Shown here piece by piece: positions 1 through 64,000 of a stretch of DNA of 64,000 bases. Location: positions 1-64,000 of IMG/VR virus record IMGVR_UViG_3300036045_000002; one strand, 5' to 3'. The notes under the pieces were generated by a model. That model saw nothing but the letters and a program-made list of their open reading frames with translations, ran no database searches and had not been told where the DNA came from. The stretch's first letter is position 1; each line of letters opens with the position of its first letter. The DNA comes from a virus. The position numbers and the translations under genes were made by a program.

Positions 1-1
1 G

Positions 2-565
2 AACGTGTTCTACCAGGACGGGTACGAGGCGGACGACATCATCGCGTCGGTGTGCGACAACACCCCGGCGAAGGACGAGGTGGTCGTCGTCTCGGGGGAC
101 AAGGACCTGCTCCAACTCCTGTCGGCCCGGGTGTTCGTCTGGCAGCCTACCCACCGGCAGGTCATGACCGTCAAGTCCTTCCAGGACCGGTACTACGGCC
201 TGCACCCCCAACACTGGGCGCGGGTCAAGGCCATCGCCGGGTGTTCGACGGATGACGTTCCAGGCGTCAAGGGCGTCGGCGACGCGACGGCCGCCAAGTT
301 CCTCATGGGCCTCAAGACCAACAAGGCGGACGAGATCGAGGCGTGGCTAGTGAGCAACCAGTATCGCAAAAACCTCGACCTCGTCCGCCTCCCGTACACC
401 GGGACGCCTGACTACCCGCCTGTCCAGGACATGGTGGACACCAGGCGCTGGCGGAAGCTGACCACCAGGCTCGGGATGAAGTCGCTGGCCGACCTGGCCC
501 CGCGGCCGGTCGAAGGGTTCGGCCTCCGAAAGGTCGCGATTAGGAAGGCAACCGATGACGAGTAA
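2..565 (+). CDS. 5'-3' exonuclease / flap endonuclease, 5'-truncated
   Basis: C-terminal 187 residues of a FEN-type 5' nuclease; the N-terminus lies outside the window and the frame is open to base 2. Metal-binding acidic motifs YEADDIIAS and SGDKDLLQLL are visible, followed by the helix-3-turn-helix DNA-binding segment with GVKGVGDATAAKFL. The family removes RNA primers and 5' flaps during phage replication, like T5 exonuclease or T4 RNase H. It overlaps the next gene by 11 nt, so the two are probably translationally coupled. Confidence 0.85.
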   Translation, partial: NVFYQDGYEADDIIASVCDNTPAKDEVVVVSGDKDLLQLLSARVFVWQPTHRQVMTVKSFQDRYYGLHPQHWARVKAIAGCSTDDVPGVKGVGDATAAKFLMGLKTNKADEIEAWLVSNQYRKNLDLVRLPYTGTPDYPPVQDMVDTRRWRKLTTRLGMKSLADLAPRPVEGFGLRKVAIRKATDDE

Positions 566-1922
566 GGACTTAGGGAGATTCGTCGGCCTGGCCGCGTTCG
601 CCAAGAACATGGTGTTCGTCGGCATCGACTCCGGGTCTACCGGGGCCGTCGGATTCCTCTGCGGCCCGCACCACTGCGTCGTGGACATCCCGACCTTCAA
701 GGTGAGCCGCGGGAAGAAGAAGAAGACGGTGTTCGACAACCAGGCCATCGTTGACCTGTTTGACCAACTCGACCGGATCAGTTCCGACCGGGTCATCGCC
801 TGCCTGGAGGAGGCCCAGGTCGGAATCCCCGGCAAGGGGAACTCGGCCTACAACGGCTTCCGGGTCGGGTGCATCGCCGCCGGAACCCCCATCCTGACAA
901 AAAGGGGTTGGGTTAAAATCGAATGTGTGCTACAATCCGATCTACTCTGGGATGGGGTGGAGTGGGTACGCCATGATGGCCCCGTATACCAAGGAGAGAA
1001 AGCGTGCCTTCGAGTGGACGGGATCGACATGACCTCCGACCATCAGGTCCTGACAAGTCGAGGATGGCTGGATGCCAGGACTGTGGCGGGCCTGTTACAA
1101 GATGGAGTTCCGGCCGGTGCCTTGCTTGCAGCCGGAAACGAAACGGAAGGCGAACCGGCCGGGCAAACCGGAAATATGACCTCGGAGGATTGGACAGAAG
1201 ACTATTCCAACGCCTCCAGGAAATCGCTAGGAATGCCATCTACCGGTGTCACAACCCAAGGACGCGGAACTTCTCTGAATACGGAGGACGAGGTATCACG
1301 GTCTGGCTCCCGTGGAGGGAGGATATCGGACGGTTCGTCCGATACATCGCCAAACTTCCAGGCAGCAACAACCGACTTCTCTCGCTCGACCGGATCGAGA
1401 ACGATGAGGGGTACGAACCGGGAAATCTCCGGTTCAGTAACCGGTCTGAACAGCAGAAGAATTCAAGGAGAGCCCGAGTCGTGGTTTACGATGGCCGGCG
1501 AATGTCCTTTGCCGAGTTCGTGGCAAAGTTCTGTCCTCATCTCAAATACGAAACTGCCAGGAAGCGACACGCCGTTCACCATTGGATACTCGACCGAATT
1601 GTCCAAACCCCGTAAGGTCTATGACATCCTAAACTCAGGTCCTCGGTTTCGATTCCAAGCCGGCGACATGATCGTATCCAACTGTAATTGGGCCATGTGG
1701 CCGTTGTTCCTGATGTCCAAAAGGTACGTCCTGCTCGAACCCAGACCGAGCGTCTGGAAGAAGGAGATGAAGCTGGTGGGGACGGGGAAGGACACCAGCC
1801 TCGCGTTGGCCCAGAAACTCTTCCCCAAGGCCGACTTGCGCCTGAAGAAGCACCACGACCGGGCGGAGGCCCTCCTCCTCGCGTCGTGGGCCAGGCGGCA
1901 GTACAAGAAGGAGAACGTCTGA
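555..1922 (+). CDS. RuvC-like Holliday junction resolvase interrupted by an intein
   Basis: 455-residue precursor. Residues 1-105 plus 377-455 join into a 184-residue RuvC-like nuclease, the usual RuvC length. Acidic residues sit in GIDSGSTG (D25), ACLEEAQV (E85/E86) and HHDRAEALLLA (D435, E438). Residues 106-376 are an intein inserted between FRVG and CNWAMW, in the conserved loop after the second catalytic motif. The mature enzyme should cut branched DNA during recombination or before packaging. Start ATG 555 follows an AAGG ribosome site; ATG 609 (MVFVGIDSGS) would give a more typical RuvC N-terminus. The stop overlaps the next ATG (TGATG). Confidence 0.85.
   Translation: MTSKDLGRFVGLAAFAKNMVFVGIDSGSTGAVGFLCGPHHCVVDIPTFKVSRGKKKKTVFDNQAIVDLFDQLDRISSDRVIACLEEAQVGIPGKGNSAYNGFRVGCIAAGTPILTKRGWVKIECVLQSDLLWDGVEWVRHDGPVYQGEKACLRVDGIDMTSDHQVLTSRGWLDARTVAGLLQDGVPAGALLAAGNETEGEPAGQTGNMTSEDWTEDYSNASRKSLGMPSTGVTTQGRGTSLNTEDEVSRSGSRGGRISDGSSDTSPNFQAATTDFSRSTGSRTMRGTNREISGSVTGLNSRRIQGEPESWFTMAGECPLPSSWQSSVLISNTKLPGSDTPFTIGYSTELSKPRKVYDILNSGPRFRFQAGDMIVSNCNWAMWPLFLMSKRYVLLEPRPSVWKKEMKLVGTGKDTSLALAQKLFPKADLRLKKHHDRAEALLLASWARRQYKKENV
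870..1682 (+). other. Intein in the RuvC-like gene
   Basis: 271-residue in-frame intervening protein. Block A begins with Cys106 (CIAAGTPILTKRGW), block B has the T-x-x-H motif MTSDH (T160, H163), and the C-terminal block reads VYDILNSGPRFRF and ends IVSN before the +1 cysteine C377. The penultimate residue is Ser instead of the usual His. Between the blocks the intein frame encodes Ser/Thr/Gly/Arg-rich sequence with no recognisable domain, because that DNA carries an HNH gene in another frame. The DNA is visibly less GC-rich than its flanks, consistent with a mobile element. Confidence 0.85.
1064..1615 (+). CDS. HNH homing endonuclease nested out of frame in the intein
   Basis: 183 residues read in a different frame from the surrounding intein. 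An N-terminal zinc ribbon (CQDCGG at residues 4-9, then CLAC) precedes an HNH-type core with NFSEYGGRGITVWLPW, LSLDRIENDEGYEPGNLRF and SEQQKNSRR, the signature of phage HNH homing endonucleases. ATG 1064 (MAGCQDCGG) fits the zinc ribbon; GTG 1004 is an alternative. The stop TAA at 1613-1615 falls exactly where intein block F starts. Probable role: cutting intein-less alleles to spread the intein. Confidence 0.8.
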   Translation: MAGCQDCGGPVTRWSSGRCLACSRKRNGRRTGRANRKYDLGGLDRRLFQRLQEIARNAIYRCHNPRTRNFSEYGGRGITVWLPWREDIGRFVRYIAKLPGSNNRLLSLDRIENDEGYEPGNLRFSNRSEQQKNSRRARVVVYDGRRMSFAEFVAKFCPHLKYETARKRHAVHHWILDRIVQTP

Positions 1923-2245
1923 TGAGCGCCGTTTCGTTCCCCGACTCCGAACACACCACGGGCGTCCAGATCAGGTACGTCCTGGTAGACCCGCTGTTCG
2001 GCGTCTACCTGGGTAACACCGGCGGGACCGACCGCTGGTCCAAGAACCCGGTTGACGAGAAGGAGATCAAGTCGGCCCCCACGTTCACCCGGGACGAGGC
2101 CGAGGCCGTCGGCAAGGAGGTGTGTGACCGGACGGCGGTCGTCCTGGACCTGCAGGCGCACGAGTGCGTGGCCCCCGACATGCCGGACAAGCGGGCGTCG
2201 GTCTCGGCGTGCGCGGACGCCGGCCTGCCCCGGTGGGGCGAGTGA
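1922..2245 (+). CDS. Hypothetical protein, 107 aa
   Basis: Starts at ATG 1922 overlapping the stop of the resolvase gene (TGATG) and ends 2 nt before the next gene. The product has no transmembrane segment and no motif I recognise. Position in a tightly packed recombination operon suggests a replication or recombination accessory role, which is inference only. Confidence 0.7.
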   Translation: MSAVSFPDSEHTTGVQIRYVLVDPLFGVYLGNTGGTDRWSKNPVDEKEIKSAPTFTRDEAEAVGKEVCDRTAVVLDLQAHECVAPDMPDKRASVSACADAGLPRWGE

Positions 2246-2247
2246 CG

Positions 2248-3348
2248 ATGCTCAGGTCGCTGACCCTCAAAAGATTCCAGAAGCACCAGGATCTCACGGT
2301 CGAACTGGACCGGCGGGTCACGACCGTTGTGGGGGCCACGGACGCCGGCAAGTCGGCGGTGCTCCGGGCCCTCGCGTTCCTGTGCCTGAACAAGTGGTCT
2401 CCGGCCTACCTCAGGCACGGGGCCAAGACGACCGTCGTCCGGCTCACCGTCGGCGACCAGGTCGTCACCAGGACCAAAGGCCCCGGCGTCAACGCCTACA
2501 AGGTCGGAAGGAAGGTGTTCCGTGCCTTCGGGTCGCAAGTCCCGCCGGACGTCGAGGCCGTCCTCAACACCGGGCCGGAAAACTTCCAAAGACAACTCGA
2601 CCAGCACTTCTGGTTCTCCGACACCGCCGGGGCCGTGTCCAAGAAACTCAACGCCATCGTCAACCTGGGGGCCATTGACGACGCTATCGGAAACGTTGGT
2701 CGCCGGGTTCGCGAGTCTCGCTCCGCTGTTGAGGTCACGGCTCGACGCCTTGCCGAGGCTACTGAGAGACGCGACGCTCTGGCCTGGGTCCGCCGGGCCG
2801 ACGACGCCTACCAGGTCGTAGAAGACTCGGAACAGGAACTCACGGACGAGTCGCACAGAATCGCCCGTGTTCGCTCCCGAATCGAAGAAGCCCAGAGTCT
2901 CACGGAGACTGTTGACCGAGTCTCAGGAGCGATTCTAGACGCAAAGGCCGTGCTGGAAGCCGGGGAGGCGGCGCGTCGGGTGCGGGCGAAACTCACGTCC
3001 TTGAAGAAACTCACGTCCAAGATCGACCGGGCCGTCAGGTTGAAGGACACCGAGTTACCCGACCTGACGGAACTGACGGCGCTACGAAAGGCCGGGGACG
3101 ACCTGGCCGAACGCCGGAGGTCCCTGGAGGCCCTGGTCGAGGAGGCGTCAACCCTGGAGGCCGAACTGTGGCAAAGCACCAAGGCGCTGGAGACGTCTTC
3201 CGCAAGGCTGGGCAAGATGTCGAAGGGAAGGTGTCCGGCGTGCGGCAGACCTCTAAACCGATCGCCGTCCTCGTCTCCGACCTACACCTGCGTCACACGG
3301 CACCGGTTTCCCGGGCCGAGAAAGGCGACGCCTGGTACGCCGTTCTAG
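2248..3348 (+). CDS. SbcC/Rad50-like ATPase, N-terminal half
   Basis: 366 residues. The N-terminus carries an SMC/Rad50 ATP-binding lobe with Walker A GATDAGKS (residues 29-36). A long charged helical region, probably coiled coil, follows at roughly residues 150-320, then a zinc-hook-like CPACG near residue 330. The signature, Walker B and D-loop are missing; they are in the separate gene at 4425-4997. The 3' end overlaps the SbcD/Mre11-like gene by about 118 nt in another frame. Together the products would form a split SbcCD/Mre11-Rad50 complex acting on DNA ends (T4 gp46/gp47 role). Codon use in about 2695-2945 looks less GC3-biased than the flanks. Confidence 0.8.
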   Translation: MLRSLTLKRFQKHQDLTVELDRRVTTVVGATDAGKSAVLRALAFLCLNKWSPAYLRHGAKTTVVRLTVGDQVVTRTKGPGVNAYKVGRKVFRAFGSQVPPDVEAVLNTGPENFQRQLDQHFWFSDTAGAVSKKLNAIVNLGAIDDAIGNVGRRVRESRSAVEVTARRLAEATERRDALAWVRRADDAYQVVEDSEQELTDESHRIARVRSRIEEAQSLTETVDRVSGAILDAKAVLEAGEAARRVRAKLTSLKKLTSKIDRAVRLKDTELPDLTELTALRKAGDDLAERRRSLEALVEEASTLEAELWQSTKALETSSARLGKMSKGRCPACGRPLNRSPSSSPTYTCVTRHRFPGPRKATPGTPF

Positions 3349-4184
3349 GAGGGTACTGCGACCAGCTGAAACGGATCGCAGGTGACCTGCCGATCGTCTG
3401 CGCGGGGGACGTCTTCCACAAGTGGAACTCCCCGCCGGAACTCATCAACTGGGCGATCAAACACCTGCCGAAGATGTACGCCATCCCGGGGCAGCACGAC
3501 CTTCCCCTCCACAACATGCAGGACATCCACAAGTCGGCCTACTGGACACTGGTCGAGGCCGAGGTGATCGATCACCTCGGGTCCGGGAGCTACCGGCGGG
3601 CAGGCAAGGACCTGGTCGTCCACGGCTTCCCGTGGGGGGCGGACGTCCCGAAGAAGGTTAACACCGACTGGTGGCGGGAGGACGAGGTTCACCTGGCCGT
3701 CGTCCACGCCTACTGTTGGGACGACGGCCACTCGTTCCCGGGGGCCGAGCCTAAAAACCACGTCCAGGAGTGGTACAGGCGTCTGAAGACCTATGACGCG
3801 GCCGTCTTCGGGGACAACCACAAAGGATTCCACCAGACCTTCGGGATGCACAACGGGTCGAAAGACTCCTTCTTCGAGGTCATCAATTGCGGTGGGTTCT
3901 ACCGGGCCAAGTCCGACGAGGTCATGTACCAGCCTCAGGTCGGTGTCCTCGACTCCGACGGGTCGATCCGGAGAAAGTTTCTGGACGTCTCGAAGGACGA
4001 GTGGGAAGAGGACGTCCTCAAGGCCGCGCAGACGCCTGCCGTGTCGGTCGAGGAACTCATGGAGTTACTGGACGAGGCGGGGGACGCGGCCTACGACTTC
4101 GCCGAGGCCGTCGTCCGGCGGATGGAGAGGCTGAAGGTGAGCGAGTCGGTCAGGAAGATCGTCCTGAAGGCCCTGGAGGGGTAA
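3231..4184 (+). CDS. SbcD/Mre11-like nuclease
   Basis: 317-residue calcineurin-like phosphoesterase with the family motifs in order: VSDLHL, CAGDVFHKW, PGQHDLP (replacing GNHD), VVHAYCW and FGDNHKGF. It should be the nuclease partner of the split SbcC proteins, processing double-strand ends. GTG 3231 directly follows a purine-rich AAGGGAAG; an upstream GTG at 3168 is also open, but the extra sequence lies over the coding region of the previous gene. The stop overlaps the next start (TAATG). Confidence 0.85.
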   Translation: MSGVRQTSKPIAVLVSDLHLRHTAPVSRAEKGDAWYAVLGGYCDQLKRIAGDLPIVCAGDVFHKWNSPPELINWAIKHLPKMYAIPGQHDLPLHNMQDIHKSAYWTLVEAEVIDHLGSGSYRRAGKDLVVHGFPWGADVPKKVNTDWWREDEVHLAVVHAYCWDDGHSFPGAEPKNHVQEWYRRLKTYDAAVFGDNHKGFHQTFGMHNGSKDSFFEVINCGGFYRAKSDEVMYQPQVGVLDSDGSIRRKFLDVSKDEWEEDVLKAAQTPAVSVEELMELLDEAGDAAYDFAEAVVRRMERLKVSESVRKIVLKALEG

Positions 4185-4435
4185 TGATGGTCTTGGACGA
4201 CTTTGAACGGTTGAAGAGAAAGGTCGCCGCCCTCCAGGAGAGGAAGGCCCAGGCCGAGGGGGCGCTCGGCGAACTCCTCCGGCAACTCAAGAAGGAGTTC
4301 GGGTGCAAGACCCTCGCCCAGGCCAGGCGTCTCCTGGTCAAGCTCCAGGACGGGGAACGGCGGGCGGCCGTTAGGTACACCAAGGCCAAGACCGAGTTTG
4401 AACGGAAATGGAAGAAGGTGTTGGATGCCGTCTGA
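4184..4435 (+). CDS. Small coiled-coil protein of the split SbcC system
   Basis: 83 residues, almost entirely predicted helix with heptad-like spacing, containing ELLRQLKKEFGCKTLAQA and charged repeats. It sits between the SbcD-like gene and the C-terminal SbcC half and overlaps both (start at TAATG; 11 nt overlap downstream). I infer it supplies part of the coiled coil missing from the two ATPase halves. ATG 4184 or 4187 could be used. Confidence 0.75.
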   Translation: MMVLDDFERLKRKVAALQERKAQAEGALGELLRQLKKEFGCKTLAQARRLLVKLQDGERRAAVRYTKAKTEFERKWKKVLDAV

Positions 4436-4997
4436 CGTGCGGAAGAAGCTGGACAAGGCCCTGTCGGACTACCGGTACGCCGTCAGATCGGTCAAGGACG
4501 AGAAGGCCGCCCTCGCGAAGGCCACGCAGGAGGTCCACGACACGGAACAGGCCCAGACCATCATCCAGGTCGTCGCCCAGCAGGTCCAGCAACAGGCCCA
4601 CGACCGGATCTCGGCCATCGTGTCCAAGTGCCTGAAGGCGGTGTTCGACGACCCGTATGAGTTCCGGATCGAGTTCGACCGGAAGCGAGGCCGGACGGAG
4701 GCCAGACTTGTGTTCGTGCGGGACGGTCAGGAAGTGGACCCGCTGGACGGGGCCGGAGGAGGCGTGGTTGACGTGGCCGCGTTCGCCTTGCAGGTCGCGT
4801 GCATCGCGCTACGCCGGCCGAGACGCCGGAGGCTGTTCGTGGCCGACGAGCCGTTCAAGTTCGTGTCAGGCAGGAAGGGGTTCCGGGAGCGGGTCCGGAA
4901 CCTGATCGAGGTGTTGGCGGACGAACTAGGGTTTCAGTTCGTCCTGGTTTCCCACGACCGGTTTCTCGAGGTCGGGCGGGTCGTCGAGGTCGTGTGA
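4425..4997 (+). CDS. SbcC/Rad50-like ATPase, C-terminal half
   Basis: 190 residues: an N-terminal coiled coil, then the C-terminal ATPase lobe with a degenerate signature (GAGGGVVDVAAFALQVA), Walker B RRLFVADEP and the H-loop region VLVSHDR. It lacks Walker A and so needs the 2248-3348 product to make a complete ATP site. GAAGAAGG precedes ATG 4425. Its 3' end converges with and overlaps the minus-strand gene at 4926-5372. Confidence 0.8.
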   Translation: MPSDVRKKLDKALSDYRYAVRSVKDEKAALAKATQEVHDTEQAQTIIQVVAQQVQQQAHDRISAIVSKCLKAVFDDPYEFRIEFDRKRGRTEARLVFVRDGQEVDPLDGAGGGVVDVAAFALQVACIALRRPRRRRLFVADEPFKFVSGRKGFRERVRNLIEVLADELGFQFVLVSHDRFLEVGRVVEVV

Positions 4998-5372
4998 GTC
5001 CTCCGACTTGTAGTCTGTGCATCGCCGGCAGTCCCGGATGGGCTGGACGAGACCGACGTTGCCGTGTCCCTGTCCGCAAACGTAGAAGTGCTTGGCCGGG
5101 CATACGCAGGACATCCGGTGGGCGATTGCCCCGAGATGGTCGCACGGGAACTGCCTGATCACCTCCAGCGTCCGGAGGTGATGTCTGGTGATTCCCGTCT
5201 CCGGCTTACCAACGGTCACCTCGGCTCTGGTCTGGTTGACCTGCCTTGCCGCCAGGCCACCGTTGACCTTTTTCCAGCACTCCTGGCACTGGTCGGGGGA
5301 GTAAGGACCCCCGACCACGACCAGCTTCTGGTGTTCGCACCTGAGTTCCGCGTGCTTCACTTTCACCTTCAT
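4926..5372 (-). CDS. Zinc-ribbon-rich hypothetical protein
   Basis: 148 residues on the opposite strand to its neighbours. Paired Cys/His motifs (CEH, CQECW, CPAKHFYVCGQGHG, CRRC) indicate one or two zinc-binding knuckles, which makes a random shadow frame unlikely. It overlaps the end of the SbcC C-half gene tail-to-tail by 72 nt. Function unknown; nucleic-acid binding is plausible. The ribosome site is weak. Confidence 0.55.
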   Translation of the reverse strand: MKVKVKHAELRCEHQKLVVVGGPYSPDQCQECWKKVNGGLAARQVNQTRAEVTVGKPETGITRHHLRTLEVIRQFPCDHLGAIAHRMSCVCPAKHFYVCGQGHGNVGLVQPIRDCRRCTDYKSEDSHDLDDPPDLEKPVVGNQDELKP

Positions 5373-5386
5373 GGGAGGACCAGCCT

Positions 5387-5593
5387 GTGAGAAGGTTCGT
5401 CATGTTGGCCGTGGTGTTCGTGTTGGCAACTGTCGTGGTTTACCTGACCAAGCCGGCCAAGTTACCTCGGCCTAGGACCGGGGCTGAGAAGGGGTGGGAC
5501 CTGATCGAGGACGTCCCGTCGGCCGACGAGTCGCCGCTGATCCGGAAGTATCCGCCAGGCCATCCCTTCCGGAAGGGATGGCAGAAAGACTAA
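5387..5593 (+). CDS. Small single-pass membrane protein
   Basis: 68 residues with an N-terminal hydrophobic segment (MLAVVFVLATVVVYL) after two arginines, then a Pro/Lys-rich hydrophilic tail. GTG start 5387 is preceded by GGGAGGA at about 8 nt. It is the last plus-strand gene before the convergent structural operon, overlapping the tail-fibre stop by 4 nt. No family recognised; a membrane anchor or lysis accessory is possible. Confidence 0.6.
   Translation: MRRFVMLAVVFVLATVVVYLTKPAKLPRPRTGAEKGWDLIEDVPSADESPLIRKYPPGHPFRKGWQKD
5559..5582. repeat. 24-bp perfect palindrome at a convergent gene junction
   Basis: Arms GCCATCCCTTCC and GGAAGGGATGGC meet with no loop, inside the last codons of the 5387-5593 gene and just beyond the stop of the minus-strand fibre gene. 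RNA from either strand could form a strong stem, so it may act as a bidirectional transcript end, although neither strand has a good U-run. Confidence 0.6.
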
Positions 5594-7722
5594 GGGATGT
5601 CGGAAACGACCATACTCCCGGTCGTACCGGAGTCACAGGTCCCACCCGATGGGCTGAAACCCATCGTCATCGACAGGGGACCGAAACTCATATACCCCTG
5701 GAACGACCACCCGTTCGTGCCGCCGTCACTCATCGAGAAGTTCCACTCGCAGTCGTTGACCGTGAACAGGTCGTTGAGGGTCACGAACACCCCCGGACAT
5801 ACCTCGTAGGGTCCGGGGGCCGTGGGCTCCCACCGGTCCACTCCGTCGAACACGAACGTTATCGTACCGATGAAGGCGAAGTCACCGGTGAACGTCCCGT
5901 ACAAGGTCGAAGGCACATCGTTGGAGCAGCCTTCGACCGGGACGCCGCAGTTCGTGACCGTGACCGTCACGATGTCGTAGCTTTGGTTGCCGCAGGCGTC
6001 GGTGACGGTCACCTGCGCGTCGTAGGTCCCGGCAGTGGTGTAGGCGTGGGACGGGTTCTGGGATGTGGACGTTCCGCCGTCGCCAAATATCCACACCCAG
6101 GTGTACGGGGCCAGGCCGCCAAGAACCGAGGCCGAGAAGTTGACCGTGACCCCGGCGCAAACACTCGTATCGTCCGCCGAGGCGGACACGGCTGGCTCGC
6201 TATACCCGACGTCCTCGCACTCCGGCGGGGTCTCGTTACACACGTCACACACGTCCACCTCGGCGTACATGTCCGACGAGCCGGTCTGCTGCCGGTCGAT
6301 GTGGAGGCCGGCGATGTTGAAGTAGTTGGTGAACGTGTACCGCGTCCACGACAGCCGGAGCAACCCGCCGACGAACCCGAACCCGGTGATCTTGTCCAGT
6401 TGCTCCGTGGTTGTATGATCCGAGACCAGGTCAACGCCGACCGAACAACCTCCGGACGGAACCATCGCCGTCTCAGAGCGGTCGCCGGCCACCGCCACGT
6501 TATCGACCTGGATTACCTCACCGGGCCCGTACTCCAGCCCGCACCCGACCAGGACACCTAGGGCGCAGATGGAGTTGTCCCAGTACAGGCCGTCGAACAC
6601 CACGTCCGTCAGGTTGAGTCTGACCGCGTCCGCAAACACCTCCAGCCCGCACCCGACGTTGACCTTCAGGGCGCAGGCCCCCTCGACCCCCAGGCCCGTG
6701 CCGGCCACGGTAACGTTGTCGAACTTGACCACGTCCGACTCGATGAAGAGTCCGCAGCCGACGTTGACCCGGAGCCCACACGTCCCGTCCGTGACCAGCC
6801 CGGCCCCGGCTAGGTCCGACGCCTTGACCTCCAGTGCGTCACTGCTGATCTGGATGCCACACCCGACGTTCACCTTCAGCCCGCACGTCCCGTCCACACC
6901 AAGCCCCGGACCGGCCAGGGCCAGGGTGTCCACTATCAGTTCGTCGGCAACGATGTCGAGCCCGCAACCGTAGTTGATGTCAAGTTGGTCACACCCTTCC
7001 CCCCCTTCCGAGAAGGTCAACCCGTCTCCGGCCAACTGTTCGACATTGACCGCGTACTCGTCGAAGGCCGGATTGTGGTCGAACCCGCAGTTAAAGTTCG
7101 GGTGGCTGATGAACTCGTACCTGGCCGGCGTCGTCGGGTTGACGACGCTCCTTTTGGCCCAGACGAAGTCCCCCGCCTGCGGGTTGGGTGTGATCCCGTC
7201 CCGCCAGGCCTTCGCGTAGGCGTCGGTCTTCGGATCGCCTACGTTGACCCAGGCCCCGACGCCCCGGCCGATCTCCTGGATGGTCCACGGCCCCCCGCCA
7301 CTCCCGGACACCAGCTTGGCGTGAAACCCGTGCCAGCCGACGCCCACGACGACCAACGGCAGGCCGACGAACGCCCCGAACTCCAACTCGCCGGCCAGGT
7401 ACCCGACGTACTGCCGGTCTTGGGTGAGGTCTTCGTCGTTGATGTCCACGACCCGGCAAATCTGACCTTCGCCTTCCAGGTCGTCGGTAAACCAGGCGTG
7501 CGCCGACTCGGTGTTCCGAAGGACGAACTCCCCCTCCCGCGTCCCTTCGGTGACGGTGGACCCGGTCACCTTGACGGTGACCAAGGTAGCCCCGGAATTC
7601 ACCGCCCCCTGCATCGGGTCGGAAAACTCCGTGGAACACCGGATCCGCTCGACCCACCGGATGCCGTCGATGATCCGGCGGAGGGTCTCAGGCGAGTCGA
7701 GGACGACGTAAGGGCCGCTCAT
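5590..7722 (-). CDS. Tail fibre / receptor-binding protein with PKD domain
   Basis: 710 residues, last gene of the structural operon. The N-terminal third has no clear domain. The middle contains several tandem units of about 36-40 residues with the core VNVGCGL and paired cysteines. The C-terminal third includes a PKD Ig-like domain (VWIFGDGGTSTSQNPSHAYTTAGTYDAQVTV). Such beta repeats plus PKD are typical of secreted adhesins and fibres, so it probably contacts the host surface. ATG 7722 overlaps the upstream stop (ATGA). Confidence 0.75.
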   Translation of the reverse strand: MSGPYVVLDSPETLRRIIDGIRWVERIRCSTEFSDPMQGAVNSGATLVTVKVTGSTVTEGTREGEFVLRNTESAHAWFTDDLEGEGQICRVVDINDEDLTQDRQYVGYLAGELEFGAFVGLPLVVVGVGWHGFHAKLVSGSGGGPWTIQEIGRGVGAWVNVGDPKTDAYAKAWRDGITPNPQAGDFVWAKRSVVNPTTPARYEFISHPNFNCGFDHNPAFDEYAVNVEQLAGDGLTFSEGGEGCDQLDINYGCGLDIVADELIVDTLALAGPGLGVDGTCGLKVNVGCGIQISSDALEVKASDLAGAGLVTDGTCGLRVNVGCGLFIESDVVKFDNVTVAGTGLGVEGACALKVNVGCGLEVFADAVRLNLTDVVFDGLYWDNSICALGVLVGCGLEYGPGEVIQVDNVAVAGDRSETAMVPSGGCSVGVDLVSDHTTTEQLDKITGFGFVGGLLRLSWTRYTFTNYFNIAGLHIDRQQTGSSDMYAEVDVCDVCNETPPECEDVGYSEPAVSASADDTSVCAGVTVNFSASVLGGLAPYTWVWIFGDGGTSTSQNPSHAYTTAGTYDAQVTVTDACGNQSYDIVTVTVTNCGVPVEGCSNDVPSTLYGTFTGDFAFIGTITFVFDGVDRWEPTAPGPYEVCPGVFVTLNDLFTVNDCEWNFSMSDGGTNGWSFQGYMSFGPLSMTMGFSPSGGTCDSGTTGSMVVSDIP

Positions 7723-8216
7723 CAGTTGGCCGCCTCGCTCGCCAGCATCTTGACGAACAACCCTTGGCCGATTGTCCCGCCACCGGCCGCGACCGTCACG
7801 TCCACCTCGAACACGTCGCCGGCGACGTAGGTTCCGACCGAAAAGGTTCCGACCACTGACGCGAAGGCCGAGTGGGAACTGGTAATCGTAATGGCACTGG
7901 AGAGGACGTTCGTGCCGTTCTTCTTGACGTTGACCGTGATCGTGGCCGCACCGGCGTTCGCGACCGTCACCCCGGCCAGGACGTCCGTCATCGTACCGGC
8001 CGCGTTCGCGACGTACACCGCCTTCCGTTGTGCCGCGACCGCCGTACCGTGGTTCTGGGCGTAGTCGATGGAATACTTGTGCCGGAGTTTGTCGTCCGAG
8101 ATCGCGGCGGCGTTGTTCACCATCGCGTCGGTGATGGTCTGGTTGGGGATCACCAACGACCCGACGACCAGCGTGTTGGCGACCACCAGGTCGTCCATCC
8201 GGACTGGGGAAGACAT
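7722..8216 (-). CDS. Virion structural protein, probably tail-fibre associated
   Basis: 164 residues, Ala/Thr/Val-rich with alternating beta-prone sequence and an N-terminal VVANTLVVGSLVIPNQTITDAMV segment typical of phage tail-fibre proteins that attach to the tail tip. It lies directly before the long fibre gene (ATGA overlap) and after the 347-residue distal tail gene. An AGGAGG ribosome site precedes the start. Precise role not known. Confidence 0.65.
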   Translation of the reverse strand: MSSPVRMDDLVVANTLVVGSLVIPNQTITDAMVNNAAAISDDKLRHKYSIDYAQNHGTAVAAQRKAVYVANAAGTMTDVLAGVTVANAGAATITVNVKKNGTNVLSSAITITSSHSAFASVVGTFSVGTYVAGDVFEVDVTVAAGGGTIGQGLFVKMLASEAAN

Positions 8217-8225
8217 ACGACCTCC

Positions 8226-9269
8226 TTACGGGATGCCGGCCAGGCTGCCGGCCAACAGCGGGTTGAACGGACGCCGGACGTGGTTCCGGAACTTGACGTA
8301 GGTCGGCTGGATGACCCCACCGACCGGCTTGGCCTGCTGGCCGTTCAGGTCGAGCAGGACCGGCTGGGTCACCGGACTGCCGTTCCTGGTGATCGGCACC
8401 GGCTGGCCGAAGAACGGGACGAGCGGGACGTTCTGCTTCCGCATCGTCCCTTGGTTCAGGTACTCCTCGTCCCACTCCTCCAGGTCTTCCAGCGGGACGG
8501 TGATCGGGAACGGGTACGGGATCGTCAGCGTCGTGGTCCTCGGAGCGCCGAAGACGAGCCGGTACGACACGTTCCAGAACGACAGACCCCCCCGCCATCG
8601 TTGCTCCGCGACGATCGGAGCGCACCTGACGCGCCCCGGAGGGACGCCCAGGAACGTGTCGGAATTCACCGCGAAGTTGTAGAGGGTGGCGACCAACCTG
8701 GAGAAGGACGCCTCGTTCCGGTTAATCACCAGTACCGACCGGGCCACCTCGACCGTCGGAGCCGGACTCAACGGCTGCCCGGCGGCGTTGACGTACGGCT
8801 TGTCGTCCAGGTCGCGGGCCCGGGCCCGCGTCACGGTCTCGGCGTCCCACTTGATGGTCGGAGGCATCAACCATGGCTGGTTCTGCGCCCCGGCCGGGTC
8901 CGCCCCGAACCCGATGAACGCCGGCGGGCCGCCGTCCGGCATGTTGGTCGAATACTCGGCCGTCACCAGCCAGCACTGCCAGTCGTCCCCGAACTCCTTC
9001 TTGGCCGTGTACCGGACGAGGAGGGCCAGCAGGTCGTTCTCGCCCGTCTCCGGCAGGAAGAAGGGGGCCATCGGGGCCGGCAGGCCCGGGCAGTTGTAGA
9101 TCCCGTTGGGACCGGCGAACGGGGTCTTGGCGTGCCTCTTTTCCAACCGGACCCGCCAGACCCGGGTGTACGACCGGCTCCCGTCCGAATTGAACCCGGA
9201 CCCGGACCTGCTCTCGATGAGTTCCTCGGCCTGACCGACGAACTGGAAGCCGTAGTTCGGCACGCTCAT
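8226..9269 (-). CDS. Distal tail / baseplate-like structural protein
   Basis: 347 residues between the tape measure and the fibre genes, the usual place of distal tail or tail-tip proteins. Globular, proline- and tryptophan-rich, with no transmembrane segment. I do not recognise a named family; the call rests on gene order. It starts at ATG 9269, one base after the tape measure stop. Confidence 0.6.
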   Translation of the reverse strand: MSVPNYGFQFVGQAEELIESRSGSGFNSDGSRSYTRVWRVRLEKRHAKTPFAGPNGIYNCPGLPAPMAPFFLPETGENDLLALLVRYTAKKEFGDDWQCWLVTAEYSTNMPDGGPPAFIGFGADPAGAQNQPWLMPPTIKWDAETVTRARARDLDDKPYVNAAGQPLSPAPTVEVARSVLVINRNEASFSRLVATLYNFAVNSDTFLGVPPGRVRCAPIVAEQRWRGGLSFWNVSYRLVFGAPRTTTLTIPYPFPITVPLEDLEEWDEEYLNQGTMRKQNVPLVPFFGQPVPITRNGSPVTQPVLLDLNGQQAKPVGGVIQPTYVKFRNHVRRPFNPLLAGSLAGIP

Positions 9270-9270
9270 C

Positions 9271-12009
9271 TCACCTCCCGATGGGGATGCCGAAGAATCC
9301 GCCGGCCGCCGCGCCCGGGTTCTCCTTCAGGTACTGCTGGAGGGCCTCCAGGAGGGCCTTCTGGTAGTCCCGCTGCTCCTTCTGGAGGAATTCGGCCCGC
9401 TGGAACGTGTTCCGGATGTCCTCCAGCAGATTGACCTGCTGGAACTGTGCCTTGTTGACCGCGTCCTGGGCCTCCGACGAGCCTCGCCTCAACGCCCGCA
9501 CGGTCGGGTCCTGCTGGTCGGTGCCGGCGAACTTCTTCAGGTTGGTGAAATTCCGGATCAACCCGAATTCGTACTCCTGCTGGGTGATGATCCCCGGCGA
9601 CCCCAACGCCCCGGCGACTCCCGTCATGGACATGAGGGCGTTAGTCGCCTGTCGCATCGGGCCGTACCGGGCCTCGTTGAGCAGGCCGAGTTCCTTGTAG
9701 AAGTAGTCCAGCTGACCGCCGGCCGTCCCGATCCCGCCTTCCTGCTGCTTGGCGAACTCCCGCCTCAGGTCGCCGGCCATGTCCCGGGCCGCGGCCGACA
9801 GTTCGATGTCCACCCGCATCCCGGTCTTCGGGTCCTTGAAGGCCCCGGTCTTGGGGTAGATGGAATCGAACGGCGCGTTCAGCATTTTCCCGGTCGGGTC
9901 GAGCCGCCTGATCTCCTGGATGATCTGGGCGGCCTTGGACCGGTCCACCTGCTCTCCGGTTGGAAATCCGGTCAACTCAAACCTCTGTCCCCTCCGGGAA
10001 GCAGGCATACCTGCAACAGTTTCGCCAGTGGTCCAACTCGGGATTGCCCACGGGTTCTGCCGGAGAAATTCAAACAAATTCCCTCCCGAACTCTCTAATC
10101 CTCCGGCTTTGTTCGCCGTCCAGAATCTTAGGGCGCGAAACGGACCTTCGACCTCGACGTCCTCGTTAAACTTCGCCCAGACCTCCTCCATCAACTGGTT
10201 GCGGAGCGTCTCGATTTGAGGCATGTTCGCCTCCCTGGTCTTCACCCGCTGGGCGTCGGCGGCCCGGTTCCTGACCTCCCCGACGAGCATGTCCAGTTGA
10301 GTCTTGGTCGGGTCGAGCCCTCTCCACAACTCCGCGATTTCGGCCTCCACCTTGACCTTGTTGGCCGCCTTGTAGGCGTTCGCCCGGTCTTCGATGGCCC
10401 GGTTAGCCGCGTCCCGTCCCTTGTTGATGTCCTCGTCCGACTCCTTCCAGAACGGCGAGTTCCTCTTGACCCAGGCCCGCATGTCGTTCATCCGCTTGTC
10501 GATGTCCGCCAGCAGGTCGGCCCCGATGTCGTCCAGGAGGTTGGACGAGAACCGCTTCCACTCGGCCCGGAGCGACACCAGGAGGACCTTGAAGGCGTAC
10601 TCCAGAGCCTTCATGACAATAGCCCACGCCCCCTCGATGTCCCCGGCCGCGATGGCGTCCCGAATCCCGCCGATCACCCCCGGCATCATCTCCTTGAGCC
10701 GGCCGAATCCTTCCATGAAACCTTGGCCGAACCCGCTGAACAACCGGCCGAAGAAGGACTCGACCTGTTGCATCTCCGGGCCGTACAGGACGCTCAAGGA
10801 CGCCACGAAGGCCGCGACCGCCGGGGCCGCCGCGATCAGGAGCGGCAGGAGGGCCGACACGATCCCGACCAGGGCCGTCAGGCCGCCAACGACGGCCGCC
10901 GCGGCCATGATCGCCCGCAGGACGGCGAACGCCGCGGACAAGACCGTGACCGCGATCCCCAGGCCGAACATGGCGACCTTGAACGTGGCGTAGGTCAGGA
11001 TCATCATCGAAATGACGGCCACGACCGCCTCGTTCTCCCGCGCCCACGACCTCAGGTCTTCGATGAACTGCCGGACGGCCGAGGCCCCCTCACCGACCGC
11101 AAACCCGAACATCCTGGAGACGCCTACGACCACGTCGAACCCGTCCTTCAGGTCCCGGAAGAAGTTCCGGACGCCTTCCCCTTGGCCGAAGTTCACCGAC
11201 CCGGCCCGCATGCTCTCCAGCATGTCCGCCAGTCCGAACTCCTCGAAGAACGCCAGGCCCATGTTCCGGAGGCCGAGTTCTACCGTTTCCGCGAATGCCG
11301 ACCACCGTCCTTGGACCGTCTGGCTCTGCCTGTCCATCATGTTGAAGAACAGACCACCTTCCTGGGTCATCAGGTTGAAGGCGCGGACGACGTCCGCGAA
11401 GCTCACCTGCCCTTCCTCGATCAACCTCTTGATGGCGTAGGTCGGCCTCCCCGTCGCCTTGCCGACGTATTCGTAAATCGGCACGCCGGCGTTGATGAAC
11501 TGCCGGGCCTCCGGACCCATCAGCCGGCCGGCGACCTTTACCTGGCCGAACGCCAGGACGATCCGGTCGAGTTGACTCCCGGTCCCGGACGACACGTCGC
11601 CGAGGGCCCGGAGGGTCGGCAGTATCTGGTCGGTGGCGACCCCGAACGCCTTGAGTTGCTTGGCGTTTTCGAGGAGTTCGGTAGACCTGAAGGGGGTCTC
11701 GATGGCGAGTTGCGTAATGTCCGCGATGGTGGACTTGGCCTGCTCGGCGCTGCCCGTCATCACCTCGAAGGCGACCTGGATCCGTTGGTAGTCGGCGGCC
11801 AGCTTGATGGCGATCAGCCCGGACGCGGCCATCGCCGTCCCCATCGCCGTGACCGCACCGGCGGCCGCGACGAAGGGGACGGACAACAACCCGCCAATCC
11901 CGGAGACGTTTTGGACGAAGCTGATGAGGCGGGCCTCGACCCCGGCCATCACCCGGTTGTAGGGGGCCGCGTCGCCCAGCAGCCTGACCACGACCCGTTC
12001 GACGTCCAT
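9271..12009 (-). CDS. Tape measure protein
   Basis: 912 residues, the longest tail gene. The N-terminus has a hydrophobic stretch (VPFVAAAGAVTAMGTAMAA) and a tape-measure domain with QLAIETPFRSTELLENAKQLKAFG. Long hydrophobic helices follow around residues 330-415, then alpha-helical and coiled sequence. At roughly 1.5 angstrom per residue the tail would be near 135 nm (inference). ATG 12009 overlaps the chaperone stop (ATGA). The part at 9960-10150 has visibly weaker GC3 bias than the rest. Confidence 0.9.
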   Translation of the reverse strand: MDVERVVVRLLGDAAPYNRVMAGVEARLISFVQNVSGIGGLLSVPFVAAAGAVTAMGTAMAASGLIAIKLAADYQRIQVAFEVMTGSAEQAKSTIADITQLAIETPFRSTELLENAKQLKAFGVATDQILPTLRALGDVSSGTGSQLDRIVLAFGQVKVAGRLMGPEARQFINAGVPIYEYVGKATGRPTYAIKRLIEEGQVSFADVVRAFNLMTQEGGLFFNMMDRQSQTVQGRWSAFAETVELGLRNMGLAFFEEFGLADMLESMRAGSVNFGQGEGVRNFFRDLKDGFDVVVGVSRMFGFAVGEGASAVRQFIEDLRSWARENEAVVAVISMMILTYATFKVAMFGLGIAVTVLSAAFAVLRAIMAAAAVVGGLTALVGIVSALLPLLIAAAPAVAAFVASLSVLYGPEMQQVESFFGRLFSGFGQGFMEGFGRLKEMMPGVIGGIRDAIAAGDIEGAWAIVMKALEYAFKVLLVSLRAEWKRFSSNLLDDIGADLLADIDKRMNDMRAWVKRNSPFWKESDEDINKGRDAANRAIEDRANAYKAANKVKVEAEIAELWRGLDPTKTQLDMLVGEVRNRAADAQRVKTREANMPQIETLRNQLMEEVWAKFNEDVEVEGPFRALRFWTANKAGGLESSGGNLFEFLRQNPWAIPSWTTGETVAGMPASRRGQRFELTGFPTGEQVDRSKAAQIIQEIRRLDPTGKMLNAPFDSIYPKTGAFKDPKTGMRVDIELSAAARDMAGDLRREFAKQQEGGIGTAGGQLDYFYKELGLLNEARYGPMRQATNALMSMTGVAGALGSPGIITQQEYEFGLIRNFTNLKKFAGTDQQDPTVRALRRGSSEAQDAVNKAQFQQVNLLEDIRNTFQRAEFLQKEQRDYQKALLEALQQYLKENPGAAAGGFFGIPIGR

Positions 12010-12916
12010 CACGACTCCGGTTGTGTCGGCGGCTGGACCCGCTGGTTGTTACGCTCCACCGGGGCCGGCACCGTCGCCTTGGGGGCGTTGGCCGGAATGT
12101 CCGGCGGCTTCCTGGTGGCGTACTGCCGGCCAGGAACCGGCTTCCCGTCCTGGCCGAGACCGAGGGCCCGGAACATCGCCTGCTTGGAGGCGTTCATCCT
12201 GGCGATCTCGTCCTCCGTCATCTCCTGGAATTCCTGGTCGTCTTCCAGGCCGACGACCTCGTCCTCTCGGACCTTGAACTTCATGAAGAAGTCGCGGAAC
12301 TTTACCGACGGCTTGCCGCCGAATATCCGGTACGGGATGCAATGGACTTCCCAGGCGATGGCGGCGAGGTAATGGTCGAGTTTGGTCTCCTCGTTCCACT
12401 CCTCGTCGATCAGCTTCCGGTACTTGAAGAACTCGCGGGCGGACACGGACTGCCGGGCCTCGCCCGGGGACTTTCCGGTCCGCCGGGCGATCTCGAACCA
12501 TGTCCTGTCCGTCCCGCTCAGCCGTTTTTTGAGTCGCCGTCCTCGTCGTCCAGGCCGTTCATCTTCCTGGCCTCGGCGAACAACCTGGTCTGGATGGACG
12601 ACGGCCACTTGTCGATGACGTCCTTCGACACCGGGGCGTTGGTCTGCTTGTCCCACAGGCACAAGGCCAGCAGGCTGGACATGAACTTGGTGAAGTCGGA
12701 CCTGGCCACGTCCGGCCGGCCCTTCTTGTCCCGCTTGGCCCGACCGGCCAGGATTTGCATCCACTTGGCCAGCCCCTCGCCGTTCATCTCCCGGAGTTCG
12801 TACTGCGCGACCCCGGACGTCCGGTTGATGGTCACCGGGACGACCTTCGGAAGGTCGTCGAACACCAGGCCTTCCGACTCGTCCGTCGTTTCGGCCACTT
12901 CGCTCTCGTCTGTCAC
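12009..12916 (-). CDS. Tail assembly chaperone GT fusion, made by -1 frameshift
   Basis: The 132-residue upstream frame (12518-12916) shifts by -1 at A AAA AAC and continues with KKRLSGTDRTWFEIARR for about 170 more residues, giving a 302-residue fusion that ends where the tape measure starts. A short G protein plus rare longer GT product immediately before the tape measure is the hallmark of siphovirus tail chaperones (lambda gpG/gpGT). The extension has no own start near its 5' end. It should coat and fold the tape measure during tail assembly. Confidence 0.85.
12518..12916 (-). CDS. Tail assembly chaperone G
   Basis: 132-residue zero-frame product ending GDSKNG-stop, acidic at both ends, with central REMNGEGLAKWMQILAGRAKR. 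GTG 12916 has a good AAGGAG ribosome site. The stop codon lies 3 nt past the slippery heptamer, so termination competes with -1 frameshifting into the T frame. Located between the tail tube candidate and the tape measure, as expected. Confidence 0.85.
   Translation of the reverse strand: MTDESEVAETTDESEGLVFDDLPKVVPVTINRTSGVAQYELREMNGEGLAKWMQILAGRAKRDKKGRPDVARSDFTKFMSSLLALCLWDKQTNAPVSKDVIDKWPSSIQTRLFAEARKMNGLDDEDGDSKNG
12524..12530 (-). promoter_or_regulatory. Slippery heptamer A AAA AAC for -1 programmed frameshift
   Basis: On the coding strand the zero frame reads TCA AAA AAC GGC TGA; the heptamer A AAA AAC matches X XXY YYZ exactly. A -1 slip gives AAA AAA CGG CTG AGC and opens the T frame. 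The downstream coding strand is GC-rich and could hold a stimulatory structure. Confidence 0.85.
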
Positions 12917-13033
12917 GGCGCTTACTCCTTCGTCACGAAATCGAATAGCCGGCGGACAGTTCGACTCCCGCCACCGGATTCGGGAGTTTTCACACCCGCG
13001 TCGCGGGAGTCGGTCACACGCGAAAGGCGGCGT

Positions 13034-13468
13034 TTACGGGGTGTAGACCGGAAGGGCTTCCGCCCCGGTGAGGGAGTTGATGTTGGACGGAATAATGGTC
13101 ATCGCCGCGATCGGCTCCTCCCCCTCCTTGTGTTCCTGAGGCTTGAACGTGTCTAGCCAACCGTAGAACAGGATGGTGCTCGTGTCCGGGTATGCGATGG
13201 TGATCGGCTGGTTCAACTGGATCGGGACGACCATCGGGACGAACGACGCCGGGTCCCACTGGACGTTGACGGTCATTTCCGTCAACGTGACGAGGGACTT
13301 GGAGATGCGGGTCCTGACCAGGACGTTTCGCATGTTGGTGATGTCAATCATCCCGCCGCCGTCCCACCCGATCGGGGTGAGCGTTTTCTCCACCAGGGTC
13401 AGTGGAAACCCGGGGTCCAGGACGCCGAACAAGATGGTCGTGGAGTGCCCGTTCCTCAACAGTGCCAT
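13034..13468 (-). CDS. Major tail tube protein candidate
   Basis: 144 residues, beta-rich, with an even spread of Thr/Ile/Val and no membrane segment. It sits immediately upstream of the tail chaperones, where siphovirus tail tube genes usually lie, and its length suits a tube subunit. No diagnostic motif was recognised. The gap downstream (12917-13033) contains repeated ACTCCCG/CGGGAGT elements that could form a hairpin modulating expression of the chaperones. Confidence 0.6.
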   Translation of the reverse strand: MALLRNGHSTTILFGVLDPGFPLTLVEKTLTPIGWDGGGMIDITNMRNVLVRTRISKSLVTLTEMTVNVQWDPASFVPMVVPIQLNQPITIAYPDTSTILFYGWLDTFKPQEHKEGEEPIAAMTIIPSNINSLTGAEALPVYTP

Positions 13469-13520
13469 ATGGATTCTCCGGTCAAGGGGTCGGAATCATC
13501 CGTGGGAAGGGCGGGCAGGG

Positions 13521-14180
13521 TCAGTTGTAGAACACGGCGGCGTACAAGGTTGCGACCGCGTCCACCTTGGACTGCGAGAACCCGACCTTGCCGAGGGTCG
13601 CGCCGGCGATCGGACTCGTCCCGTAGTTGCTGTCCCAGAAGTACGTCCAGTTGCTGGGGGTGCCGGCGTCTTTCTTCATCTGGAAGGTCGCGACGACCGT
13701 CGTACCGTCGGCCGCGAAGAACGTGATCCCGGAGTTAACCGGGGCCGACAGGACGATGTGCGTCACGTTGTTCCCGACGGCCGAGAAGTCCTCCTTGGCC
13801 GGCACCATCGCGGTCAACTCCGACGCGGCCACCGGCAGGTTGTCGCCGGTCCCGCCGCTGACCGGGACCGAGTTGCCCGAGACCGTCCCGACCGTCATGT
13901 TCAGCCTGGACCAGTTGAACGTCTTGAGCGTGGACCCGGTCCCGGTCGTCGTCGTCCAGAAGATGTCGAGCTTGTTACCGGTCGCGATCCCGTGACCGGA
14001 GGCCATCGTGAGCGTGCCGGTGCTGTTGTCCGTCCTGGTCGTCAGGGTGCCTGACTTGGCGGCCGGGACCTCAGGGTTGGCCGATAGCCGGTTGTCCACC
14101 AGCGTCTCGTCCTGCCTCTTGTACGTCCCGGTGTCCCCGACAATGGACAGACTGATCGTCTTCTTCACCGTGAACGGCAT
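13521..14180 (-). CDS. Tail structural protein
   Basis: 219 residues, very Thr/Ser/Val/Gly-rich beta sequence (TTTTGTGSTLKTFNWSRLNM). It starts one base after the preceding gene ends. It lies between the tail-terminator candidate and the 144-residue tube candidate, so it may itself be the tail tube or a second tail protein. No named family recognised. Confidence 0.6.
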   Translation of the reverse strand: MPFTVKKTISLSIVGDTGTYKRQDETLVDNRLSANPEVPAAKSGTLTTRTDNSTGTLTMASGHGIATGNKLDIFWTTTTGTGSTLKTFNWSRLNMTVGTVSGNSVPVSGGTGDNLPVAASELTAMVPAKEDFSAVGNNVTHIVLSAPVNSGITFFAADGTTVVATFQMKKDAGTPSNWTYFWDSNYGTSPIAGATLGKVGFSQSKVDAVATLYAAVFYN

Positions 14181-14181
14181 G

Positions 14182-14604
14182 CTACAACTCCTCGATGGTG
14201 GCGGCGAAATTGGACGAGAAGAGGAATCGCCGGTTCTTCTCCTCCTGACCCAGCGGGAGGACGGACGACACGAGTTGGACCGAATGCACCAGGTAGTTCT
14301 TGGAATCGACGGCGACCGTTTTCCTGGTCGCCTGCTCCGTCAGGAACTTGGTGACGGCCAACAACTTCTGCGCCCCGGTCTCGGCGACCGGAGACCGGCT
14401 GGTGACCTGGACCCCGTAGTGTTGGGACGGCTCGCCGGTCCGTTGGTTGATCCCGTCCATCCGGTTCGGGCCGTCCCGGACGAACAACACCCGGTCACCT
14501 TCGTCCGTCACGTTATGGACGAACGTCCGCCAGTCCCCGGAGTTGGCCCCGACACCCTCCTGGATCAGGAGTTGCTGGACGACTTTCGCGGCCGTGTGCG
14601 TCAC
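14182..14604 (-). CDS. Tail terminator / completion protein candidate
   Basis: 140 residues. The sequence (VVQQLLIQEGVG, WRTFVHNVTDEGDRVLFVRD, GVQVTSRS) resembles phage minor proteins that cap the tail at the head interface. It follows the HK97 gp10-like gene with a GTGA overlap, the standard order for neck genes. Confidence 0.6.
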   Translation of the reverse strand: MTHTAAKVVQQLLIQEGVGANSGDWRTFVHNVTDEGDRVLFVRDGPNRMDGINQRTGEPSQHYGVQVTSRSPVAETGAQKLLAVTKFLTEQATRKTVAVDSKNYLVHSVQLVSSVLPLGQEEKNRRFLFSSNFAATIEEL

Positions 14605-15017
14605 GAGGTAAACCCGCCTGTGCTGAGTTTAACGGTCGGGGTGCCTAGGCTGGCCTGGAGGCGACGCCTGATGAGGGCCGCCATGGTGCCCTTGAGTTCT
14701 CGGGTCGCTCGCTCCAGGTACTTGTAACACGTCGGCGGAGCGTGGACCACGTCCGGCATCTCGTGGACGATCATGGCGTAAGGGGCACCAGGCCCGCCGT
14801 ACACGACCCGATACCGGAACTGCGTCTTTGTCCGGTATTCCTTCTCCTTCCGGCCGGACTTCTTCAGCTTGGCGGTATCGACCGGGACGTAGGTCTGCGA
14901 TCTGACCAGGACCATGTCGGCGCACTGCCCCAAAGCCCCGTCGGCGGTGTCCACGTCCTTGTCGTAGATCCGCCGCATGGCCTCGATGGTCTTCCCCACC
15001 CCGTCAATCCGGATCAC
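14601..15017 (-). CDS. HK97 gp10-like head-tail joining protein
   Basis: 138 residues with family landmarks YVPVDTAKLKKSG near the middle and YAMIVHEMPDVVH further on, matching the VPVDTGxLrxS...HE pattern of HK97 gp10-like neck/tail completion proteins. It starts at GTG 15017 in the run of connector genes. Confidence 0.75.
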   Translation of the reverse strand: MIRIDGVGKTIEAMRRIYDKDVDTADGALGQCADMVLVRSQTYVPVDTAKLKKSGRKEKEYRTKTQFRYRVVYGGPGAPYAMIVHEMPDVVHAPPTCYKYLERATRELKGTMAALIRRRLQASLGTPTVKLSTGGFTS

Positions 15018-15029
15018 GCCTTCGACTCC

Positions 15030-15404
15030 TCACAAGTATGCGATCCGGAGGAATTCGTCCCCGTCCAGGGTCGGGATCCGGTCGAATCTCCGGATTTCGT
15101 AGGCCTTCGGGTTGGCGAACGGGTCGGACTCGCTCACCAGTTCCGCCAACCCGGACCCGACGGAGTTGTCCGCCACGGCCGGGGATAGCCACAGGACGCC
15201 GAGTTCGGTCAAGTCCTCCCCGACATACACCTTGGACTTGCTGACCTGCTCGTTCCCCTGCCGGTCTAGAAACATCTCGGTCACTTCCTCCCACCGGACC
15301 AGGAGTTCGACCGGCTCTCCGAACGTCCGGGTCGCCTCGTCGCTCAACGGCCCAGGAGGCCAGTACACCGCCCACTGGACCCGCATGTCCTCCAGAATGT
15401 CCAT
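15030..15404 (-). CDS. Head-tail connector / head closure protein candidate
   Basis: 124 residues, starting at ATG 15404 overlapping the upstream stop (ATGA). Aromatic-rich N-terminus (MRVQWAVYWPPG) and C-terminus ...IPTLDGDEFLRIAYL. Small size and position between a gp6-like connector and a gp10-like protein suggest a head-closure role. Confidence 0.6.
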   Translation of the reverse strand: MDILEDMRVQWAVYWPPGPLSDEATRTFGEPVELLVRWEEVTEMFLDRQGNEQVSKSKVYVGEDLTELGVLWLSPAVADNSVGSGLAELVSESDPFANPKAYEIRRFDRIPTLDGDEFLRIAYL

Positions 15405-15826
15405 CACGGAATCTCCGACGCCAAGGACGTGATACTGGTGGCGGACTCCGCCGACTGCGCCGCGTCCGCGGCCTTCAGCGTCCCGGACACGTCCAACACC
15501 TTGACCTGCTGGCCGTAACTCGTCATCCCGAGGCCGATGTCGTCCCGCTGCCGGTTCATGGCGTAGGTGACCGACACCTGCCCGGCCTTCTCCGAGGTCA
15601 CCCGCGGCTTGAAGACGCAGAAGAAGTGCGCCGCCAGGTACCGTTCGATCTGCTCCAGGATCAGGACGTCGGCCGCGACCGTCTCGTCGTACTTGCCGGA
15701 CGCCACGCACAGCCTGGAGACGAGGATGTTGGCGGTCTCGATGGCCTCCGTGAGCGCCGCCTCCTCGACGGCGTTAGGTTTGACCTTGAGAATCCGCCTG
15801 ACCCGAACCTCGGTCGTGCGTGGCAC
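15404..15826 (-). CDS. Head-tail connector candidate (gp6-like position)
   Basis: 140 residues with a helical N-terminal half (EEAALTEAIETANILVSRLCVASGKYDE) and a polar C-terminal tail. Helical connector proteins of this size follow the capsid gene in siphoviruses. GTG 15826 has only a weak GGGGGA ribosome site; translation may be coupled. Confidence 0.6.
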   Translation of the reverse strand: MPRTTEVRVRRILKVKPNAVEEAALTEAIETANILVSRLCVASGKYDETVAADVLILEQIERYLAAHFFCVFKPRVTSEKAGQVSVTYAMNRQRDDIGLGMTSYGQQVKVLDVSGTLKAADAAQSAESATSITSLASEIP

Positions 15827-15856
15827 GGCGTCCCCCGGTAGAAGCCTGAATCCTGG

Positions 15857-16423
15857 TCACTTCTTGATCTTGGCCTTCCGGATGGCAGCGGCAACGGACT
15901 TCTTGTCGGGGATCGGCTTTCCGACCTTCTTGCCGTCCTTGGCCAGGAGGTAGCCCTTCTCGCCTTTGAACACCGACAGGCCGGCGTCCGGGGCCGCGTG
16001 AAACTGGTCGGTGACGTCCGCCCCGAGGTCTTCGTCTTCCTCCGTCGGCGACGCCTCGTCCTCCTCTCCCTCGGCCTCCGTCTCGGCGTCGTCCACCTCC
16101 GGGTACTCGTCCTCGTCCTCCCCACGGGCGGCCGCCCCCTGTTTGGACGTGCTGGACTTGCCGGCCTTCGGGACGTCCGGGAGGCGGGTCTTGACGGCCT
16201 TCTTGACCTTCAGGTGTTCGGCGTCGTCCATGACCCGGCCGGACTGGTCGAGCGAGTCGTCGTGGTCGCGGCCCTTCTTGGTCCGACCTTCCAGGCGCTC
16301 GAATTTGCCGGGGAAGGCGACGTCCAACTCGTTATCGGAGTCGAACTCGTCCCCGGCGCGGTAGGTCTCGCCGTCCCCCTCCTGGTGGGGGGCCGCGTTC
16401 GGGAGTAAACGGAAGCGAGGCAT
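15857..16423 (-). CDS. Acidic hypothetical head protein
   Basis: 188 residues. The short N-terminal domain (MPRFRLLPNAAPHQEGDG) precedes a long Glu/Asp-rich low-complexity linker (residues about 95-130) and a C-terminal Lys-rich domain with KGYLLAKDGKKVGKPIPDK and AAAIRKAKIKK. Located between the major capsid protein and the connectors; a decoration or assembly role is plausible but unproven. Confidence 0.65.
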   Translation of the reverse strand: MPRFRLLPNAAPHQEGDGETYRAGDEFDSDNELDVAFPGKFERLEGRTKKGRDHDDSLDQSGRVMDDAEHLKVKKAVKTRLPDVPKAGKSSTSKQGAAARGEDEDEYPEVDDAETEAEGEEDEASPTEEDEDLGADVTDQFHAAPDAGLSVFKGEKGYLLAKDGKKVGKPIPDKKSVAAAIRKAKIKK

Positions 16424-16475
16424 ATGATCTCCTTCGTGAGGAATCCGGAAGCGGGCGACCTGGTCTGGTTGAACG

Positions 16476-17540
16476 TTACGGGGCCACGCCGTCCACGATC
16501 CCGGTGTTCCCGTCGCTGTTCGACCGGAGGCGGGGGACCATGATGCCCATGACCTTGAAGTTCTTCTGCATCCCGCCGTGGGAGTCCCACTGGAGGGTCC
16601 GGAGCCGCATGCCGGTGACGGCTTGGATCACGTCCGAGGTCATCTGGACGAGGAGGATCCGGTAGCCCGACAGGTAGTCGGCCTTCCGCCAGATCCGAAC
16701 GTCGTCGTTCCGCCGGAGCCGGTCCATCGTCGTCACGCCGGGGTAGGCGGCCGAGTAGTCGGCGTACAGGTATTTCGTCCAGGCCGGGCTGTACCAGACC
16801 ATGTACGGCCCGTTGAAGTACACGTCCTGGGCGGCCTGGATCATGTCCAGGACCTCGTTGTTCAGCGTCTCCGGCGTCCAGCCCACCGCCGTCGGGTTGG
16901 TCAGGGTCTTCGTCAGCCTGGCCGGGAAGTTCGTCAGCCCGTACACCGTCCCGCCGCCGTAGGTGTACGAACTGGTCGTGCCGAGGGTCAGCTTTTCGAT
17001 CTGCTCCACGCACTTCCTGGTCGTTTGCTCGACCATCGTCGTGTCGAGCGGCATCCCCTGACCCTGGCTGACCGCGATCTCCCGCAAGGAGAAGTGGAAG
17101 TCACCATGGACGATTGGTAGCGGCAGGTTGCCGATGTCGAACTGCGGCCGGTCGCGTTCGGCCTGCCGGAGGCCGTCCATGCTGAGCGTGGCGTTGCCGG
17201 CGTCGGTCATCGTCTGGTGCTGGAGGACGGTGACACTCATCCCGTTCGGGATGTTGTACGTCAGCCCGGCCCCCACGATGTCCCCCCACACCCGGAGCAT
17301 CGGCCGGGCGGCCCGGAGGACGGCCTCGTCCATCTGCATCCACTGGTCCTTCCGGAGGGTCGCCGGGGCGTTGGTGTACTGCACCTCCTCCTTCCCCATC
17401 GCCCGGTTGAAGACCTTGACGCAGTTCCGCCCCCGACCGTCCACGAACGGCCGGAGGACTCCGGTGTCCATGCCGGACGCCAACAGCCGGTCGGCCACGT
17501 CGCCCGACCCCTGCTGCTTGTAGATGAATTCGACTGCCAT
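16476..17540 (-). CDS. Major capsid protein
   Basis: 354 residues in the capsid position: after prohead protease and decoration genes, before connectors. Sequence features (IEKLTLGTTSSYTYGGGTVYGLTNFPAR, MVWYSPAWTKYLYADYS) resemble HK97-fold capsid proteins of the encapsulin-like/phage MCP group. AGAGGG lies 5-10 nt before ATG 17540. No second capsid-like gene is present. Confidence 0.8.
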   Translation of the reverse strand: MAVEFIYKQQGSGDVADRLLASGMDTGVLRPFVDGRGRNCVKVFNRAMGKEEVQYTNAPATLRKDQWMQMDEAVLRAARPMLRVWGDIVGAGLTYNIPNGMSVTVLQHQTMTDAGNATLSMDGLRQAERDRPQFDIGNLPLPIVHGDFHFSLREIAVSQGQGMPLDTTMVEQTTRKCVEQIEKLTLGTTSSYTYGGGTVYGLTNFPARLTKTLTNPTAVGWTPETLNNEVLDMIQAAQDVYFNGPYMVWYSPAWTKYLYADYSAAYPGVTTMDRLRRNDDVRIWRKADYLSGYRILLVQMTSDVIQAVTGMRLRTLQWDSHGGMQKNFKVMGIMVPRLRSNSDGNTGIVDGVAP

Positions 17541-17604
17541 TTTGCCCTCTCAGGTGCGTTTGGTGAGTTTCTTGTTGGCGGGACGGGACGGCGATCAAGA
17601 TTGG

Positions 17605-18030
17605 TCACTTGATCCTGATCTTGACCCACCCGGTCGAACCGGACGTGGTCACGGCCTCCTCGGCGAACCCGAAGATGTCGTCGGACGTCGCCGTGACCAC
17701 CTTCTTCAAGTACCCGTCGCCGTTGGAGACCAGTTGGTCGTTGATGACGATGGTCTGGGAGGCGGCCAGGCGCATGTACAGGACCTCGCCCGGCGTGGCC
17801 TGGTGATACCGGACCAGGTCGCCGGAGGCGTAGGCGTCTACCGTGGTCTTGCCGATCAGGGCGTCCTCGATGGCCACCCCCCGGTTCCAGTTCCCGACCG
17901 CGGTGCCGTGCGGGATCAGCAACCCGCTGGTGTTCTTCGCCAGCGCCATCCCGGGCAGGATCGACGCGGCGGCCCGTCCCTCCTCGTAGAAGGAACCCAT
18001 GTCGCCCTTGAGCAGAATCGTGTTCGGCAT
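17605..18030 (-). CDS. Capsid decoration / stabilising protein candidate
   Basis: 141 residues, beta-rich, with an early ILPGMALAKNTSGLLIPHGTA segment and GDLVRYHQATPGEVLYMRLAAS, similar to DUF2190-type capsid cement proteins that lie next to capsid genes. Located between prohead protease and major capsid protein. Confidence 0.65.
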   Translation of the reverse strand: MPNTILLKGDMGSFYEEGRAAASILPGMALAKNTSGLLIPHGTAVGNWNRGVAIEDALIGKTTVDAYASGDLVRYHQATPGEVLYMRLAASQTIVINDQLVSNGDGYLKKVVTATSDDIFGFAEEAVTTSGSTGWVKIRIK

Positions 18031-18082
18031 CAGCCGTCTCCTGGAAGGTTAGTAATTTCTGGTAGCGGCGCTCGGTCCGGCG

Positions 18083-19561
18083 TCACTTCAGCGGGTTGTC
18101 GAACGTCATCTCCGGCACGTCCGGGAAGTCCTCGGGGGGCTCGGCGTAGGCGTTGGTCGTGAACCCGCCGGGGGCTCCGGCGAAGACGTTGGCCGCGAAC
18201 CCGTTCAGGAACCGGGGGTCCTCGGCCGGCGTCACCACCTGGCCGCGGGCCAGTTCCGCCATGGCCGCCAGGGTCACCAGGTCGAACCCGGCAAGCGCCG
18301 CGTCGGTGAACTTGTTCTGCGGGCTCGCCTTGATCTGGTTGACGTACTGCGTCCGCTGGGCGTTCAGGGCCATCTGGCCCTGGTTGACGACGGCCACGAC
18401 CTCAGGCGGGGCCTGGGTCTTGGTCAGCCACTCGGTCAGGTTGGCCGGCGGGGCGACGACCGGGACAGGAGCGGGCTGAGGCACGACCGTGGCCGTGTTA
18501 GCCAGCACCGTCTTCTGGACGACCTTCATGGCCTGGAGCGTGGCGTCCGGCAGGGCCTCGAACGCAGCCCGCTGACTCTCCTCGATCTGTCCGTTGGCGA
18601 TGAGGGCGTCGATGTGGACCTTTTTGTCGAACATCTTCTGGACCTCGTTGGTAATGACCGGAGAAACCTTTTCGGTCGTGCTGTTCGACACGGCCTTGTA
18701 CTCGACGGTACGCACGACCTGGACCGCCGACCCGACGAGCTTCACCTCGTCGGCCGCGGAGTAGTCAATCCGGTAGTGGTCGCCTTTCTCGTCCACGAAG
18801 ATCGCGTAGTCCTGGTAAACCTCCGAGACGTACCCGTTCCAGTACTTGCCCTTGGTCCCGTACCTCGACGACACCAGGTCGGACAGTGTCCGGATTACCT
18901 GGCCGAACGACAACTCGTTGGCGACCAGTTCGACCCCGACGGCCTTCAACGCCGTCCGGACGGAGCGGTCAAGGAGGAGTTGGGTGGACTCCGGTTCCTT
19001 GACCGCGTTCGCGTACAGCCCGGCCCCCATCGCGACGGAACACGCCCCGACCTTGTCCGGGAGCATGGCCAGGTGATCGGGCCGGAAGTTCCGGACGGTG
19101 CCGACGTATTTCTTGCCGTTGAACTCGCCGGGGGTCGGATCAAGGTCGGCGTCGAGCCCGGTGGACAGTTCCATCGGCTGGCCGTTCAGGACGGCGGAGT
19201 ACACCCGCTCGTCCAGTTCCCGCGTCCGGTCCTCGTCGAACCAGAGTTCCGGCTTGAGCTTCCTGTCCTGGTGTTCCGTGTTGAACACGGTGCCAATCTT
19301 CCTGGTGTCGAAAAAGGTCGGCCGCTTGGCCGACACGAAGACCCCTCCCTCCTCCGGATGGTACAGGACGATCGGCTGGCCGTTCCAGGCGTGCGGGTTC
19401 CGGCCGAGCTCCTCGTCCGGGTACATGACCGGGCCGCCTGACCCCTCGATGACGCCTTCGATCAGCATCACGGCCGGGGCCACCAGGTGAGGCCGCCCTT
19501 CCAACGTTTCCCGCCTCGGCCTCTGTCCGGCCGTGTTGAACACGACCCGTTGTAGGACCAT
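18083..19561 (-). CDS. Prohead protease (DUF2213-like), probably fused to scaffold
   Basis: 492 residues. The N-terminal 180 residues carry the phage prohead protease pattern: WNGQPIVLYHPEEGG with the likely catalytic His, GQPMELSTGLD with the likely Ser, and NFRPDHLAMLPDKVGACS. The C-terminal part is helical and Ala/Gln-rich, suiting an internal scaffold that is cleaved away. ATG 19561 with upstream GAGGGA is chosen; an upstream in-frame start at 19663 runs over non-coding sequence. Confidence 0.8.
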   Translation of the reverse strand: MVLQRVVFNTAGQRPRRETLEGRPHLVAPAVMLIEGVIEGSGGPVMYPDEELGRNPHAWNGQPIVLYHPEEGGVFVSAKRPTFFDTRKIGTVFNTEHQDRKLKPELWFDEDRTRELDERVYSAVLNGQPMELSTGLDADLDPTPGEFNGKKYVGTVRNFRPDHLAMLPDKVGACSVAMGAGLYANAVKEPESTQLLLDRSVRTALKAVGVELVANELSFGQVIRTLSDLVSSRYGTKGKYWNGYVSEVYQDYAIFVDEKGDHYRIDYSAADEVKLVGSAVQVVRTVEYKAVSNSTTEKVSPVITNEVQKMFDKKVHIDALIANGQIEESQRAAFEALPDATLQAMKVVQKTVLANTATVVPQPAPVPVVAPPANLTEWLTKTQAPPEVVAVVNQGQMALNAQRTQYVNQIKASPQNKFTDAALAGFDLVTLAAMAELARGQVVTPAEDPRFLNGFAANVFAGAPGGFTTNAYAEPPEDFPDVPEMTFDNPLK

Positions 19562-19659
19562 TGTTCCCTCGCGTGAGCGGTCGTGGGGGCCGGCTTTGCC
19601 TGCCGCGCCGGAGAAGCAGGCCCGGAACCGGCACCGGACCGGCCCCCACACCCGGTTTG

Positions 19660-20046
19660 TCAATCAGCCTCCTCGCCCTCCGAGACCGACTCGACCCGGT
19701 CGTGGACTTCGTCCATGCACGACGCCAGGCAGGCCGCGAGGGCCTTCTGGAGGGCGGCCGGCATGGCGTCGTCCCCGCCTTGCTTGGCGAGTTCCCGCGC
19801 CGGCTTGGCGGCGAACGCCCGGACCTCGTCCCGGAGGGACTCGAAGGCCGCGGCCGCCTTCGCGTCCTCCGGGCCGGCCTGGAAGGTGCCGTTACCCAGA
19901 TTCCGGAGCCACTCGGCCCCCTCCCGGACGCCTTCTTCCAGCTTGTGCAGGAAGTCGGCCGCCTTGTCGAGGGCGTCCGGGGCCTTGTCGGTGATGATCG
20001 CCCACGCGGCCTGGAACTTCGGGAGTAGTGAGGCAAGACCCAACAT
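19660..20046 (-). CDS. Hypothetical helical protein
   Basis: 128 residues, predicted mostly helix with many charged and alanine residues (DALDKAADFLHKLEEGVREGAEWL). ATG 20046 has a GAGGA ribosome site; a longer frame to 20160 would read through the terminator-like hairpin and is rejected. No family recognised. Confidence 0.6.
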   Translation of the reverse strand: MLGLASLLPKFQAAWAIITDKAPDALDKAADFLHKLEEGVREGAEWLRNLGNGTFQAGPEDAKAAAAFESLRDEVRAFAAKPARELAKQGGDDAMPAALQKALAACLASCMDEVHDRVESVSEGEEAD

Positions 20047-20074
20047 GCTTTGTCCTCGGCTGGGAAGGCTCTGT

Positions 20075-20154
20075 AAAAACGACCCGCCTGGGAAGAGTCG
20101 GTTTTCCCGAACCGACTCTTTTACCAGGTCGCCCACGCTGAACCAGGCGGGTCG
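20075..20154 (-). terminator. Nested hairpin with U-run, putative internal terminator
   Basis: On the minus strand a 12-bp outer stem (CCAGGCGGGTCG at 20143-20154 on the plus strand pairing with 20080-20091) is followed by TTTTT. Its loop contains a second perfect 11-bp stem (AAGAGTCGGTT pairing with AACCGACTCTT, 20093-20120). It lies between 20162 and 20046 in the middle of the structural operon and could attenuate or process the transcript upstream of the prohead protease. Confidence 0.65.
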
Positions 20155-20161
20155 CGTCACG

Positions 20162-20731
20162 TCAATCCTCGGTGCGCTTCTTCCGACCCTTGGCCAGTTG
20201 AGGCCGGGCGTCCTCCTGGGCCGGTTCTTCGGGCGCGGGTGCTTCCTCGACCGGCGGCCCCTCGGTCGAGACTTCGGTCTCGACCGGCTCCTCGTCCTCC
20301 ACCAGGGAAACCTGGGCCATGACCGGACCGGCGAACATGGCCAGGATGGAGATGATCGCCAGGACGACCTGAAGGATCTGGTCCTTGTTGTCCCGCAGCC
20401 ATTGCAGGAAGGACCCGTCCCCGAGCCCGGCCATCTTGAGCCTTTTCTTCTTGGCCAAGGCGTCGATCTCGGTCTCGGTCACCGTGTCCGCCAGGTCGCG
20501 GGCCGCCTCCCACGAGTAGCCGTGGGACTGGACCAGGCCCTCGGCCACCCGGTTGCGGATGAAGTTGTACTTGATCCGGTCGCGGACCGGCCCGGTCGCC
20601 AGTTGCGAGGCCCGCGACTCGACCTCCGTGTCGCCCGCGTCTTCGGACTGCTTGGTGATCGGCCTCAGACCGACCTTCCCGCCACCGTCGGAGGCCAGAC
20701 CACCTCCCCGGAACCTCGAATCGTTGCTCAT
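20162..20731 (-). CDS. Membrane-anchored hypothetical protein
   Basis: 189 residues with one transmembrane segment (ILQVVLAIISILAMFAGPVMA, about residues 119-139), a charged soluble N-terminal part and an acidic Pro/Glu-rich C-terminal tail ending in a basic KGRKKRTED. First member, from the left, of a cassette of exported or membrane proteins placed between portal and prohead protease. Function unknown. Confidence 0.65.
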   Translation of the reverse strand: MSNDSRFRGGGLASDGGGKVGLRPITKQSEDAGDTEVESRASQLATGPVRDRIKYNFIRNRVAEGLVQSHGYSWEAARDLADTVTETEIDALAKKKRLKMAGLGDGSFLQWLRDNKDQILQVVLAIISILAMFAGPVMAQVSLVEDEEPVETEVSTEGPPVEEAPAPEEPAQEDARPQLAKGRKKRTED

Positions 20732-20771
20732 CCGGCACCTCTGAGGTTAGTGGGCGAACTTCATGGCCTTA

Positions 20772-21257
20772 CTACCGACCGTTCAGCCACCTCCGGACCG
20801 GGCCTGACCTGGCCTGGTATCCGGCGGTCTGGCAGTTACCGCCGACACACCCGCCGCCGGCGTTAATGCCTCCAGACAGTCCCGCAGGAGGAGCACCGGT
20901 GAGAGTGCGTACCGTCCCCGTTGAACCCGAGGATACGGTACTGACTCCGGCCGCAGGCAGGACAGTCGTGCCCGGGATGGTGCGGCACCCCGCCGAGTCG
21001 CACACCGTATACCCCGGGCTGGACGCGAAAGGGTTGGCCGGCACCACCGTGGCCGGTTGGGGGGTTGGCCAGACCAGCCGGTCCGGGGCGTAGGTCAGGG
21101 AGTTGACCTTCTTCTCCAAGGCGTCCACCTTGGTCTCCAGGTCGGACAGACGCTTCTCGAAATTCCAGTCCACCTTCACGTCCTGGGCGACGCAAATCGC
21201 AGGCGTCGCGAGAAAGACGAACAGGAGCGGTGTGACCGCCGTTAGAACGCGAAGCAC
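20772..21257 (-). CDS. Exported coiled-coil protein with signal peptide
   Basis: 161 residues. GTG 21257 with a GGAGG site gives a signal peptide (LRVLTAVTPLLFVFLATPAICVAQ) with an AQ-type cleavage region. A short coiled coil (LSDLETKVDALEKKVNSL) and a Gly/Thr/Pro-rich tail containing VGGNC and SAGC cysteines follow. Export signals are unusual in a head gene cluster; a lysis, envelope or superinfection role is possible. Confidence 0.65.
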   Translation of the reverse strand: MLRVLTAVTPLLFVFLATPAICVAQDVKVDWNFEKRLSDLETKVDALEKKVNSLTYAPDRLVWPTPQPATVVPANPFASSPGYTVCDSAGCRTIPGTTVLPAAGVSTVSSGSTGTVRTLTGAPPAGLSGGINAGGGCVGGNCQTAGYQARSGPVRRWLNGR

Positions 21258-21283
21258 AGGAGTCCTCCGGGCGAAAGGTGTCG

Positions 21284-22282
21284 TCAGAAGTTCCAGGTCA
21301 CGTTGATCTTGTCCTCCTCGATCTCGAAAGGCGGGAAGCCGAACACGGCGGCGTACTCCCCACTCCGGATGGTCTGGTCTTGGACGTTCCAGTCCACACC
21401 GAACACGTTGCCCGGGTAACCGGGCAGGCGAGGGCCGGAGGGGGTCGTCCGGCCCCAGGACTGGTAGTAGGCGAACACCTTCCGGCCGGAAGGCAGGACC
21501 TCGACACCGCACCGGACATGGTAGTGGTGCCACGTCCCGCGAGGCGAGCAGCACCCTTCCGCGTCCCGGGACATGGTAAACCCGCGGGAGTCGGAGCCGA
21601 CGATGATTCCTCCGGAAGCGATGGCGTCGGCGGCCTCGGCGGCGGAGGTCACCGGGGTCCACTCGGTGACGATGTTGTCCTTGGCCAGGTCGTCGATTTT
21701 CCTGGCCAGGTCGGTCATCTGCCCGGCCCCCAGCTTGCAGGCCAGATCGTCCGAACCCTCGCCGTAGTACCTGGTGTCGCCGACCTCCTCCCGGTGGACC
21801 AGGCCCATCTTGGCCATCGCCTCGGGGATCGACCCGGAGGCCACGCCGTCGTTGTTGTCGTTCGTCCACGACCCGTTCAGCATGTTGTACAACTTCCGGG
21901 CGTGGTAGTAGAGGCCGGCGTGGCTGACCCGCTTGAACTCGACCCGCTTCCCGGCAGCGATCAGGATGCACTGGACGAGGTCGCAGGTGGCCGAGCCGGA
22001 CCGGCCACCACAGGTCCCGCGAGGCTGGTACTGGATCAGGTCCTCGGCCTTGGCCCCCAACACCTTCTCGACCGCCTTCCAGTGGTTGACGCTCGTCTTG
22101 CCGTCCCACTTCCCCTGCATCTTGGGAAACCGCTGGTGGAACGTCGGCTTGGCCTGGATCATCTGGTCCACGTCGGCCGTCTTCGGGACGATGCCGAAGT
22201 TCCAGGCGACGGCGGCCGGGTCGTTCGGGTCGGCCCCGAAGTTGACCACCTTCCTGCCGCCGACCGCGGTGAAGTCGTCCAT
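21284..22282 (-). CDS. Papain-like cysteine peptidase
   Basis: 332 residues with papain-family landmarks: a Gln and Cys nucleophile region YQPRGTCGGRSGSATCD (about residues 84-100), the catalytic His in WHHYHVRCG and a YYQSWG segment corresponding to the N-SWG motif, with Gln in place of the usual Asn. No signal peptide. It is flanked by two genes with signal peptides. Possible roles are virion-associated proteolysis of the host's protein-rich envelope or processing of its neighbours. Confidence 0.65.
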   Translation of the reverse strand: MDDFTAVGGRKVVNFGADPNDPAAVAWNFGIVPKTADVDQMIQAKPTFHQRFPKMQGKWDGKTSVNHWKAVEKVLGAKAEDLIQYQPRGTCGGRSGSATCDLVQCILIAAGKRVEFKRVSHAGLYYHARKLYNMLNGSWTNDNNDGVASGSIPEAMAKMGLVHREEVGDTRYYGEGSDDLACKLGAGQMTDLARKIDDLAKDNIVTEWTPVTSAAEAADAIASGGIIVGSDSRGFTMSRDAEGCCSPRGTWHHYHVRCGVEVLPSGRKVFAYYQSWGRTTPSGPRLPGYPGNVFGVDWNVQDQTIRSGEYAAVFGFPPFEIEEDKINVTWNF

Positions 22283-22304
22283 CTCGAACCTCCGTTTGGC
22301 GCTT

Positions 22305-23102
22305 TTACTTCAACTTGGACAAGGCTTCCATCACCGTCTTGAAGGTCGCCTTGACCTTCACCTTCTCGGCCGCCGTCAGGGCGAGGGTCGGGCTGATCTG
22401 GCCGGTCGGGAAGGTCTTGGACAGTTCGGCCCCGATGGTCGCCTGCACCTTCGGATACTTACCACCGGTCCCCAAGTCCTGGGCGTGCCTGGTCATGGAC
22501 GTGAACAGGCCGACCCACGTGTCCGTCCCGTCCACCGACGCCAGGGACTTTTCGTAGAATTTGGTCAGGCCGGCGACCAGGTTGGCCTTGTCCGTCTCCT
22601 TGTCGTAGGCGACCTGCAGGTCCTTCTGGAACTGGGTCAGGACGTCCGGCGGCGGGACCGGAGGGTCAGGCGGGGACGGATTGCCTCCCATGACCTCCAG
22701 CCTTTTGCGCTGGACGGAGAAGTCCTTCTTGCTGACGACCAGGATCTCGACCGACCCTTTCTCGACCGGCATGACGACGAAGACGTTCTTCTCCTTGAAG
22801 TCGCGGAACTCGAACCGGCCGCTCCCGTCCACGAACTTGCCGGCGATGCTGAGAGGCCCGGCCTTGTGGACGATCTTGACCTTCCCTTCCGGACTGTCCA
22901 ACACGACCAGGTCTTCGTCCGAGGCGACGTAGTACAACTGGTCGGCCGGGAGGGTGTTGACCGGCAACACCGGGACCGGCATCGGCTGCGGGACGGCCAC
23001 CTCCGGCCATCTGACAGCCGACTTGTCGGTCGCGGCAGGTTGGATCCCGGCCGAGACGCCCCCGACGAGGAGCAGGAACAACGCTGGGAGGGCGTGACGC
23101 AT
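22305..23102 (-). CDS. Exported hypothetical protein with signal peptide
   Basis: 265 residues from ATG 23102, which has an AAGGAGAT site 4 nt upstream. The signal peptide MRHALPALFLLLVGGVSAG is followed by a beta-rich domain (residues about 40-135), a proline-rich linker (PPDPPVPPP) and a helical C-terminal domain. The architecture resembles small secreted planctomycete proteins, so it may be host-derived. Confidence 0.65.
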   Translation of the reverse strand: MRHALPALFLLLVGGVSAGIQPAATDKSAVRWPEVAVPQPMPVPVLPVNTLPADQLYYVASDEDLVVLDSPEGKVKIVHKAGPLSIAGKFVDGSGRFEFRDFKEKNVFVVMPVEKGSVEILVVSKKDFSVQRKRLEVMGGNPSPPDPPVPPPDVLTQFQKDLQVAYDKETDKANLVAGLTKFYEKSLASVDGTDTWVGLFTSMTRHAQDLGTGGKYPKVQATIGAELSKTFPTGQISPTLALTAAEKVKVKATFKTVMEALSKLK

Positions 23103-23134
23103 CCGATCTCCTTCTTGGTTAGGGTTAGGAGTCC

Positions 23135-24688
23135 TCACTTCGCCTTACCCAGACCATTCCTTCGGCCCAGGGCACCGGTCCTCGAACCAGGCTTGGTGTC
23201 GGCCCGCATCTTGGCGATGGCGACCGGCTGGTCCGCCTTCTCCTTCAACGCGGCGACGATGGCGTCCTCGCCGCCCGACCCCTCCACGATGGCTTCCGCC
23301 TCCGCGATGGAGAAGTTCAGGACGTGAACCAGGAAGGTCTTCGGCCGCATGACCGCGTAGGACCCGCTGGTGACGTACTGGAGCAACGCCTGGGCCTTCT
23401 GGAGCGAGACCTTCGCCTTGTCCGTGTCGGTCAGGTTGTTCAGGTCCGGCCAGTAGCAGATGAACCTCGGGACGTCCGGGATCACCCCGAACCACTGGAG
23501 TCGCTTGACGAACGGCCGGATGACCCGCGGGAACACGAACCTGTCCTGCCGGCCCTTCAGCCGCCTGTTCCAGGTGATCTGGTCCATCTGGCTGGCCAGG
23601 TACCCGGCCTCCGTGCCCATGAATACCCGCAACGGCACCTTAATGGCCGCGCAGATGAGTTGGAGCAAGGACAGGACGTGGGCCGTCGGGTCGGCGACCT
23701 GGGGGGCCAGGCTCTTGGCCGTCATTCCGACCAGCCGCATGTACCTCTGAAGGCCGAGGGAGTACGCCTCGATCTCCGCCTTGAGCGAGTCGGTGTTCAA
23801 CTCCCCCGTGGCCGCGATCTCCGGGAACGCCTCGAAGCTGATGCCCGGGAACGCCCCCTTGTAGAACATTTCCGGGGCCGAGTAGCTGACCTTCCGGATG
23901 CCCAGGATGTCGTTCAACACCGGCCGCAACCGGGGGGTGCCGAACACGTCGCTGGACTTGCAGTTGTCGGCCAGGTGCAGGACCCGCGTCCAGTGGACCT
24001 TCAACTCGTCGGCCTCGGACTTACTGTCCAGGACGAAGTCAGTCCCGTCGTCCGGCCCGGCCACCCGGAACGTGTACTCGGACGGCTGCCCGTACCTCCG
24101 GCTCCTCTGGTTGGTGTTGACCCTCGTGACGGTGAACTGGTCCTCCGAGAACGGCCGCATGTACAGGAACTCTCGCGGCTTCTCCGGCTGCTTGCCGTCC
24201 CAGATGCCCTCCTCGCTCAACCCCTCGATTGACTGGTTGAGCGGCTTGCCGTCGTCGTGGACCATCAGCATGGCCCCGCACCGGCCGATCCCGGCGGCCT
24301 CGTCGAACCGGTGCAGGTAGTGGAACGGGTCGTGGTTGAACACGAACTCGTCCCACACCCGCTCGAACCTGGTCCGCTTCGGCTCCTCCGTTTCGTAAAC
24401 TTCTGGTTGGATCGACCACGACTCCTCCGGGTAGACCTGGACGACCCGCGTGGCCACCCCGATCCGTTCGTACATGTGCCGGTACAACTCGATGGTCGGC
24501 TCGGTCTCGGGGTACCCGCACTCCTTCTCGATGTTCCGCTTCGCCTGGTCGAGTTGGCCGCCGAGCAGCGCCGACGACCTGGACAGGAGCAGGTTGCAGA
24601 TGTAATCCGCCCGCCCCTCCTGGTTGGCGATCAACTCCAGCCGGCCGCGGGCCTGGTTGGCGGTCATCCTGGGGGCCCGGCCACTCAT
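23135..24688 (-). CDS. Portal protein (DUF1073-like)
   Basis: 517 residues. Features shared with DUF1073-type portals: LYRHMYERIGVATRVVQVYPEESW near residue 70, a central beta region, and AAIKVPLRVFMGTEAGYLASQ followed by WNRRLKGRQ. It forms the dodecameric DNA gate at one capsid vertex. Chosen start ATG 24688 overlaps the preceding stop (ATGA); a longer frame upstream has no coding character. Confidence 0.8.
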   Translation of the reverse strand: MSGRAPRMTANQARGRLELIANQEGRADYICNLLLSRSSALLGGQLDQAKRNIEKECGYPETEPTIELYRHMYERIGVATRVVQVYPEESWSIQPEVYETEEPKRTRFERVWDEFVFNHDPFHYLHRFDEAAGIGRCGAMLMVHDDGKPLNQSIEGLSEEGIWDGKQPEKPREFLYMRPFSEDQFTVTRVNTNQRSRRYGQPSEYTFRVAGPDDGTDFVLDSKSEADELKVHWTRVLHLADNCKSSDVFGTPRLRPVLNDILGIRKVSYSAPEMFYKGAFPGISFEAFPEIAATGELNTDSLKAEIEAYSLGLQRYMRLVGMTAKSLAPQVADPTAHVLSLLQLICAAIKVPLRVFMGTEAGYLASQMDQITWNRRLKGRQDRFVFPRVIRPFVKRLQWFGVIPDVPRFICYWPDLNNLTDTDKAKVSLQKAQALLQYVTSGSYAVMRPKTFLVHVLNFSIAEAEAIVEGSGGEDAIVAALKEKADQPVAIAKMRADTKPGSRTGALGRRNGLGKAK

Positions 24689-24996
24689 CGCCTCACCGCC
24701 TTCAGTTCGATAGTCTGGTCGTCGTCCCAGCCGTTGCAGGAGAAGACGACCCTCAGGAAGTAAAAGGCGTTCTCGACCAGTGTTGCCGTTACGGTCCGGT
24801 CGATGGTCTGCTTGTAGTTCCCGGCCGACCCGGTGATGTAGGGGACGGTCCCGGAGGTGACCACCGTCCCCCCGTCCTGTGCCGTCAGCGTGAAGTTGCA
24901 CGTCCCGTTGTTCAACGGTGCGCCTTCCTCGTCCTTGGCCTTCAAGTACCGGATTCTATGGTCACAGTTGATGTAAATCAACCCTTTCGCGGGCAT
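24685..24996 (-). CDS. Small beta-rich structural protein
   Basis: 103 residues, predicted beta sandwich with CDHRIRY, an NNGTCNF segment and FYFLRVVFSCNGWDDDQTIEL. It is translationally coupled to the portal gene by ATGA. It resembles small tail or fibre accessory proteins by composition only. Confidence 0.6.
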   Translation of the reverse strand: MPAKGLIYINCDHRIRYLKAKDEEGAPLNNGTCNFTLTAQDGGTVVTSGTVPYITGSAGNYKQTIDRTVTATLVENAFYFLRVVFSCNGWDDDQTIELKAVRR

Positions 24997-25005
24997 GCCA
25001 ACACC

Positions 25006-28000
25006 TCACACCAGCGAGGAGGTTCCCGGGACGATGGAGAGCGACGCCTGGACGGCCGGGACGAAGGAGAACGACACCGAGACCGGCCCGCCGCTGTACC
25101 CGAACCCGCCTGACGCGGCCACGTTGACCGACAACACCGTCACGACCCCGACTCCGGGGACCGCCATGGCACCTCCAGTCGTCCAGGTCGGAGCGGAGGC
25201 CGAGACGCCGACGCCTGCCGACCCGGGGACCGCCACGTAGGTGACGTTCGCGGCCGGGTTTACCCCCGCCGCGACGACGAGGCACGTTCCCGGCGTGACG
25301 GTAACACCCCCCTGGACGGTGGCCGGGTTCGCCCCCGAAACGGTCACGACGGCGACGGAGGGGGTGCCTACCGCCGCACCGACACCTGCCGTCGGGTTGA
25401 CCCCCGAAACCGTTACCAGACCGGTTCCTGGCGTGGAAAATACCGGCCCCTGGACGGTAGCAGGATTAACCCCCAGCACGGACACGCTACCGAGGCCTGG
25501 GACGGCCGTAACCGGCCCCTGCAAGGTAACCGGATTAACCCCGGTGACCGTGACCAGTCCGACGGACGGTGCGCCGACGACCCCGCCTTGAATCGTGGCC
25601 GGGTTCACCCCGGAGACTGTGACCAAGGCTACGCCCGACGCGGTCGTGAAAGTCCCCGCCGTCGCCGGGTTGACGCCCGAAACCGCCACCACCGCCGTCC
25701 CAGGCGTCGAATACCCGGTCACGGAGGCCAACGGGTCGATCCCGGACACCACCACGGTGGCCAACCCGGGGGTGGAGACAACACCCCCTTGGATCGTGAC
25801 CGGGTTGACGCCGGCAACCTGGACCAGGCCGGTGCCTGGAGTCACCGTGATACCGCCTTGCAGCGTCGCGGGGTTGACTCCGGTCACGCTGACTAAGCCG
25901 ACCGACGGGACGGAAGTAATCCCTCCTTGGATGGTAACCGGATCGACTCCGGTTATGGCGACCGACCCTATCCCCGCGACCGCCACCGTCCCAGACCCGG
26001 ACGACGGGTTCACCCCGGTGACCGTGACCAGTCCGACGGACGGTGCGCCGACGACCCCGCCTTGAATCGTGGCCGGGTTCACCCCGGAGACCGAGACGGT
26101 CGCGACCGTCGGCGTCCCGGTCTGGCTCGGAGGCGGGACGTCGTTTGTGGCCGAGAACCCGCTGAAGTCCAGGACCGGGACCAGGACGTCGATCGGAGCG
26201 CCGGACAGCTCCGTCACGTGGAGCGTCGCGTCCCCGCCGGAGTAGTCGAGCGTCAGGACGTCGCCGAACGCAACCGGTCCACCGCTGACCGAAAACTCCC
26301 AGATGTTCGTCCCGCTGCCGGACGAGTAGCTGATGCTGACCCCGGCCCCGGACGAGTTCAGCGAAAACCCGGACCCGGACCCCTCGACCCCGGACGTAGA
26401 CCCGCCGGGCAGGTTCCACTGGACGGTCAGCGTGTCGCCGGCCGCGTTCACCGTCGCACTCGCCACGTCGGCCCTGGTCAGATTGCTGGGATTGTCCATC
26501 CCAACGTTCTGCGAGCCCATCGTGGTGCCCCAGACGTTCCTGACGGAACCTGGGGTGTACTGCAAATTGACCGTCTCGCCCGACAGGACCCACTTGGACG
26601 AGTCGTACCAGTCGAACGCGACCGACAGCAGGCCTGACCTGACCACAGAGTCGGGCGAGAAACTCCCGTGGTCGGTGACAATCGTCCAGGCGGACGTCGT
26701 GGACAGCCCGGTCGTCGCAATCTCGGTCGTCGGCGTCATCAGGATGCCGGTCGCCGACACGTCCACCACGCCGCTCGAAACGTCGATCCCGGGGGCACCC
26801 TGGGTGCTATTGTTGGTGACGGTAAAGTTGGAGATCGCGGCCACGTCGTACCCGGACGCGACCGACTCGACGGTCCCGGGGGTGTAACTGGCCCGGTAAA
26901 CGTCCGCCGAGTAGACCTTCGGCGTCCCGGTGGACGGCCGGGACAGGTTGTACACCAGCGTACTCGTCCCGCTGCCGGACGAGTACGACAAGGACGCCGC
27001 ACTCGCCCCGATCTGGCTGGACAGTTGGCCGAACCCGCTCGTCCCGGTCACCGCCTCGTCGAAGGTGAACGAGACCTGCGTCCCGGCCGAGTTGATCGTG
27101 ACCGAGGTCAGTGTCGGGGATTTGACCCGGGCCGGGTCAACGCCGGACACTGTGACCGACCCGACCCCGGCCGTCGCGGTGACACCTCCCTGGACTGTAA
27201 CCGGATTAACCCCGGTGACCGTGACCAGACCGACGGACGGGGTAGCGGTGACCCCGCCTTGAATCGTGGCCGGGTTGACGCCCGTAACGCCGACGGAGGC
27301 AACGGAAGGAGTCGCGGTCTGAGGACTGCCTCCGGTCGTGGCCCCGAACAACCACGTCTTTCTCGACCACCTCCTAATGAGGTCCGGGTGCCCGCGGAAG
27401 AAGCTGTCATTCAGGAACGAGATTTCGTCAAACTGCAAAGCCCGGTCGAAGACCCTGATGCCGCCGACGGTGATCGACCAGTATTGGTTCTGGCCGGGGT
27501 AGTCGTTGTAGGCGACCCGGCCGATAACCCCCGACGTGTCCCACACCTGAGGTGCGGCGATCAGCCCGTCAACGAACCTCCCGCCTAGACAGAGACTGGT
27601 GGCACTTCCGTTCCACGAGACCGAGACGGTCGTCCACTTCCCCGTGGTCAGGCCGTAGGGAACCGGGCTCCCGCTCGCGCCTCCGACCCGGGTGTCGGTC
27701 GAATTATTGTACCAGCCCACATACCAGTACGCGACGGTACTGGTACTGACCGAGATGTCGAACAGTTGCAGCGGCGAACTGTTCCGGAATCCAAAAATCT
27801 GACCACCGTTGACCGCGCTCGTCGCGTCCTCGTCCGGCCGGAACTCGACGACCACCGTCCCGGCCGCCGTCGGCATCGAAAAACCGGACAGGTCGGCCCG
27901 CTGACTACTCCCGCGGTCGTAGACCGCCGCCGCCAGCCCGCCGGGCGTGGCGGTCAGCGTCGGCCCGTTCGCCCGGGAAAGCTGCTTCCCTTTCCGGCCG

Positions 28001-28122
28001 ACCAGGTCGAAGATGGTGACTCCGGTGCCCTGTCCTTGCACCGGGCACCAAGCGGCCACCAGTCCACGGTTCAACGGATGGTCGGTCAGCGGATTCGCGA
28101 GGTCGATCTGCTGACCGATCAC
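25006..28122 (-). CDS. Large repeat fibre/adhesin with LamG-like N-terminus
   Basis: 1038 residues. The N-terminal 250 residues look like a LamG/concanavalin-type lectin domain (TVVVEFRPDED, LTTGKWTTVSVSWNGSA, GGIRVFDRALQFDEI). Then come about sixteen 22-23-residue units with the core VTVTGVNPATIQGGV, interrupted by two Ig-like domains (SFTFDEAVTG region and a related copy). Likely a head or tail fibre binding host sugars. The DNA carries an exact 80-nt direct repeat. GTG 28122 has a good AAGGAG site. Confidence 0.75.
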   Translation of the reverse strand: MIGQQIDLANPLTDHPLNRGLVAAWCPVQGQGTGVTIFDLVGRKGKQLSRANGPTLTATPGGLAAAVYDRGSSQRADLSGFSMPTAAGTVVVEFRPDEDATSAVNGGQIFGFRNSSPLQLFDISVSTSTVAYWYVGWYNNSTDTRVGGASGSPVPYGLTTGKWTTVSVSWNGSATSLCLGGRFVDGLIAAPQVWDTSGVIGRVAYNDYPGQNQYWSITVGGIRVFDRALQFDEISFLNDSFFRGHPDLIRRWSRKTWLFGATTGGSPQTATPSVASVGVTGVNPATIQGGVTATPSVGLVTVTGVNPVTVQGGVTATAGVGSVTVSGVDPARVKSPTLTSVTINSAGTQVSFTFDEAVTGTSGFGQLSSQIGASAASLSYSSGSGTSTLVYNLSRPSTGTPKVYSADVYRASYTPGTVESVASGYDVAAISNFTVTNNSTQGAPGIDVSSGVVDVSATGILMTPTTEIATTGLSTTSAWTIVTDHGSFSPDSVVRSGLLSVAFDWYDSSKWVLSGETVNLQYTPGSVRNVWGTTMGSQNVGMDNPSNLTRADVASATVNAAGDTLTVQWNLPGGSTSGVEGSGSGFSLNSSGAGVSISYSSGSGTNIWEFSVSGGPVAFGDVLTLDYSGGDATLHVTELSGAPIDVLVPVLDFSGFSATNDVPPPSQTGTPTVATVSVSGVNPATIQGGVVGAPSVGLVTVTGVNPSSGSGTVAVAGIGSVAITGVDPVTIQGGITSVPSVGLVSVTGVNPATLQGGITVTPGTGLVQVAGVNPVTIQGGVVSTPGLATVVVSGIDPLASVTGYSTPGTAVVAVSGVNPATAGTFTTASGVALVTVSGVNPATIQGGVVGAPSVGLVTVTGVNPVTLQGPVTAVPGLGSVSVLGVNPATVQGPVFSTPGTGLVTVSGVNPTAGVGAAVGTPSVAVVTVSGANPATVQGGVTVTPGTCLVVAAGVNPAANVTYVAVPGSAGVGVSASAPTWTTGGAMAVPGVGVVTVLSVNVAASGGFGYSGGPVSVSFSFVPAVQASLSIVPGTSSLV
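25538..26091. repeat. 80-nt perfect direct repeat inside the fibre gene
   Basis: 25538-25617 and 26012-26091 are identical in sequence and 474 nt (158 codons) apart. Recombination between them would delete or duplicate 158 residues in frame, changing fibre length. A diverged related copy lies near 27210-27285. Confidence 0.8.
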
Positions 28123-28134
28123 GGCGACTCCTTC

Positions 28135-28635
28135 TCACGCACTGGTCGCGTAGACCGGTTGGTCGGCGTAGGTGTGGTTGCCGCCGGTCGCGTTCAGGTT
28201 GACGCCGGTGTTGTGGGCGACGAAGATCGCGACCTTTTTCGGGACGACCCCGCCGAACACCTGGGCCAGGCTGAAGAAGAACGGGTAGACGCGGTTGCTG
28301 GTCGTGGCGTCCACCCGCATCACGGCGGCCAACTTGGCGAACCCGTCCCGGACGCCTTCACTCGTGACCGTCTCGGCCGAGGCCGTCCCGTCGAACACGT
28401 CCGGCCAGGTCGAGCCGTCGTAACTAGCGACGGCATAAATCCGGATTTCCGTAGCAGCCGTCGGGGACGTGCCGACCGTCACGTTACCCTGGATCTCCCG
28501 ATCCAGGCTCTTGTCCGTCGTGTTGTCCACGATGAACCACTCGTACCCGGCCGTCCAGGTGGACGAAGACCCGAGGGACGTGATTCCCCCAGAGCCGGTT
28601 ACCGCCGTCCCGTATTCCGTCTTGATACTGGCCAC
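28135..28635 (-). CDS. Virion structural protein
   Basis: 166 residues, beta-rich (VDNTTDKSLDREIQGNVTVG, EIRIYAVASYDGSTWPD), typical of small fibre or decoration proteins. Directly upstream of the large repeat fibre gene. GTG 28635 follows a GAGGTGG site. Confidence 0.6.
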   Translation of the reverse strand: MASIKTEYGTAVTGSGGITSLGSSSTWTAGYEWFIVDNTTDKSLDREIQGNVTVGTSPTAATEIRIYAVASYDGSTWPDVFDGTASAETVTSEGVRDGFAKLAAVMRVDATTSNRVYPFFFSLAQVFGGVVPKKVAIFVAHNTGVNLNATGGNHTYADQPVYATSA

Positions 28636-28653
28636 TGGCCACCTCGGTCAAGG

Positions 28654-29214
28654 TCAGGCGGCCTTGGCGGCCCGGAAGTCCTCGACGGTCACCGTCCACC
28701 CGAGTTCGTCCAGCCTTGACGCCGGCCTGGTGCAGAACGCGGCGAAGGCGTCGGCGTCGGCCCTGGTAAACACCCCGCCGGCGACGAGGGCGTTCACCAT
28801 CCCGGCCGTCGCCGGGTCCGACGGGTCTACGGCCCGATCGGACGCACCCTGGATGAGTAGGACGACGCCCCAGCACACCGACGCCACCTGCGGGTCGGCA
28901 TGACCCTGCCCGTCGATGAGCGCCTTCAGCAGCCCGCGGGCCATCAGGAAGTTGGTGAACACCGGCAGGCCCACCGCCACCGTCCTGGTCCGTCTGGCCG
29001 GGTCGCGGAGTACGCCCAGGCACCCGGCGGCCCCGTCCGAGGTCAGCGTCCCGAACCTGGACTTGATCCGGTCCCAGCGGGCGTGACCGGCCTCGTCGTC
29101 CTCGGCCGGCTCGTCCTCGGACTGGAACACGTCCGACCAGAACGGCAGCAGGGCGGCCGACAGCGGCCCGGACTCGACCTCGGCCTTGAGTTCGGCCGGC
29201 GTTGGGGTCTTCAC
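28654..29214 (-). CDS. Hypothetical protein of the structural operon
   Basis: 186 residues, predicted helical (PLSAALLPFWSDVF, LPVFTNFLMARGLLKALID, TPAELKAEVESGP). No motif recognised. Tight spacing (8 nt) to the gene at 29223-29810 suggests they act together in the virion. Confidence 0.6.
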   Translation of the reverse strand: MKTPTPAELKAEVESGPLSAALLPFWSDVFQSEDEPAEDDEAGHARWDRIKSRFGTLTSDGAAGCLGVLRDPARRTRTVAVGLPVFTNFLMARGLLKALIDGQGHADPQVASVCWGVVLLIQGASDRAVDPSDPATAGMVNALVAGGVFTRADADAFAAFCTRPASRLDELGWTVTVEDFRAAKAA

Positions 29215-29222
29215 CAGTCACC

Positions 29223-29810
29223 TCACGGCAGGTTGCGGGCGGCGTCCACGTCGGCCGCGGTCACGGCCCCCTCGAACCCGAGGTTGTCCGGGTTGAGTGC
29301 CGACCCGCGGGCCTGGGCGATGGTGTTCCCGGTGTCCACCGTCGGCAGGATCCCGCCTGTGGCGACCACGACCACGGCGAACAACTTCTCGGCCCGTGTC
29401 GCCTTCCGCCGCGACACGTTCAGGATGTGGACCCGTTGCTTCCCGCTGGCCGTCCCGACGCCGCCGTTAAAAATGTTGAAGATCCCGTCCCGCAGGTTCA
29501 GTTTGCCGACCGGGGCCGTGTCGCCCATGAACATCTGCGTCCAGGAATTCTGCTCCGGGACCGTCTGGGCCTTGAAGGTGGCCCAGTCCCAGACCGACTG
29601 GGTGACGCCGTCCGTGCCGAGCCCGGTCTGATGGTACACCTCCGACCTGGTCACCGACGACCGCCAGACCCAGTAGTCCGGGACGGCGGTCAGGTTGAAC
29701 GCCGCGGCGATGAACAGGTTCGAGTCGGCCGTCTGCGGGAGGGCGTTCAGGACCGCGTCCGCGACGACGGCCGCCTTAAGCTGGGTCAGTTGCGTTCCGG
29801 TCAACGGCAT
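29223..29810 (-). CDS. Hypothetical protein of the structural operon
   Basis: 195 residues from ATG 29810, which has a strong CAGGAGG site; a start 30 nt upstream lacks one. Mixed helix and sheet with DYWVWRSSVTRSEVYHQ and FNIFNGGVG. The 5' end overlaps the HNH gene by 35 nt in another frame. No family recognised. Confidence 0.6.
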   Translation of the reverse strand: MPLTGTQLTQLKAAVVADAVLNALPQTADSNLFIAAAFNLTAVPDYWVWRSSVTRSEVYHQTGLGTDGVTQSVWDWATFKAQTVPEQNSWTQMFMGDTAPVGKLNLRDGIFNIFNGGVGTASGKQRVHILNVSRRKATRAEKLFAVVVVATGGILPTVDTGNTIAQARGSALNPDNLGFEGAVTAADVDAARNLP

Positions 29811-30207
29811 CGGAGTCCTCCTGAGGCGGGTGCGGGTCAACGGCCTTGGTCATCTGGGCCTTGGCCAGGAAGTTCCTGGCGTCGATCCTCACGCCGGCGT
29901 TGCTCTTGCACCAGTCCCACAGGTGGCCGAACGTGAAGTGACACCTGTTACTGGTCTCGTCACACAGGACGATCAGGTTGTCCGGGTCCAGCTCCAACCC
30001 GGGGGCCAGATGGTACGGCTCGACGTGGTGGACTTCCAGGCCCTTGACCGACCCGCAGGCCGAGCACAGCGGGTGTCTCTTGATCGCCTCGGCCCGGACC
30101 TTCGCCCACTTCGGGCTCCTGGGCCGGCCGCCGAAAACCCGGAAGACGTACCCGTCCTGGATCACGGTCGTGAACAGTTGCGAGGCGTCCGGGCTCACGA
30201 CGGTCAC
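29776..30207 (-). CDS. HNH endonuclease
   Basis: 143 residues. The core is RHPLCSACGSVKGLEVHHV with a Cys pair and the HH of HNH, then LDPDNLIVLCDETSNRCHFTFGH with the Asn and second Cys/His set. Phage HNH proteins of this type can assist terminase during packaging or act as homing enzymes; distance from the terminase genes leaves both open. GTG 30207 overlaps the preceding stop (GTGA). Confidence 0.8.
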   Translation of the reverse strand: MTVVSPDASQLFTTVIQDGYVFRVFGGRPRSPKWAKVRAEAIKRHPLCSACGSVKGLEVHHVEPYHLAPGLELDPDNLIVLCDETSNRCHFTFGHLWDWCKSNAGVRIDARNFLAKAQMTKAVDPHPPQEDSDAVDRNATDPA

Positions 30208-30662
30208 TCCTTCCTGGCCTTCACCCCCACGACGACCGGCTTGACCTCGGCCTTCTGGTCCGGCCCGGCCTTGGCGGCCTGCCTCGCCGCCCGGACGGCC
30301 TGGACCTTGGCCAGGAGTCCCGCGTCCTCGACCCCCATCGCCTGCAGGTCCTTCTCCTTCATCCCGGCCAGCCGATGGACGAGGGCCTCCTGCCGGAGGA
30401 GGTTTTCCCGGTGCCCCTGGAGGACCTGCGCCCGGGCCTTCGCCTCCAGGCGTTCCCGGTCGAGGGCCTCCAGTTCGGCCTCGACCTCCTCCAGCGTCAT
30501 CCTGGCGACGTCCTGGCCTTCCTTCTTCACCTGCTCGGCCGTCATCCGCCGGCAGTTCCGGACGATGTCGTCCTGGGCCGTCTTTCGGGGCCGGCGGGAG
30601 GCGACCTCGGTCTTCGCCCCTTCCTTCTTCCCGGACTCGTGGGCGGGTGTTTTCTCGGGCAT
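30204..30662 (-). CDS. Basic coiled-coil protein
   Basis: 152 residues with a basic N-terminus (SRRPRKTAQDD), a long coiled coil (MTLEEVEAELEALDRERLEA, about residues 55-100) and a Lys/Ala-rich C-terminus. No catalytic motif. Coupled to the HNH gene by a GTGA overlap. Confidence 0.6.
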   Translation of the reverse strand: MPEKTPAHESGKKEGAKTEVASRRPRKTAQDDIVRNCRRMTAEQVKKEGQDVARMTLEEVEAELEALDRERLEAKARAQVLQGHRENLLRQEALVHRLAGMKEKDLQAMGVEDAGLLAKVQAVRAARQAAKAGPDQKAEVKPVVVGVKARKE

Positions 30663-30709
30663 GACGTTTTACCCCGGTTGGACGCGATTGTAGAGCGAAA
30701 TTCCGCCGG

Positions 30710-31165
30710 TCAGACGGCGAACTGCAGGTTGCCCCCGTTGGCCCCGGCGTTGGCCATGTCCACGCTGAAGTCGCCGCCGTTGGTCGTGACGTCCGTGAAG
30801 TCCAGGTAGACGATGGGGATCGACCCGGCGTCGTTCGTGATCTCCCGGATGAGGACGATCGCGCCGATGGTCGCGTTCGTGGCCCCGCCGAGGGCCGTCC
30901 AGGTGGCCGGGTCGGTGAAGGTGACGATGACCTTGTTGTTCGTGTTGTCCACGGCCAGGGCCACCGACGCCGACTTCCGGCCCGACCCGTTGAACCCGCC
31001 GGTGTAGTTGGTGGCGGTGATCTCGGTCAGGTCGTCCACTCCGTCGTGGTCGGGGTTGTAGGTGTAGGAGGAGGCCGCCAGGAACCACTTCAGGGCCGTC
31101 GTGTCCAGGTCGATGGTTCCGTCCAGGACTTTCATGATCCCGTACTGGTACGCCCCGCTGGCCAT
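30710..31165 (-). CDS. Structural protein, head/tail fibre family
   Basis: 151 residues, beta-rich, N-terminus GAYQYGIMKVLDGTIDLDT, then SSYTYNPDHDGVDDL and ATNYTGG. This layout is common in small phage virion proteins near fibre genes. A GGAGGG site precedes ATG 31165. Confidence 0.65.
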   Translation of the reverse strand: MASGAYQYGIMKVLDGTIDLDTTALKWFLAASSYTYNPDHDGVDDLTEITATNYTGGFNGSGRKSASVALAVDNTNNKVIVTFTDPATWTALGGATNATIGAIVLIREITNDAGSIPIVYLDFTDVTTNGGDFSVDMANAGANGGNLQFAV

Positions 31166-31193
31166 GTGTCAGGCCCTCCAGTCTACACGTTGG

Positions 31194-31733
31194 TTATTTG
31201 GTCGGCTTACCTTCGTCCGCCGCCTGGGCCACCGGGACCGGGTCGGACGGCCGGTTGACCACGACGACCGGGACCGGTTGGCTGTCCCCGAGCGTCCGGA
31301 TGGTCCCCTCGCCGGGCGTGGTCTGCGACCCGGCGGCCGGCATGGCGGTCAGGACCTGCTGGACGGCCTCGGCCACCTTGGGGACGGCGTGCTGGAGTTC
31401 GACCAGGACGGCCTCGGTCTTCTCCTGGGCCCGCTCGGCCCGGGCCTTCTGGGCGTCGGTCACGGCCCCCTCGGCCTGGACGACGCGGAGGAGGACTTCC
31501 AACTTGTCGTTCTGGGCCTGGGCCGTCCGGTTGAGGGCCTTCGTCTCGGCCGCGGCCTTGAGGAGGGCCGCGGTGGCCGCGTCCTGCCTCCTGGTCGCCC
31601 GGTAGACGATCCAGCAGACCAGGGCCATGAGGGTCAGCTTCAGGCAGGAGACGACCATCAGGCCGTACAGGACCCGGTGCGTCCATCCCTGGTTGGCGAG
31701 GATCCGCGGGACGAGGGTGTAGGGGTCGTCCAT
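31194..31733 (-). CDS. Membrane protein with coiled coil, lysis candidate
   Basis: 179 residues: one transmembrane helix (LYGLMVVSCLKLTLMALVCWIV, about residues 22-43), then a long alanine-rich coiled coil and a disordered Pro/Val tail. Resembles inner-membrane spanin-like or phage membrane anchor proteins. Its start overlaps the stop of the next membrane gene (ATGA), so the pair is coupled. Confidence 0.55.
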   Translation of the reverse strand: MDDPYTLVPRILANQGWTHRVLYGLMVVSCLKLTLMALVCWIVYRATRRQDAATAALLKAAAETKALNRTAQAQNDKLEVLLRVVQAEGAVTDAQKARAERAQEKTEAVLVELQHAVPKVAEAVQQVLTAMPAAGSQTTPGEGTIRTLGDSQPVPVVVVNRPSDPVPVAQAADEGKPTK

Positions 31734-32308
31734 CAGTCGGCCTCCCGCGCAGGCGAGGGGGGTTGGGGGTCCGGAGGCAGGGCCAGATGGTGGTCGGTGT
31801 CCAGGCCCAGGTCGTCGGCGAACGGGACGACGACGACCTTCTTCTGGGACAGGACCGACTCCAGGTACTTTATGTGGTTGATGGCCCGCTGGAGCCTGGC
31901 GGCCAGGGCGGTCGTCCGGGCCTCCTGGAGCCGGCCCCGGTAGGTCGCGTCGGCCGCCTGGTCACGGACGGCGTGGACCTCCTTCCGGTCCTCCTCCCGG
32001 ATCTTGGCCCACTCGGCCCGCTCCCGCTCCCGCTCCTTCTCGACCCGGTCCAGGCTCTCCTTGATGGCGGCGTAGGCCGAGGCCTCCTTCCTCTCCTCCG
32101 CGGCCAGCTTGGCCGCCTCCCGCCTCTCCTCGGCCTTCAGCCGGACGTCCCGGTCCTCGACCGTCTCGGCCCGCTTCTTCTCGCGGTAGGCCCACCACTT
32201 GTTGTACAGCCAGGTGGCGGCCACCCCGACCCCGGTGAACAGGGTCGCGATGGCCCCGCCGACCCCGACGGTTTCGAGCGTGTCGGCCGCGAAGATTGGA
32301 AGGAACAC
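31733..32308 (-). CDS. Membrane protein with long coiled coil, lysis candidate
   Basis: 191 residues. The N-terminal segment VGVGGAIATLFTGVGVAATWLY is hydrophobic (about residues 14-35); then follows a highly charged coiled coil (REKKRAETVEDRDVRLKAEE onward) and a Pro-rich C-terminus. Together with 31194-31733 and the small membrane protein 32761-33006 it could form a lysis cassette; no endolysin of known type is adjacent. Confidence 0.55.
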   Translation of the reverse strand: MFLPIFAADTLETVGVGGAIATLFTGVGVAATWLYNKWWAYREKKRAETVEDRDVRLKAEERREAAKLAAEERKEASAYAAIKESLDRVEKERERERAEWAKIREEDRKEVHAVRDQAADATYRGRLQEARTTALAARLQRAINHIKYLESVLSQKKVVVVPFADDLGLDTDHHLALPPDPQPPSPAREAD

Positions 32309-32356
32309 ACGCCGGCCTCCGTCTGTCGTCCTGGTGTCGTCCGCCGGGAAAACGGG

Positions 32357-32395
32357 AAAAAGGCGAGTGCGGGAGGAGTCCCGGGACTCCTCCCG
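32357..32395 (-). terminator. Putative intrinsic terminator after the EF-hand gene
   Basis: A perfect 26-bp palindrome (arms of 13, CGGGAGGAGTCCC and its complement, 32370-32395) lies just after the minus-strand stop at 32400, followed on that strand by GCACTCGCC and TTTTT. Strong stem, slightly distant U-run. Confidence 0.6.
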
Positions 32396-32399
32396 GGCG

Positions 32400-32708
32400 T
32401 TACTTCCCGGCCTTGGAGAACTCGGCCTCCAGTTCCTCGACCGAGACCGCCCCGTCCTTGTCCTGGTCGAGGGCGTCCACCACGGCCTTGGCGTACACGC
32501 CCCTCGTGACGAACGTCCCGACCCCCGCGTCCTTGAGGAGGGACTTGACGCCGTCCTCGGTCAACTTGTCCTCCTGGCCGGCGTAGGCCGCGAAGGCCGC
32601 CTTCCAGTCCCCCGAGTACCGGGTGTCCACCAGGGCCTTGACCCGGTCGATCATCTCCTGGTACCTGGAGGCCTGGACGCGGTCGTCTTCCGGAATGTCG
32701 GTAGGCAC
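32400..32708 (-). CDS. EF-hand calcium-binding protein
   Basis: 102 residues. A canonical EF-hand loop is visible near the C-terminus (ALDQDKDGAVSVEELEAEF: D-x-D-x-D-G...E). An earlier helix-loop region (YAGQEDKLTEDGVKSLLKDAG) looks like a degenerate second hand. GTG 32708 follows GGAGGACC. EF-hand proteins are rare in phages; possible roles are Ca2+-dependent virion stability or signalling at the envelope. No signal peptide. Confidence 0.75.
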   Translation of the reverse strand: MPTDIPEDDRVQASRYQEMIDRVKALVDTRYSGDWKAAFAAYAGQEDKLTEDGVKSLLKDAGVGTFVTRGVYAKAVVDALDQDKDGAVSVEELEAEFSKAGK

Positions 32709-32760
32709 AGGACGGTCCTCCGGTGGTCGGGATTCTCGGACTCGGTTAGGACTGGACGGA

Positions 32761-33006
32761 CTACCTGCGACGGCCCGGCGGGTCGACCCACGGCGTCTCC
32801 GTCCACGGCCCCTTGAACGCCAGGTGGTACCATTGGTAGGCCACGGCCGGCGGCCAGAACACGGACGTGACCCCGAAGAAGGCCAGGCCGGCCGGGACCG
32901 GGATCAGGTCGGACGACGCGGCCGTCCAGTAGAGGGTGTAGGCGGCCGCGACGCCCAGGTAGGCGTACAGGGCCGTCCACCAGTCCAGGGGGATTTCGAT
33001 GGTCAT
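32761..33006 (-). CDS. Small membrane protein, holin candidate
   Basis: 81 residues with two or three hydrophobic segments (LYAYLGVAAAYTLYWTAA, VPAGLAFFGVTSVFWPPAVAY) and a charged Pro/Arg C-terminal tail. Size and topology suit a holin, and two coiled-coil membrane proteins lie nearby. ATG 33006. Confidence 0.55.
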   Translation of the reverse strand: MTIEIPLDWWTALYAYLGVAAAYTLYWTAASSDLIPVPAGLAFFGVTSVFWPPAVAYQWYHLAFKGPWTETPWVDPPGRRR

Positions 33007-33025
33007 GGTGGTAGGCCGCGGCAGG

Positions 33026-33226
33026 TCATTCCGGCGGGGGGACGAGGACGACCCGGGTCGTCGCGAAGTCGTAGTACCTTCGGTCGAGGGCCTGGTCGGT
33101 GTACGCCTCGGCCTCCTCCTCCGTCCTGAACAGGAGGGGCCGGTTGTTGTAGCTGACGACAGGCGACCACCGGTCGGGGCCCCCGTACCCCCTGGACCGG
33201 TGCCAGACGACGTACCTCGTGTCCAC
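33026..33226 (-). CDS. Hypothetical 66-aa protein
   Basis: GTG 33226 with a GGAGGAG site gives DTRYVVWHRSRGYGGPDRW and RPLLFRTEEEAEAYTDQALD. A compact, aromatic-rich small protein; the longer frame running to 34420 upstream lacks coding character. Function unknown. Confidence 0.6.
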   Translation of the reverse strand: MDTRYVVWHRSRGYGGPDRWSPVVSYNNRPLLFRTEEEAEAYTDQALDRRYYDFATTRVVLVPPPE

Positions 33227-33405
33227 GTGGCCCTCCTCCGTGGGAAGGGCGACCTGGACGAAACAAGCCCGTGGCCACCTGTCCGCCCCCTCGCGGCCCC
33301 GGGCCTTTCCGGCCACCCCGGAGGCCGGACCCCGTCCCCGTCCGAACGGAATCCGCCCGCCGGCCCGGGAGGTCGCCTTTCGGCGGGGCCTGGCCTCACC
33401 ATTGG

Positions 33406-33822
33406 TCAGGTGAACGCGAGGGCCCCGGACGCCTTCAACGACCCGTCCGGGAGCATGACGACCAGGTAGACCGTCTTGGCCCCGGCCGCGTGGGTGACGG
33501 CGATGTCGATGTCCCCGTCGGCCTCGGACACGGACTCCCCCCGCTTCCCGGTGACCGTCTGGGACGTCCAGCCGTCCGTCCCGCCGGCGACACCGCCGTC
33601 CGGGGCCGTCGCCACCAGCGAGTCCCCGTTGGCGTCGTCGGACAGGAACCACCGGACGTGGCCCCGCACGGCCAGGTCCTTGCCGCCGCCGTCCTTCAAC
33701 TGGACGGCCACGGTGATGACGTTCGAGACCTCGGCCCCGATGGTGAAACCGGCGTCGCCCACGGCGGCCGAGGCGTACGGACTCTTGTTGACGGGGATCT
33801 TCGGTCGCACGAACGCTGGCAT
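33406..33822 (-). CDS. First structural-operon gene, Ig-like virion protein
   Basis: 138 residues, beta-rich (NVITVAVQLKDGGGKDLAV, VRWFLSDDANGDSL), like Ig-type decoration or fibre accessory proteins. ATG 33822 lies about 30 nt downstream of the predicted operon transcription start. About 180 nt of non-coding GC-rich DNA follow before the next gene. Confidence 0.65.
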   Translation of the reverse strand: MPAFVRPKIPVNKSPYASAAVGDAGFTIGAEVSNVITVAVQLKDGGGKDLAVRGHVRWFLSDDANGDSLVATAPDGGVAGGTDGWTSQTVTGKRGESVSEADGDIDIAVTHAAGAKTVYLVVMLPDGSLKASGALAFT

Positions 33823-33858
33823 GGCAGGCTCCCGGGTTCGGGCAGGCGTGACGCCTCG

Positions 33859-33894
33859 AATCTAGCACCAGGTTGACCTTGAGGTCAACCTGGT
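33859..33894 (-). promoter_or_regulatory. Promoter of the structural operon overlapping a palindromic operator
   Basis: On the minus strand TTGACC (33888-33883) and TAGATT (33864-33859) are separated by 18 nt. The -35 box and spacer sit within a palindrome with 12-13 bp arms (ACCAGGTTGACC, 33867-33878, and its complement 33883-33894). A protein bound there would block or modulate RNA polymerase, so this is a likely switch for late transcription. Confidence 0.65.
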
Positions 33895-34821
33895 AGGCCG
33901 GTCTGGCGGGGCCGGCGAAGGCCGGTCCTTGCCGGCGGACGAGGCGGGATTTCCGCCGGTAGGAAAATTTCCACAAATTTCCTGTTTTCGGGTGGTTTTG
34001 ACCGGTTTTTCGGGCCAATCTCCGGAAAATTTTGGCGTGTCGGCTTGTAGGCTGCGAGAATTCGGCAAGGCCGGCAAAATTTTGGTAGCCTGGCTGGAAC
34101 TTGCGATCACTTCGACGGCCACACGCACGTCGTTTCATTGGTTGACACGCACACTTTATATTGCGCACGTACACGCACGCGATCAAACGACAGCGCTGCC
34201 AAGCACTCGCTAGACAATGCGTGCGTGTACAGACGTAATCAAACAACACTAAGCGCGTACGTCTGCGTGCGCAACGTAAGCAGTAATGACCGGTCGAGTC
34301 GGCGCTCGCACGACCGGCACACGTCAGTGCGAGCGTGCTACACTGCGTACACATACATGCGCTGTCTCTAGACGTTACGAACATGTGCATGCGCTGTCTA
34401 GACACAACACGCTCTGACATCAGTGCTGAGAAACTGCGTGCGCATGCGTGCGCAACGAACTACGCAATGACATCGCTTCGCGTAATTGCGTGCGCACAAA
34501 TGCGCAGTGAACTGCGCAGTGTCGCACTACGTTATACGCACTCGCTGCGCCCCCTCGCAGCGCCCCCACACACTACGTTTGCTCACAGACGCGATTAGCT
34601 CGCATCTGCTGCGTTTCTGTGCGTGCGCTGTGTCTAGACTCGTCTGCGCCCCGCGCCCCGCAGACGCGAGCTAATGCGAAATTCGCGACTTCGCGGAATT
34701 TCGTGGCCGCGCGGCCGCGATTGGCGCGGCCCTTGCATTACATATGTGCGTCGGGGGCAGACAGCACAAGCGGGCACTTCGCTCGCACGCGAGGGCCCCC
34801 GACGCAGGTCAGGAGTTCGTC
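33895..34821. promoter_or_regulatory. Non-coding divergent control region
   Basis: About 0.9 kb without a credible gene, less GC-rich than the genome. The left part holds several AAATTT/AAAATTTT blocks (33962-34085) upstream of the minus-strand promoter, possibly UP-like elements. The right part is crowded with CGTGCGCA-type words, three copies of TGCGCTGT-n-CTAGAC (34356-34373, 34388-34403, 34624-34639) and a 15-nt word TTCGCGTAATTGCGT (34477-34491) that recurs at 38883-38897. TTGGCG-16-TATGTG near 34720-34747 may be the promoter for 34822, followed by a 12-bp stem TGCGTCGGGGGC/GCCCCCGACGCA (34747-34806) in the leader. Confidence 0.55.
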
Positions 34822-35253
34822 ATGGGTAGCGCGAAGAAGGCGGCGGTCGCGAGCAAGAAGACCCCCAAGGTGGTGGCCGCGCCGGTTCAGGCCGAGCCGC
34901 AGAAGGTCGAGGTCGCGGAGGTCAAGGTCACGACGACGAAGGCCCAGGTCGGGGCGGACGCGCTGCGGGGGCGGGTCAGCTGCCGCACGCACGCGATGCA
35001 CGAGGTGCTGGTCGAGGCGTTCAAGAAGGGGTCGCTGGTGAGCACGAAGGACATCGTCGCGGGGGCCCGGGCGCTCCTGGGCGAGGGGCACGCGAGCTTC
35101 GCGAAGCTGGACAAGACGGCCCCCTCGCACCTGAACACGATGAAGGGCCGGGGGTACGTGGAGCGGGTCACGCTCGCGGGGGGCGACGGGGTCAGCAGCA
35201 CAGGGTGGCGGCTGACGGCCGCGGGCGCGAAGCTGGTCGGGCTCGGCGGCTAA
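34822..35253 (+). CDS. Probable winged-helix DNA-binding protein
   Basis: 143 residues. A basic Ala/Lys-rich N-terminal arm (about 50 residues) precedes a winged-helix-like domain (HAMHEVLVEAFKKGSLVSTKDI, SHLNTMKGRGYVERVTLAGG, GWRLTAAGAKLVG). ATG 34822 has an AGGAG site. Isolated between the two control regions, it is a candidate regulator or nucleoid-type protein of the phage. Confidence 0.65.
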   Translation: MGSAKKAAVASKKTPKVVAAPVQAEPQKVEVAEVKVTTTKAQVGADALRGRVSCRTHAMHEVLVEAFKKGSLVSTKDIVAGARALLGEGHASFAKLDKTAPSHLNTMKGRGYVERVTLAGGDGVSSTGWRLTAAGAKLVGLGG

Positions 35254-35328
35254 GACGCACGAGGAGCGCCCCCCACGGGGGGCGCTCGCTCTCACCCTCA
35301 ACCTCACACTCTCTCAGGAGACAAGGTC

Positions 35329-35481
35329 ATGGTCTGGGTGCTCTACGCGACGCGGTGCTTCACGCACGAGGCGGGCCGGTTCGCCACGCTAGTCGAGGCC
35401 TGGCGGCACATGGAACGGCTGGAGCGGACGAACAACAAGGACGGGTACTTCAAGTTCCACATCGCGCCGGCGGCGGCCTGA
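35329..35481 (+). CDS. Small hypothetical protein, 50 aa
   Basis: Begins MVWVLYATRCFTHEAGRF and contains EAWRHMERLERTNNKDGYFK. A CAGGAGACAAGG ribosome site precedes ATG 35329 and a strong intrinsic terminator follows its stop, supporting a real gene. Function unknown. Confidence 0.65.
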   Translation: MVWVLYATRCFTHEAGRFATLVEAWRHMERLERTNNKDGYFKFHIAPAAA

Positions 35482-35505
35482 GCCGCTCGCGCCGGGCTAG
35501 GTCGT

Positions 35506-35541
35506 CCCTCGGACGTACGGAAGCGCGTCCGAGGGCTTTTT
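35506..35541 (+). terminator. Intrinsic terminator
   Basis: Perfect 10-bp stem CCCTCGGACG/CGTCCGAGGG with a 10-nt loop, followed by CTTTTT. Ends the transcript carrying 34822-35253 and 35329-35481. Confidence 0.85.
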
Positions 35542-36233
35542 CACCTACGGCCGAGCGGTCGAAAGGACGTGCGACCGCGAACCGGCCACGCCAGGCGAAC
35601 GGCCGCACGAAACCTACGCCTCGCACGACCTAAGGTGCGCTCGACCCAAGGTCACCAGTCGAGGTCAGGTGCTCGACCAAAGGTCGGCGTTGACCAGTCG
35701 ACCTGAGGTGGAAACCTGCGGAGCGCCCGACCCAAGGTCCTGGTACCGGTAATTCGCGGTCGGGACCGGTTTCTGCCGGGTGCTCGACCAAAGGTCTGGT
35801 TTCGCCGGTTTTTAGCGGAAGTGAGTGGTGCGTACCGCAGTGACGGAAATGACCGGTTTTTACCGGCGTGGTCAGGTTGGTCTGGTCAGGTGACTAAAAA
35901 TGCGCCTGCCCCGAGAGGGGGCGCTCCGGACGAAAGTCACGGTCAGGCTACACCTGTCATACCCACACGACCAGCGTACCTGGTCTGCACACGGCCTAAG
36001 GCGTACACGCACGCCTCCTCAGGCGTGGAGCCACGCACGAGACTAGGTGGGAGATCCGGTACAGGGTGTTGACGCCGTTTCGACCTCCCACGACCTCACT
36101 TTTCCTCGATCCTTCTAGGCGGATTTGATTTCCAATTGACCGAATTGCGGTTTCGACTTCCTGCCATGCTTTTCCAGGCGTCCGAATCACGGTTGCGCTT
36201 CCAATTTACCAACTGACCACAACCACGACCGGG
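35542..36233. repeat. Non-coding convergent region with repeated CGACCNAAGGT boxes
   Basis: About 0.7 kb between convergent genes. Four 15-mers of the form GCYCGACCMAAGGTC occur at 35639-35653, 35671-35685, 35725-35739 and 35782-35796, and a fifth shorter match lies near 35623. The boxes are semi-palindromic (GACC...GGTC), like the operator at 33867-33894. Further words GGTCAGGTTGGTCTGGTCAGG follow at 35870-35890. Possible iterons, stoperators or regulator sites. An open frame at 35821-36072 is not considered a gene. Confidence 0.6.
35896..35924 (-). terminator. Putative terminator for the terminase transcript
   Basis: On the minus strand GCGCC-CCC-TCTC-GGGG-CA-GGCGC (one bulge) is followed by ATTTTTAG. 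It lies about 310 nt beyond the large terminase stop. Confidence 0.55.
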
Positions 36234-37973
36234 TTAGACGAGAGGCGTCAGACACCCGATGCCTCCTATCTGGACTTTCCGTTTGCCACACACCGAGAAG
36301 GCGAGGGCGGCGGAGTCCACCTGGTCCTTGTACCTCCCGAACGGGAAATACTTGTGCTCCTCGACCCAGTTCTCCGCCCAGTCCTTCCAGGAGTTGGAAA
36401 TCACGTCCCACTGGTGCTCCGGGAGGTAGACGTTGCCGGCGTTCACCTGGACGCTCCAGGGGTCCGCCCGCTCCTCCTTGCCGCCCGTCGTCTTGTCCAC
36501 CTTGATGATGGTCACCCGGTAGCCTCTCAGCGTCCTGGTCGCCGTGTTCTCCGCGCTCTCCTTGCCGCCACTCCCAGGTTCTTGTTCCACGACCACGCGG
36601 ACCTTGTACCCGTCCAGTTCGGCCGTCCTCCGGATGAGTTGCTCCCGCTCGAAGCTGTCGTGCCGGAACCTGGTCACGTCCAACACCCAGAACCGGCCGT
36701 CCGTATCGAGTCCTAGAAGAGTCCCGACCGTGAAAGCGCCCCCGGCCGCCGTGCCGGCCTTGTCCCACGACCTCACAAGATTCTGCCACTTGTCCGGAGG
36801 GCTGCCGTGTTTCAGGCGGTTGACCTTGAACCGTTCGCCTTCCGCCGGGACCGGGTCCTGGAGGAACTGCGAGGCGTAGTATTGCCCCCCCTTCTGCTTC
36901 TCCTCCTTGAGGACTTCCGAGTCCAGGCGGTCGGCGTCCAGGAGGCCGGACTTGTACATCGCCCGGACTTCCGACGGCCGGACGTTCGGGCCGTCCTCCG
37001 CAGGAAGGCAGACGTGACGGACTTTACGCCTCTTGAGGAAGAGGGTCGTCGGGTCGTCCTGGTGGAGGCGTTGCATGACCAGGATCATCACCGACACCTT
37101 CTTGTCCACCTTCCGGTTGGAGAGCTGCCGGTCGATCCAGTAGTTCACCGTCTTCAGGTCGGCGTCCGACCGTGACTTCAGCGGGTCGAGGGGGTCGTCT
37201 ATCGCGATGACGTGGGCGTGCATCCCGGTGACCGTGCCGTTCACCCCGACCGCGTACCGGTACCCGCCGTGGGTGTTCTTGAAGTACGTCTTGGTGTTCT
37301 GGTCTTCCCGGAGTTTGATCTCCGGGAAGAGCTCCTGGAACCTCTCGGACTGGACGATGTCCCGGGACTTGAGCGACAGGTCGAGGGCCAGGGTCTCCGA
37401 GTAGGAAGCGCCGATGTACCGGCAACTCGGCATGTTCACCCAGCACCAGACCGGGAGCATGACCGAGATGATCGTGGACTTGGTCGTCCCGGGGGGGATG
37501 TTGACGACCAGGTCGTAGAGCTTACCTTTCCCCTCGAAAATCCTCTCGGCCACCAGCTGGAGTTGCTCGCACAGGTACCGGATGTGCCAGTTCCACACCG
37601 GTTTCTCCGCGATGACCACGTCCCAGAAGATCCGGACGAAGTCGTAGAACGAGTCCCGGGCCAGCGACCGTTCCAACTCCTGGCGGGTGAAGGAAGGCCC
37701 CCGGTGTTGGTTCGGTTCCGGTTTCTTCCCGAATAATCTAGACCGGATCTGGCCGGCCTTCCTGGCGCGGACGCGCTTGCGGACGAGGTGGAGGAGGCGA
37801 CGCACCTGGCGGATGTCGTGCTTCCGGCGTGTTTCCAACGCCTCAGGCAGTGCCTGTCCGATTCCTTTCAGGCGAGGCGGGATTTCTGTCAGGCGAGACT
37901 CGGAGTCGGACAGGAGCGATTTGTGACGCTTCCTGAGACTGGTGTACGGCAGGACCGACTTCATGGTGGTCAC
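36234..37973 (-). CDS. terL: Terminase large subunit
   Basis: 579 residues. The ATPase domain has Walker A NIPPGTTKSTI (a GTTKS variant) and Walker B HVIAIDDPLDP; the motif III region is SVMILVMQRLHQDD. The RNase H-like nuclease domain has acidic residues in VRSWDKAG, VVVEQEPGSGG and KDQVDSAALAF. It cuts and pumps DNA into proheads through the portal. GTG 37973 is preceded by AAGGAGG within the end of the small subunit gene; ATG 37964 is an alternative start. Confidence 0.92.
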   Translation of the reverse strand: MTTMKSVLPYTSLRKRHKSLLSDSESRLTEIPPRLKGIGQALPEALETRRKHDIRQVRRLLHLVRKRVRARKAGQIRSRLFGKKPEPNQHRGPSFTRQELERSLARDSFYDFVRIFWDVVIAEKPVWNWHIRYLCEQLQLVAERIFEGKGKLYDLVVNIPPGTTKSTIISVMLPVWCWVNMPSCRYIGASYSETLALDLSLKSRDIVQSERFQELFPEIKLREDQNTKTYFKNTHGGYRYAVGVNGTVTGMHAHVIAIDDPLDPLKSRSDADLKTVNYWIDRQLSNRKVDKKVSVMILVMQRLHQDDPTTLFLKRRKVRHVCLPAEDGPNVRPSEVRAMYKSGLLDADRLDSEVLKEEKQKGGQYYASQFLQDPVPAEGERFKVNRLKHGSPPDKWQNLVRSWDKAGTAAGGAFTVGTLLGLDTDGRFWVLDVTRFRHDSFEREQLIRRTAELDGYKVRVVVEQEPGSGGKESAENTATRTLRGYRVTIIKVDKTTGGKEERADPWSVQVNAGNVYLPEHQWDVISNSWKDWAENWVEEHKYFPFGRYKDQVDSAALAFSVCGKRKVQIGGIGCLTPLV

Positions 37974-37974
37974 G

Positions 37975-38739
37975 TCACTCCTCCTTCGCGGGCAGTACCC
38001 GGTCGCCGTCCCGGTCCCGGATCTTCTGGAGGAGCTTGCGCCGCTCCTCCACCGGGAGGTCGAGGTCGTCCAACGTAACGACCGCGTGCCCGACTTGCCC
38101 CCGGACGTTCACGTCCACAGACTTCCGCACTTCCTTCTTCGTCCCGTACCCGCGGTCGGCGTTGTACGTCTGGTTGACGAACTTGACGAGGGCCGGGTCG
38201 CCGGCCTTGACCAGGGAGATGAGTTGGGCCTCGAAGAAGTTCTTCTTGTGCCAGTCCATCTCCCGGACGAGTTCCCCGAACCCCGGGTCGTCCGTGACCC
38301 ACCGGTCGAAGGTGATCTTCCGGATGTTGACGGCCCGGCAGGCCTCGGTCGCGTTCCAGTTGTAATGCACGAGGGCGTGGAGGAAGAGGTGTTGGCGGCC
38401 CCGCTTCCCGCAGTCCTTGAGCATCCGTTCCACGTAGGTAATCGGGTTGTTGGTCGGGTCCAGGATGGCCTCCCACACTGGCTTCAGGTGCTCCGGGAGT
38501 TGGTCGTAGACGTACTCCATGTACGTCTGCGCCCCGGCGTCGGCCCTGCGGGCCTCGTCTAAGGCGTACTTGACGGAGTCCCGCTCCCGCTTCCACTTCC
38601 TGAAGGTCGTTTCCGGCACCCCGAGAGCCTTAGCGACGTCCCGGTCGGACATCCCGGTCTTGGCCAGGCGGTAGACGATGAGGGGGGTCTTGTCCGTGAA
38701 GATCCGGTCAGGATGGTCTTTCTTGGTCTTGGCTTTCAC
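37975..38739 (-). CDS. Terminase small subunit candidate
   Basis: 254 residues directly upstream of the large subunit. An N-terminal helix-turn-helix (GMSDRDVAKALGVPETTFRKW, about residues 29-49) and a second HTH-like region (WNATEACRAVNIRKITFDRW) suit DNA recognition at a packaging site. GTG 38739 is preceded by CCGGAGA. It shares a control region with the divergent plus-strand gene at 38973. Confidence 0.75.
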   Translation of the reverse strand: MKAKTKKDHPDRIFTDKTPLIVYRLAKTGMSDRDVAKALGVPETTFRKWKRERDSVKYALDEARRADAGAQTYMEYVYDQLPEHLKPVWEAILDPTNNPITYVERMLKDCGKRGRQHLFLHALVHYNWNATEACRAVNIRKITFDRWVTDDPGFGELVREMDWHKKNFFEAQLISLVKAGDPALVKFVNQTYNADRGYGTKKEVRKSVDVNVRGQVGHAVVTLDDLDLPVEERRKLLQKIRDRDGDRVLPAKEE

Positions 38740-38873
38740 CGGTTTTCTCCGGAGGGTGTGGTGGGACGCCGGAAGTGAGTCTAACCCGCGAGGCCGAAAG
38801 TGTCAACGTGGGGTCAGTAAGCCTGCCGGTCATTTCCCGTCAATTCCCAGCGAATTTAGCCTGAAGATTCCCG

Positions 38874-38931
38874 TTGTAGTGGTTCGCGTAATTGCGTATG
38901 CTCACGCACGCTGGGCGCACGGCGCGCCCAG
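38874..38931 (+). promoter_or_regulatory. Promoter with 5' leader hairpin
   Basis: TTGTAG (38874-38879), 17-nt spacer, TATGCT (38897-38902). The predicted transcript start is followed at once by CTGGGCGC-ACGGC-GCGCCCAG (38911-38931). The 230-nt gap between the terminase and 38973 also holds the 15-nt word TTCGCGTAATTGCGT shared with 34477. Confidence 0.65.
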
Positions 38932-38972
38932 ACAAGGGCGCGAGACGCGCCAATCTAACCACAGAGTCCGTC

Positions 38973-39242
38973 GTGATTACGACCATGTCCGAACACGAAA
39001 TCTACCAGAACATCCTGGGGCCCGTGTACGAGCGCACCAAGAGCATGGCGGTCGCGCCCGACGAGGTGGACGAGATGGAGTGGTTCTGCAAGTGCGCCGA
39101 CACGCCGGTCCAGCACGAGATGCACACGAGAGAGGCCGGGGGTCTCGTGGACGAGGTGATGTACGTCCTGGAGCACGGCTACCAGGCGTTGCTCGACATG
39201 GAGATGGAAGCCGCCTACGACCGATACTACAACTACAACTGA
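38973..39242 (+). CDS. Hypothetical acidic protein, 89 aa
   Basis: GTG 38973 follows GAGTCCGTC, the recurring start context of this phage; ATG 38985 is an alternative. Acidic, helical, with ending AAYDRYYNYN. First gene of the rightward early region; function unknown. Confidence 0.65.
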   Translation: MITTMSEHEIYQNILGPVYERTKSMAVAPDEVDEMEWFCKCADTPVQHEMHTREAGGLVDEVMYVLEHGYQALLDMEMEAAYDRYYNYN

Positions 39243-39252
39243 GGAGAAGGTC

Positions 39253-39450
39253 ATGGAAGACTGCCAGCGATGCGAAGCCCTCAAGAGCGCAGGCAAGGTC
39301 CTGAGGTGCCGGAAGTGCCTGTTCGACCCGTTCTTCGAGGACGCGCCCCGAGCGCCCCGCGACGACATCGCAAACCCCGCGCCAGATCGCGTAGCGTCGC
39401 GTCTGGCGCGTTTCCGCGACGCAGACGAGACGAGTCACACGTTCGCGTAG
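39253..39450 (+). CDS. Small zinc-ribbon protein
   Basis: 65 residues with CQRC and CRKC pairs in the first 25 residues, forming a likely zinc knuckle. A GAGGAGAAGG site precedes ATG 39253. The 3' part of the gene overlaps most of the first copy of the 100-nt intergenic module (39379-39478). Confidence 0.65.
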   Translation: MEDCQRCEALKSAGKVLRCRKCLFDPFFEDAPRAPRDDIANPAPDRVASRLARFRDADETSHTFA

Positions 39451-39478
39451 GTCGTCGATTCTACGCGATTCTAGAGCG
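39379..39478 (+). repeat. 100-nt composite regulatory module, copy A
   Basis: A 32-nt element (39379-39410), starting GCGCCA and ending TCTGGCGCG so that it forms a hairpin, then 52 nt of variable DNA, then the 16-mer ACGCGATTCTAGAGCG (39463-39478), just before the gene at 39486. The same arrangement and spacing recur at 45476 and 63015. Confidence 0.8.
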
Positions 39479-39485
39479 TTCAGGA

Positions 39486-40502
39486 ATGAAACCGGTCGTC
39501 CTCTACTACCGTGGCCAGAAACTCACCATCAAAAGGAGTGACCTCGTGTCCAGGCGCAAGCAGACCACCCACCAGCAGGCCGTCGTCAAGACCATCAAGG
39601 CCATGTCCGGCGGGACGACCTTCGACAAGGTGCCGAAGGAGATGAAGCGCAACAACCTGCCAGGCCTCAGGTCCGAGGACAGCTTCTTCGGCGTGGTCAG
39701 GTCGTACTTCAAGTACCGCGACTACTCCGACCATACCGACCCGATGCCAGCACCGGAGGACACAAACGTCAGGTACACAGAGCCCGCACTCGACCAACCG
39801 GACGCGAAACCGATCACCCTGGCCCACCGCGAGTACCTGGACGAGAAGGACGACACCATCGTCCGGTGCACTGCGAACAAAATCGTGTCCAACTATGACG
39901 AACTGCCTCAGGACGTCCGCACACGGCTCAGGAACACCAAGGACGCGACGGCGATCAGACCTGAATTCCTAGACGGTGTGGTCGGGCCGTTATTCTACCG
40001 AACAATGGAACTCACCGCCGAGCACCTCTGGTCCGTCCGCCTCAACCCCAGCATCCCGCTGGGTATCGTCCTCGACTGGCTGGAGACCAAGGAACTGCAC
40101 TACGACCTGGAAGGGCACTTCGGGGCGACGGCAATGAGGGGCAAGAACGAGCAGGTAGTAAGGATTCACCTACTCCTGACCGTCCAGGTCCCGCCAGGAG
40201 GCGGCGGGAACGCACACCGGTTCCCGCCGAGGCTCACGGTGCAGGACGAGCAGGAACTCCTCGGCCTGATGAGGCACGTCTACCACGAGATTTACAACGA
40301 CGCGACCGAAATCAGCGAGGACGAAGAGTCCATTAAGTTCATGGTCCCGGACTACCTGGAAACGTACCACACCATCTACAACCATCACCGGTATGCCAAA
40401 CCCCAGGACAGGAAGGAGGCGTTCGACCGGAACCGCGAATTGACCGCGCTGTTCTTCAAACTTCCGCGTGACGTCCAAGACCGACTCCTCAGGAGCATCT
40501 GA
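39486..40502 (+). CDS. Hypothetical protein, 338 aa
   Basis: ATG 39486 follows AGGA; an internal GTG 39546 with AAAGGAG is a strong alternative start (318 aa). Soluble, mixed alpha/beta, with no recognisable catalytic motif; has HHRYAKPQDRKEAFDRNREL near the end. It lies immediately downstream of module copy A, so it is likely controlled by it. The stop overlaps the next start (TGATG). Confidence 0.7.
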   Translation: MKPVVLYYRGQKLTIKRSDLVSRRKQTTHQQAVVKTIKAMSGGTTFDKVPKEMKRNNLPGLRSEDSFFGVVRSYFKYRDYSDHTDPMPAPEDTNVRYTEPALDQPDAKPITLAHREYLDEKDDTIVRCTANKIVSNYDELPQDVRTRLRNTKDATAIRPEFLDGVVGPLFYRTMELTAEHLWSVRLNPSIPLGIVLDWLETKELHYDLEGHFGATAMRGKNEQVVRIHLLLTVQVPPGGGGNAHRFPPRLTVQDEQELLGLMRHVYHEIYNDATEISEDEESIKFMVPDYLETYHTIYNHHRYAKPQDRKEAFDRNRELTALFFKLPRDVQDRLLRSI

Positions 40503-40699
40503 TGACCTGCGTCAACTGCAACCAGACCATTCTGAACCTGAAGACGCTGTACTGGCAACCAGGGATTTGCGGCCACTGGTTCATGGTCTGTCCGCACTGC
40601 CCGTTGACCGTACCGTGCCCGGTCTGCGCCGGAAAGCCTCTGGTGCAACTCGACCAGCCGACCGACGCCGACACCCCCACCATCGTCCAGGAGACCTGA
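40502..40699 (+). CDS. Small multi-cysteine zinc-finger protein
   Basis: 65 residues; cysteines in CVNC, ICGHWFMVCPHC and CPVC, suggesting one or two zinc sites. Translationally coupled to the preceding gene. One of a run of zinc-ribbon genes in this region. Confidence 0.65.
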   Translation: MTCVNCNQTILNLKTLYWQPGICGHWFMVCPHCPLTVPCPVCAGKPLVQLDQPTDADTPTIVQET

Positions 40700-40701
40700 C
40701 C

Positions 40702-40971
40702 GTGTACAACGCGAAAAGACCGGCCGACATCGTCCACTGCCAGCTGTGCGGGAAGGTCGTGGAGACCGGAAACTGGACGGCAGTCCGATTCCACGAGTGC
40801 AAGCACCGGTTCTACTGCTGCTGGCAGTGCGCCGAGTCGCCGGACGGCGTGTGCCCGAAGTGCGTGCCGAAGGGCGAGCTGGACTCGGACGCGGACACGG
40901 TCGCCGAACCGACCCCGTTAGCGAAAGATTCCGCCGGGAACGCCTTGGGAAGCTCCGAGTCTGCCGAGTAG
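40702..40971 (+). CDS. Small zinc-ribbon protein
   Basis: 89 residues. CQLC...HECKHRFYCCWQC...CPKC gives two treble-clef-like Cys/His sets in the first 60 residues, followed by an acidic tail. GTG 40702 with CAGGAGA site. A possible sigma70-like promoter (TTGGGA-18-TAGCGT) with a GGGCGC-TGT-GCGCCC hairpin lies over its 3' end and may serve the next gene. Confidence 0.65.
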   Translation: MYNAKRPADIVHCQLCGKVVETGNWTAVRFHECKHRFYCCWQCAESPDGVCPKCVPKGELDSDADTVAEPTPLAKDSAGNALGSSESAE

Positions 40972-41024
40972 CGTCAACGTCGGGCGCTGTGCGCCCCGAG
41001 AGTCACACCGACCAGGAGTCCGTG

Positions 41025-41252
41025 ATGCCGAGAACGTCCGCCAGCCGCTACTGCCGCGTCTGCCGTAAGCCGATCCCCAAGGAGCGGATCGCGGCCCTCC
41101 CGCAAACCACGACGTGCGTGTTCTGCTCCGACGAGGAGCCGACGCAAGGGCTGATAGAGTTCGGCCACAAGACCGCGCCGAGCCTGGTGATCCTCCCGAA
41201 CGACCCGGAACAGCGACGCCGCGCCCGGAGGAGTTTCCGGCGGGCCCGCTGA
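41025..41252 (+). CDS. DksA/TraR-type zinc-finger protein
   Basis: 75 residues. CRVCRKPIPKERIAAL...TTCVFC matches the C-x2-C-x17-C-x2-C zinc finger of the DksA/TraR family, which bind the RNA polymerase secondary channel. The coiled-coil arm of full DksA is absent, so it is a zinc-finger-only version. The start context is GGAGTCCGTG-ATG. Confidence 0.65.
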   Translation: MPRTSASRYCRVCRKPIPKERIAALPQTTTCVFCSDEEPTQGLIEFGHKTAPSLVILPNDPEQRRRARRSFRRAR

Positions 41253-41271
41253 TTCGCAGCCGAGACCAACC

Positions 41272-41535
41272 GTGCCGAAGACCAGGAACAACGACGTTGA
41301 AGTCCTCGCCACCTGGCTGTGCGGGGCGAGCCTCCAGAAGCCGGACGGGTTCGACACCCTCCGGCAGATCGTCCGCCAGGCCGCGGTTGACGCGGCCGAG
41401 ATGTACGCGGACGAAGGCGAACTGAAAGGGGACGAGGACGAGCCGGCCGACCCGCTCGGGGTGCGGGACATCGTCGCGAGGTTCGCGACGGCCCTGGACG
41501 AGGACAAACGGCTCCGGGACGAGGAGGAGGAGTGA
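41272..41535 (+). CDS. Hypothetical acidic protein, 87 aa
   Basis: GTG 41272. Helical, strongly acidic in the second half (ADEGELKGDEDEPADPLGV), ending EEEE. It ends one base before the AAA+ gene and may be its partner. No family recognised. Confidence 0.6.
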   Translation: MPKTRNNDVEVLATWLCGASLQKPDGFDTLRQIVRQAAVDAAEMYADEGELKGDEDEPADPLGVRDIVARFATALDEDKRLRDEEEE

Positions 41536-42966
41536 GTGGGCTACTTCTCACCGCAAGACGTGGCGAACGTCGCGCTCGACCATCTCAAGGAGAACAAGTA
41601 CACCGACGACCAAAGGTACGGGCTGAACACCGGGCAACTCCACCGGGCCGTCGTCAACAAGGACCGGGACAAGTACCAGAACCTCGACCACGCCGAGTTC
41701 CGGGCCATAATGAACCGGCTGCACTCGGCGGGGGTCGTCAAGCGGAGTGGGACCGGGAAGTTCGTCTGGCAGATTAGGAAGGAGGCCCTCGACTGGAACC
41801 GGACGTGGCCGTTCAAGAAGCTACCGACCGCGCCGGGGAACGAGCCTCCGGCCTACACCAACCCGAAGACCCACACCCACGACCATCACGGACACCCGAA
41901 CTTCCAGGAGAATTTCGAGGACGAGAAGCCTCAGTCCCAGCCGCCTCCCGACCTGAGTCACGTCCACGACCTGCTCGGCAAGCTGGCCCTCAAGCTCGCG
42001 GAGCACGAGGCCGTCCTCCAGGGGATCGCGCCCGTCCTGGCGACGATCATGGCCGAGGTTCAGGGGTTGAAGGACAGGAAGGACTCCCACGTCAAGGTAC
42101 TCAAGGTCGAACTGCCCAACGGGAAGACGGTCAAGCTCAAGGACGTCGTCCTCCCGCGGGTGTTCGACCGGGTGTTCTCGCTCGCTAGGTGCCGGCGGAA
42201 CATCATGCTGTTCGGCCCGGCCGGGTGCGGGAAGACGTACCTGGCGAAACTGGTCGCGGACTCGCTCGGCCTGGACTTCGGGTCGGTGAGTTGCACGGCC
42301 GGGATGTCCGAGTCACACCTGCTCGGCCGCACCGTGCCAGACCTGACGAAGGGGGAGAACGTGTTCCAGGGGGCCGCGTTCCTGGACTGCTACGAAAAAG
42401 GAGGGGTCTACCTGTTCGACGAACTGGACGCGGCCGACCCGAACCTGCTCCTGTGCGTCAACACGGCCCTGGCGAACGGGTACTGTAACGTCCCGAACCG
42501 GCGGAAGAAGCCGCGGGCCGACCGGCACGAGGACTTCGTGTGCGTCGGCACGGCGAACACCGTCGGGCGGGGGGCGACCCGCATGTACCAGGGCCGGAAC
42601 CAGCTGGACGAGGCGACGCTCGACAGGTTCCGGATCGGCATGGTCGAGTGCGACTACGACCCGAGCGTAGAACTGGCCGTGTGTCCGGACATCGGCGGCG
42701 AGGAGGGCCGCGCCTGGAACCCGCCCCTCAGGCAGAACGGCCACGACAACACCGTAGGCAAGCTCGTGTCACTCGGGTACAACCTCCGGCAGACGTGCCA
42801 GTTCGTCCGGCACAAAATCGAGCAGACCGGGATGCGGCGGATCATGAGCACCCGGTTCCTGGAGGACGCCTACGTCATGATGTCGGCCGGAGGGTGGGAC
42901 CTGAAGACGGTGTTGGAGGCGTATTTCGAGGGCTGGACACCTGAAGAGAAGGCGAAGGTGACGTGA
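41536..42966 (+). CDS. MoxR/CbbQ-type AAA+ ATPase with N-terminal winged helix
   Basis: 476 residues. The N-terminal 80 residues look like a winged helix (LHRAVVNKDRDKY, FRAIMNRLHSAGVVKRSG). A His-rich linker follows, then an AAA_5 domain with Walker A GPAGCGKTYLAK, Walker B GVYLFDELDAADPN, sensor 1 CVGTANT and arginine-finger region EATLDRFRIG. MoxR ATPases usually remodel proteins with a VWA partner; the gene at 43241 may be that partner. GTG 41536 lies next to the preceding stop. Confidence 0.8.
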   Translation: MGYFSPQDVANVALDHLKENKYTDDQRYGLNTGQLHRAVVNKDRDKYQNLDHAEFRAIMNRLHSAGVVKRSGTGKFVWQIRKEALDWNRTWPFKKLPTAPGNEPPAYTNPKTHTHDHHGHPNFQENFEDEKPQSQPPPDLSHVHDLLGKLALKLAEHEAVLQGIAPVLATIMAEVQGLKDRKDSHVKVLKVELPNGKTVKLKDVVLPRVFDRVFSLARCRRNIMLFGPAGCGKTYLAKLVADSLGLDFGSVSCTAGMSESHLLGRTVPDLTKGENVFQGAAFLDCYEKGGVYLFDELDAADPNLLLCVNTALANGYCNVPNRRKKPRADRHEDFVCVGTANTVGRGATRMYQGRNQLDEATLDRFRIGMVECDYDPSVELAVCPDIGGEEGRAWNPPLRQNGHDNTVGKLVSLGYNLRQTCQFVRHKIEQTGMRRIMSTRFLEDAYVMMSAGGWDLKTVLEAYFEGWTPEEKAKVT

Positions 42967-43244
42967 TGCAAGGGCCGATCACCATGCACGAGATCAACCT
43001 GGACCCGCTTCCGACGCGGGAGGAAGTTCGCGCCTTCGTCAGGTCGCTGACCGACCAGGACCGGGACGACCTGAAGATGCGGGTCGAGTTCATGACGTAC
43101 CAGGAGGTCGAGGACTGGCGGGCGAAGGCGGCGCGCGAGAAGGACAGGCCGGCCTACCTGAAGTCGCTGTACGTTTGCACGGCGAAGATGATGAAGGACG
43201 GCGTCGTGGTCGCGGTCATCGGCCTGGTCGAGGGCGACAGGTGA
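42966..43244 (+). CDS. Hypothetical protein, 92 aa
   Basis: ATG 42966 overlaps the ATPase stop; the end overlaps the next gene (GTGA). Helical, contains REEVRAFVRSLTDQDRDDL and a C-terminal hydrophobic stretch GVVVAVIGLVEG. Function unknown, but locked in an operon with the MoxR-type ATPase. Confidence 0.65.
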   Translation: MQGPITMHEINLDPLPTREEVRAFVRSLTDQDRDDLKMRVEFMTYQEVEDWRAKAAREKDRPAYLKSLYVCTAKMMKDGVVVAVIGLVEGDR

Positions 43245-44140
43245 GGCACTTCATCGACCAGGAACTGAGGGGCCACGGGCTGATATTCGACGGCCCCCTC
43301 GACCTCGTTACCAACGCGAAGGCGGCCTACCACCGGAAGCCGCTCGTGAAGAACCTGTCGGTCAACTGGCCCGGCCGGCGGGGCGACGGGTGGGCGGACA
43401 TGGAACGGTTCCTGCACAGTCCGTGGCCGGAAGGCGTCAAGATGGTCGAGTACGTGGTCGAAAGGATCAAGAAGACCGACCTGCCGATGCCGAAGGACGT
43501 CCGGAGGAAGCCTCGCTGGAGCGAGGACGACGGCGACGTGGACGTTGACCGGGTGCTCCGGGGCGAGGCGGACTACATGCGGGACGTCCGGAGGCAGCGG
43601 GTGTCAGGCAGCTTCCAGGTCAGCCTGATATCGAACCTGGACTGCGGGCGAGGTCACCGGTGTAACCCGAGCGGCGTGTTCTTCCGGAGTGCCTGCTGCA
43701 TCGCCCTCGCCGACGTCCTGGAGTCGATCGGCTACTCGGTCGAAATCTGGACGTGGACGCGAGGCACGCACGTCTTCCCGAAACCCAACCATCACCAGTT
43801 CGTCGCGTGCCGGCCGAAGCGGATGGGCGACCCGGTGGACTACGACGCCTTGTGCGACACCATGAGTTCCTGGTTCACGTCCAAGGCGACGTTCGGGGCG
43901 TTCGCGGCGAACCCGGTCGCCGCGCCCCTCGACTTGGGGTACCTGTGCGAGGCCGACTCCGGCACACTCCTGCTGTCCGAGTGCGGCATGGGCGGGTGGG
44001 AGAAACACCTAGACCTGGAGCAAGGCACGCTCCCGGTGTGTATTCCGCTCATCACCGGCTGGAGCCGGGAGGACGGCCTGGAGTCGGCGACGGAGAAGGC
44101 CCGCCTGGTACTCGACCACATCGTCCGGTCGCAGTCCTAG
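43241..44140 (+). CDS. VWA-like partner of the MoxR ATPase, MIDAS degenerate
   Basis: 299 residues. The central part GSFQVSLISNLDCGRG, ACCIALADVLESIGYSVEIW and later SECGMGGWEKHLDLEQG follows the strand-helix order of a von Willebrand A fold, but the DxSxS metal site is not intact. Genes with this relation to a MoxR-type ATPase occur in other phages. Function unknown; a substrate adaptor is my inference. Confidence 0.5.
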   Translation: MRHFIDQELRGHGLIFDGPLDLVTNAKAAYHRKPLVKNLSVNWPGRRGDGWADMERFLHSPWPEGVKMVEYVVERIKKTDLPMPKDVRRKPRWSEDDGDVDVDRVLRGEADYMRDVRRQRVSGSFQVSLISNLDCGRGHRCNPSGVFFRSACCIALADVLESIGYSVEIWTWTRGTHVFPKPNHHQFVACRPKRMGDPVDYDALCDTMSSWFTSKATFGAFAANPVAAPLDLGYLCEADSGTLLLSECGMGGWEKHLDLEQGTLPVCIPLITGWSREDGLESATEKARLVLDHIVRSQS

Positions 44141-44158
44141 GAAAAGATCGGTCGTCGC

Positions 44159-44218
44159 TTGCTCAGGTCTAACTGCGTCTCTATACTGACGTTGTGGGGC
44201 GCACGGCGCGCCCCACAA
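44159..44218 (+). promoter_or_regulatory. Promoter with 5' leader hairpin
   Basis: TTGCTC (44159-44164), 17-nt spacer, TATACT (44182-44187), then an 11-bp stem TTGTGGGGCGC-ACGGC-GCGCCCCACAA (44192-44218) starting within about 5 nt of the predicted +1. Drives the NusG-like gene. Confidence 0.75.
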
Positions 44219-44245
44219 CTCCGTCACCCGAACCGAGAGTCCGTC

Positions 44246-45442
44246 ATGCCCGCGACCGAGACGACCCCCGTCGAGCGCTGCGAGTCTTGCCTGCAGCCGA
44301 ACGCGACCTACCTGATGAAGTCGTTCCTGTCCGAGCGCCTCTGCCCGTTCTGCTTCAACCGCAAGAAGAACGGCGGCCCGCAGCCGCAGGTCGTCTACGT
44401 CCCGAGCAGCGAGGCGAACAAGGCCAGGTGCGAGGGGTGCCTGCTCGTCAAGCTCGTCCAGAACATGACGCTAGTGGACGGCCAGCACGTCTGCGCCGGC
44501 TGCGCCAAGGGGCTGTCGAAGAAGTGGTTCGCGGTCGCCGTCTCCGGCAGCGACAACAAGGTCAAGGCGAACATCCGCAAGCGGTTCCAGGCCCCCCACC
44601 TGGTCGGCAAGCTCGGCCGGGTCGTCATCCCGAAGCACAAGCAGGCCCGGACGACGAAGGACAGGTGGGAGGTGTACGCGGACGAGAGGCTGCTCGGCGT
44701 CGTGTCCGCGGCCGACCACGACCAGGCGATGTACGAGGCCCGGCTGAAATTCGAGCGGCCGAGGAAGAAGTCCGTGTACAAGCCCGAGGACGCGCAGGCC
44801 GGGGCCATGAGCGAGGTCAGGAAGGAGAAGCACGGCCGGCGGGTGTACTACGCGGCCTACGACGCCGACGGCAAGATGCTCGGCCGCGTCACGGGCCACA
44901 AGAACCAGGAGGTCGCGACCGTCGCCCTCACCGCGATGTACGGGCCGAAGGAGAAGGTCAACAAGAACCCGCGGGAGTCCGTGACCGAGTACCACGTCGT
45001 CACCGACGTGAAGCTGGCCGTACACGGGGGGAGGACCGTCGTCCAGAATCAGCGGGCCATGCCCGGGTACCTGCTGGTCGAGTGCGAGGCCGACGACTGC
45101 GTGTTCAAGGAGATCAAGGACGTGTCGGGCGTGTACTCGCTGCTCCCGTTCTGGGAGGACATGAAGTACGACGACCTGGAAGAAGGCGAAGTCGTCCAGG
45201 GGGCCACGTCCCTGTCGAAGGCCGAGGTGGACGGGTGGGTCAAGCGGCCGGAGGACAAGCCCGTGGCGCTGGCCTACGCCGTGGGCGACGAGGTCACGCT
45301 CGGGGACGGGCCGATGAAGGGGACGAAGGTCAAGGTCGTCGCGATCACCGGGCACGTCATGGCCCCCGAGGTCAAGGTCTCGGCCACGATCCTGGGCCGG
45401 GAGGTCGAGATCAAGGTCAAGCACACCGAGGTCCGCAAGTGA
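44246..45442 (+). CDS. NusG-like transcription factor with two zinc ribbons and split NGN domain
   Basis: 398 residues. Two C4 zinc ribbons come first (C12, C15, C33, C36 and C62, C65, C83, C86). KKWFAVAVSGSDNKVKANI (from residue 92) is the start of a NusG NGN domain. The NGN continuation MPGYLLVE...VFKEIKDVSGVYSLLPF begins only at residue 272, after a 140-residue insertion made of two similar beta-alpha units. A KOW domain (YAVGDEVTLGDGPMKGTKV, from about 343) and ATILGREVEIKVKHTEV end the protein, as in NusG. A phage-specific elongation or antitermination factor is likely. Confidence 0.8.
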   Translation: MPATETTPVERCESCLQPNATYLMKSFLSERLCPFCFNRKKNGGPQPQVVYVPSSEANKARCEGCLLVKLVQNMTLVDGQHVCAGCAKGLSKKWFAVAVSGSDNKVKANIRKRFQAPHLVGKLGRVVIPKHKQARTTKDRWEVYADERLLGVVSAADHDQAMYEARLKFERPRKKSVYKPEDAQAGAMSEVRKEKHGRRVYYAAYDADGKMLGRVTGHKNQEVATVALTAMYGPKEKVNKNPRESVTEYHVVTDVKLAVHGGRTVVQNQRAMPGYLLVECEADDCVFKEIKDVSGVYSLLPFWEDMKYDDLEEGEVVQGATSLSKAEVDGWVKRPEDKPVALAYAVGDEVTLGDGPMKGTKVKVVAITGHVMAPEVKVSATILGREVEIKVKHTEVRK

Positions 45443-45475
45443 CGCGGGGCGCTTCGTCGCGCCGTCTGTGACCCA

Positions 45476-45575
45476 GCGCCAGATCGCACAGAATCGCGTC
45501 TGGCGCGAGGTCGTGTCGAAAGTGAAGTGCGTCACACTTTCGATACGGTCGTTGAACTGACGCGACTCTAGAGCG
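45476..45575 (+). repeat. 100-nt composite regulatory module, copy B
   Basis: A 32-nt hairpin element (45476-45507, GCGCCA...TCTGGCGCG), then after 52 nt the 16-mer ACGCGACTCTAGAGCG (45560-45575, one change). The middle holds an extra stem TCGAAAGTG/CACTTTCGA (45514-45541). It is followed by AAAGGGACTGCC and GTG 45588, the same leader as copy D. Confidence 0.8.
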
Positions 45576-45587
45576 AAAGGGACTGCC

Positions 45588-46325
45588 GTGATTACCCTGT
45601 TCCAGTGCGACGCGCCGACCAGCGTCGCAGACCTCGCCGGCGTCGAAATCCCGGTCCCCCCGCACGCCGACCCGAACGAGTGGACTGCCGGACTGCCTCA
45701 CGCCGACGCGGGCAGGCACATGAACAAGGCGTTCAAGGCCCGCGGCTGGCGGGTCCTGGCCAGGAACTACGCCGTCAGCCCGAACCAGGCCAACCTGGCC
45801 GCGTCCTTCACCGTCGTAGGTCCCGACCTCAGGTGTGCGCCCGGGTACCACGTCTCCGTCGGGTTCATGACCAACAACGAGCAACGCCGGGCCCTGACCT
45901 TCTTCTACGGACTGACCGAGGCGACGCCGGACGGCCACGGCCTCGTACTAGGTCGGGTGAAGGCGGACGACAAGGCGTACTTCCAGGTCGCCGATTTCGG
46001 TCAGATGACCGACCAGACCTTGAACGACCTCCAACAACTGGTGGACGGTGGCTGGCAAAGACTGAAGGCCGCCCGAACCGTCGTCCTGACCGAGCCCGAG
46101 AGGTGCGACCTGACGATGCGGCCCTGCCGGCTACACCCGTACCACGGAAGGTTCCCGTGGGGCAAACTCGGGTACGTGGACAAGGTCTGGACCGAGATGC
46201 GGGAAGGCGGGGCCAAGGCGACGGCGTGGACGCTGTACCGGGCGTTCGCGGCCGTCGTCGCCACGAACCCGCCGTACTCCCAGATGCTCCAGCTGGACGG
46301 CATCCGGACGGCGTTGACGGTTTGA
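45588..46325 (+). CDS. Hypothetical protein, 245 aa
   Basis: GTG 45588 follows GAAAGGGACTGCC downstream of module copy B. Mixed alpha/beta, with APGYHVSVGFMTNNEQRRAL and GRVKADDKAYFQVADFGQM; a weak resemblance to DUF932-type phage/plasmid proteins is possible. Function unknown. Confidence 0.65.
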   Translation: MITLFQCDAPTSVADLAGVEIPVPPHADPNEWTAGLPHADAGRHMNKAFKARGWRVLARNYAVSPNQANLAASFTVVGPDLRCAPGYHVSVGFMTNNEQRRALTFFYGLTEATPDGHGLVLGRVKADDKAYFQVADFGQMTDQTLNDLQQLVDGGWQRLKAARTVVLTEPERCDLTMRPCRLHPYHGRFPWGKLGYVDKVWTEMREGGAKATAWTLYRAFAAVVATNPPYSQMLQLDGIRTALTV

Positions 46326-46335
46326 GGAAATCAGG

Positions 46336-46363
46336 TTGACGCGCGGGGGGCGTCCAGTATGAT
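46336..46363 (+). promoter_or_regulatory. Sigma70-like promoter
   Basis: TTGACG (46336-46341), 16-nt spacer, TATGAT (46358-46363), upstream of the sigma-like gene. The -10 box covers an in-frame ATG, which argues for the downstream start at 46407. No leader hairpin here. Confidence 0.65.
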
Positions 46364-46406
46364 GCGACACTCCCCACTAACCCAACGGACCCCAGGAGCC
46401 CGCGTC

Positions 46407-46982
46407 GTGACCAGGCGACAGCACACCCCCGCCGACCAGACGTTCGAGGAGACGAGGAACTTCGTCCACAAACTCCTGAACTCGTTCGCCCGGGCGTACC
46501 CGTACCTCGACCGGGACGACCTCACGTCGGCCGCCTACTACGGGTGGACGCAGGCGTACCAGACCTTCCGGCACGAACTCGGGTACGCCTTCCTGACGTG
46601 GGTCGGGGAGAAGGTGGACAAGAGGCTCAAGGACGTGCTCCGGCGGACCCTCCACGAGAGACGGAAGAACGCCCGGACCGTGAGGATCGAGACCGGGGAG
46701 GACTGGACGGGCGGTCACGACGGGAACACGGTCAACGTACCTGACCGGGAGCCGACGCCGCAGTTCCCCCGGGTCGAGTGGTTCGACTCCCTGTCCCCCG
46801 ACGCCCAGGTCGTCGCGACACTGGCCCTGGACAGCCCGATCGACGTCCGGCTCATCCTGTCCCAGTTCGGGGTCGAGGACGGCGGGGCCTGGCGGCAGGC
46901 CATCCGGGAGCACCTGGGCGAGGCCGGGTGGGGTGCCCGCCGGCTGAAAAGAACGTTCCTGGAAATAAGAGGTGCGTTGTGA
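46407..46982 (+). CDS. Sigma70-like factor
   Basis: 191 residues. DDLTSAAYYGWTQAYQTF and LGYAFLTWVGEKVDKRL match the helix pattern of sigma70 region 2. A C-terminal helical part (SPDAQVVATLALDSPIDVRL, WRQAIREHLG) is in the place of region 4. GTG 46407 with CAGGAG site is preferred over ATG 46359, which lies in the promoter. A candidate for recognising the phage-specific intergenic signals. Confidence 0.6.
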   Translation: MTRRQHTPADQTFEETRNFVHKLLNSFARAYPYLDRDDLTSAAYYGWTQAYQTFRHELGYAFLTWVGEKVDKRLKDVLRRTLHERRKNARTVRIETGEDWTGGHDGNTVNVPDREPTPQFPRVEWFDSLSPDAQVVATLALDSPIDVRLILSQFGVEDGGAWRQAIREHLGEAGWGARRLKRTFLEIRGAL

Positions 46983-47224
46983 AGGACGGCAAGCCGAAGA
47001 CCAGGCGCGACGCGGCCATCGACCACGTCGTCGCCAGGAGGTACCGGGGCCAGGTGTTGTCCGCCGCCGAGTGGGCGGAGGTCAGGCGGGTGCTGGGGGA
47101 GGTGTACGACCTGTACTTCGACCCGGTGCAGGTCGAACTCGTCATGAACGACCCCGGGCCGGACGCCCGCGAGACGAAGGAAGTCCTGGTGGAGATCCAT
47201 AACTGGCTGGCAAGGTACAAGTAA
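46979..47224 (+). CDS. Hypothetical protein, 81 aa
   Basis: GTG 46979 overlaps the sigma-like stop (GTGA). Basic N-terminus (KDGKPKTRRDAAIDHVVARR), helical, with EVYDLYFDPVQVELV. Coupled to the sigma-like gene, so a regulator or anti-sigma partner is conceivable. Confidence 0.6.
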   Translation: MKDGKPKTRRDAAIDHVVARRYRGQVLSAAEWAEVRRVLGEVYDLYFDPVQVELVMNDPGPDARETKEVLVEIHNWLARYK

Positions 47225-47271
47225 CCGTCATCCCGGGACCCTCCCGGAAACGGAGATAAGGAGAACGACCA

Positions 47272-47976
47272 ATGTCCAAGTTCACGCCCAGGCTGGAGGC
47301 GCTCGACGGCAGGCAGGTCCCCGGGTCGCTGATCGTCAACGCCCTGACGGCCGGCCTGGAGAACCTGTTCGTGTACGTCGGCGACGGGCCGAAGCTGATG
47401 CTCCCGGGAGGCGTCGATCCGGCCATGCTGAACCAGCAACCGGCCGGGGCCGCCCCCGCGCCGGTGACCCCGCTGCCGCTGGCGACCTGGAACGTCAACG
47501 TGACGCCGGCCGCCCTCAACAGCGACGGCATCGGGACCTCGGACATCGCCTCGACGGCCGGGGTCGCCGACTCCGGGCTCTGGAACGTCCAGGTGACGTT
47601 CACCATCTACCAGTGTACGGCCAACCAGCCGGGGGCCATCACCTACAGCCCGACGACCGGCCTCCCGACGAACGGGACGTTCGAGTACACGGTCAACATC
47701 AACGGCGTGGCCGGTCCCACCGGTATCGACGTGAACTCCCTCGCGACCGACTTCGCCGCGGGCCTGACCACGGCCGGGTTCCCGTCGGGGGCCAGCGGGG
47801 CGATCGTCCACGTCAACGGCCCGTCGGCCGTGCCGGTGGTGATCGACGGCGTGACGCACACGGCCCACGGGATCGTGAAGTCCGTGTCCATCGTGTGCGT
47901 CAAGGCCACGGACTTCAACGGCAACAACCTGCCGGGCCTGGGTAACTACGCCCCGACCGTCCAGCAATCGCCGTGA
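47272..47976 (+). CDS. Protein with planctomycete-type N-terminal PRLEALxxRxVP motif
   Basis: 234 residues. The N-terminus MSKFTPRLEALDGRQVPG matches the PRLExLExRxxP motif seen at the start of many planctomycete, especially Gemmataceae, exported proteins. The rest is beta-rich and Thr/Gly/Pro-rich (ATWNVNVTPAAL, TFEYTVNINGVAGP). It may be a host-derived surface protein or part of the virion. An AAGGAGAACGACC site precedes ATG 47272. Confidence 0.7.
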   Translation: MSKFTPRLEALDGRQVPGSLIVNALTAGLENLFVYVGDGPKLMLPGGVDPAMLNQQPAGAAPAPVTPLPLATWNVNVTPAALNSDGIGTSDIASTAGVADSGLWNVQVTFTIYQCTANQPGAITYSPTTGLPTNGTFEYTVNINGVAGPTGIDVNSLATDFAAGLTTAGFPSGASGAIVHVNGPSAVPVVIDGVTHTAHGIVKSVSIVCVKATDFNGNNLPGLGNYAPTVQQSP

Positions 47977-47993
47977 CCTCGCGTTAAGACTAG

Positions 47994-48021
47994 GGAACGG
48001 CCGGACACCAACGGCCGTTCC
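47994..48021 (+). terminator. Hairpin after the surface-protein gene, weak terminator
   Basis: 10-bp stem GGAACGGCCG/CGGCCGTTCC with an 8-nt loop, followed by AGCCTTTC. The U-run is poor, so this could instead be a processing or stabilising stem. Confidence 0.45.
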
Positions 48022-48040
48022 AGCCTTTCAAGGTACCGAC

Positions 48041-48181
48041 ATGATCGCGTTCATCCGGCAGTTCTGGCGATTCTGGACGTGCTGTTACTGGTCGGAGCAC
48101 TCGACCATCTACCACTGGAAGACCGGCGAGCACTGCTGGCGGTGTAAGCGGTGTAACACCATCTGGATGAAACTACCTTAA
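48041..48181 (+). CDS. Small Trp/Cys-rich zinc-knuckle protein
   Basis: 46 residues: MIAFIRQFWRFWTCCYW..., then HWKTGEHCWRCKRCNTIW. The CC pair and the CxxCxxC set could bind zinc. It ends 10 nt before the dCTP deaminase start. Short, but with typical codon use and dense packing. Ribosome site weak (AAGG). Confidence 0.5.
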   Translation: MIAFIRQFWRFWTCCYWSEHSTIYHWKTGEHCWRCKRCNTIWMKLP

Positions 48182-48191
48182 GGAGGCCATC

Positions 48192-48959
48192 GTGGGAGTC
48201 TTGTCAGATTGGCAGATCGCTCGGGACGTGAAGATCACGGACGCCCAGCCGAACCAGAAGCGGCACGGAAAGATCAGCTACGGATACACGTCGTACGGCT
48301 ACGACGCACGGGTCGGGTATAAGTTCAAGGTGTTCTCGCCGATCATGTGCCGGGAGGTCGATCCGAAGCAGTTCGACCAGAACGCCCTCGTGGACGTGGA
48401 CCTCACACCTTACGACCACGACCTGACTTACCAACCGGCCGAGAACATGCGGCAGGCCGGAGGCACCTGGTACTGCCGTCGGTGCTTCGACGCCTTCAAG
48501 GAGCGGGAGGCGGCCGGCCCCCGGTGCAAGGTCCAGCCGCCGGACCACATCCTCATCCCGCCGCACTCGTTCGTCCTGGGGGAGACGGTCGAGGAGTTCA
48601 CAATCCCGCGGGACTGCCTGTGCATCGTGGTCGGAAAATCCACCTACGCCAGGTGCGGACTCGTGGTCAACGTCACGCCCGGCGAGCCGGAGTGGACCGG
48701 AAAGTGGACGGTGGAGATCAGCAACACCACGCCACTCCCGGCCCGGGTGTACTGCGGCGAAGGGATAATGCAGTGCGTCTTCCTCCGGACGGACGGATAC
48801 GGCGAATTGGTCGTGAGAAAGGCCCTGGAGTCGATGACGGACGGTGAGGCCGACTCCTTCATCAAGATGGCGACCTGCAACGTGTCCTACGCCGACAAGA
48901 GAGGCCGATACCAAGGCCAAGAAGGAGTCACCACCCCGACGGTCGATAAAAAGGAGTGA
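48192..48959 (+). CDS. dCTP deaminase-like protein with zinc-knuckle insertion
   Basis: 255 residues. Family motifs: LSDWQI, YGYDARVG, PPHSFVLGETVEEFTIP, VVGKSTYARCGLVVNVTP and WTVEISNTTPLPARVY (catalytic Glu). The family makes dUTP or dUMP from dCTP, feeding thymidylate synthesis. An insertion around residues 92-118 (GGTWYCRRCFDAFKEREAA, ending RC) carries three cysteines and is not part of the usual fold. GTG 48192 has a TAAGGAGG site. Confidence 0.85.
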   Translation: MGVLSDWQIARDVKITDAQPNQKRHGKISYGYTSYGYDARVGYKFKVFSPIMCREVDPKQFDQNALVDVDLTPYDHDLTYQPAENMRQAGGTWYCRRCFDAFKEREAAGPRCKVQPPDHILIPPHSFVLGETVEEFTIPRDCLCIVVGKSTYARCGLVVNVTPGEPEWTGKWTVEISNTTPLPARVYCGEGIMQCVFLRTDGYGELVVRKALESMTDGEADSFIKMATCNVSYADKRGRYQGQEGVTTPTVDKKE

Positions 48960-48966
48960 CCGGCCG

Positions 48967-50391
48967 ATGCCCCCCAGAAAGAAAGCCTACCCGTACCAGA
49001 AGCGCGGGATCTGGAAGATCCATGCGTTCAAAGGCCGGGCCCTCCTGGCCGACGACATGGGACTCGGGAAGACCTTCCAGGCCCTCCAGTACGCGAAGGT
49101 CTTCCTCGACTCCGGCCCCGTCGTCGTCGTCTGCCCGGCCAGCGTCAAGTGGAACTGGCAGCGGGAGGCCGAGCAGGTCGGGTTCCTGACGCACGTCCTC
49201 GAACGCCGCCGGCCGCCGACGATGACCGGCAACCTGCTCCGACACCAGTCCAACACCGTCTACGTGGTTAACTATGACATCCTGGGTGACGGGGCCGAAG
49301 GTTCCCGTCACCCGACCTGGAATCACTTCCTGAAGGCCCTCAGGCCGAAACTCGTCCTCCTGGACGAGTGCCACTACCTCAAGTCCAGGGGGGCCAAGCG
49401 GACGAGGTGGGTCCGGCAACTCGTCCAGGACGTCGGGCAGGTCGTCGGCATGTCCGGCACGCCGATGACGAGCCGGCCTGCCGAACTCTGGTCGGTGCTG
49501 AACATCCTGAGGCCGGACGAGTTCCCGGAGTTCGGCAAGTTCGCCAGGAGGTACTGCGCCCAGGAGTGGACGCCGTGGGGGATGAAGTACGGCGGGGCGA
49601 AGCGGCTGCCCGAACTCCACCGGCGGCTCAAAGGCGAACTGATGGTCAGACGCCGGAAGGCCGACGTCCTGGACGAGTTGCCGGCGAAGACCCGGGTCGT
49701 CGTCCCGGTAGACCTGCCGGACATGAGGCAGTATTTGGAGGCCGAGCGAGACCTGGTCCGGTGGCTCAGGAAGACGCACCCGGACAAGCGGAAGGGATTC
49801 CGGAACTCGCAACGGATGGTCAGGTTCGGATACCTGAAACGGCTGATCGGGGAACTCAAACTCCCGGCCGTGAAGCAGTGGGTCGAGGACTTCCTAGGCG
49901 GGTCGGACGGCAAGCTCATCGCGTTTGCCGTCCACAAGAAGGTCGTGGGGCCGCTGGTCGAGACGTTCAAGAGGTGCGCCGTCAAGGTGGACGGGTCCGT
50001 CACCGGGCGGGCCAGGCAGGCCACGTTCGACCGGTTCACGGCGAACGACGCCGTCCGGCTGCTCGTCGGCAATGTCCAGGCGGCCGGGGTCGGCTGGAAC
50101 GGCCAGGTGGCCAACTCGGTCGTGTTCGCCGAGTTCGGCCTGACGCCGGGGGAGCACACCCAGGCCGAGGACCGGGCCCACCGGATGGGCCAGAAGAAGC
50201 CGGTGACCATCTACTACCTGGTGGCCAGAGGCACCATCGAGGAAGACCTGGTCAGAAAGGTCCAGCGGAAGCAGCAAGTCCTGGACGAGGCCCTGGACGG
50301 CGACAAGGCCGTGGACGGATTCGACATCCTGGACGACCTGGAGGCGAAACTACTCAAGCGAGGAGGGAGACGTGGCCGTAAGAAACCCTGA
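48967..50391 (+). CDS. SNF2-family DNA helicase/translocase
   Basis: 474 residues. Motifs: ADDMGLGKTFQAL (I), VVCPASVKWNW (Ia), LLDECHYLKS (II), GMSGTPMTSRP (III), VQAAGVGWN (V) and QAEDRAHRMGQ (VI). Close to the SMARCAL1/phage SNF2 type acting on branched or stalled DNA. ATG 48967 with AAAGGAG; the 3' end overlaps the RHH gene. Confidence 0.9.
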   Translation: MPPRKKAYPYQKRGIWKIHAFKGRALLADDMGLGKTFQALQYAKVFLDSGPVVVVCPASVKWNWQREAEQVGFLTHVLERRRPPTMTGNLLRHQSNTVYVVNYDILGDGAEGSRHPTWNHFLKALRPKLVLLDECHYLKSRGAKRTRWVRQLVQDVGQVVGMSGTPMTSRPAELWSVLNILRPDEFPEFGKFARRYCAQEWTPWGMKYGGAKRLPELHRRLKGELMVRRRKADVLDELPAKTRVVVPVDLPDMRQYLEAERDLVRWLRKTHPDKRKGFRNSQRMVRFGYLKRLIGELKLPAVKQWVEDFLGGSDGKLIAFAVHKKVVGPLVETFKRCAVKVDGSVTGRARQATFDRFTANDAVRLLVGNVQAAGVGWNGQVANSVVFAEFGLTPGEHTQAEDRAHRMGQKKPVTIYYLVARGTIEEDLVRKVQRKQQVLDEALDGDKAVDGFDILDDLEAKLLKRGGRRGRKKP

Positions 50392-50587
50392 CCAGCAACA
50401 CACCCGCACGTTCGTCGGCGGGACGGGCACCCTGTACGTCAGGGGGCTCTCGAAACTCATCCGGGACAAGTTCCACGCGGCCTGCCTGATGCGGGGCCGG
50501 ACGATGAAAGGCGTCCTGGAGGAGTTCATGCGGGACTACGCCCGCCAGGCCGAGACCGTCCAACGGCACAAGAGGAAGAAGAAATGA
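50372..50587 (+). CDS. Ribbon-helix-helix DNA-binding protein candidate
   Basis: 71 residues. LYVRGLSKLIRDKFHAACLM then RGRTMKGVLEEFMRDYARQ has the strand-helix-helix pattern of Arc/CopG regulators, with a basic tail RHKRKKK. GTG 50372 has a strong GGAGGGAG site. Overlaps both helicase and primase genes. Confidence 0.65.
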   Translation: MAVRNPDQQHTRTFVGGTGTLYVRGLSKLIRDKFHAACLMRGRTMKGVLEEFMRDYARQAETVQRHKRKKK

Positions 50588-51462
50588 CGTTCGACCAGCT
50601 GATGCGCGACCTCGGCGTGGAGGTCAGGCGGCACGGCGAGCACCACCACACCACGTCCGGGTGGGTCAACATCGACTGCCCGTTCTGCTCGCCGAAGGAG
50701 AGGCGGTTCCGACTGGGGTACAACCCGCGGGGCGGGTACTGCTCGTGCTGGACGTGCGGGCCGAAGAACGTCCACGCCGTCGTCATGGAACTGACCGGCA
50801 AGCCTTACGGCCAAGTCCGGCTCGTGGTCGGCGACCTGGAGAGGACGGTCGTCAAGGACGACATCAGGCCGGAAGGCAAGCTCGTCGAGCCGAAAGGCGT
50901 CGGCCGGCTGCTCACCCCCCACCGGGAGTACCTGAGGCACCGGGGGTTCGACCCGGAGTCGGTGGAAAGGCTGTGGGACGTCCGGGGGACCGGGATGTTC
51001 TGCGACCTGCCGTGGCGGCTGTACATTCCGGTCAAGTACCAGGACGAGACGGTCTCGTGGACGACGCGGGCCTGCTCGGACAGCGCCAAGACGCGGTACC
51101 TGTCGGCCGCGCCAGACCAGGAGAAGGTGCCGTTGAAGTCCATGCTGTACGGCGAGGACTACGTGGTCAACGCGGTCGTCGTGGTCGAGGGTCCTCTGGA
51201 CGTGTGGCGGATCGGCCCGGGGGCGGTCGCGACGTGCGGGACGGCGTTCTCCAAGGCCCAGGTTCTCCGGCTGTCGAGATTCCCCGTCCGGGCCGTCTGT
51301 TTCGACTCCGACCGGGCCGCCCAGGCGCGGGCGAAGAAGCTGGCCGATCAACTGGACGTGTTCGACGGTAAGACGTGCGTCGTCCGCCTCCAGACCGGCA
51401 AGGACGCGGCCGAAGCGTCCTCGAAAGAAATCGCCAAACTTCGCCGTCGTTTTCTCGATTGA
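50584..51462 (+). CDS. DNA primase, DnaG type
   Basis: 292 residues. A CHC2-like zinc-binding domain (DCPFCSPKERRF, GYCSCWTCGP, residues about 31-60), then a TOPRIM domain with VVVVEGPLDVWRIG and AVCFDSDRAAQ. Makes RNA primers for replication. Shorter than bacterial DnaG; the helicase-interaction domain is missing. Start overlaps the RHH stop (ATGA). Confidence 0.85.
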   Translation: MTFDQLMRDLGVEVRRHGEHHHTTSGWVNIDCPFCSPKERRFRLGYNPRGGYCSCWTCGPKNVHAVVMELTGKPYGQVRLVVGDLERTVVKDDIRPEGKLVEPKGVGRLLTPHREYLRHRGFDPESVERLWDVRGTGMFCDLPWRLYIPVKYQDETVSWTTRACSDSAKTRYLSAAPDQEKVPLKSMLYGEDYVVNAVVVVEGPLDVWRIGPGAVATCGTAFSKAQVLRLSRFPVRAVCFDSDRAAQARAKKLADQLDVFDGKTCVVRLQTGKDAAEASSKEIAKLRRRFLD

Positions 51463-51517
51463 ACAGGACGACATCGCGCCTGTATGCTGACGCGATGTCG
51501 TCGCACGGCGCGACGAC
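51459..51517 (+). promoter_or_regulatory. Promoter with 5' leader hairpin
   Basis: TTGAAC (51459-51464), 18-nt spacer, TATGCT (51483-51488), then GTCGTCGC-ACGGC-GCGACGAC (51497-51517). Shares GATTGAACAGGACG with the promoter at 55607. Confidence 0.8.
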
Positions 51518-51540
51518 GCACACACACGAGAGATCGCGAC

Positions 51541-52035
51541 GTGAGCAGCACAGACACAGTACGCGCAAGCACAACGGACCCCAATCGTGACGCACTCGGC
51601 GCAGGACTCCGGACGAGACAGCATTTCGTCCACTGCGCCGTCAAATCACTCGGTCACGCAGCGCTCCAGGAGATTGCGAAGCGGGCGCAGGAGATCGCGA
51701 CGCAAGCCGGCTACGAATTCAACGACAAGACGTTCTCGCCTCAATCGACCAGGACAGCACTGGTCGAGATGCGAGGTAAGGAGTTCGTCCGGCAGTCTGA
51801 CGACGGGACCTGGACGTTGACTGATCTGGCGCAGGAAGTGATCGACTCGCCGGAGAAAGACGGACGACAATCGCTATCCAGTTACAGGAAGCCGGAGATC
51901 GGGTCGAAGCGGCTCATGACCATCGACGACAAGGGACGCGTCCTCATCTCCGGCTTCAACGGCGCATTGGTCGAGGTCGAGTACGTCTCGGAGAACGAAG
52001 TCCGGATCCGGAAGGTCAGAATCGTCCCGATCTGA
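51541..52035 (+). CDS. Probable winged-helix protein
   Basis: 164 residues from GTG 51541 (GAGAGATC upstream). AALQEIAKRAQEIATQAGY, QSTRTALVEMRGKEFVRQSD and WTLTDLAQEV follow a winged-helix layout; a beta-rich C-terminal part ends VRIRKVRIVPI. Possibly a transcription regulator. Confidence 0.6.
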   Translation: MSSTDTVRASTTDPNRDALGAGLRTRQHFVHCAVKSLGHAALQEIAKRAQEIATQAGYEFNDKTFSPQSTRTALVEMRGKEFVRQSDDGTWTLTDLAQEVIDSPEKDGRQSLSSYRKPEIGSKRLMTIDDKGRVLISGFNGALVEVEYVSENEVRIRKVRIVPI

Positions 52036-52059
52036 CACTCACTACCAAAGGAGTCCGTC

Positions 52060-52584
52060 GTGGCCAAAAGAGTCGTCACCACCCGGTCGAACTACCAGAA
52101 GTGGGTCCTGAAACAGTTCGACCTGCACTTCGGCCGGACGCCGGAGCAGAACGACTTCTGGCGAACGGTATACGACAAGTACGTCCCTCCGCACGACGTC
52201 CTCCGGCTGTCCAGGACGTCGGCCGCCTGCGACAAGAACACGAAAGGCGTTCTAGTCCTGCACTGGCACGCATTCTCGGTGATGTTCGACCCGAAACTGG
52301 AACTCGAATTACAGGTCTCCGGCGAGTATTTCCGGGAGGACGTTCGTGCCGTCGCGATAGTGGACAGAGGAGTCACGGTCGGTTACTACCGCGAGCCGGT
52401 CCTTGTCGCGAGCCGGGCCTACCATCCAGACTACCGACTGAAACACGTCAAGTTCGGCGTCATGCTGGACTGGTTTCAGGACCTGGATTGCGAAGTCCGG
52501 TTCGAGGAATACAAGGACGACAACTTCCACTTCGAGGCGACCGGCAACCATCACTTCTACGTCGAAGTACCTCGGAAAGACTGA
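52060..52584 (+). CDS. Hypothetical protein, 174 aa
   Basis: GTG 52060 in the recurring context AAAGGAGTCCGTC. Contains WVLKQFDLHFGRTPEQNDFW and VLVLHWHAFSVMFDP; alpha/beta, soluble. No recognised family. Confidence 0.65.
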   Translation: MAKRVVTTRSNYQKWVLKQFDLHFGRTPEQNDFWRTVYDKYVPPHDVLRLSRTSAACDKNTKGVLVLHWHAFSVMFDPKLELELQVSGEYFREDVRAVAIVDRGVTVGYYREPVLVASRAYHPDYRLKHVKFGVMLDWFQDLDCEVRFEEYKDDNFHFEATGNHHFYVEVPRKD

Positions 52585-52619
52585 CTCGCATTCGCGGCGC
52601 TCGACGCGCCCCACACCTG

Positions 52620-52720
52620 TCTTCCTTTCGCACAGAATTGCGCCAGATCGACGACCGCCGTCAGAGACGAGACTTTTCTCAGACTGAGTACGGTCGTCGA
52701 TTGTACGCGATTCTAGAGCG
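52620..52720 (+). repeat. 100-nt composite regulatory module, diverged copy C
   Basis: The exact 16-mer ACGCGATTCTAGAGCG is at 52705-52720. The upstream element keeps TCGCACAGAATTGCG (from 52628) but has lost the GCGCCA/TGGCGC stem ends. The 300-nt intergenic stretch 52585-52883 otherwise holds a purine-rich leader and no gene. Confidence 0.65.
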
Positions 52721-52883
52721 AAACGGACCTGCGTCCGACAAAACTTCCGGCGATAATCACGTCCGGCGCGCGTGGGATAGGCGGGGGTCATGTCCCGCCG
52801 ACAAGCGACTTTCACCAGGGTCGCTTCCCACGCACCTTTTTCCTTCCTGCCTCTGGTGACCACCGCGCCGGTGGAGTTTTACC

Positions 52884-54161
52884 ATGCCTGACGCTCGCTC
52901 GTCCGATCAATCCGTTCCGTCCTCCACCTCGATCCTCGACGCCTTCAACTGGCGTGGAGTCTGGACGCCTGGAGAGGTCATCGCCCTCCTCATCGACGGC
53001 GTCCTCAATCCTACCGAGGTCATGCTCCTCAGCCTGATCGAGTCGGCCGTCAAAGTCCGGGGGGAAGGGTGCTGGATCAGCAACAACACGTTCGCGAAGG
53101 CACTCGGCCTCGCCAACAAGGCGAACGTGAACCGGATGATCCGGAAACTGAAGAAGCTCGACCTCGTCTACGAAGTCGGCTACGTCATGAAGAACAACTT
53201 GCGGCTGCGGGTCCTCCGAACCCGCCTGCCGGAGTGTCGAGAAATCGGTAAGGGGGACAGCTTTAAAGCTCACCCCCGGACAGCTTTAAAGCTGGCCGAC
53301 TCTTCACTACGTTCAGAGATTAAAAAATACGTGGCTCCCTCCGGAGAGCCACGGATCGGGGAGAAACCTGCCTTGTCTGGTCAATTCATACCTGAACTGG
53401 AAAACACCGGTAAAGGTAAGGGGCCATCGGAAAAGTGGGACAACTGGTGTGCCATGAGGTTGCGCGACTGCGCCGCGAACGCGACCAAGATTTCGAGGAA
53501 ATACGTCCTTTCGGCCGAAGGGAAGCACTTCCGGATGTTGCGCAAGGACCTCGGTGACGACCGAAACCGGATCGAGCGCGTCCTCGACTTCTATTGCGTC
53601 CAGATAGGACGGCCTTTCGTCCCCGACGTCCAGAACGCGAAAACGTTCCGGAGGAAGTGGACCCAACTCGAAGCCGCGTACCAAAGGTACCTCAAGAACA
53701 ACCCCGACGTCCAGATTACCGACGAAGCGCACTCCGTTGTCAAGCACTACCTGTTCGGCCTGAACTGGCCGAAGGGAAGCGCGACCAAACTTCTGCCGGC
53801 CGTCCAGGTGATGCTGGACAGGTATCGTGACTTCCGGGCCAAGCTCCGGGCCTACAAGGAGACCCGCCCCGAGTGGATCAAGGTCGGCAAGAACACCGTC
53901 CAAAACGCCCCCAAGCACCACGCCCTCGCCCACTTCCTGAGCAAGGCGCTGTCGTCTGTTGACTTCTTCGTCGGTCGCTGGTTCGCCGACCTGTACCAGC
54001 GGGTCGTTAACTGGCCGAAGTGGCACGGCAACCTGATGTCGGACGTGTGGAACGGCGACCCCAAGGACCAGAAGTTCGGCAAGGCTGTTTTGTCCCACTG
54101 CCAGACTTGGGGCGACCGGGTGTCCGAGGCGTGGGGCGTCCTGTCCCAGGAGTTGTCATGA
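52884..54161 (+). CDS. Replication initiator / helicase-loader-like protein with N-terminal winged helix
   Basis: 425 residues, directly before the DnaB-like helicase (ATGA overlap). A winged-helix region spans about residues 45-110 (CWISNNTFAKALGLANKANV, MIRKLKKLDLVYEV). A polar linker at 125-175 is encoded by repeat-bearing DNA, and a helical C-terminal domain follows. Layout and position match phage O-type or DnaD-like initiators that load helicase at the origin. The linker DNA is a candidate origin. Confidence 0.65.
   Translation: MPDARSSDQSVPSSTSILDAFNWRGVWTPGEVIALLIDGVLNPTEVMLLSLIESAVKVRGEGCWISNNTFAKALGLANKANVNRMIRKLKKLDLVYEVGYVMKNNLRLRVLRTRLPECREIGKGDSFKAHPRTALKLADSSLRSEIKKYVAPSGEPRIGEKPALSGQFIPELENTGKGKGPSEKWDNWCAMRLRDCAANATKISRKYVLSAEGKHFRMLRKDLGDDRNRIERVLDFYCVQIGRPFVPDVQNAKTFRRKWTQLEAAYQRYLKNNPDVQITDEAHSVVKHYLFGLNWPKGSATKLLPAVQVMLDRYRDFRAKLRAYKETRPEWIKVGKNTVQNAPKHHALAHFLSKALSSVDFFVGRWFADLYQRVVNWPKWHGNLMSDVWNGDPKDQKFGKAVLSHCQTWGDRVSEAWGVLSQELS
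53253..53294. repeat. Candidate replication origin: paired AGCTTTAAAGCT palindromes
   Basis: The 12-bp palindrome AGCTTTAAAGCT occurs at 53260-53271 and 53283-53294, each preceded by GGAC (23-nt period). The first is enclosed by GGGGG and CCCCC. AT-rich DNA (ATTAAAAAATACG) and a GTGGCTC/GAGCCAC hairpin follow by 53360. The 23-nt period changes reading frame, so conservation is at DNA level. Confidence 0.55.
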
Positions 54162-55567
54162 TCGTCCAGACCCGCGACAGCGTGACCGAGCGAACGGTAC
54201 TGACCGGCATGATCGTTAACACCGAGGTGCTCGGCAGGTTGAGCCCCAAGTGGACCAAGGACGGGCTGTTCTCGTCCGACTGGTCGAACGTCGTCGCCGG
54301 CTGGTGCGTCCGGTACTACGGGAAGTACGGCAAGGCCCCGGAGAAGGCGGTCGAGACCCTGTTCGCCAGTTGGGCCGACGGCCGGAACGACCGGGAAACG
54401 GTGAAACTGGTCGAACGGTACCTGTCGTCCTTGTCCGGCCAGTACCAGAGGACCAAGAAGAAGATCAACCCGGCCTACGTCCTCGACCTGGCCGGCGACC
54501 ATTTCAACGCCGTCCGGTTGAAAAGGCTCGCGGACGCACTCGCCGGGGACATCGACGCCGGGAAAGTCCAGGACGGCTGGAAGCGGATCGACAAGCTCGG
54601 CCGGGTCGAAGTCGGCGTCGGGGCGAGGATCGACGTCCTCCAGAACAAGGCCGCCATGAGGGCCGCGTTCGAGGACGCGAAGTCCGACGTCCTGGTGAAA
54701 TACCCCGGGGCCCTCGGCCGGTTCTTCGGCGGGGCGCTTGAGCGGGAAGGATTCGTGGCCTTCATGGGGCCGGAGAAGCGCGGGAAGACCTGGTGGCTCC
54801 TCGACCTGGCCTGGCGGGCCATGCTCCAGAGGAAGCGGGTGGCGTTCTTCGAGGTCGGCGACCTGTCGGAACGGCAGATCCTCAGGCGATTCGGCGTCCG
54901 GGCGGCCGGGAGGCCGATGAAGCCTACGCCCGCCGGGCGGGTGGTCAACTATCCGACCAAACTAGTCCGGAAGGACGACGCCGCGTTCGACGTGGTCCAC
55001 GACCCGCGGACGTACAAGGACTGGCTGACCTGGCCAGTCCTCGACAAGGCCATGAAGAAGGTCATGCTCGACCGGGTCAAGTCGAAGGAGTCCTATTTGG
55101 GTCTTTCCGTCCATGCCAACTCCAGTATTTCCGTAGGAGGCATCCGGACGACACTGCGGGAGTGGGAGACGACCGGATGGCGTCCCGAGGTCGTGGTCAT
55201 CGACTACGCGGACATCCTCGCCCCACCCGCGGGGTTTCAGGGGGAGTCGCGGGACGCGGTCAATGAAACGTGGAAGGCCCTCCGGCGGATGTCCCAGGAA
55301 CTCCACTGCCTGGTGGTCACGGCCACACAGGCGAACGCCATGAGCTACACGGCCGATTCCTTGTCCATGCAGAACTTCAGCGAAGACAAGCGGAAGTTCT
55401 CCCACGTCACCGGAATGGTCGGCATCAACCAGAGCAACCCGGAGAAGGAGAAGGGGGTACAGCGGTTGAACTGGCTCGTCCTGCGGGAGGACGAATTCCT
55501 GGTTCAAGATCACGTCCTGGTCGCCGGGTGCCTCGCGGTCGCCAACCCGGCGGTGTGCAGTGCCTGA
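54158..55567 (+). CDS. DnaB-like replicative helicase
   Basis: 469 residues. The N-terminal 170 residues resemble the DnaB N-terminal/linker region. A RecA-like ATPase follows, with Walker A GPEKRGKTWW, Walker B EVVVIDYADILAP and LVVTATQANAMSYTAD (sensor Gln). It unwinds DNA at the fork with the primase at 50584. Walker A has Glu-Lys-Arg instead of the usual GxG spacing but retains GKT. Confidence 0.85.
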   Translation: MIVQTRDSVTERTVLTGMIVNTEVLGRLSPKWTKDGLFSSDWSNVVAGWCVRYYGKYGKAPEKAVETLFASWADGRNDRETVKLVERYLSSLSGQYQRTKKKINPAYVLDLAGDHFNAVRLKRLADALAGDIDAGKVQDGWKRIDKLGRVEVGVGARIDVLQNKAAMRAAFEDAKSDVLVKYPGALGRFFGGALEREGFVAFMGPEKRGKTWWLLDLAWRAMLQRKRVAFFEVGDLSERQILRRFGVRAAGRPMKPTPAGRVVNYPTKLVRKDDAAFDVVHDPRTYKDWLTWPVLDKAMKKVMLDRVKSKESYLGLSVHANSSISVGGIRTTLREWETTGWRPEVVVIDYADILAPPAGFQGESRDAVNETWKALRRMSQELHCLVVTATQANAMSYTADSLSMQNFSEDKRKFSHVTGMVGINQSNPEKEKGVQRLNWLVLREDEFLVQDHVLVAGCLAVANPAVCSA

Positions 55568-55606
55568 GTTCACCTGCCAATGCCTGTGAATTCCTGCCAA
55601 CCTAGA

Positions 55607-55665
55607 TTGAACAGGACGTCGCGGATCGCGTAGTCTGACGCTGCGATCTCTCGCACGTCGCGAGA
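55607..55665 (+). promoter_or_regulatory. Promoter with 5' leader hairpin
   Basis: TTGAAC (55607-55612), 18-nt spacer, TAGTCT (55631-55636), then TCTCGC-ACGTC-GCGAGA (55649-55665). Confidence 0.75.
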
Positions 55666-55695
55666 CGACGCAGCAGACGACGAAAGGGGTCCGAG

Positions 55696-56034
55696 ATGTC
55701 CCGCAAGAAGACCCGCAAGCAGATCCTGACCGAGAGCATCCAGGTCGAACTCGACCACACGTTCTCGACCGGGATCAAGACCCGGCTGAGCAAGGGGATG
55801 ACGGCCGACAACCTGAGCGAACTGCTGAACGCGATCCGGGCGATGAAGGAGAAGGTCCAGGAGGAGGTCATGGACCAGCTGGCCGAGAAGGAGCCCGTCA
55901 AGGTGTCGCAGGACCTCGAGGACGAGGACGCCGAGGAGGCCCGCCGGATGGCCGAGGCCGAGGAGCGGCACGACGCCGACTACTGGAAGGGTGACGAGCG
56001 CCCCGACCCGCGGCTCGCCCGCGTCGCCGACTGA
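55696..56034 (+). CDS. Hypothetical helical protein, 112 aa
   Basis: ATG 55696 after AGGGGTCCGAG. Basic N-terminus (SRKKTRKQIL), helical middle and a very acidic C-terminus. Encoded alone after its own promoter and followed by a terminator-like hairpin; probably abundant. Function unknown. Confidence 0.65.
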   Translation: MSRKKTRKQILTESIQVELDHTFSTGIKTRLSKGMTADNLSELLNAIRAMKEKVQEEVMDQLAEKEPVKVSQDLEDEDAEEARRMAEAEERHDADYWKGDERPDPRLARVAD

Positions 56035-56046
56035 CCGTGTTCACCC

Positions 56047-56067
56047 GGGGCCTTCGGGCCCCTCTTT
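56047..56067 (+). terminator. Short UUCG-loop hairpin, possible terminator
   Basis: GGGGCC-TTCG-GGCCCC followed by TCTTT, 13 nt after the stop at 56034. A stable tetraloop with a short U-tract; partial readthrough to 56085 is likely. Confidence 0.6.
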
Positions 56068-56084
56068 CCCCACAGGAGTCCGAC

Positions 56085-56264
56085 ATGCACTACCTCGTGA
56101 AGCACCCGAAGGACGACAGCTACCTGTACTGCCATCAGACCCCCGGCCGGCACGTCCTGTGGGTCACGGACAAGAGGCTGACCAGGAAGTTCGACACGGC
56201 GGCCGCCGCCAAACGGTTCGCCGTCCTGAACGAGGTCAAACACCGCATTGTCAAGGTCGTCTGA
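56085..56264 (+). CDS. Hypothetical protein, 59 aa
   Basis: ATG 56085 after CAGGAGTCCGAC. Sequence MHYLVKHPKDDSYLYCHQTP, then a small beta-helix fold with AAAKRFAVLNEVKHR. No family recognised. Confidence 0.65.
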   Translation: MHYLVKHPKDDSYLYCHQTPGRHVLWVTDKRLTRKFDTAAAAKRFAVLNEVKHRIVKVV

Positions 56265-56292
56265 ACCATACCTACTTACCAAGGAGTCCGTC

Positions 56293-56520
56293 GTGCCTGA
56301 CAGCAAACCCAAAACGAAGCCGCCCAACGTCCCCCGGGAACTGTACGACCTCGCGAAGCGGATCATCGCCCAGACGATCATCCGCAACGCCAAGCATTCC
56401 GCCCAGGCCAAGGAACTCAAGGACACCACCGCGAACGTCCGGCTGGTGGCCAAGACCCTCAACGACTTCGTTGAGGTACTCCGGGCCGAGATCGACCGCC
56501 AACTCGGGTGGGAGGAGTGA
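56293..56520 (+). CDS. Hypothetical helical protein, 75 aa
   Basis: GTG 56293 after AAGGAGTCCGTC. Helical (ELYDLAKRIIAQTIIRNAKH, ETLNDFVEVL-like C-terminus). Ends 2 nt before the next gene. Confidence 0.65.
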   Translation: MPDSKPKTKPPNVPRELYDLAKRIIAQTIIRNAKHSAQAKELKDTTANVRLVAKTLNDFVEVLRAEIDRQLGWEE

Positions 56521-56522
56521 CC

Positions 56523-57722
56523 GTGCTGACCTGGAAGAAGCGCAAGGACGGGTCGCTAATCGCGAGGGCCGGCAAGGAGGTCTATACCGTCCACCGGCTC
56601 CCGCCGAAAGGCGTCCGGGTCTACCCGATCTTCCGGCTCGGGAAGGACAACAAGCGGCTGTACGACGCGAAAGGCGACTCCGGCAAGGAGGTCTGCAAGC
56701 GGGTCGCCGGCAGGCTGCACTCCGGGGTCAAGTCGGCCTACGACACCGTCCGGACGAAGCTGTCGAAGGACCTGGTGGACGCCTTCGAGTACCACGTCGA
56801 GGTCTTTTACACCAAGTACGTCCCGCGGACTGGGAAAGACTACTGCCCGGACAAGGGGATGTTCCTGGCGGCCGCGAAGGCCGGGAAGAGTCCTTGGTTG
56901 TTGGTCAACACGACCGACGGCCTGTACGACAACTACAGGCCGGACTTCCTCGACGCCTTGTCACTGGAACTATTCCCGGTCTGGTACCGCGAAGAGGTCG
57001 AGTTGGCGAAGGCGAAGGCGGCCGCGAAGGCGAAGCAAGACGAGGAGGATAAGAAGGCGAACGCCGGTTACTTCGCCCAGACGGCTTCCGCCGCTAAAAG
57101 TCCTGTCAAAGTGGGAAAATACTCGGGCCCCGAACCCGAGTCGCGGGAGAGCAAAAGGCGGCCCCTTTCCGTGCCCACGGTCTACGCACCAGTCCCGTTC
57201 AAGCCCGAGGACGCGAAGTTCGCCACGCTCTACAAGTGGGCCGAGCGGGTCCGGGACTGGTGGGAGGTCAGGGGCCGGTTCGCGACGTATGAGTACCTGT
57301 CCTACGCGGCCCGGTATTGTTGCTTCCAGTCTTTCGACCGAGGGACGCTCGCCGCGGACAGGATGGCCCTCATCTACCGCCAGGAGGCCGGAAGGCGTCA
57401 GGCGGCAAACCAGGCCAGGATGGCCGTCGCCGGGCGGAAGGAGGCCCCAGGCGAGACGCCGGCGAAGAAGGCCCCGGGTAAGCTAGCACCCGAACGGAAG
57501 AAGGTCGAAAAGGACGGGTGGGGGTTCAAGAAGACGACCCGGGCCGCCGCCGTCAACGCCGTCTTGACCAAGGAGCCGAAAACGTTAAAACGGATCGAGC
57601 GGGAGTCCAAGGCGACGTCCGTGTCGAGCCACCTGGCCCGGCTCGTCCGGGACAAGAAACTCAAGCGGGTCGGGAAAGACCAGTACCGACTCCGCAAGGG
57701 CGTGAAGCCTGCCAATTCCTGA
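56523..57722 (+). CDS. Large protein with C-terminal winged-helix domain shared with the next gene
   Basis: 399 residues. The N-terminal 150 residues are alpha/beta of unknown fold. A Lys/Ala-rich linker and a second domain with WAERVRDWWEVRGRFATYEY follow. The C-terminal 60 residues (EKDGWGFKKTTRAAAVNAVL, then KATSVSSHLARLVRDKKLKR) form a winged-helix-like domain clearly homologous to the C-terminus of 57835-58752. GTG 56523. Confidence 0.65.
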   Translation: MLTWKKRKDGSLIARAGKEVYTVHRLPPKGVRVYPIFRLGKDNKRLYDAKGDSGKEVCKRVAGRLHSGVKSAYDTVRTKLSKDLVDAFEYHVEVFYTKYVPRTGKDYCPDKGMFLAAAKAGKSPWLLVNTTDGLYDNYRPDFLDALSLELFPVWYREEVELAKAKAAAKAKQDEEDKKANAGYFAQTASAAKSPVKVGKYSGPEPESRESKRRPLSVPTVYAPVPFKPEDAKFATLYKWAERVRDWWEVRGRFATYEYLSYAARYCCFQSFDRGTLAADRMALIYRQEAGRRQAANQARMAVAGRKEAPGETPAKKAPGKLAPERKKVEKDGWGFKKTTRAAAVNAVLTKEPKTLKRIERESKATSVSSHLARLVRDKKLKRVGKDQYRLRKGVKPANS

Positions 57723-57834
57723 AAATACGCGCGGCCAACCAAAGTTCGGCCGCGAGTCTGAGAGCGAGAAGTCGAGTTGCGGGGCCCGACGTTCGGGCCT
57801 GCGATCCCAAGCGCCGTAGGTCGAGGAGACCGTC

Positions 57835-58752
57835 ATGCAGGTCAAGAAGTCCGACGCCCTCCAGGTGTTCCAGGCCCTCAAGTTCCAGAACTGCGCGGCC
57901 TGGAACGCCGAGAAGATGACCGAGAAGCTGAACGCCCTCGGCGAGGTCGTGGACGACGCGATGGTCAAGAAGCTCAAGGACCCGGTCGTGGTGAAGACCC
58001 TCAAGAACGTCCTCAAGGCCCTGGCCAAGGACGAGGAGGTCACCATCACGGATGACGCAAAGGCCAAGCCGGCCCCCGCCGCCAAGGCCACGCCGCCGAA
58101 GAAGGGCAGGACGCCGGAGCCGGAGGACGCGGACGAGGAGGAAGAAACGGACGACGAAGAGGACGAGGAAGAGCCCGAAGAAGAAGACGACCAGGACGAC
58201 GAACCCGAGGACGAATCAGACGACGAAGACGAGGACGAGGAGGAAGAGCCCTCCGAGGACGAGGAGGGCGACGACGACTCGGACGAGGAGGACTCGGACG
58301 AGGAGGACGACACCGACGAGTCGGACGACGACGAGGACAAGGAGTCGGACGACGAAGCCGAAGACGAGGAGGACGAGGAGATGGAAGCGCCGGCGAAGAA
58401 GAAGAAGACCGCGGCGGCCCCCGCCAAGAAGCAGGCCGCCAAGGCCCCCGAGAAGGGCAAGGTGGCGGCCGCGAAGAAGGGCATCCCGAAGGCCGGGCCC
58501 GGCGGGTCGCTGGAGAAGGACAAGTGGGGCTTCCGGACGCCGAGCCGGACGGCCCGCATCAACGCCGCCCTGTCGGACAAGCCGCAGTCGGTCAAGGAGT
58601 TGGAGCAGAAGGCCAAGGCCACCAGCATCCACTCGCACCTGGGCAAGCTGAAGCTGATGGGCCTCGTGGTCAAGGACGCCGAGGGTCGGTTCATGCTGTC
58701 CAAGAAGGGGGGCGGCAAGGGGCCGGCCCCGAAGGCCGCCGCGAAGAAGTGA
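57835..58752 (+). CDS. Protein with long acidic linker and C-terminal winged helix
   Basis: 305 residues: an N-terminal helical domain (about 1-75), a Glu/Asp-rich low-complexity linker of roughly 100 residues, a Lys/Ala/Pro segment, then the winged-helix domain EKDKWGFRTPSRTARINAAL with KATSIHSHLGKLKLMGLV, paralogous to the preceding gene. ATG 57835 after AGGAGACCGTC; the leader holds hairpin GGCCCGA/TCGGGCC (57783-57799). Acidic tails often mimic or shield DNA, so nucleoid or transcription control is possible. Confidence 0.7.
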   Translation: MQVKKSDALQVFQALKFQNCAAWNAEKMTEKLNALGEVVDDAMVKKLKDPVVVKTLKNVLKALAKDEEVTITDDAKAKPAPAAKATPPKKGRTPEPEDADEEEETDDEEDEEEPEEEDDQDDEPEDESDDEDEDEEEEPSEDEEGDDDSDEEDSDEEDDTDESDDDEDKESDDEAEDEEDEEMEAPAKKKKTAAAPAKKQAAKAPEKGKVAAAKKGIPKAGPGGSLEKDKWGFRTPSRTARINAALSDKPQSVKELEQKAKATSIHSHLGKLKLMGLVVKDAEGRFMLSKKGGGKGPAPKAAAKK

Positions 58753-58807
58753 CCGAGGCCGACCAGGAGGGGGCTTGACGGTCCCCTCCTTTCCCAAGGA
58801 GTCTTCC

Positions 58808-59263
58808 ATGCACGCGATCACGGTCACAATCCCGTTCTGCGCCGGCCATCGGGTCCTCGGGCACCAAGGCAAGTGCCAGTACCTGCACGGCCACAACTAC
58901 CGGGCGGTCGTAACCTTCGAGTCGGACGGACTCGACCATATGGGGTTCGTGGCCGACTTCGGCGTGGTCAAGGACCGACTCAAGACGTGGATCGACTCGG
59001 CCTGGGACCACAACTTCATCGCCCACCCCCACGACCCGCTCGTCCAATTGTGGGGGCAAGTAGATGTGGTCGGGGGCCTCTTTGGCAACCCGGGCCACGC
59101 CAGGAAGCCTTACGTCATGAGGTGCCACGGAAACCCGACCGCCGAGAACATGGCGAAGGAATTGGCGACCTTTGCGGCCGAGGTCGCCAAGGAGAACGAG
59201 TGCGACCTGGCTGAGGTCGTGATTTACGAAACCGACACGTCGATGGGTCGGTATGTGCCGTAG
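58808..59263 (+). CDS. queD: 6-carboxytetrahydropterin synthase (QueD)
   Basis: 151 residues, T-fold. Zinc ligands in CAGHRV and YLHGHNY, with Cys in GKCQYLHG; WDHNFIAHP follows, and Glu in VVIYETDTS. Converts dihydroneopterin triphosphate to 6-carboxytetrahydropterin, second step of preQ0/7-deazaguanine synthesis. ATG 58808 after AAGGAGTCTTCC. Confidence 0.85.
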   Translation: MHAITVTIPFCAGHRVLGHQGKCQYLHGHNYRAVVTFESDGLDHMGFVADFGVVKDRLKTWIDSAWDHNFIAHPHDPLVQLWGQVDVVGGLFGNPGHARKPYVMRCHGNPTAENMAKELATFAAEVAKENECDLAEVVIYETDTSMGRYVP

Positions 59264-59312
59264 CCGATTGGCCCGCCCGCAAACCTCAACCGAGACCTAA
59301 CGGAGACCTCCG

Positions 59313-59561
59313 GTGCCGCACGTCGCTAACCCCCCGGCCTACCTGGCCCGCTCGTCCGTCAGCAAGTACGTCCACGAAGGCCGGGTCGCCAGGTTCGTCG
59401 GCGACGGCGCTCCTCTCCCGCCCAGGCCGGCGACCTGCTTCTCACTGGAGCAGGCCCTGACCAACATGAACTGGTCGCTCTCGTCCATCGACGAAGGCGT
59501 CCGGCGAGGCGTCCTGGAGTTCTTCCGCAAGGCCGGCAAGGCCTTCATCCGCATCCTGTGA
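59313..59561 (+). CDS. Hypothetical protein, 82 aa
   Basis: GTG 59313 with CGGAGACC site, between queD and queE. Helical C-terminal half (SIDEGVRRGVLEFFRKAGKA). No family recognised; may belong to the deazaguanine cluster. Confidence 0.55.
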   Translation: MPHVANPPAYLARSSVSKYVHEGRVARFVGDGAPLPPRPATCFSLEQALTNMNWSLSSIDEGVRRGVLEFFRKAGKAFIRIL

Positions 59562-59569
59562 GGCCGACA

Positions 59570-60310
59570 GTGAGTGACTCACCGATTAAATCGAAACTGG
59601 TCGAGCCGGGCCGTCAGAACCTCCAGACGGTCGAGAAGCAAGACCTCGACCCGGGCCGCCCATACGAGGTCTTCAAAGTCTGGAAGACGATCCAGGGCGA
59701 AGGCCCGTTCGCCGGCCGGCCGGCCGTGTTCGTCAGGCTGGCCGGGTGTAACCTCCAGTGCCCGGCGTGTGACACGGACTACACGTCCCGCCGGGACTTG
59801 ATGTCCACCCACACGCTGTTCGCGGAGGTCGTCAAACTGGCCACCCGCGGCCTGGTCGTCTTCACCGGGGGCGAGCCTTTCCGCCAGCGACTCGGGCCGA
59901 TCGTCCGGGAGTTGATTCACACGGGGGACTACTCCGTGCAGATCGAGACCAACGGCACCCTGTGGGACGAGGACATGCCGTGGTTCGGCGACCTGACCGT
60001 CGTGTGCTCGCCGAAGACGCCGAAGATCCACCCGCTCACGGAGGAGCGGGTCAACTACTACAAGTACGTGGTCGAAGACGGTCACATCGACCCGGTGGAC
60101 GGCCTGCCGACCCGCGTCCTGGGGGCCCCGTGCGCGGCCCACAAGCCGAGGCCGCACTTCCCCCGGCACAAGGTGTACATCCAGCCGATGGACAACGGGC
60201 CGTGGCTGGGAGGCATGACCGGGAACAACGTCCACGCCGCGGCCGAGGTGTGCATGCGGCACGGGTACACGCTGAGCCTCCAAATCCACAAGATACTCGG
60301 ACTCGAATAG
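59570..60310 (+). CDS. queE: 7-carboxy-7-deazaguanine synthase (QueE)
   Basis: 246 residues. Radical SAM enzyme: CNLQCPACDTDYT (CxxxCxxC iron-sulfur site), WKTIQGEGPFAGRPAVFVRL before it, and VVFTGGEPF and IETNGT after it. Converts 6-carboxytetrahydropterin to 7-carboxy-7-deazaguanine. GTG 59570 or 59558 could start it. Confidence 0.9.
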   Translation: MSDSPIKSKLVEPGRQNLQTVEKQDLDPGRPYEVFKVWKTIQGEGPFAGRPAVFVRLAGCNLQCPACDTDYTSRRDLMSTHTLFAEVVKLATRGLVVFTGGEPFRQRLGPIVRELIHTGDYSVQIETNGTLWDEDMPWFGDLTVVCSPKTPKIHPLTEERVNYYKYVVEDGHIDPVDGLPTRVLGAPCAAHKPRPHFPRHKVYIQPMDNGPWLGGMTGNNVHAAAEVCMRHGYTLSLQIHKILGLE

Positions 60311-60344
60311 CCTGCGCCCGCGACAGGCGAGACTGAAAACGCTG

Positions 60345-60385
60345 GCGACCCGGGCCTCCGGCGGTCGAGGCCCGGGTCGCTTTTT
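60345..60385 (+). terminator. Intrinsic terminator
   Basis: Perfect 13-bp stem GCGACCCGGGCCT/AGGCCCGGGTCGC with a 10-nt loop, followed by TTTTT; after queE and before folE. Confidence 0.9.
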
Positions 60386-60413
60386 CCTAGACCGACAGCC
60401 GGAGTTTTCCGCC

Positions 60414-60992
60414 ATGCTGGTGACACGCCCGCCTCGACCGACCCACCACGAGGCCGTCCAGGCCGTCAAGACGCTCCTCCGGTACGTCGGCGAGGACCCC
60501 GACCGGGAAGGACTGCTGGACACACCGGAGCGGGTGCTCCGGGCGTACTCCGAACTCCTGGCCGGGTACGACCGGCAGGCCGGGTTCCAACTCAAGACGT
60601 TCGCCGACGGCGTGTGCGACGAAATGGTCGTGGTCAAAGGGATCGAGTTCACCAGCTTCTGCGAACACCATTGGCTGCCGTTCTCCGGCGTCGCCCACGT
60701 CGGGTACCTGCCGGACACACGGATCGTGGGCCTGTCGAAGATCCCGCGACTCGTGGACGTGTTCGCCAAGCGGCTCCAGGTGCAGGAGAGGATGACCCAG
60801 CAGGTTGTGGACGCCTTGCAGGAGTACCTGGCCCCCAAGGGGTGCGGGTGCGTGGTCGTCGCGTCCCACTCGTGCATGTCGTGCCGGGGCGTCAGGAAGC
60901 AGAACGCCACCATGACCACGTCCGCCTTGCGGGGGGCGTTTAAAGCGGACGCTTCGACCCGGGCCGAATTCCTGTCCATCGTGAGAGGGTGA
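60414..60992 (+). CDS. folE: GTP cyclohydrolase I (FolE)
   Basis: 192 residues. Zinc and active-site residues in FTSFCEHHWLPFSG and ASHSCMSCRGV, plus VGLSKIPRLVDVFAKRLQVQE and NATMTTSALRG. Catalyses GTP to dihydroneopterin triphosphate, the entry step to 7-deazaguanines and folate. ATG 60414. Confidence 0.92.
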   Translation: MLVTRPPRPTHHEAVQAVKTLLRYVGEDPDREGLLDTPERVLRAYSELLAGYDRQAGFQLKTFADGVCDEMVVVKGIEFTSFCEHHWLPFSGVAHVGYLPDTRIVGLSKIPRLVDVFAKRLQVQERMTQQVVDALQEYLAPKGCGCVVVASHSCMSCRGVRKQNATMTTSALRGAFKADASTRAEFLSIVRG

Positions 60993-60995
60993 GTC

Positions 60996-61337
60996 GTGCC
61001 TAACCGAAAGGCCGTCAAGAACCGGTACGCCGGAAGAAAATCAACGGCCGGCCCGACCAGGCCGAACACCTGGAGGTACGGTCGGGTGGAGCCTACGGCC
61101 AAGGCCGGCCTGTACCTGCTGAAACTCCGGAGCAGGGTAGACGTTTGCCAGGTCGTCTACCTGCCTCGGGAGGACAACCCGGACGCGACGTACCTGGCCG
61201 TGGTCTGCCGGGGCCTGACGCGGGAGTTCAAACACTGGTCGGACCTGCACGACCTGGTGCGGGACGAGGTCGTGATGTACTACGGCCCCGTCCAACCGTA
61301 CAACGACAACACCAACCCGAACCTCCCAGGAGGGTGA
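60996..61337 (+). CDS. Hypothetical protein, 113 aa
   Basis: GTG 60996. Basic N-terminus (NRKAVKNRYAGRKS), then alpha/beta sequence with LYLLKLRSRVDVCQVVYLP and TYLAVVCRGLTREF. Between folE and a T-fold-like gene. Unknown. Confidence 0.6.
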   Translation: MPNRKAVKNRYAGRKSTAGPTRPNTWRYGRVEPTAKAGLYLLKLRSRVDVCQVVYLPREDNPDATYLAVVCRGLTREFKHWSDLHDLVRDEVVMYYGPVQPYNDNTNPNLPGG

Positions 61338-61338
61338 C

Positions 61339-61728
61339 GTGCTCAGCTTCAACACCGCGGTGTGGGTCAAGGCGCGGTTCACCGCGTTGCACCGGTGGAA
61401 GGACGCCCCCGACGAGGCCGCCTTCCTGCGGGACTACCACCGGCACGAGTTCCACGTGGAACTCGGCGTCAAAGTCAACCACGACGACCGGGACGTGGAA
61501 TTCTTGAAACTCAAGAACGACCTGCAGTGCCTGCTCCTGGCCGTCTACCACAACGAGACCTTCGACCACTCCTGCGAGCAGGTCGCCTCGCAGATCCTGA
61601 CCAGGTACCACGACGCCGGGTGGGACGTGGCCTACTGCAAGGTGAGCGAGGACGGCGAGAACGGGGCGACCGTCTACGCCGTCAAGCCCCTCCAAGTCGT
61701 CGTCCCCTTCCGGCCGGAGGAGAACTGA
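61339..61728 (+). CDS. QueD-like T-fold protein (second copy)
   Basis: 129 residues. FTALHRWKDAPDEAAFLRDY, HRHEFHVELGVKVNHDDRDV, SCEQVASQILTRY and VSEDGENGATVY follow the layout of pterin-synthase-like phage proteins near queuosine genes. The canonical second zinc HGH is replaced by HRHEFH. May act on deazaguanine precursors. The stop overlaps the next start (TGATG). Confidence 0.6.
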   Translation: MLSFNTAVWVKARFTALHRWKDAPDEAAFLRDYHRHEFHVELGVKVNHDDRDVEFLKLKNDLQCLLLAVYHNETFDHSCEQVASQILTRYHDAGWDVAYCKVSEDGENGATVYAVKPLQVVVPFRPEEN

Positions 61729-62996
61729 TGCTCTACTACCTGCCACTCGAACCGTACAAGGAACGGTACACGATGCAACTCTCGGCGGCCGAGACCGGCT
61801 GGTTCGAGAGGAACTGGTTGGCGGCCAACGTCAACTACAAACGGATCCAGCCTCCGTTCTCGACGCCTACGACCCCGCCAAGGTCGATCAAGACCGGGCG
61901 GGTGCTGGACGCGGTGGGGAGGTCGCGGTGGGCGATGGGGCAGATCGACCAACTCCTGTCGCTGGCCGACCGGGACTACATCTCCAGCACCGACGTGATC
62001 TACCTGGACGACTTCTGGCACCCCGGCGTCCAGGCCCTCCCGTACCTGTTCCAGCAGAAGGGCATCAAGCCCCGGATGTACGCCTTCTGCTGGGCGCAGT
62101 CCGTTGACCAGTACGACTTCACCTACGCGATGCGGGACTGGATTCGGCACTTCGAGCGCGGCACGGCCGCGCTCCTGGACGGGGTGTTCGTCGCGTCCAC
62201 GGAACTCAAGACCCTGCTCGCCCGGGAGTGGGTTGCGCACGAAGGCAAGGTCGAGGTCGTCGGCCTGCCGTTCGACTCGGGTGAGGTCAAATCGAGAATG
62301 CCTGAGGACTACCAGGTGTACACGGACCGGGACCGGCTGTCCAAGCTGATCGACGTGTCCGGTTACCCGACCGAAATGCCCCGAAAGAACCAGGTCGTGT
62401 TCTCGTCCAGGTGGGACCGGGAGAAGGACCCGCAGTTCTTCTGCCGGGTGGCGGAAATCGTCCTCCGGGAGACCCAGGACGTCAAGTTCGTCGTCTGCTC
62501 CTCGGCCGACGTGATCCGGTCTAACTACCCCGGCCTGGTGAACAGCCTGGACGACATGGCGATCCGGCACCCGCACAACTTCCAGGTCGCGACCGGGCTG
62601 ACGAAGGAGGCCTACTACCGGATTCTGACCGAGTCCAAGGTCCAGTTCAACTGCGCCGACCAGGACTGGGTGTCGTTCACCCTCCTGGAGGCCGTCACGG
62701 CCGGCTGCTACCCGCTGTACCCGTACTTCCGGAGTTTTCCCGAGACGTTCGACCGGGACATGCGGTTCATGTACCCGAAGGACAACGAGCAGGAGGCCGC
62801 GAAGAAGCTCCTGGCCGTCCTCCGGACGCCGGACGACCTCTGGGCCGCCGACCAGATCGCCGAAAGGCAGCAGATCGTCCGGCGGCACGACATGACCTGG
62901 ATGCGAATTCTTGACAGGATGCAAGTCCACTTCGACTGTGACCCGGAGACCCGCAAGAAGGTGCGAAAGGAAGCGTACGCGCCGGGCGCTGTCTAG
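61728..62996 (+). CDS. Glycosyltransferase, GT-B/GT4-like
   Basis: 422 residues. N-terminal acceptor domain with STDVIYLDDFWHPGVQALPY. C-terminal sugar-nucleotide domain with NQVVFSSRWDREKDPQFF, VKFVVCSSADV, KVQFNCADQDWVSFTLLEAV and AGCYPLYPYF, the usual GT4 order ending in the ExxxxG-type loop. Could modify DNA bases or virion proteins; acceptor unknown. Confidence 0.7.
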   Translation: MLYYLPLEPYKERYTMQLSAAETGWFERNWLAANVNYKRIQPPFSTPTTPPRSIKTGRVLDAVGRSRWAMGQIDQLLSLADRDYISSTDVIYLDDFWHPGVQALPYLFQQKGIKPRMYAFCWAQSVDQYDFTYAMRDWIRHFERGTAALLDGVFVASTELKTLLAREWVAHEGKVEVVGLPFDSGEVKSRMPEDYQVYTDRDRLSKLIDVSGYPTEMPRKNQVVFSSRWDREKDPQFFCRVAEIVLRETQDVKFVVCSSADVIRSNYPGLVNSLDDMAIRHPHNFQVATGLTKEAYYRILTESKVQFNCADQDWVSFTLLEAVTAGCYPLYPYFRSFPETFDRDMRFMYPKDNEQEAAKKLLAVLRTPDDLWAADQIAERQQIVRRHDMTWMRILDRMQVHFDCDPETRKKVRKEAYAPGAV

Positions 62997-63014
62997 CGAA
63001 AACTCGCAGACCCC

Positions 63015-63114
63015 GCGCCATTCGCTCTAGAATCGCGTCTGGCGCGTTTTCAACTCGAAAGTGACTCTCTTCTCAGTTTCGTCGGGACCTCGCGCCAGAC
63101 GCGATTCTAGAGCG
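63015..63114 (+). repeat. 100-nt composite regulatory module, copy D
   Basis: A 32-nt element (63015-63046) and the exact 16-mer ACGCGATTCTAGAGCG (63099-63114), with the same 52-nt gap. Here both ends form a perfect 24-bp inverted repeat: 63023-63046 pairs with 63091-63114 across a 44-nt loop. Followed by AAAGGGACTGCC-GTG. Confidence 0.85.
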
Positions 63115-63126
63115 AAAGGGACTGCC

Positions 63127-63864
63127 GTGACCGACAAGTACGACAACCGCAACCACCCTTTGTTTGAAGGACAGAACAACCAGAACTCGCTCAACCTGGG
63201 ACTCACGACGTTCTGCACCATGCGGTGCCCGAACTGCTCCATTTCCGTCCCGAAGCACAAGGCCGAGAAGACGGCTAAGGACGCGAGCGTGTCGGACATC
63301 ATCCGGGACTCCCGCTGGATGCGGGGCCTGCGTCGCGTCCATCTGACCGGAGGAGAGCCTCTTCTCCACCCCGACTTCAGGTACGTCGCCGAGCACGCCC
63401 GCGACTGGTTCCACTGCTCTTACCTGACCGTCGAGACGAACGGCCACCTGTACCACAAGTACAAGGACGTGTTCCGGACGTTTGACCTGGTGTTCGTGAC
63501 CCATTACGAACAAGACACGATCTACCCGGGCAACCCGGGCAACGGTCACATCGTGGACCTAGTCCAACAAGACCTAGGAGACCGGATGATCCGGGAGCCT
63601 CCGGTCAGGCACGAACACGGCCACGGAATCCGGGAACAACTCGTCCAGCTGAACGCGTCCAAAGGACAACTCCCGGAGGACGTGGCCTGCTCCAAGTACC
63701 GGAACCCGGGCCTCCCGGCCGGCTGGTACGACGGCAAGGTCTACGCCTGCTGCGTGTCGTTCGGCATCAGCTCGGAGCTGGGAATTCCGGTGACCGAGGA
63801 CTGGCGACAGCGAATTCAGAATCTGGCGAAAGGCTGCATCAAGTGCTGCTACCACGGGACGTGA
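63127..63864 (+). CDS. Radical SAM protein with C-terminal Cys cluster
   Basis: 245 residues. CTMRCPNCS is the CxxxCxxC site; RRVHLTGGEPLLHPDF and TVETNGH follow as in radical SAM enzymes. A C-terminal set (VACSKY, YACCVSF, CIKCCYH) suggests an auxiliary SPASM-like cluster. Substrate unknown; next to the glycosyltransferase. GTG 63127 after module copy D. Confidence 0.75.
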   Translation: MTDKYDNRNHPLFEGQNNQNSLNLGLTTFCTMRCPNCSISVPKHKAEKTAKDASVSDIIRDSRWMRGLRRVHLTGGEPLLHPDFRYVAEHARDWFHCSYLTVETNGHLYHKYKDVFRTFDLVFVTHYEQDTIYPGNPGNGHIVDLVQQDLGDRMIREPPVRHEHGHGIREQLVQLNASKGQLPEDVACSKYRNPGLPAGWYDGKVYACCVSFGISSELGIPVTEDWRQRIQNLAKGCIKCCYHGT

Positions 63865-63865
63865 C

Positions 63866-64000
63866 ATGGGTACCTCTGGACAAGGGCTGAAACGGCTGAA
63901 GCGGAACAAGTCGGTCGTGTCCCTCCAAGGCATGGACAGGCAGTGCCGGAGCCTCTGGCTGGACTCCGGAGCCCACAGCCTCTATCACCAACACTGCTTC
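63866..64000 (+). CDS. Partial gene with LDSGAHSLY motif, cut by window end
   Basis: 45 residues from ATG 63866; open to the window end. Basic start (LKRLKRNKSVVSLQG), then SLWLDSGAHSLYHQH. DSGA near the first strand occurs in TIM-barrel guanine-transglycosylase-like phage proteins, so a deazaguanine transglycosylase is possible, but too little is visible. Confidence 0.45.
   Translation, partial: MGTSGQGLKRLKRNKSVVSLQGMDRQCRSLWLDSGAHSLYHQHCF

What the first reader, a model, noticed from the sequence alone, without database searches (positions are those of the whole stretch)
870..1682. Homing endonuclease nested in a different reading frame inside an intein
The RuvC-like gene contains a complete set of splicing blocks in one frame, open for 271 codons. 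An HNH endonuclease with zinc ribbon and LSLDRIENDEGYEPGN core is read from a second frame over 552 nt of the same DNA, and its stop codon lies exactly at the start of intein block F. Normally the endonuclease domain is fused in frame between the splicing blocks. Here the intein frame across that stretch is a Ser/Thr/Gly/Arg-rich filler that just stays open, so the parasite keeps mobility by internal translation while splicing is preserved. I am not aware of this arrangement being common in inteins.
Basis: partly seen in the sequence, partly recalled or inferred. Interest (0 to 1): 0.86.

Follow-up and report, generated by a model that had tools for sequence, protein, structure and literature searches.

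The report
Nuclease gene hidden inside an intein
A phage DNA-repair gene is interrupted by a self-removing protein segment (intein) whose DNA, read in a second frame, encodes a DNA-cutting enzyme that probably spreads the element; this two-genes-in-one layout is not a one-off but was the only layout found for the nuclease in more than 200 related phage inteins.

Summary
Nucleotides 870-1682 are a complete intein in frame with a RuvC-type Holliday junction resolvase. An HNH nuclease is read in the -1 frame over the same DNA and stops (TAA, 1613-1615) at block F. The arrangement is not rare. Three scans of viral contigs and one of bacterial genomes with intein N-block alignments, blind to the nuclease, plus the loci found earlier, gave 238 intact inteins of this family. 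Of these, 220 carry an HNH, always out of frame (156 at +1, 64 at +2), none in frame; 18 are mini-inteins. In 79 representatives the intein frame has 0 stops where synonymous shuffling of the HNH predicts 403; the third frame has 969 against 951. The intein-frame filler is predicted disordered and evolves almost as the HNH dictates: it only has to stay open. The two groups show different frame-specific initiation evidence. In the window the likeliest start is GTG 1004 behind AAGGAG, rather than ATG 1064. APSE-1 and SO-1 already have the pair annotated, and out-of-frame HNH inserts without an intein are published (ShiLan). New here: the RuvC host, the apparent family-wide rule, the use of both alternative frames. 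Translation, splicing and homing are inferred, not shown.

The parts
555..869 (+). N-extein of RuvC-type Holliday junction resolvase
   Evidence: ORF 555-1922; phrog_1770 for the spliced extein E 9e-17
870..1682 (+). Intein, 271 aa, Cys1 to Asn271
870..1100 (+). Intein N-terminal splicing region (blocks A and B; TSDH in block B)
   Evidence: N-block HMM; AlphaFold2 residues 1-88 mostly pLDDT above 90
1614..1682 (+). Intein C-terminal splicing region (blocks F and G, KVYDILNSGP...MIVSN)
   Evidence: C-block HMM E 1e-11; residues 251-270 pLDDT about 96
1137..1589 (+). Intein-frame filler, Ser/Thr/Gly-rich, predicted disordered, overlaps the HNH
   Evidence: pLDDT mostly below 50, no secondary structure; composition; near-null conservation in family pairs
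1683..1922 (+). C-extein of the resolvase, begins with Cys+1
991..996 (+). Likely Shine-Dalgarno AAGGAG of the nested gene
1004..1615 (+). HNH endonuclease ORF, -1 frame relative to the intein, likely GTG start at 1004 (alternative ATG 1064), TAA stop 1613-1615
   Evidence: phrog_3377 E 3e-27; AlphaFold2 mean pLDDT 85.9
1073..1129 (+). Zinc ribbon of the HNH protein (CxxC...CxxC)
   Evidence: sequence; pLDDT about 80
1379..1426 (+). HNH core LSLDRIENDEGYEPGN
   Evidence: conserved columns of alignments A1 and A7

Best explanation
A mobile phage intein of a family that keeps splicing and mobility in two overlapping reading frames. The resolvase frame encodes N-extein, splicing domain, a disordered linker of about 150 aa and C-extein; the intein excises itself and restores the resolvase. 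Ribosomes also initiate inside the same message, most likely at GTG 1004 behind AAGGAG, and make a separate HNH homing endonuclease of about 203 aa that cuts intein-less resolvase genes so the element is copied in. The likely origin is capture of a self-contained HNH gene by a mini-intein: because that gene brought its own stop codon, only an out-of-frame insertion leaves the host gene readable. Shown here: anatomy, family-wide out-of-frame placement, openness far beyond chance, HNH conservation, frame-specific initiation signals, spliced-extein homology. Inferred: splicing, translation of the HNH, cutting and homing, and the stop-codon argument.
For: Splicing domain and residues; in 188 of 188 relatives tested Cys1, TxxH and the terminal Asn are present. 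HNH. Out of frame everywhere: (156 at +1, 64 at +2, 0 at 0). Intein-frame stops 0 against 402.7 expected, third frame 969 against 950.5. HNH aa identity is higher than intein-frame identity in nearly all 33 pairs; the filler stays close to the null (mean z 0.78; third frame 0.14). Initiation: NTG at +202 in 26/41 of the +1 group against 1/37 of the +2 group; HNH frame open over +92..+202 in 34/37 of the +2 group against 5/41 of the +1 group; best SD at or below -7 in 76% of loci, where control NTGs reach it in 8.7% (the first is a best-of-several figure). Window: AAGGAG-N7-GTG. Mini-inteins scattered on the tree look like repeated HNH loss. RuvC homologues without the intein.
Against: No expression, splicing or cleavage data. 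The window's penultimate residue is Ser, not the usual His (15 of 188 relatives tested have Ser), so splicing could be slow. The window lacks the +92 opening of most +2 relatives, so its start differs from theirs. The HNH model has no clear PDB match. The number of independent captures is small and unresolved, so 'never in frame' may reflect few founding events rather than a rule.
Confidence: 0.85

Rival explanations
1. The HNH is made by programmed ribosomal frameshifting from the intein frame, giving an N-extein/N-intein/HNH fusion, rather than by internal initiation.
For: The HNH frame is open upstream of the HNH domain in the +2 group, so a shifted ribosome would not hit a stop at once.
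Against: The two groups would need opposite shifts (-1 and +1). Canonical -1 slippery heptamers occur in 1/41 and 2/37 loci and not in the window. In the +1 group a start codon sits at one fixed position, +202, in 26/41 loci, with a Shine-Dalgarno-like sequence.
Confidence: 0.07
2. The HNH frame is a decaying relic; only the mini-intein is alive.
For: Mini-inteins without HNH (18) and inteins with HNH remnants (L108, L123, L218) exist.
Against: The window HNH is full length with intact zinc ribbon and core and a confident fold; HNH identity exceeds intein-frame identity in relatives.
Confidence: 0.08
3. Chance: a GC-rich genome leaves a second frame open.
For: For the window alone P(open)=0.048, and GC of the overlap is 0.56.
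Against: 402.7 stops expected and 0 observed in 79 representatives at 43-66% GC; third frame as expected; 3/68 HNH genes outside these inteins spanned by another ORF.
Confidence: 0.01
4. A group I intron with an ORF, as the SO-1 record says of its homologue.
For: SO-1 annotation 'type I self-splicing intron'.
Against: No group I intron match in Rfam in the window or in L001, L003-L005; the interrupted frame is open and encodes all splicing blocks.
Confidence: 0.01

Closest known systems
Phage DNA polymerase inteins with an overlapping HNH gene: APSE-1 P45/P46 and Sodalis phage SO-1 gp38/gp39
   Same: Same splicing domain family, HNH read in another frame inside the intein, intein frame open
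   Different: Host gene is PolA, not RuvC; APSE-1 uses the +1 frame; annotated in the records, with no description as a class found in the papers held
ShiLan-type out-of-frame HNH insertions in phage methylases (Arsenault et al. 2025, PMC11855218)
   Same: HNH hidden in an alternative frame of an insertion that stays open in the host frame; proposed internal GTG start
   Different: No intein splicing domain, so the insert is thought to stay in the protein; here a complete Hint domain is present
Canonical inteins with in-frame endonuclease domain (e.g. PI-SceI; Synechocystis GyrB intein with HNH, from general knowledge)
   Same: Hint splicing domain plus endonuclease, insertion at a conserved host motif
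   Different: Endonuclease there is a domain of the same polypeptide; here it is a separate protein from another frame
Fractured genes with split inteins and a free-standing endonuclease between the halves (Dassa et al. 2009, from general knowledge; paper not held)
   Same: Separate endonuclease gene between intein halves in phage replication genes; L096, L299, L305, L319 and probably L073 show this with the same HNH family
   Different: In the window and the intact relatives with HNH the intein frame is not broken

Membership tests
Intein (Hint-type protein splicing element) | Cys/Ser at position 1, TxxH in block B, terminal Asn, Cys/Ser/Thr at +1 | tested here: met
   Cys1 (nt 870), TSDH, Asn271, Cys+1; 188/188 inteins tested for Cys1, TxxH and Asn
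Intein (Hint-type protein splicing element) | Hint fold | tested here: met
   AlphaFold2 model, Foldseek best hits are mini-inteins, best E 4e-4
Intein (Hint-type protein splicing element) | Removal restores a conserved host protein, intein-less homologues exist | tested here: met
Intein (Hint-type protein splicing element) | Splicing activity | not testable with these tools
   needs expression; penultimate Ser instead of His noted
Canonical large intein | Endonuclease domain fused in the intein frame | tested here: not met
   HNH at -1 frame, none in frame
HNH homing endonuclease | HNH core and DNA-binding zinc ribbon | tested here: met
   phrog_3377 E 3e-27; alignment A1
HNH homing endonuclease | Cuts the intein-less allele at the insertion site | not testable with these tools
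   needs a cleavage assay
ShiLan-type out-of-frame HNH insertion | Insertion lacks splicing domains | tested here: not met
   complete splicing blocks
Group I intron | Conserved group I RNA core | tested here: not met
   no Rfam match
Fractured (split) intein | N and C halves on separate ORFs | tested here: not met
   one open ORF 555-1922

The most novel reading that the evidence does not exclude
In a large phage intein family the homing endonuclease is never a domain of the intein but always a separate gene nested in one of the two other frames. The intein's own conserved codons supply part of the nuclease's ribosome-binding and start signals, and its intein-frame linker is selected only to contain no stop. 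This would be a distinct, overlooked architecture of mobile inteins rather than an oddity of single records.
Probability: 0.6. Interest if true: 0.78.

Novelty: new variant of a known kind. Interest (0 to 1): 0.66.

Why it matters
The textbook intein carries its endonuclease as an in-frame domain. Here is a family of over 200 phage examples in which splicing and mobility are uncoupled into two proteins from one stretch of DNA. That makes open questions testable: how endonucleases enter inteins, why the overlap persists, and how a nested gene is initiated inside a replication gene. It also gives many natural examples of sequence entanglement, a strategy now engineered for containment (PMC12455656). 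In practice, annotators call these loci polymerase plus HNH, 'intron', or miss the nuclease, as in the EBPR siphovirus 2 and Caulobacter GB2A records.

Tried and rejected
Pfam and NCBIfam found nothing for either frame. A single-sequence scan of viral contigs with the window HNH found no relative, and an alignment of too diverse N blocks could not be used. DNA-level search of phage records found nothing. A plasmid search with an intein stretch, in which one residue was mistyped, found nothing; no weight is given to it. The splicing-domain tree first placed the window inside the +1 clade, suggesting a separate origin, but an AU test did not reject all +2 inteins as one clade (p 0.84), so that claim was dropped; likewise the HNH trees suggest three or four captures but do not prove more than one per frame. 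The start at +92 in the +2 group cannot be argued from the start codon itself, which is a by-product of the conserved Glu-Trp codons in both groups; the argument rests on openness of the frame. PDB search by fold gave nothing clear for the HNH. Genome contigs gave only seven relatives. Gorbalenya 1998 and Dassa 2009 are not held, and the Gosselin 2025 preprint was not found.

Full report
What is there. The window is the first 64,000 bases of an 80,085-base IMG/VR virus record. ORF 555-1922 encodes 455 aa. Codons 106-376 (nt 870-1682) are an intein: Cys1, TSDH in block B, block F VYDILNSGP, terminal Asn, then Cys+1. Without it the remaining 184 aa match phrog_1770, Holliday junction resolvase, in one stretch over positions 3-153 of 158 (E 9e-17), better than the unspliced protein, and align with intein-less viral homologues across the insertion site. 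Upstream lies an exonuclease fragment (phrog_107) and downstream an SbcC-like gene, so this is a replication/repair cluster.

The second frame. ORF 1004/1064-1615 lies in the -1 frame relative to the intein. It matches HNH endonuclease families (phrog_3377 E 3e-27), carries a CxxC...CxxC ribbon and folds confidently (mean pLDDT 85.9). Its TAA at 1613-1615 overlaps the first codon of block F. AlphaFold2 gives the intein frame a confident splicing domain (residues 1-88 and 241-271 mostly above pLDDT 90) split by about 150 residues without structure, mostly below 50; the best PDB matches of that model are mini-inteins.

Not a rarity. tblastn with the two proteins led to phage DNA polymerase inteins in EBPR siphovirus 2, Vibrio phage 97.13, Sodalis phage SO-1, APSE-1, Caulobacter phage GB2A, Shewanella phage SFCi1 and Streptococcus phage Javan255; in each the HNH is in a different frame from an open intein. 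APSE-1 and SO-1 records list both genes. I then scanned IMG/VR three times and GTDB genomes once with alignments of the intein N block only, which cannot favour any position of the nuclease, and classified every locus with profiles for N block, C block and HNH. Together with the loci found earlier, intact inteins number 238: HNH at +1 in 156, at +2 in 64, in frame in 0, and 18 mini-inteins without HNH. Hosts are PolA at several sites, two helicase families, a terminase large subunit, and RuvC in the window.

Both frames are under selection, differently. Shuffling synonymous codons of 79 representative HNH genes predicts 402.7 stops in the intein frame; there are none. The unused third frame has 969 where 950.5 are expected. 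Intact inteins were required to be open to enter this set, so the honest exception count matters: about seven loci have an HNH but no open intein frame; four (L096, L299, L305, L319), and probably L073, look like natural split inteins with the HNH between the halves, and the others (L154/L314, L264) look broken. Among 68 HNH genes outside inteins of this family only 3 are spanned by another ORF. In 33 independent pairs the HNH is the better conserved frame in nearly every case, and the intein-frame filler changes almost exactly as the HNH forces it to (mean z 0.78; third frame 0.14).

How the HNH is probably translated. The +1 group has a start codon at a fixed place, +202 from the intein's first base, in 26 of 41 loci, where the +2 group has one in 1 of 37; a Shine-Dalgarno-like stretch formed by codons of the conserved Glu-Gly-Trp lies just upstream. 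In the +2 group the HNH frame is open over +92..+202 in 34 of 37 loci but in only 5 of 41 of the +1 group, so initiation near +92, over the conserved WDGxEW codons, is likely there. The window departs from this: its HNH frame opens at +107, and the best start is GTG 1004 behind AAGGAG with 7 nt spacing (duplex energy -8.5; the pattern AAGGAG-N7-GTG occurs 4 times in the window where 0.6 are expected). ATG 1064 has a poor site (-3.7). Frameshifting is unlikely: slippery heptamers are nearly absent and the two groups would need opposite shifts.

Origin. HNH trees place the main +1 clade (SH-aLRT 99) among HNHs found outside these inteins, and the window next to one of them (L015), suggesting repeated capture. 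AU tests, however, do not reject a single origin per frame, so only the existence of two frames is firm. A simple reason for the absence of in-frame cases is that a captured gene keeps its own stop codon, which would truncate the host protein if in frame. With perhaps two to four captures this is an inference, not a statistical result. Mini-inteins scattered through the tree and remnants (L108, L123, L218) fit the usual cycle of gain, homing and loss. No group I intron is present.

What is known. In the library held, the nearest description is the ShiLan domain (PMC11855218): an out-of-frame HNH in a phage methylase without splicing domains, spreading by homing. That paper cites a 2025 preprint on actinobacteriophage inteins of non-canonical architecture and Gorbalenya 1998; neither could be read, and the preprint may describe similar cases. 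The window is thus a new member, in a new host gene, of an architecture that individual records had annotated but that no paper I could read presents as a family rule.

Limits. No step from RNA to homing was observed. 'Never in frame' applies to the best-scoring loci of each scan in one intein family, not to inteins at large.

Noticed in passing
L096 (1287), L299 (695), L305 (1718), L319 (1718), L073 (1999): Probable natural split inteins: the N half ends at a stop (after 105-122 aa), an HNH follows at +1 and the C block lies at +2. The first four loci also carry a second intein with nested HNH downstream.
   Followed up: partly
L114, L128, L169, L175, L196, L252: Two inteins of this family in one ORF; in L114, L128 and L169 one nests its HNH at +2 and the other at +1; in L175, L196 and L252 one is a mini-intein.
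   Followed up: partly
L004 1594-4782 (SO-1 gp38/gp39): Record annotates the element as a type I self-splicing intron; it has intein splicing blocks and no Rfam intron match.
   Followed up: yes
L108, L123, L218: Shortened inteins (195, 169, 168 aa) with HNH remnants still out of frame, apparent stages of endonuclease loss.
   Followed up: no
L133 and L174 (3001-3946): APSE-1-like polymerase intein in an Arsenophonus endosymbiont and a matching viral contig, with a shortened HNH frame and a stop in the host frame.
   Followed up: no
window 870-1682: Intein GC 0.55 against 0.62 in the extein; in the family the intein has lower GC than its flanks in 63 of 79 loci.
   Followed up: no
window 1671-1682: Penultimate residue is Ser (VSN) instead of His, as in 15 of 188 inteins tested; splicing may be slow or regulated.
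   Followed up: no
PHROG profile phrog_93: A phage family labelled 'endonuclease' matches the intein N block in the intein frame, so the label may rest on intein-bearing members.
   Followed up: no
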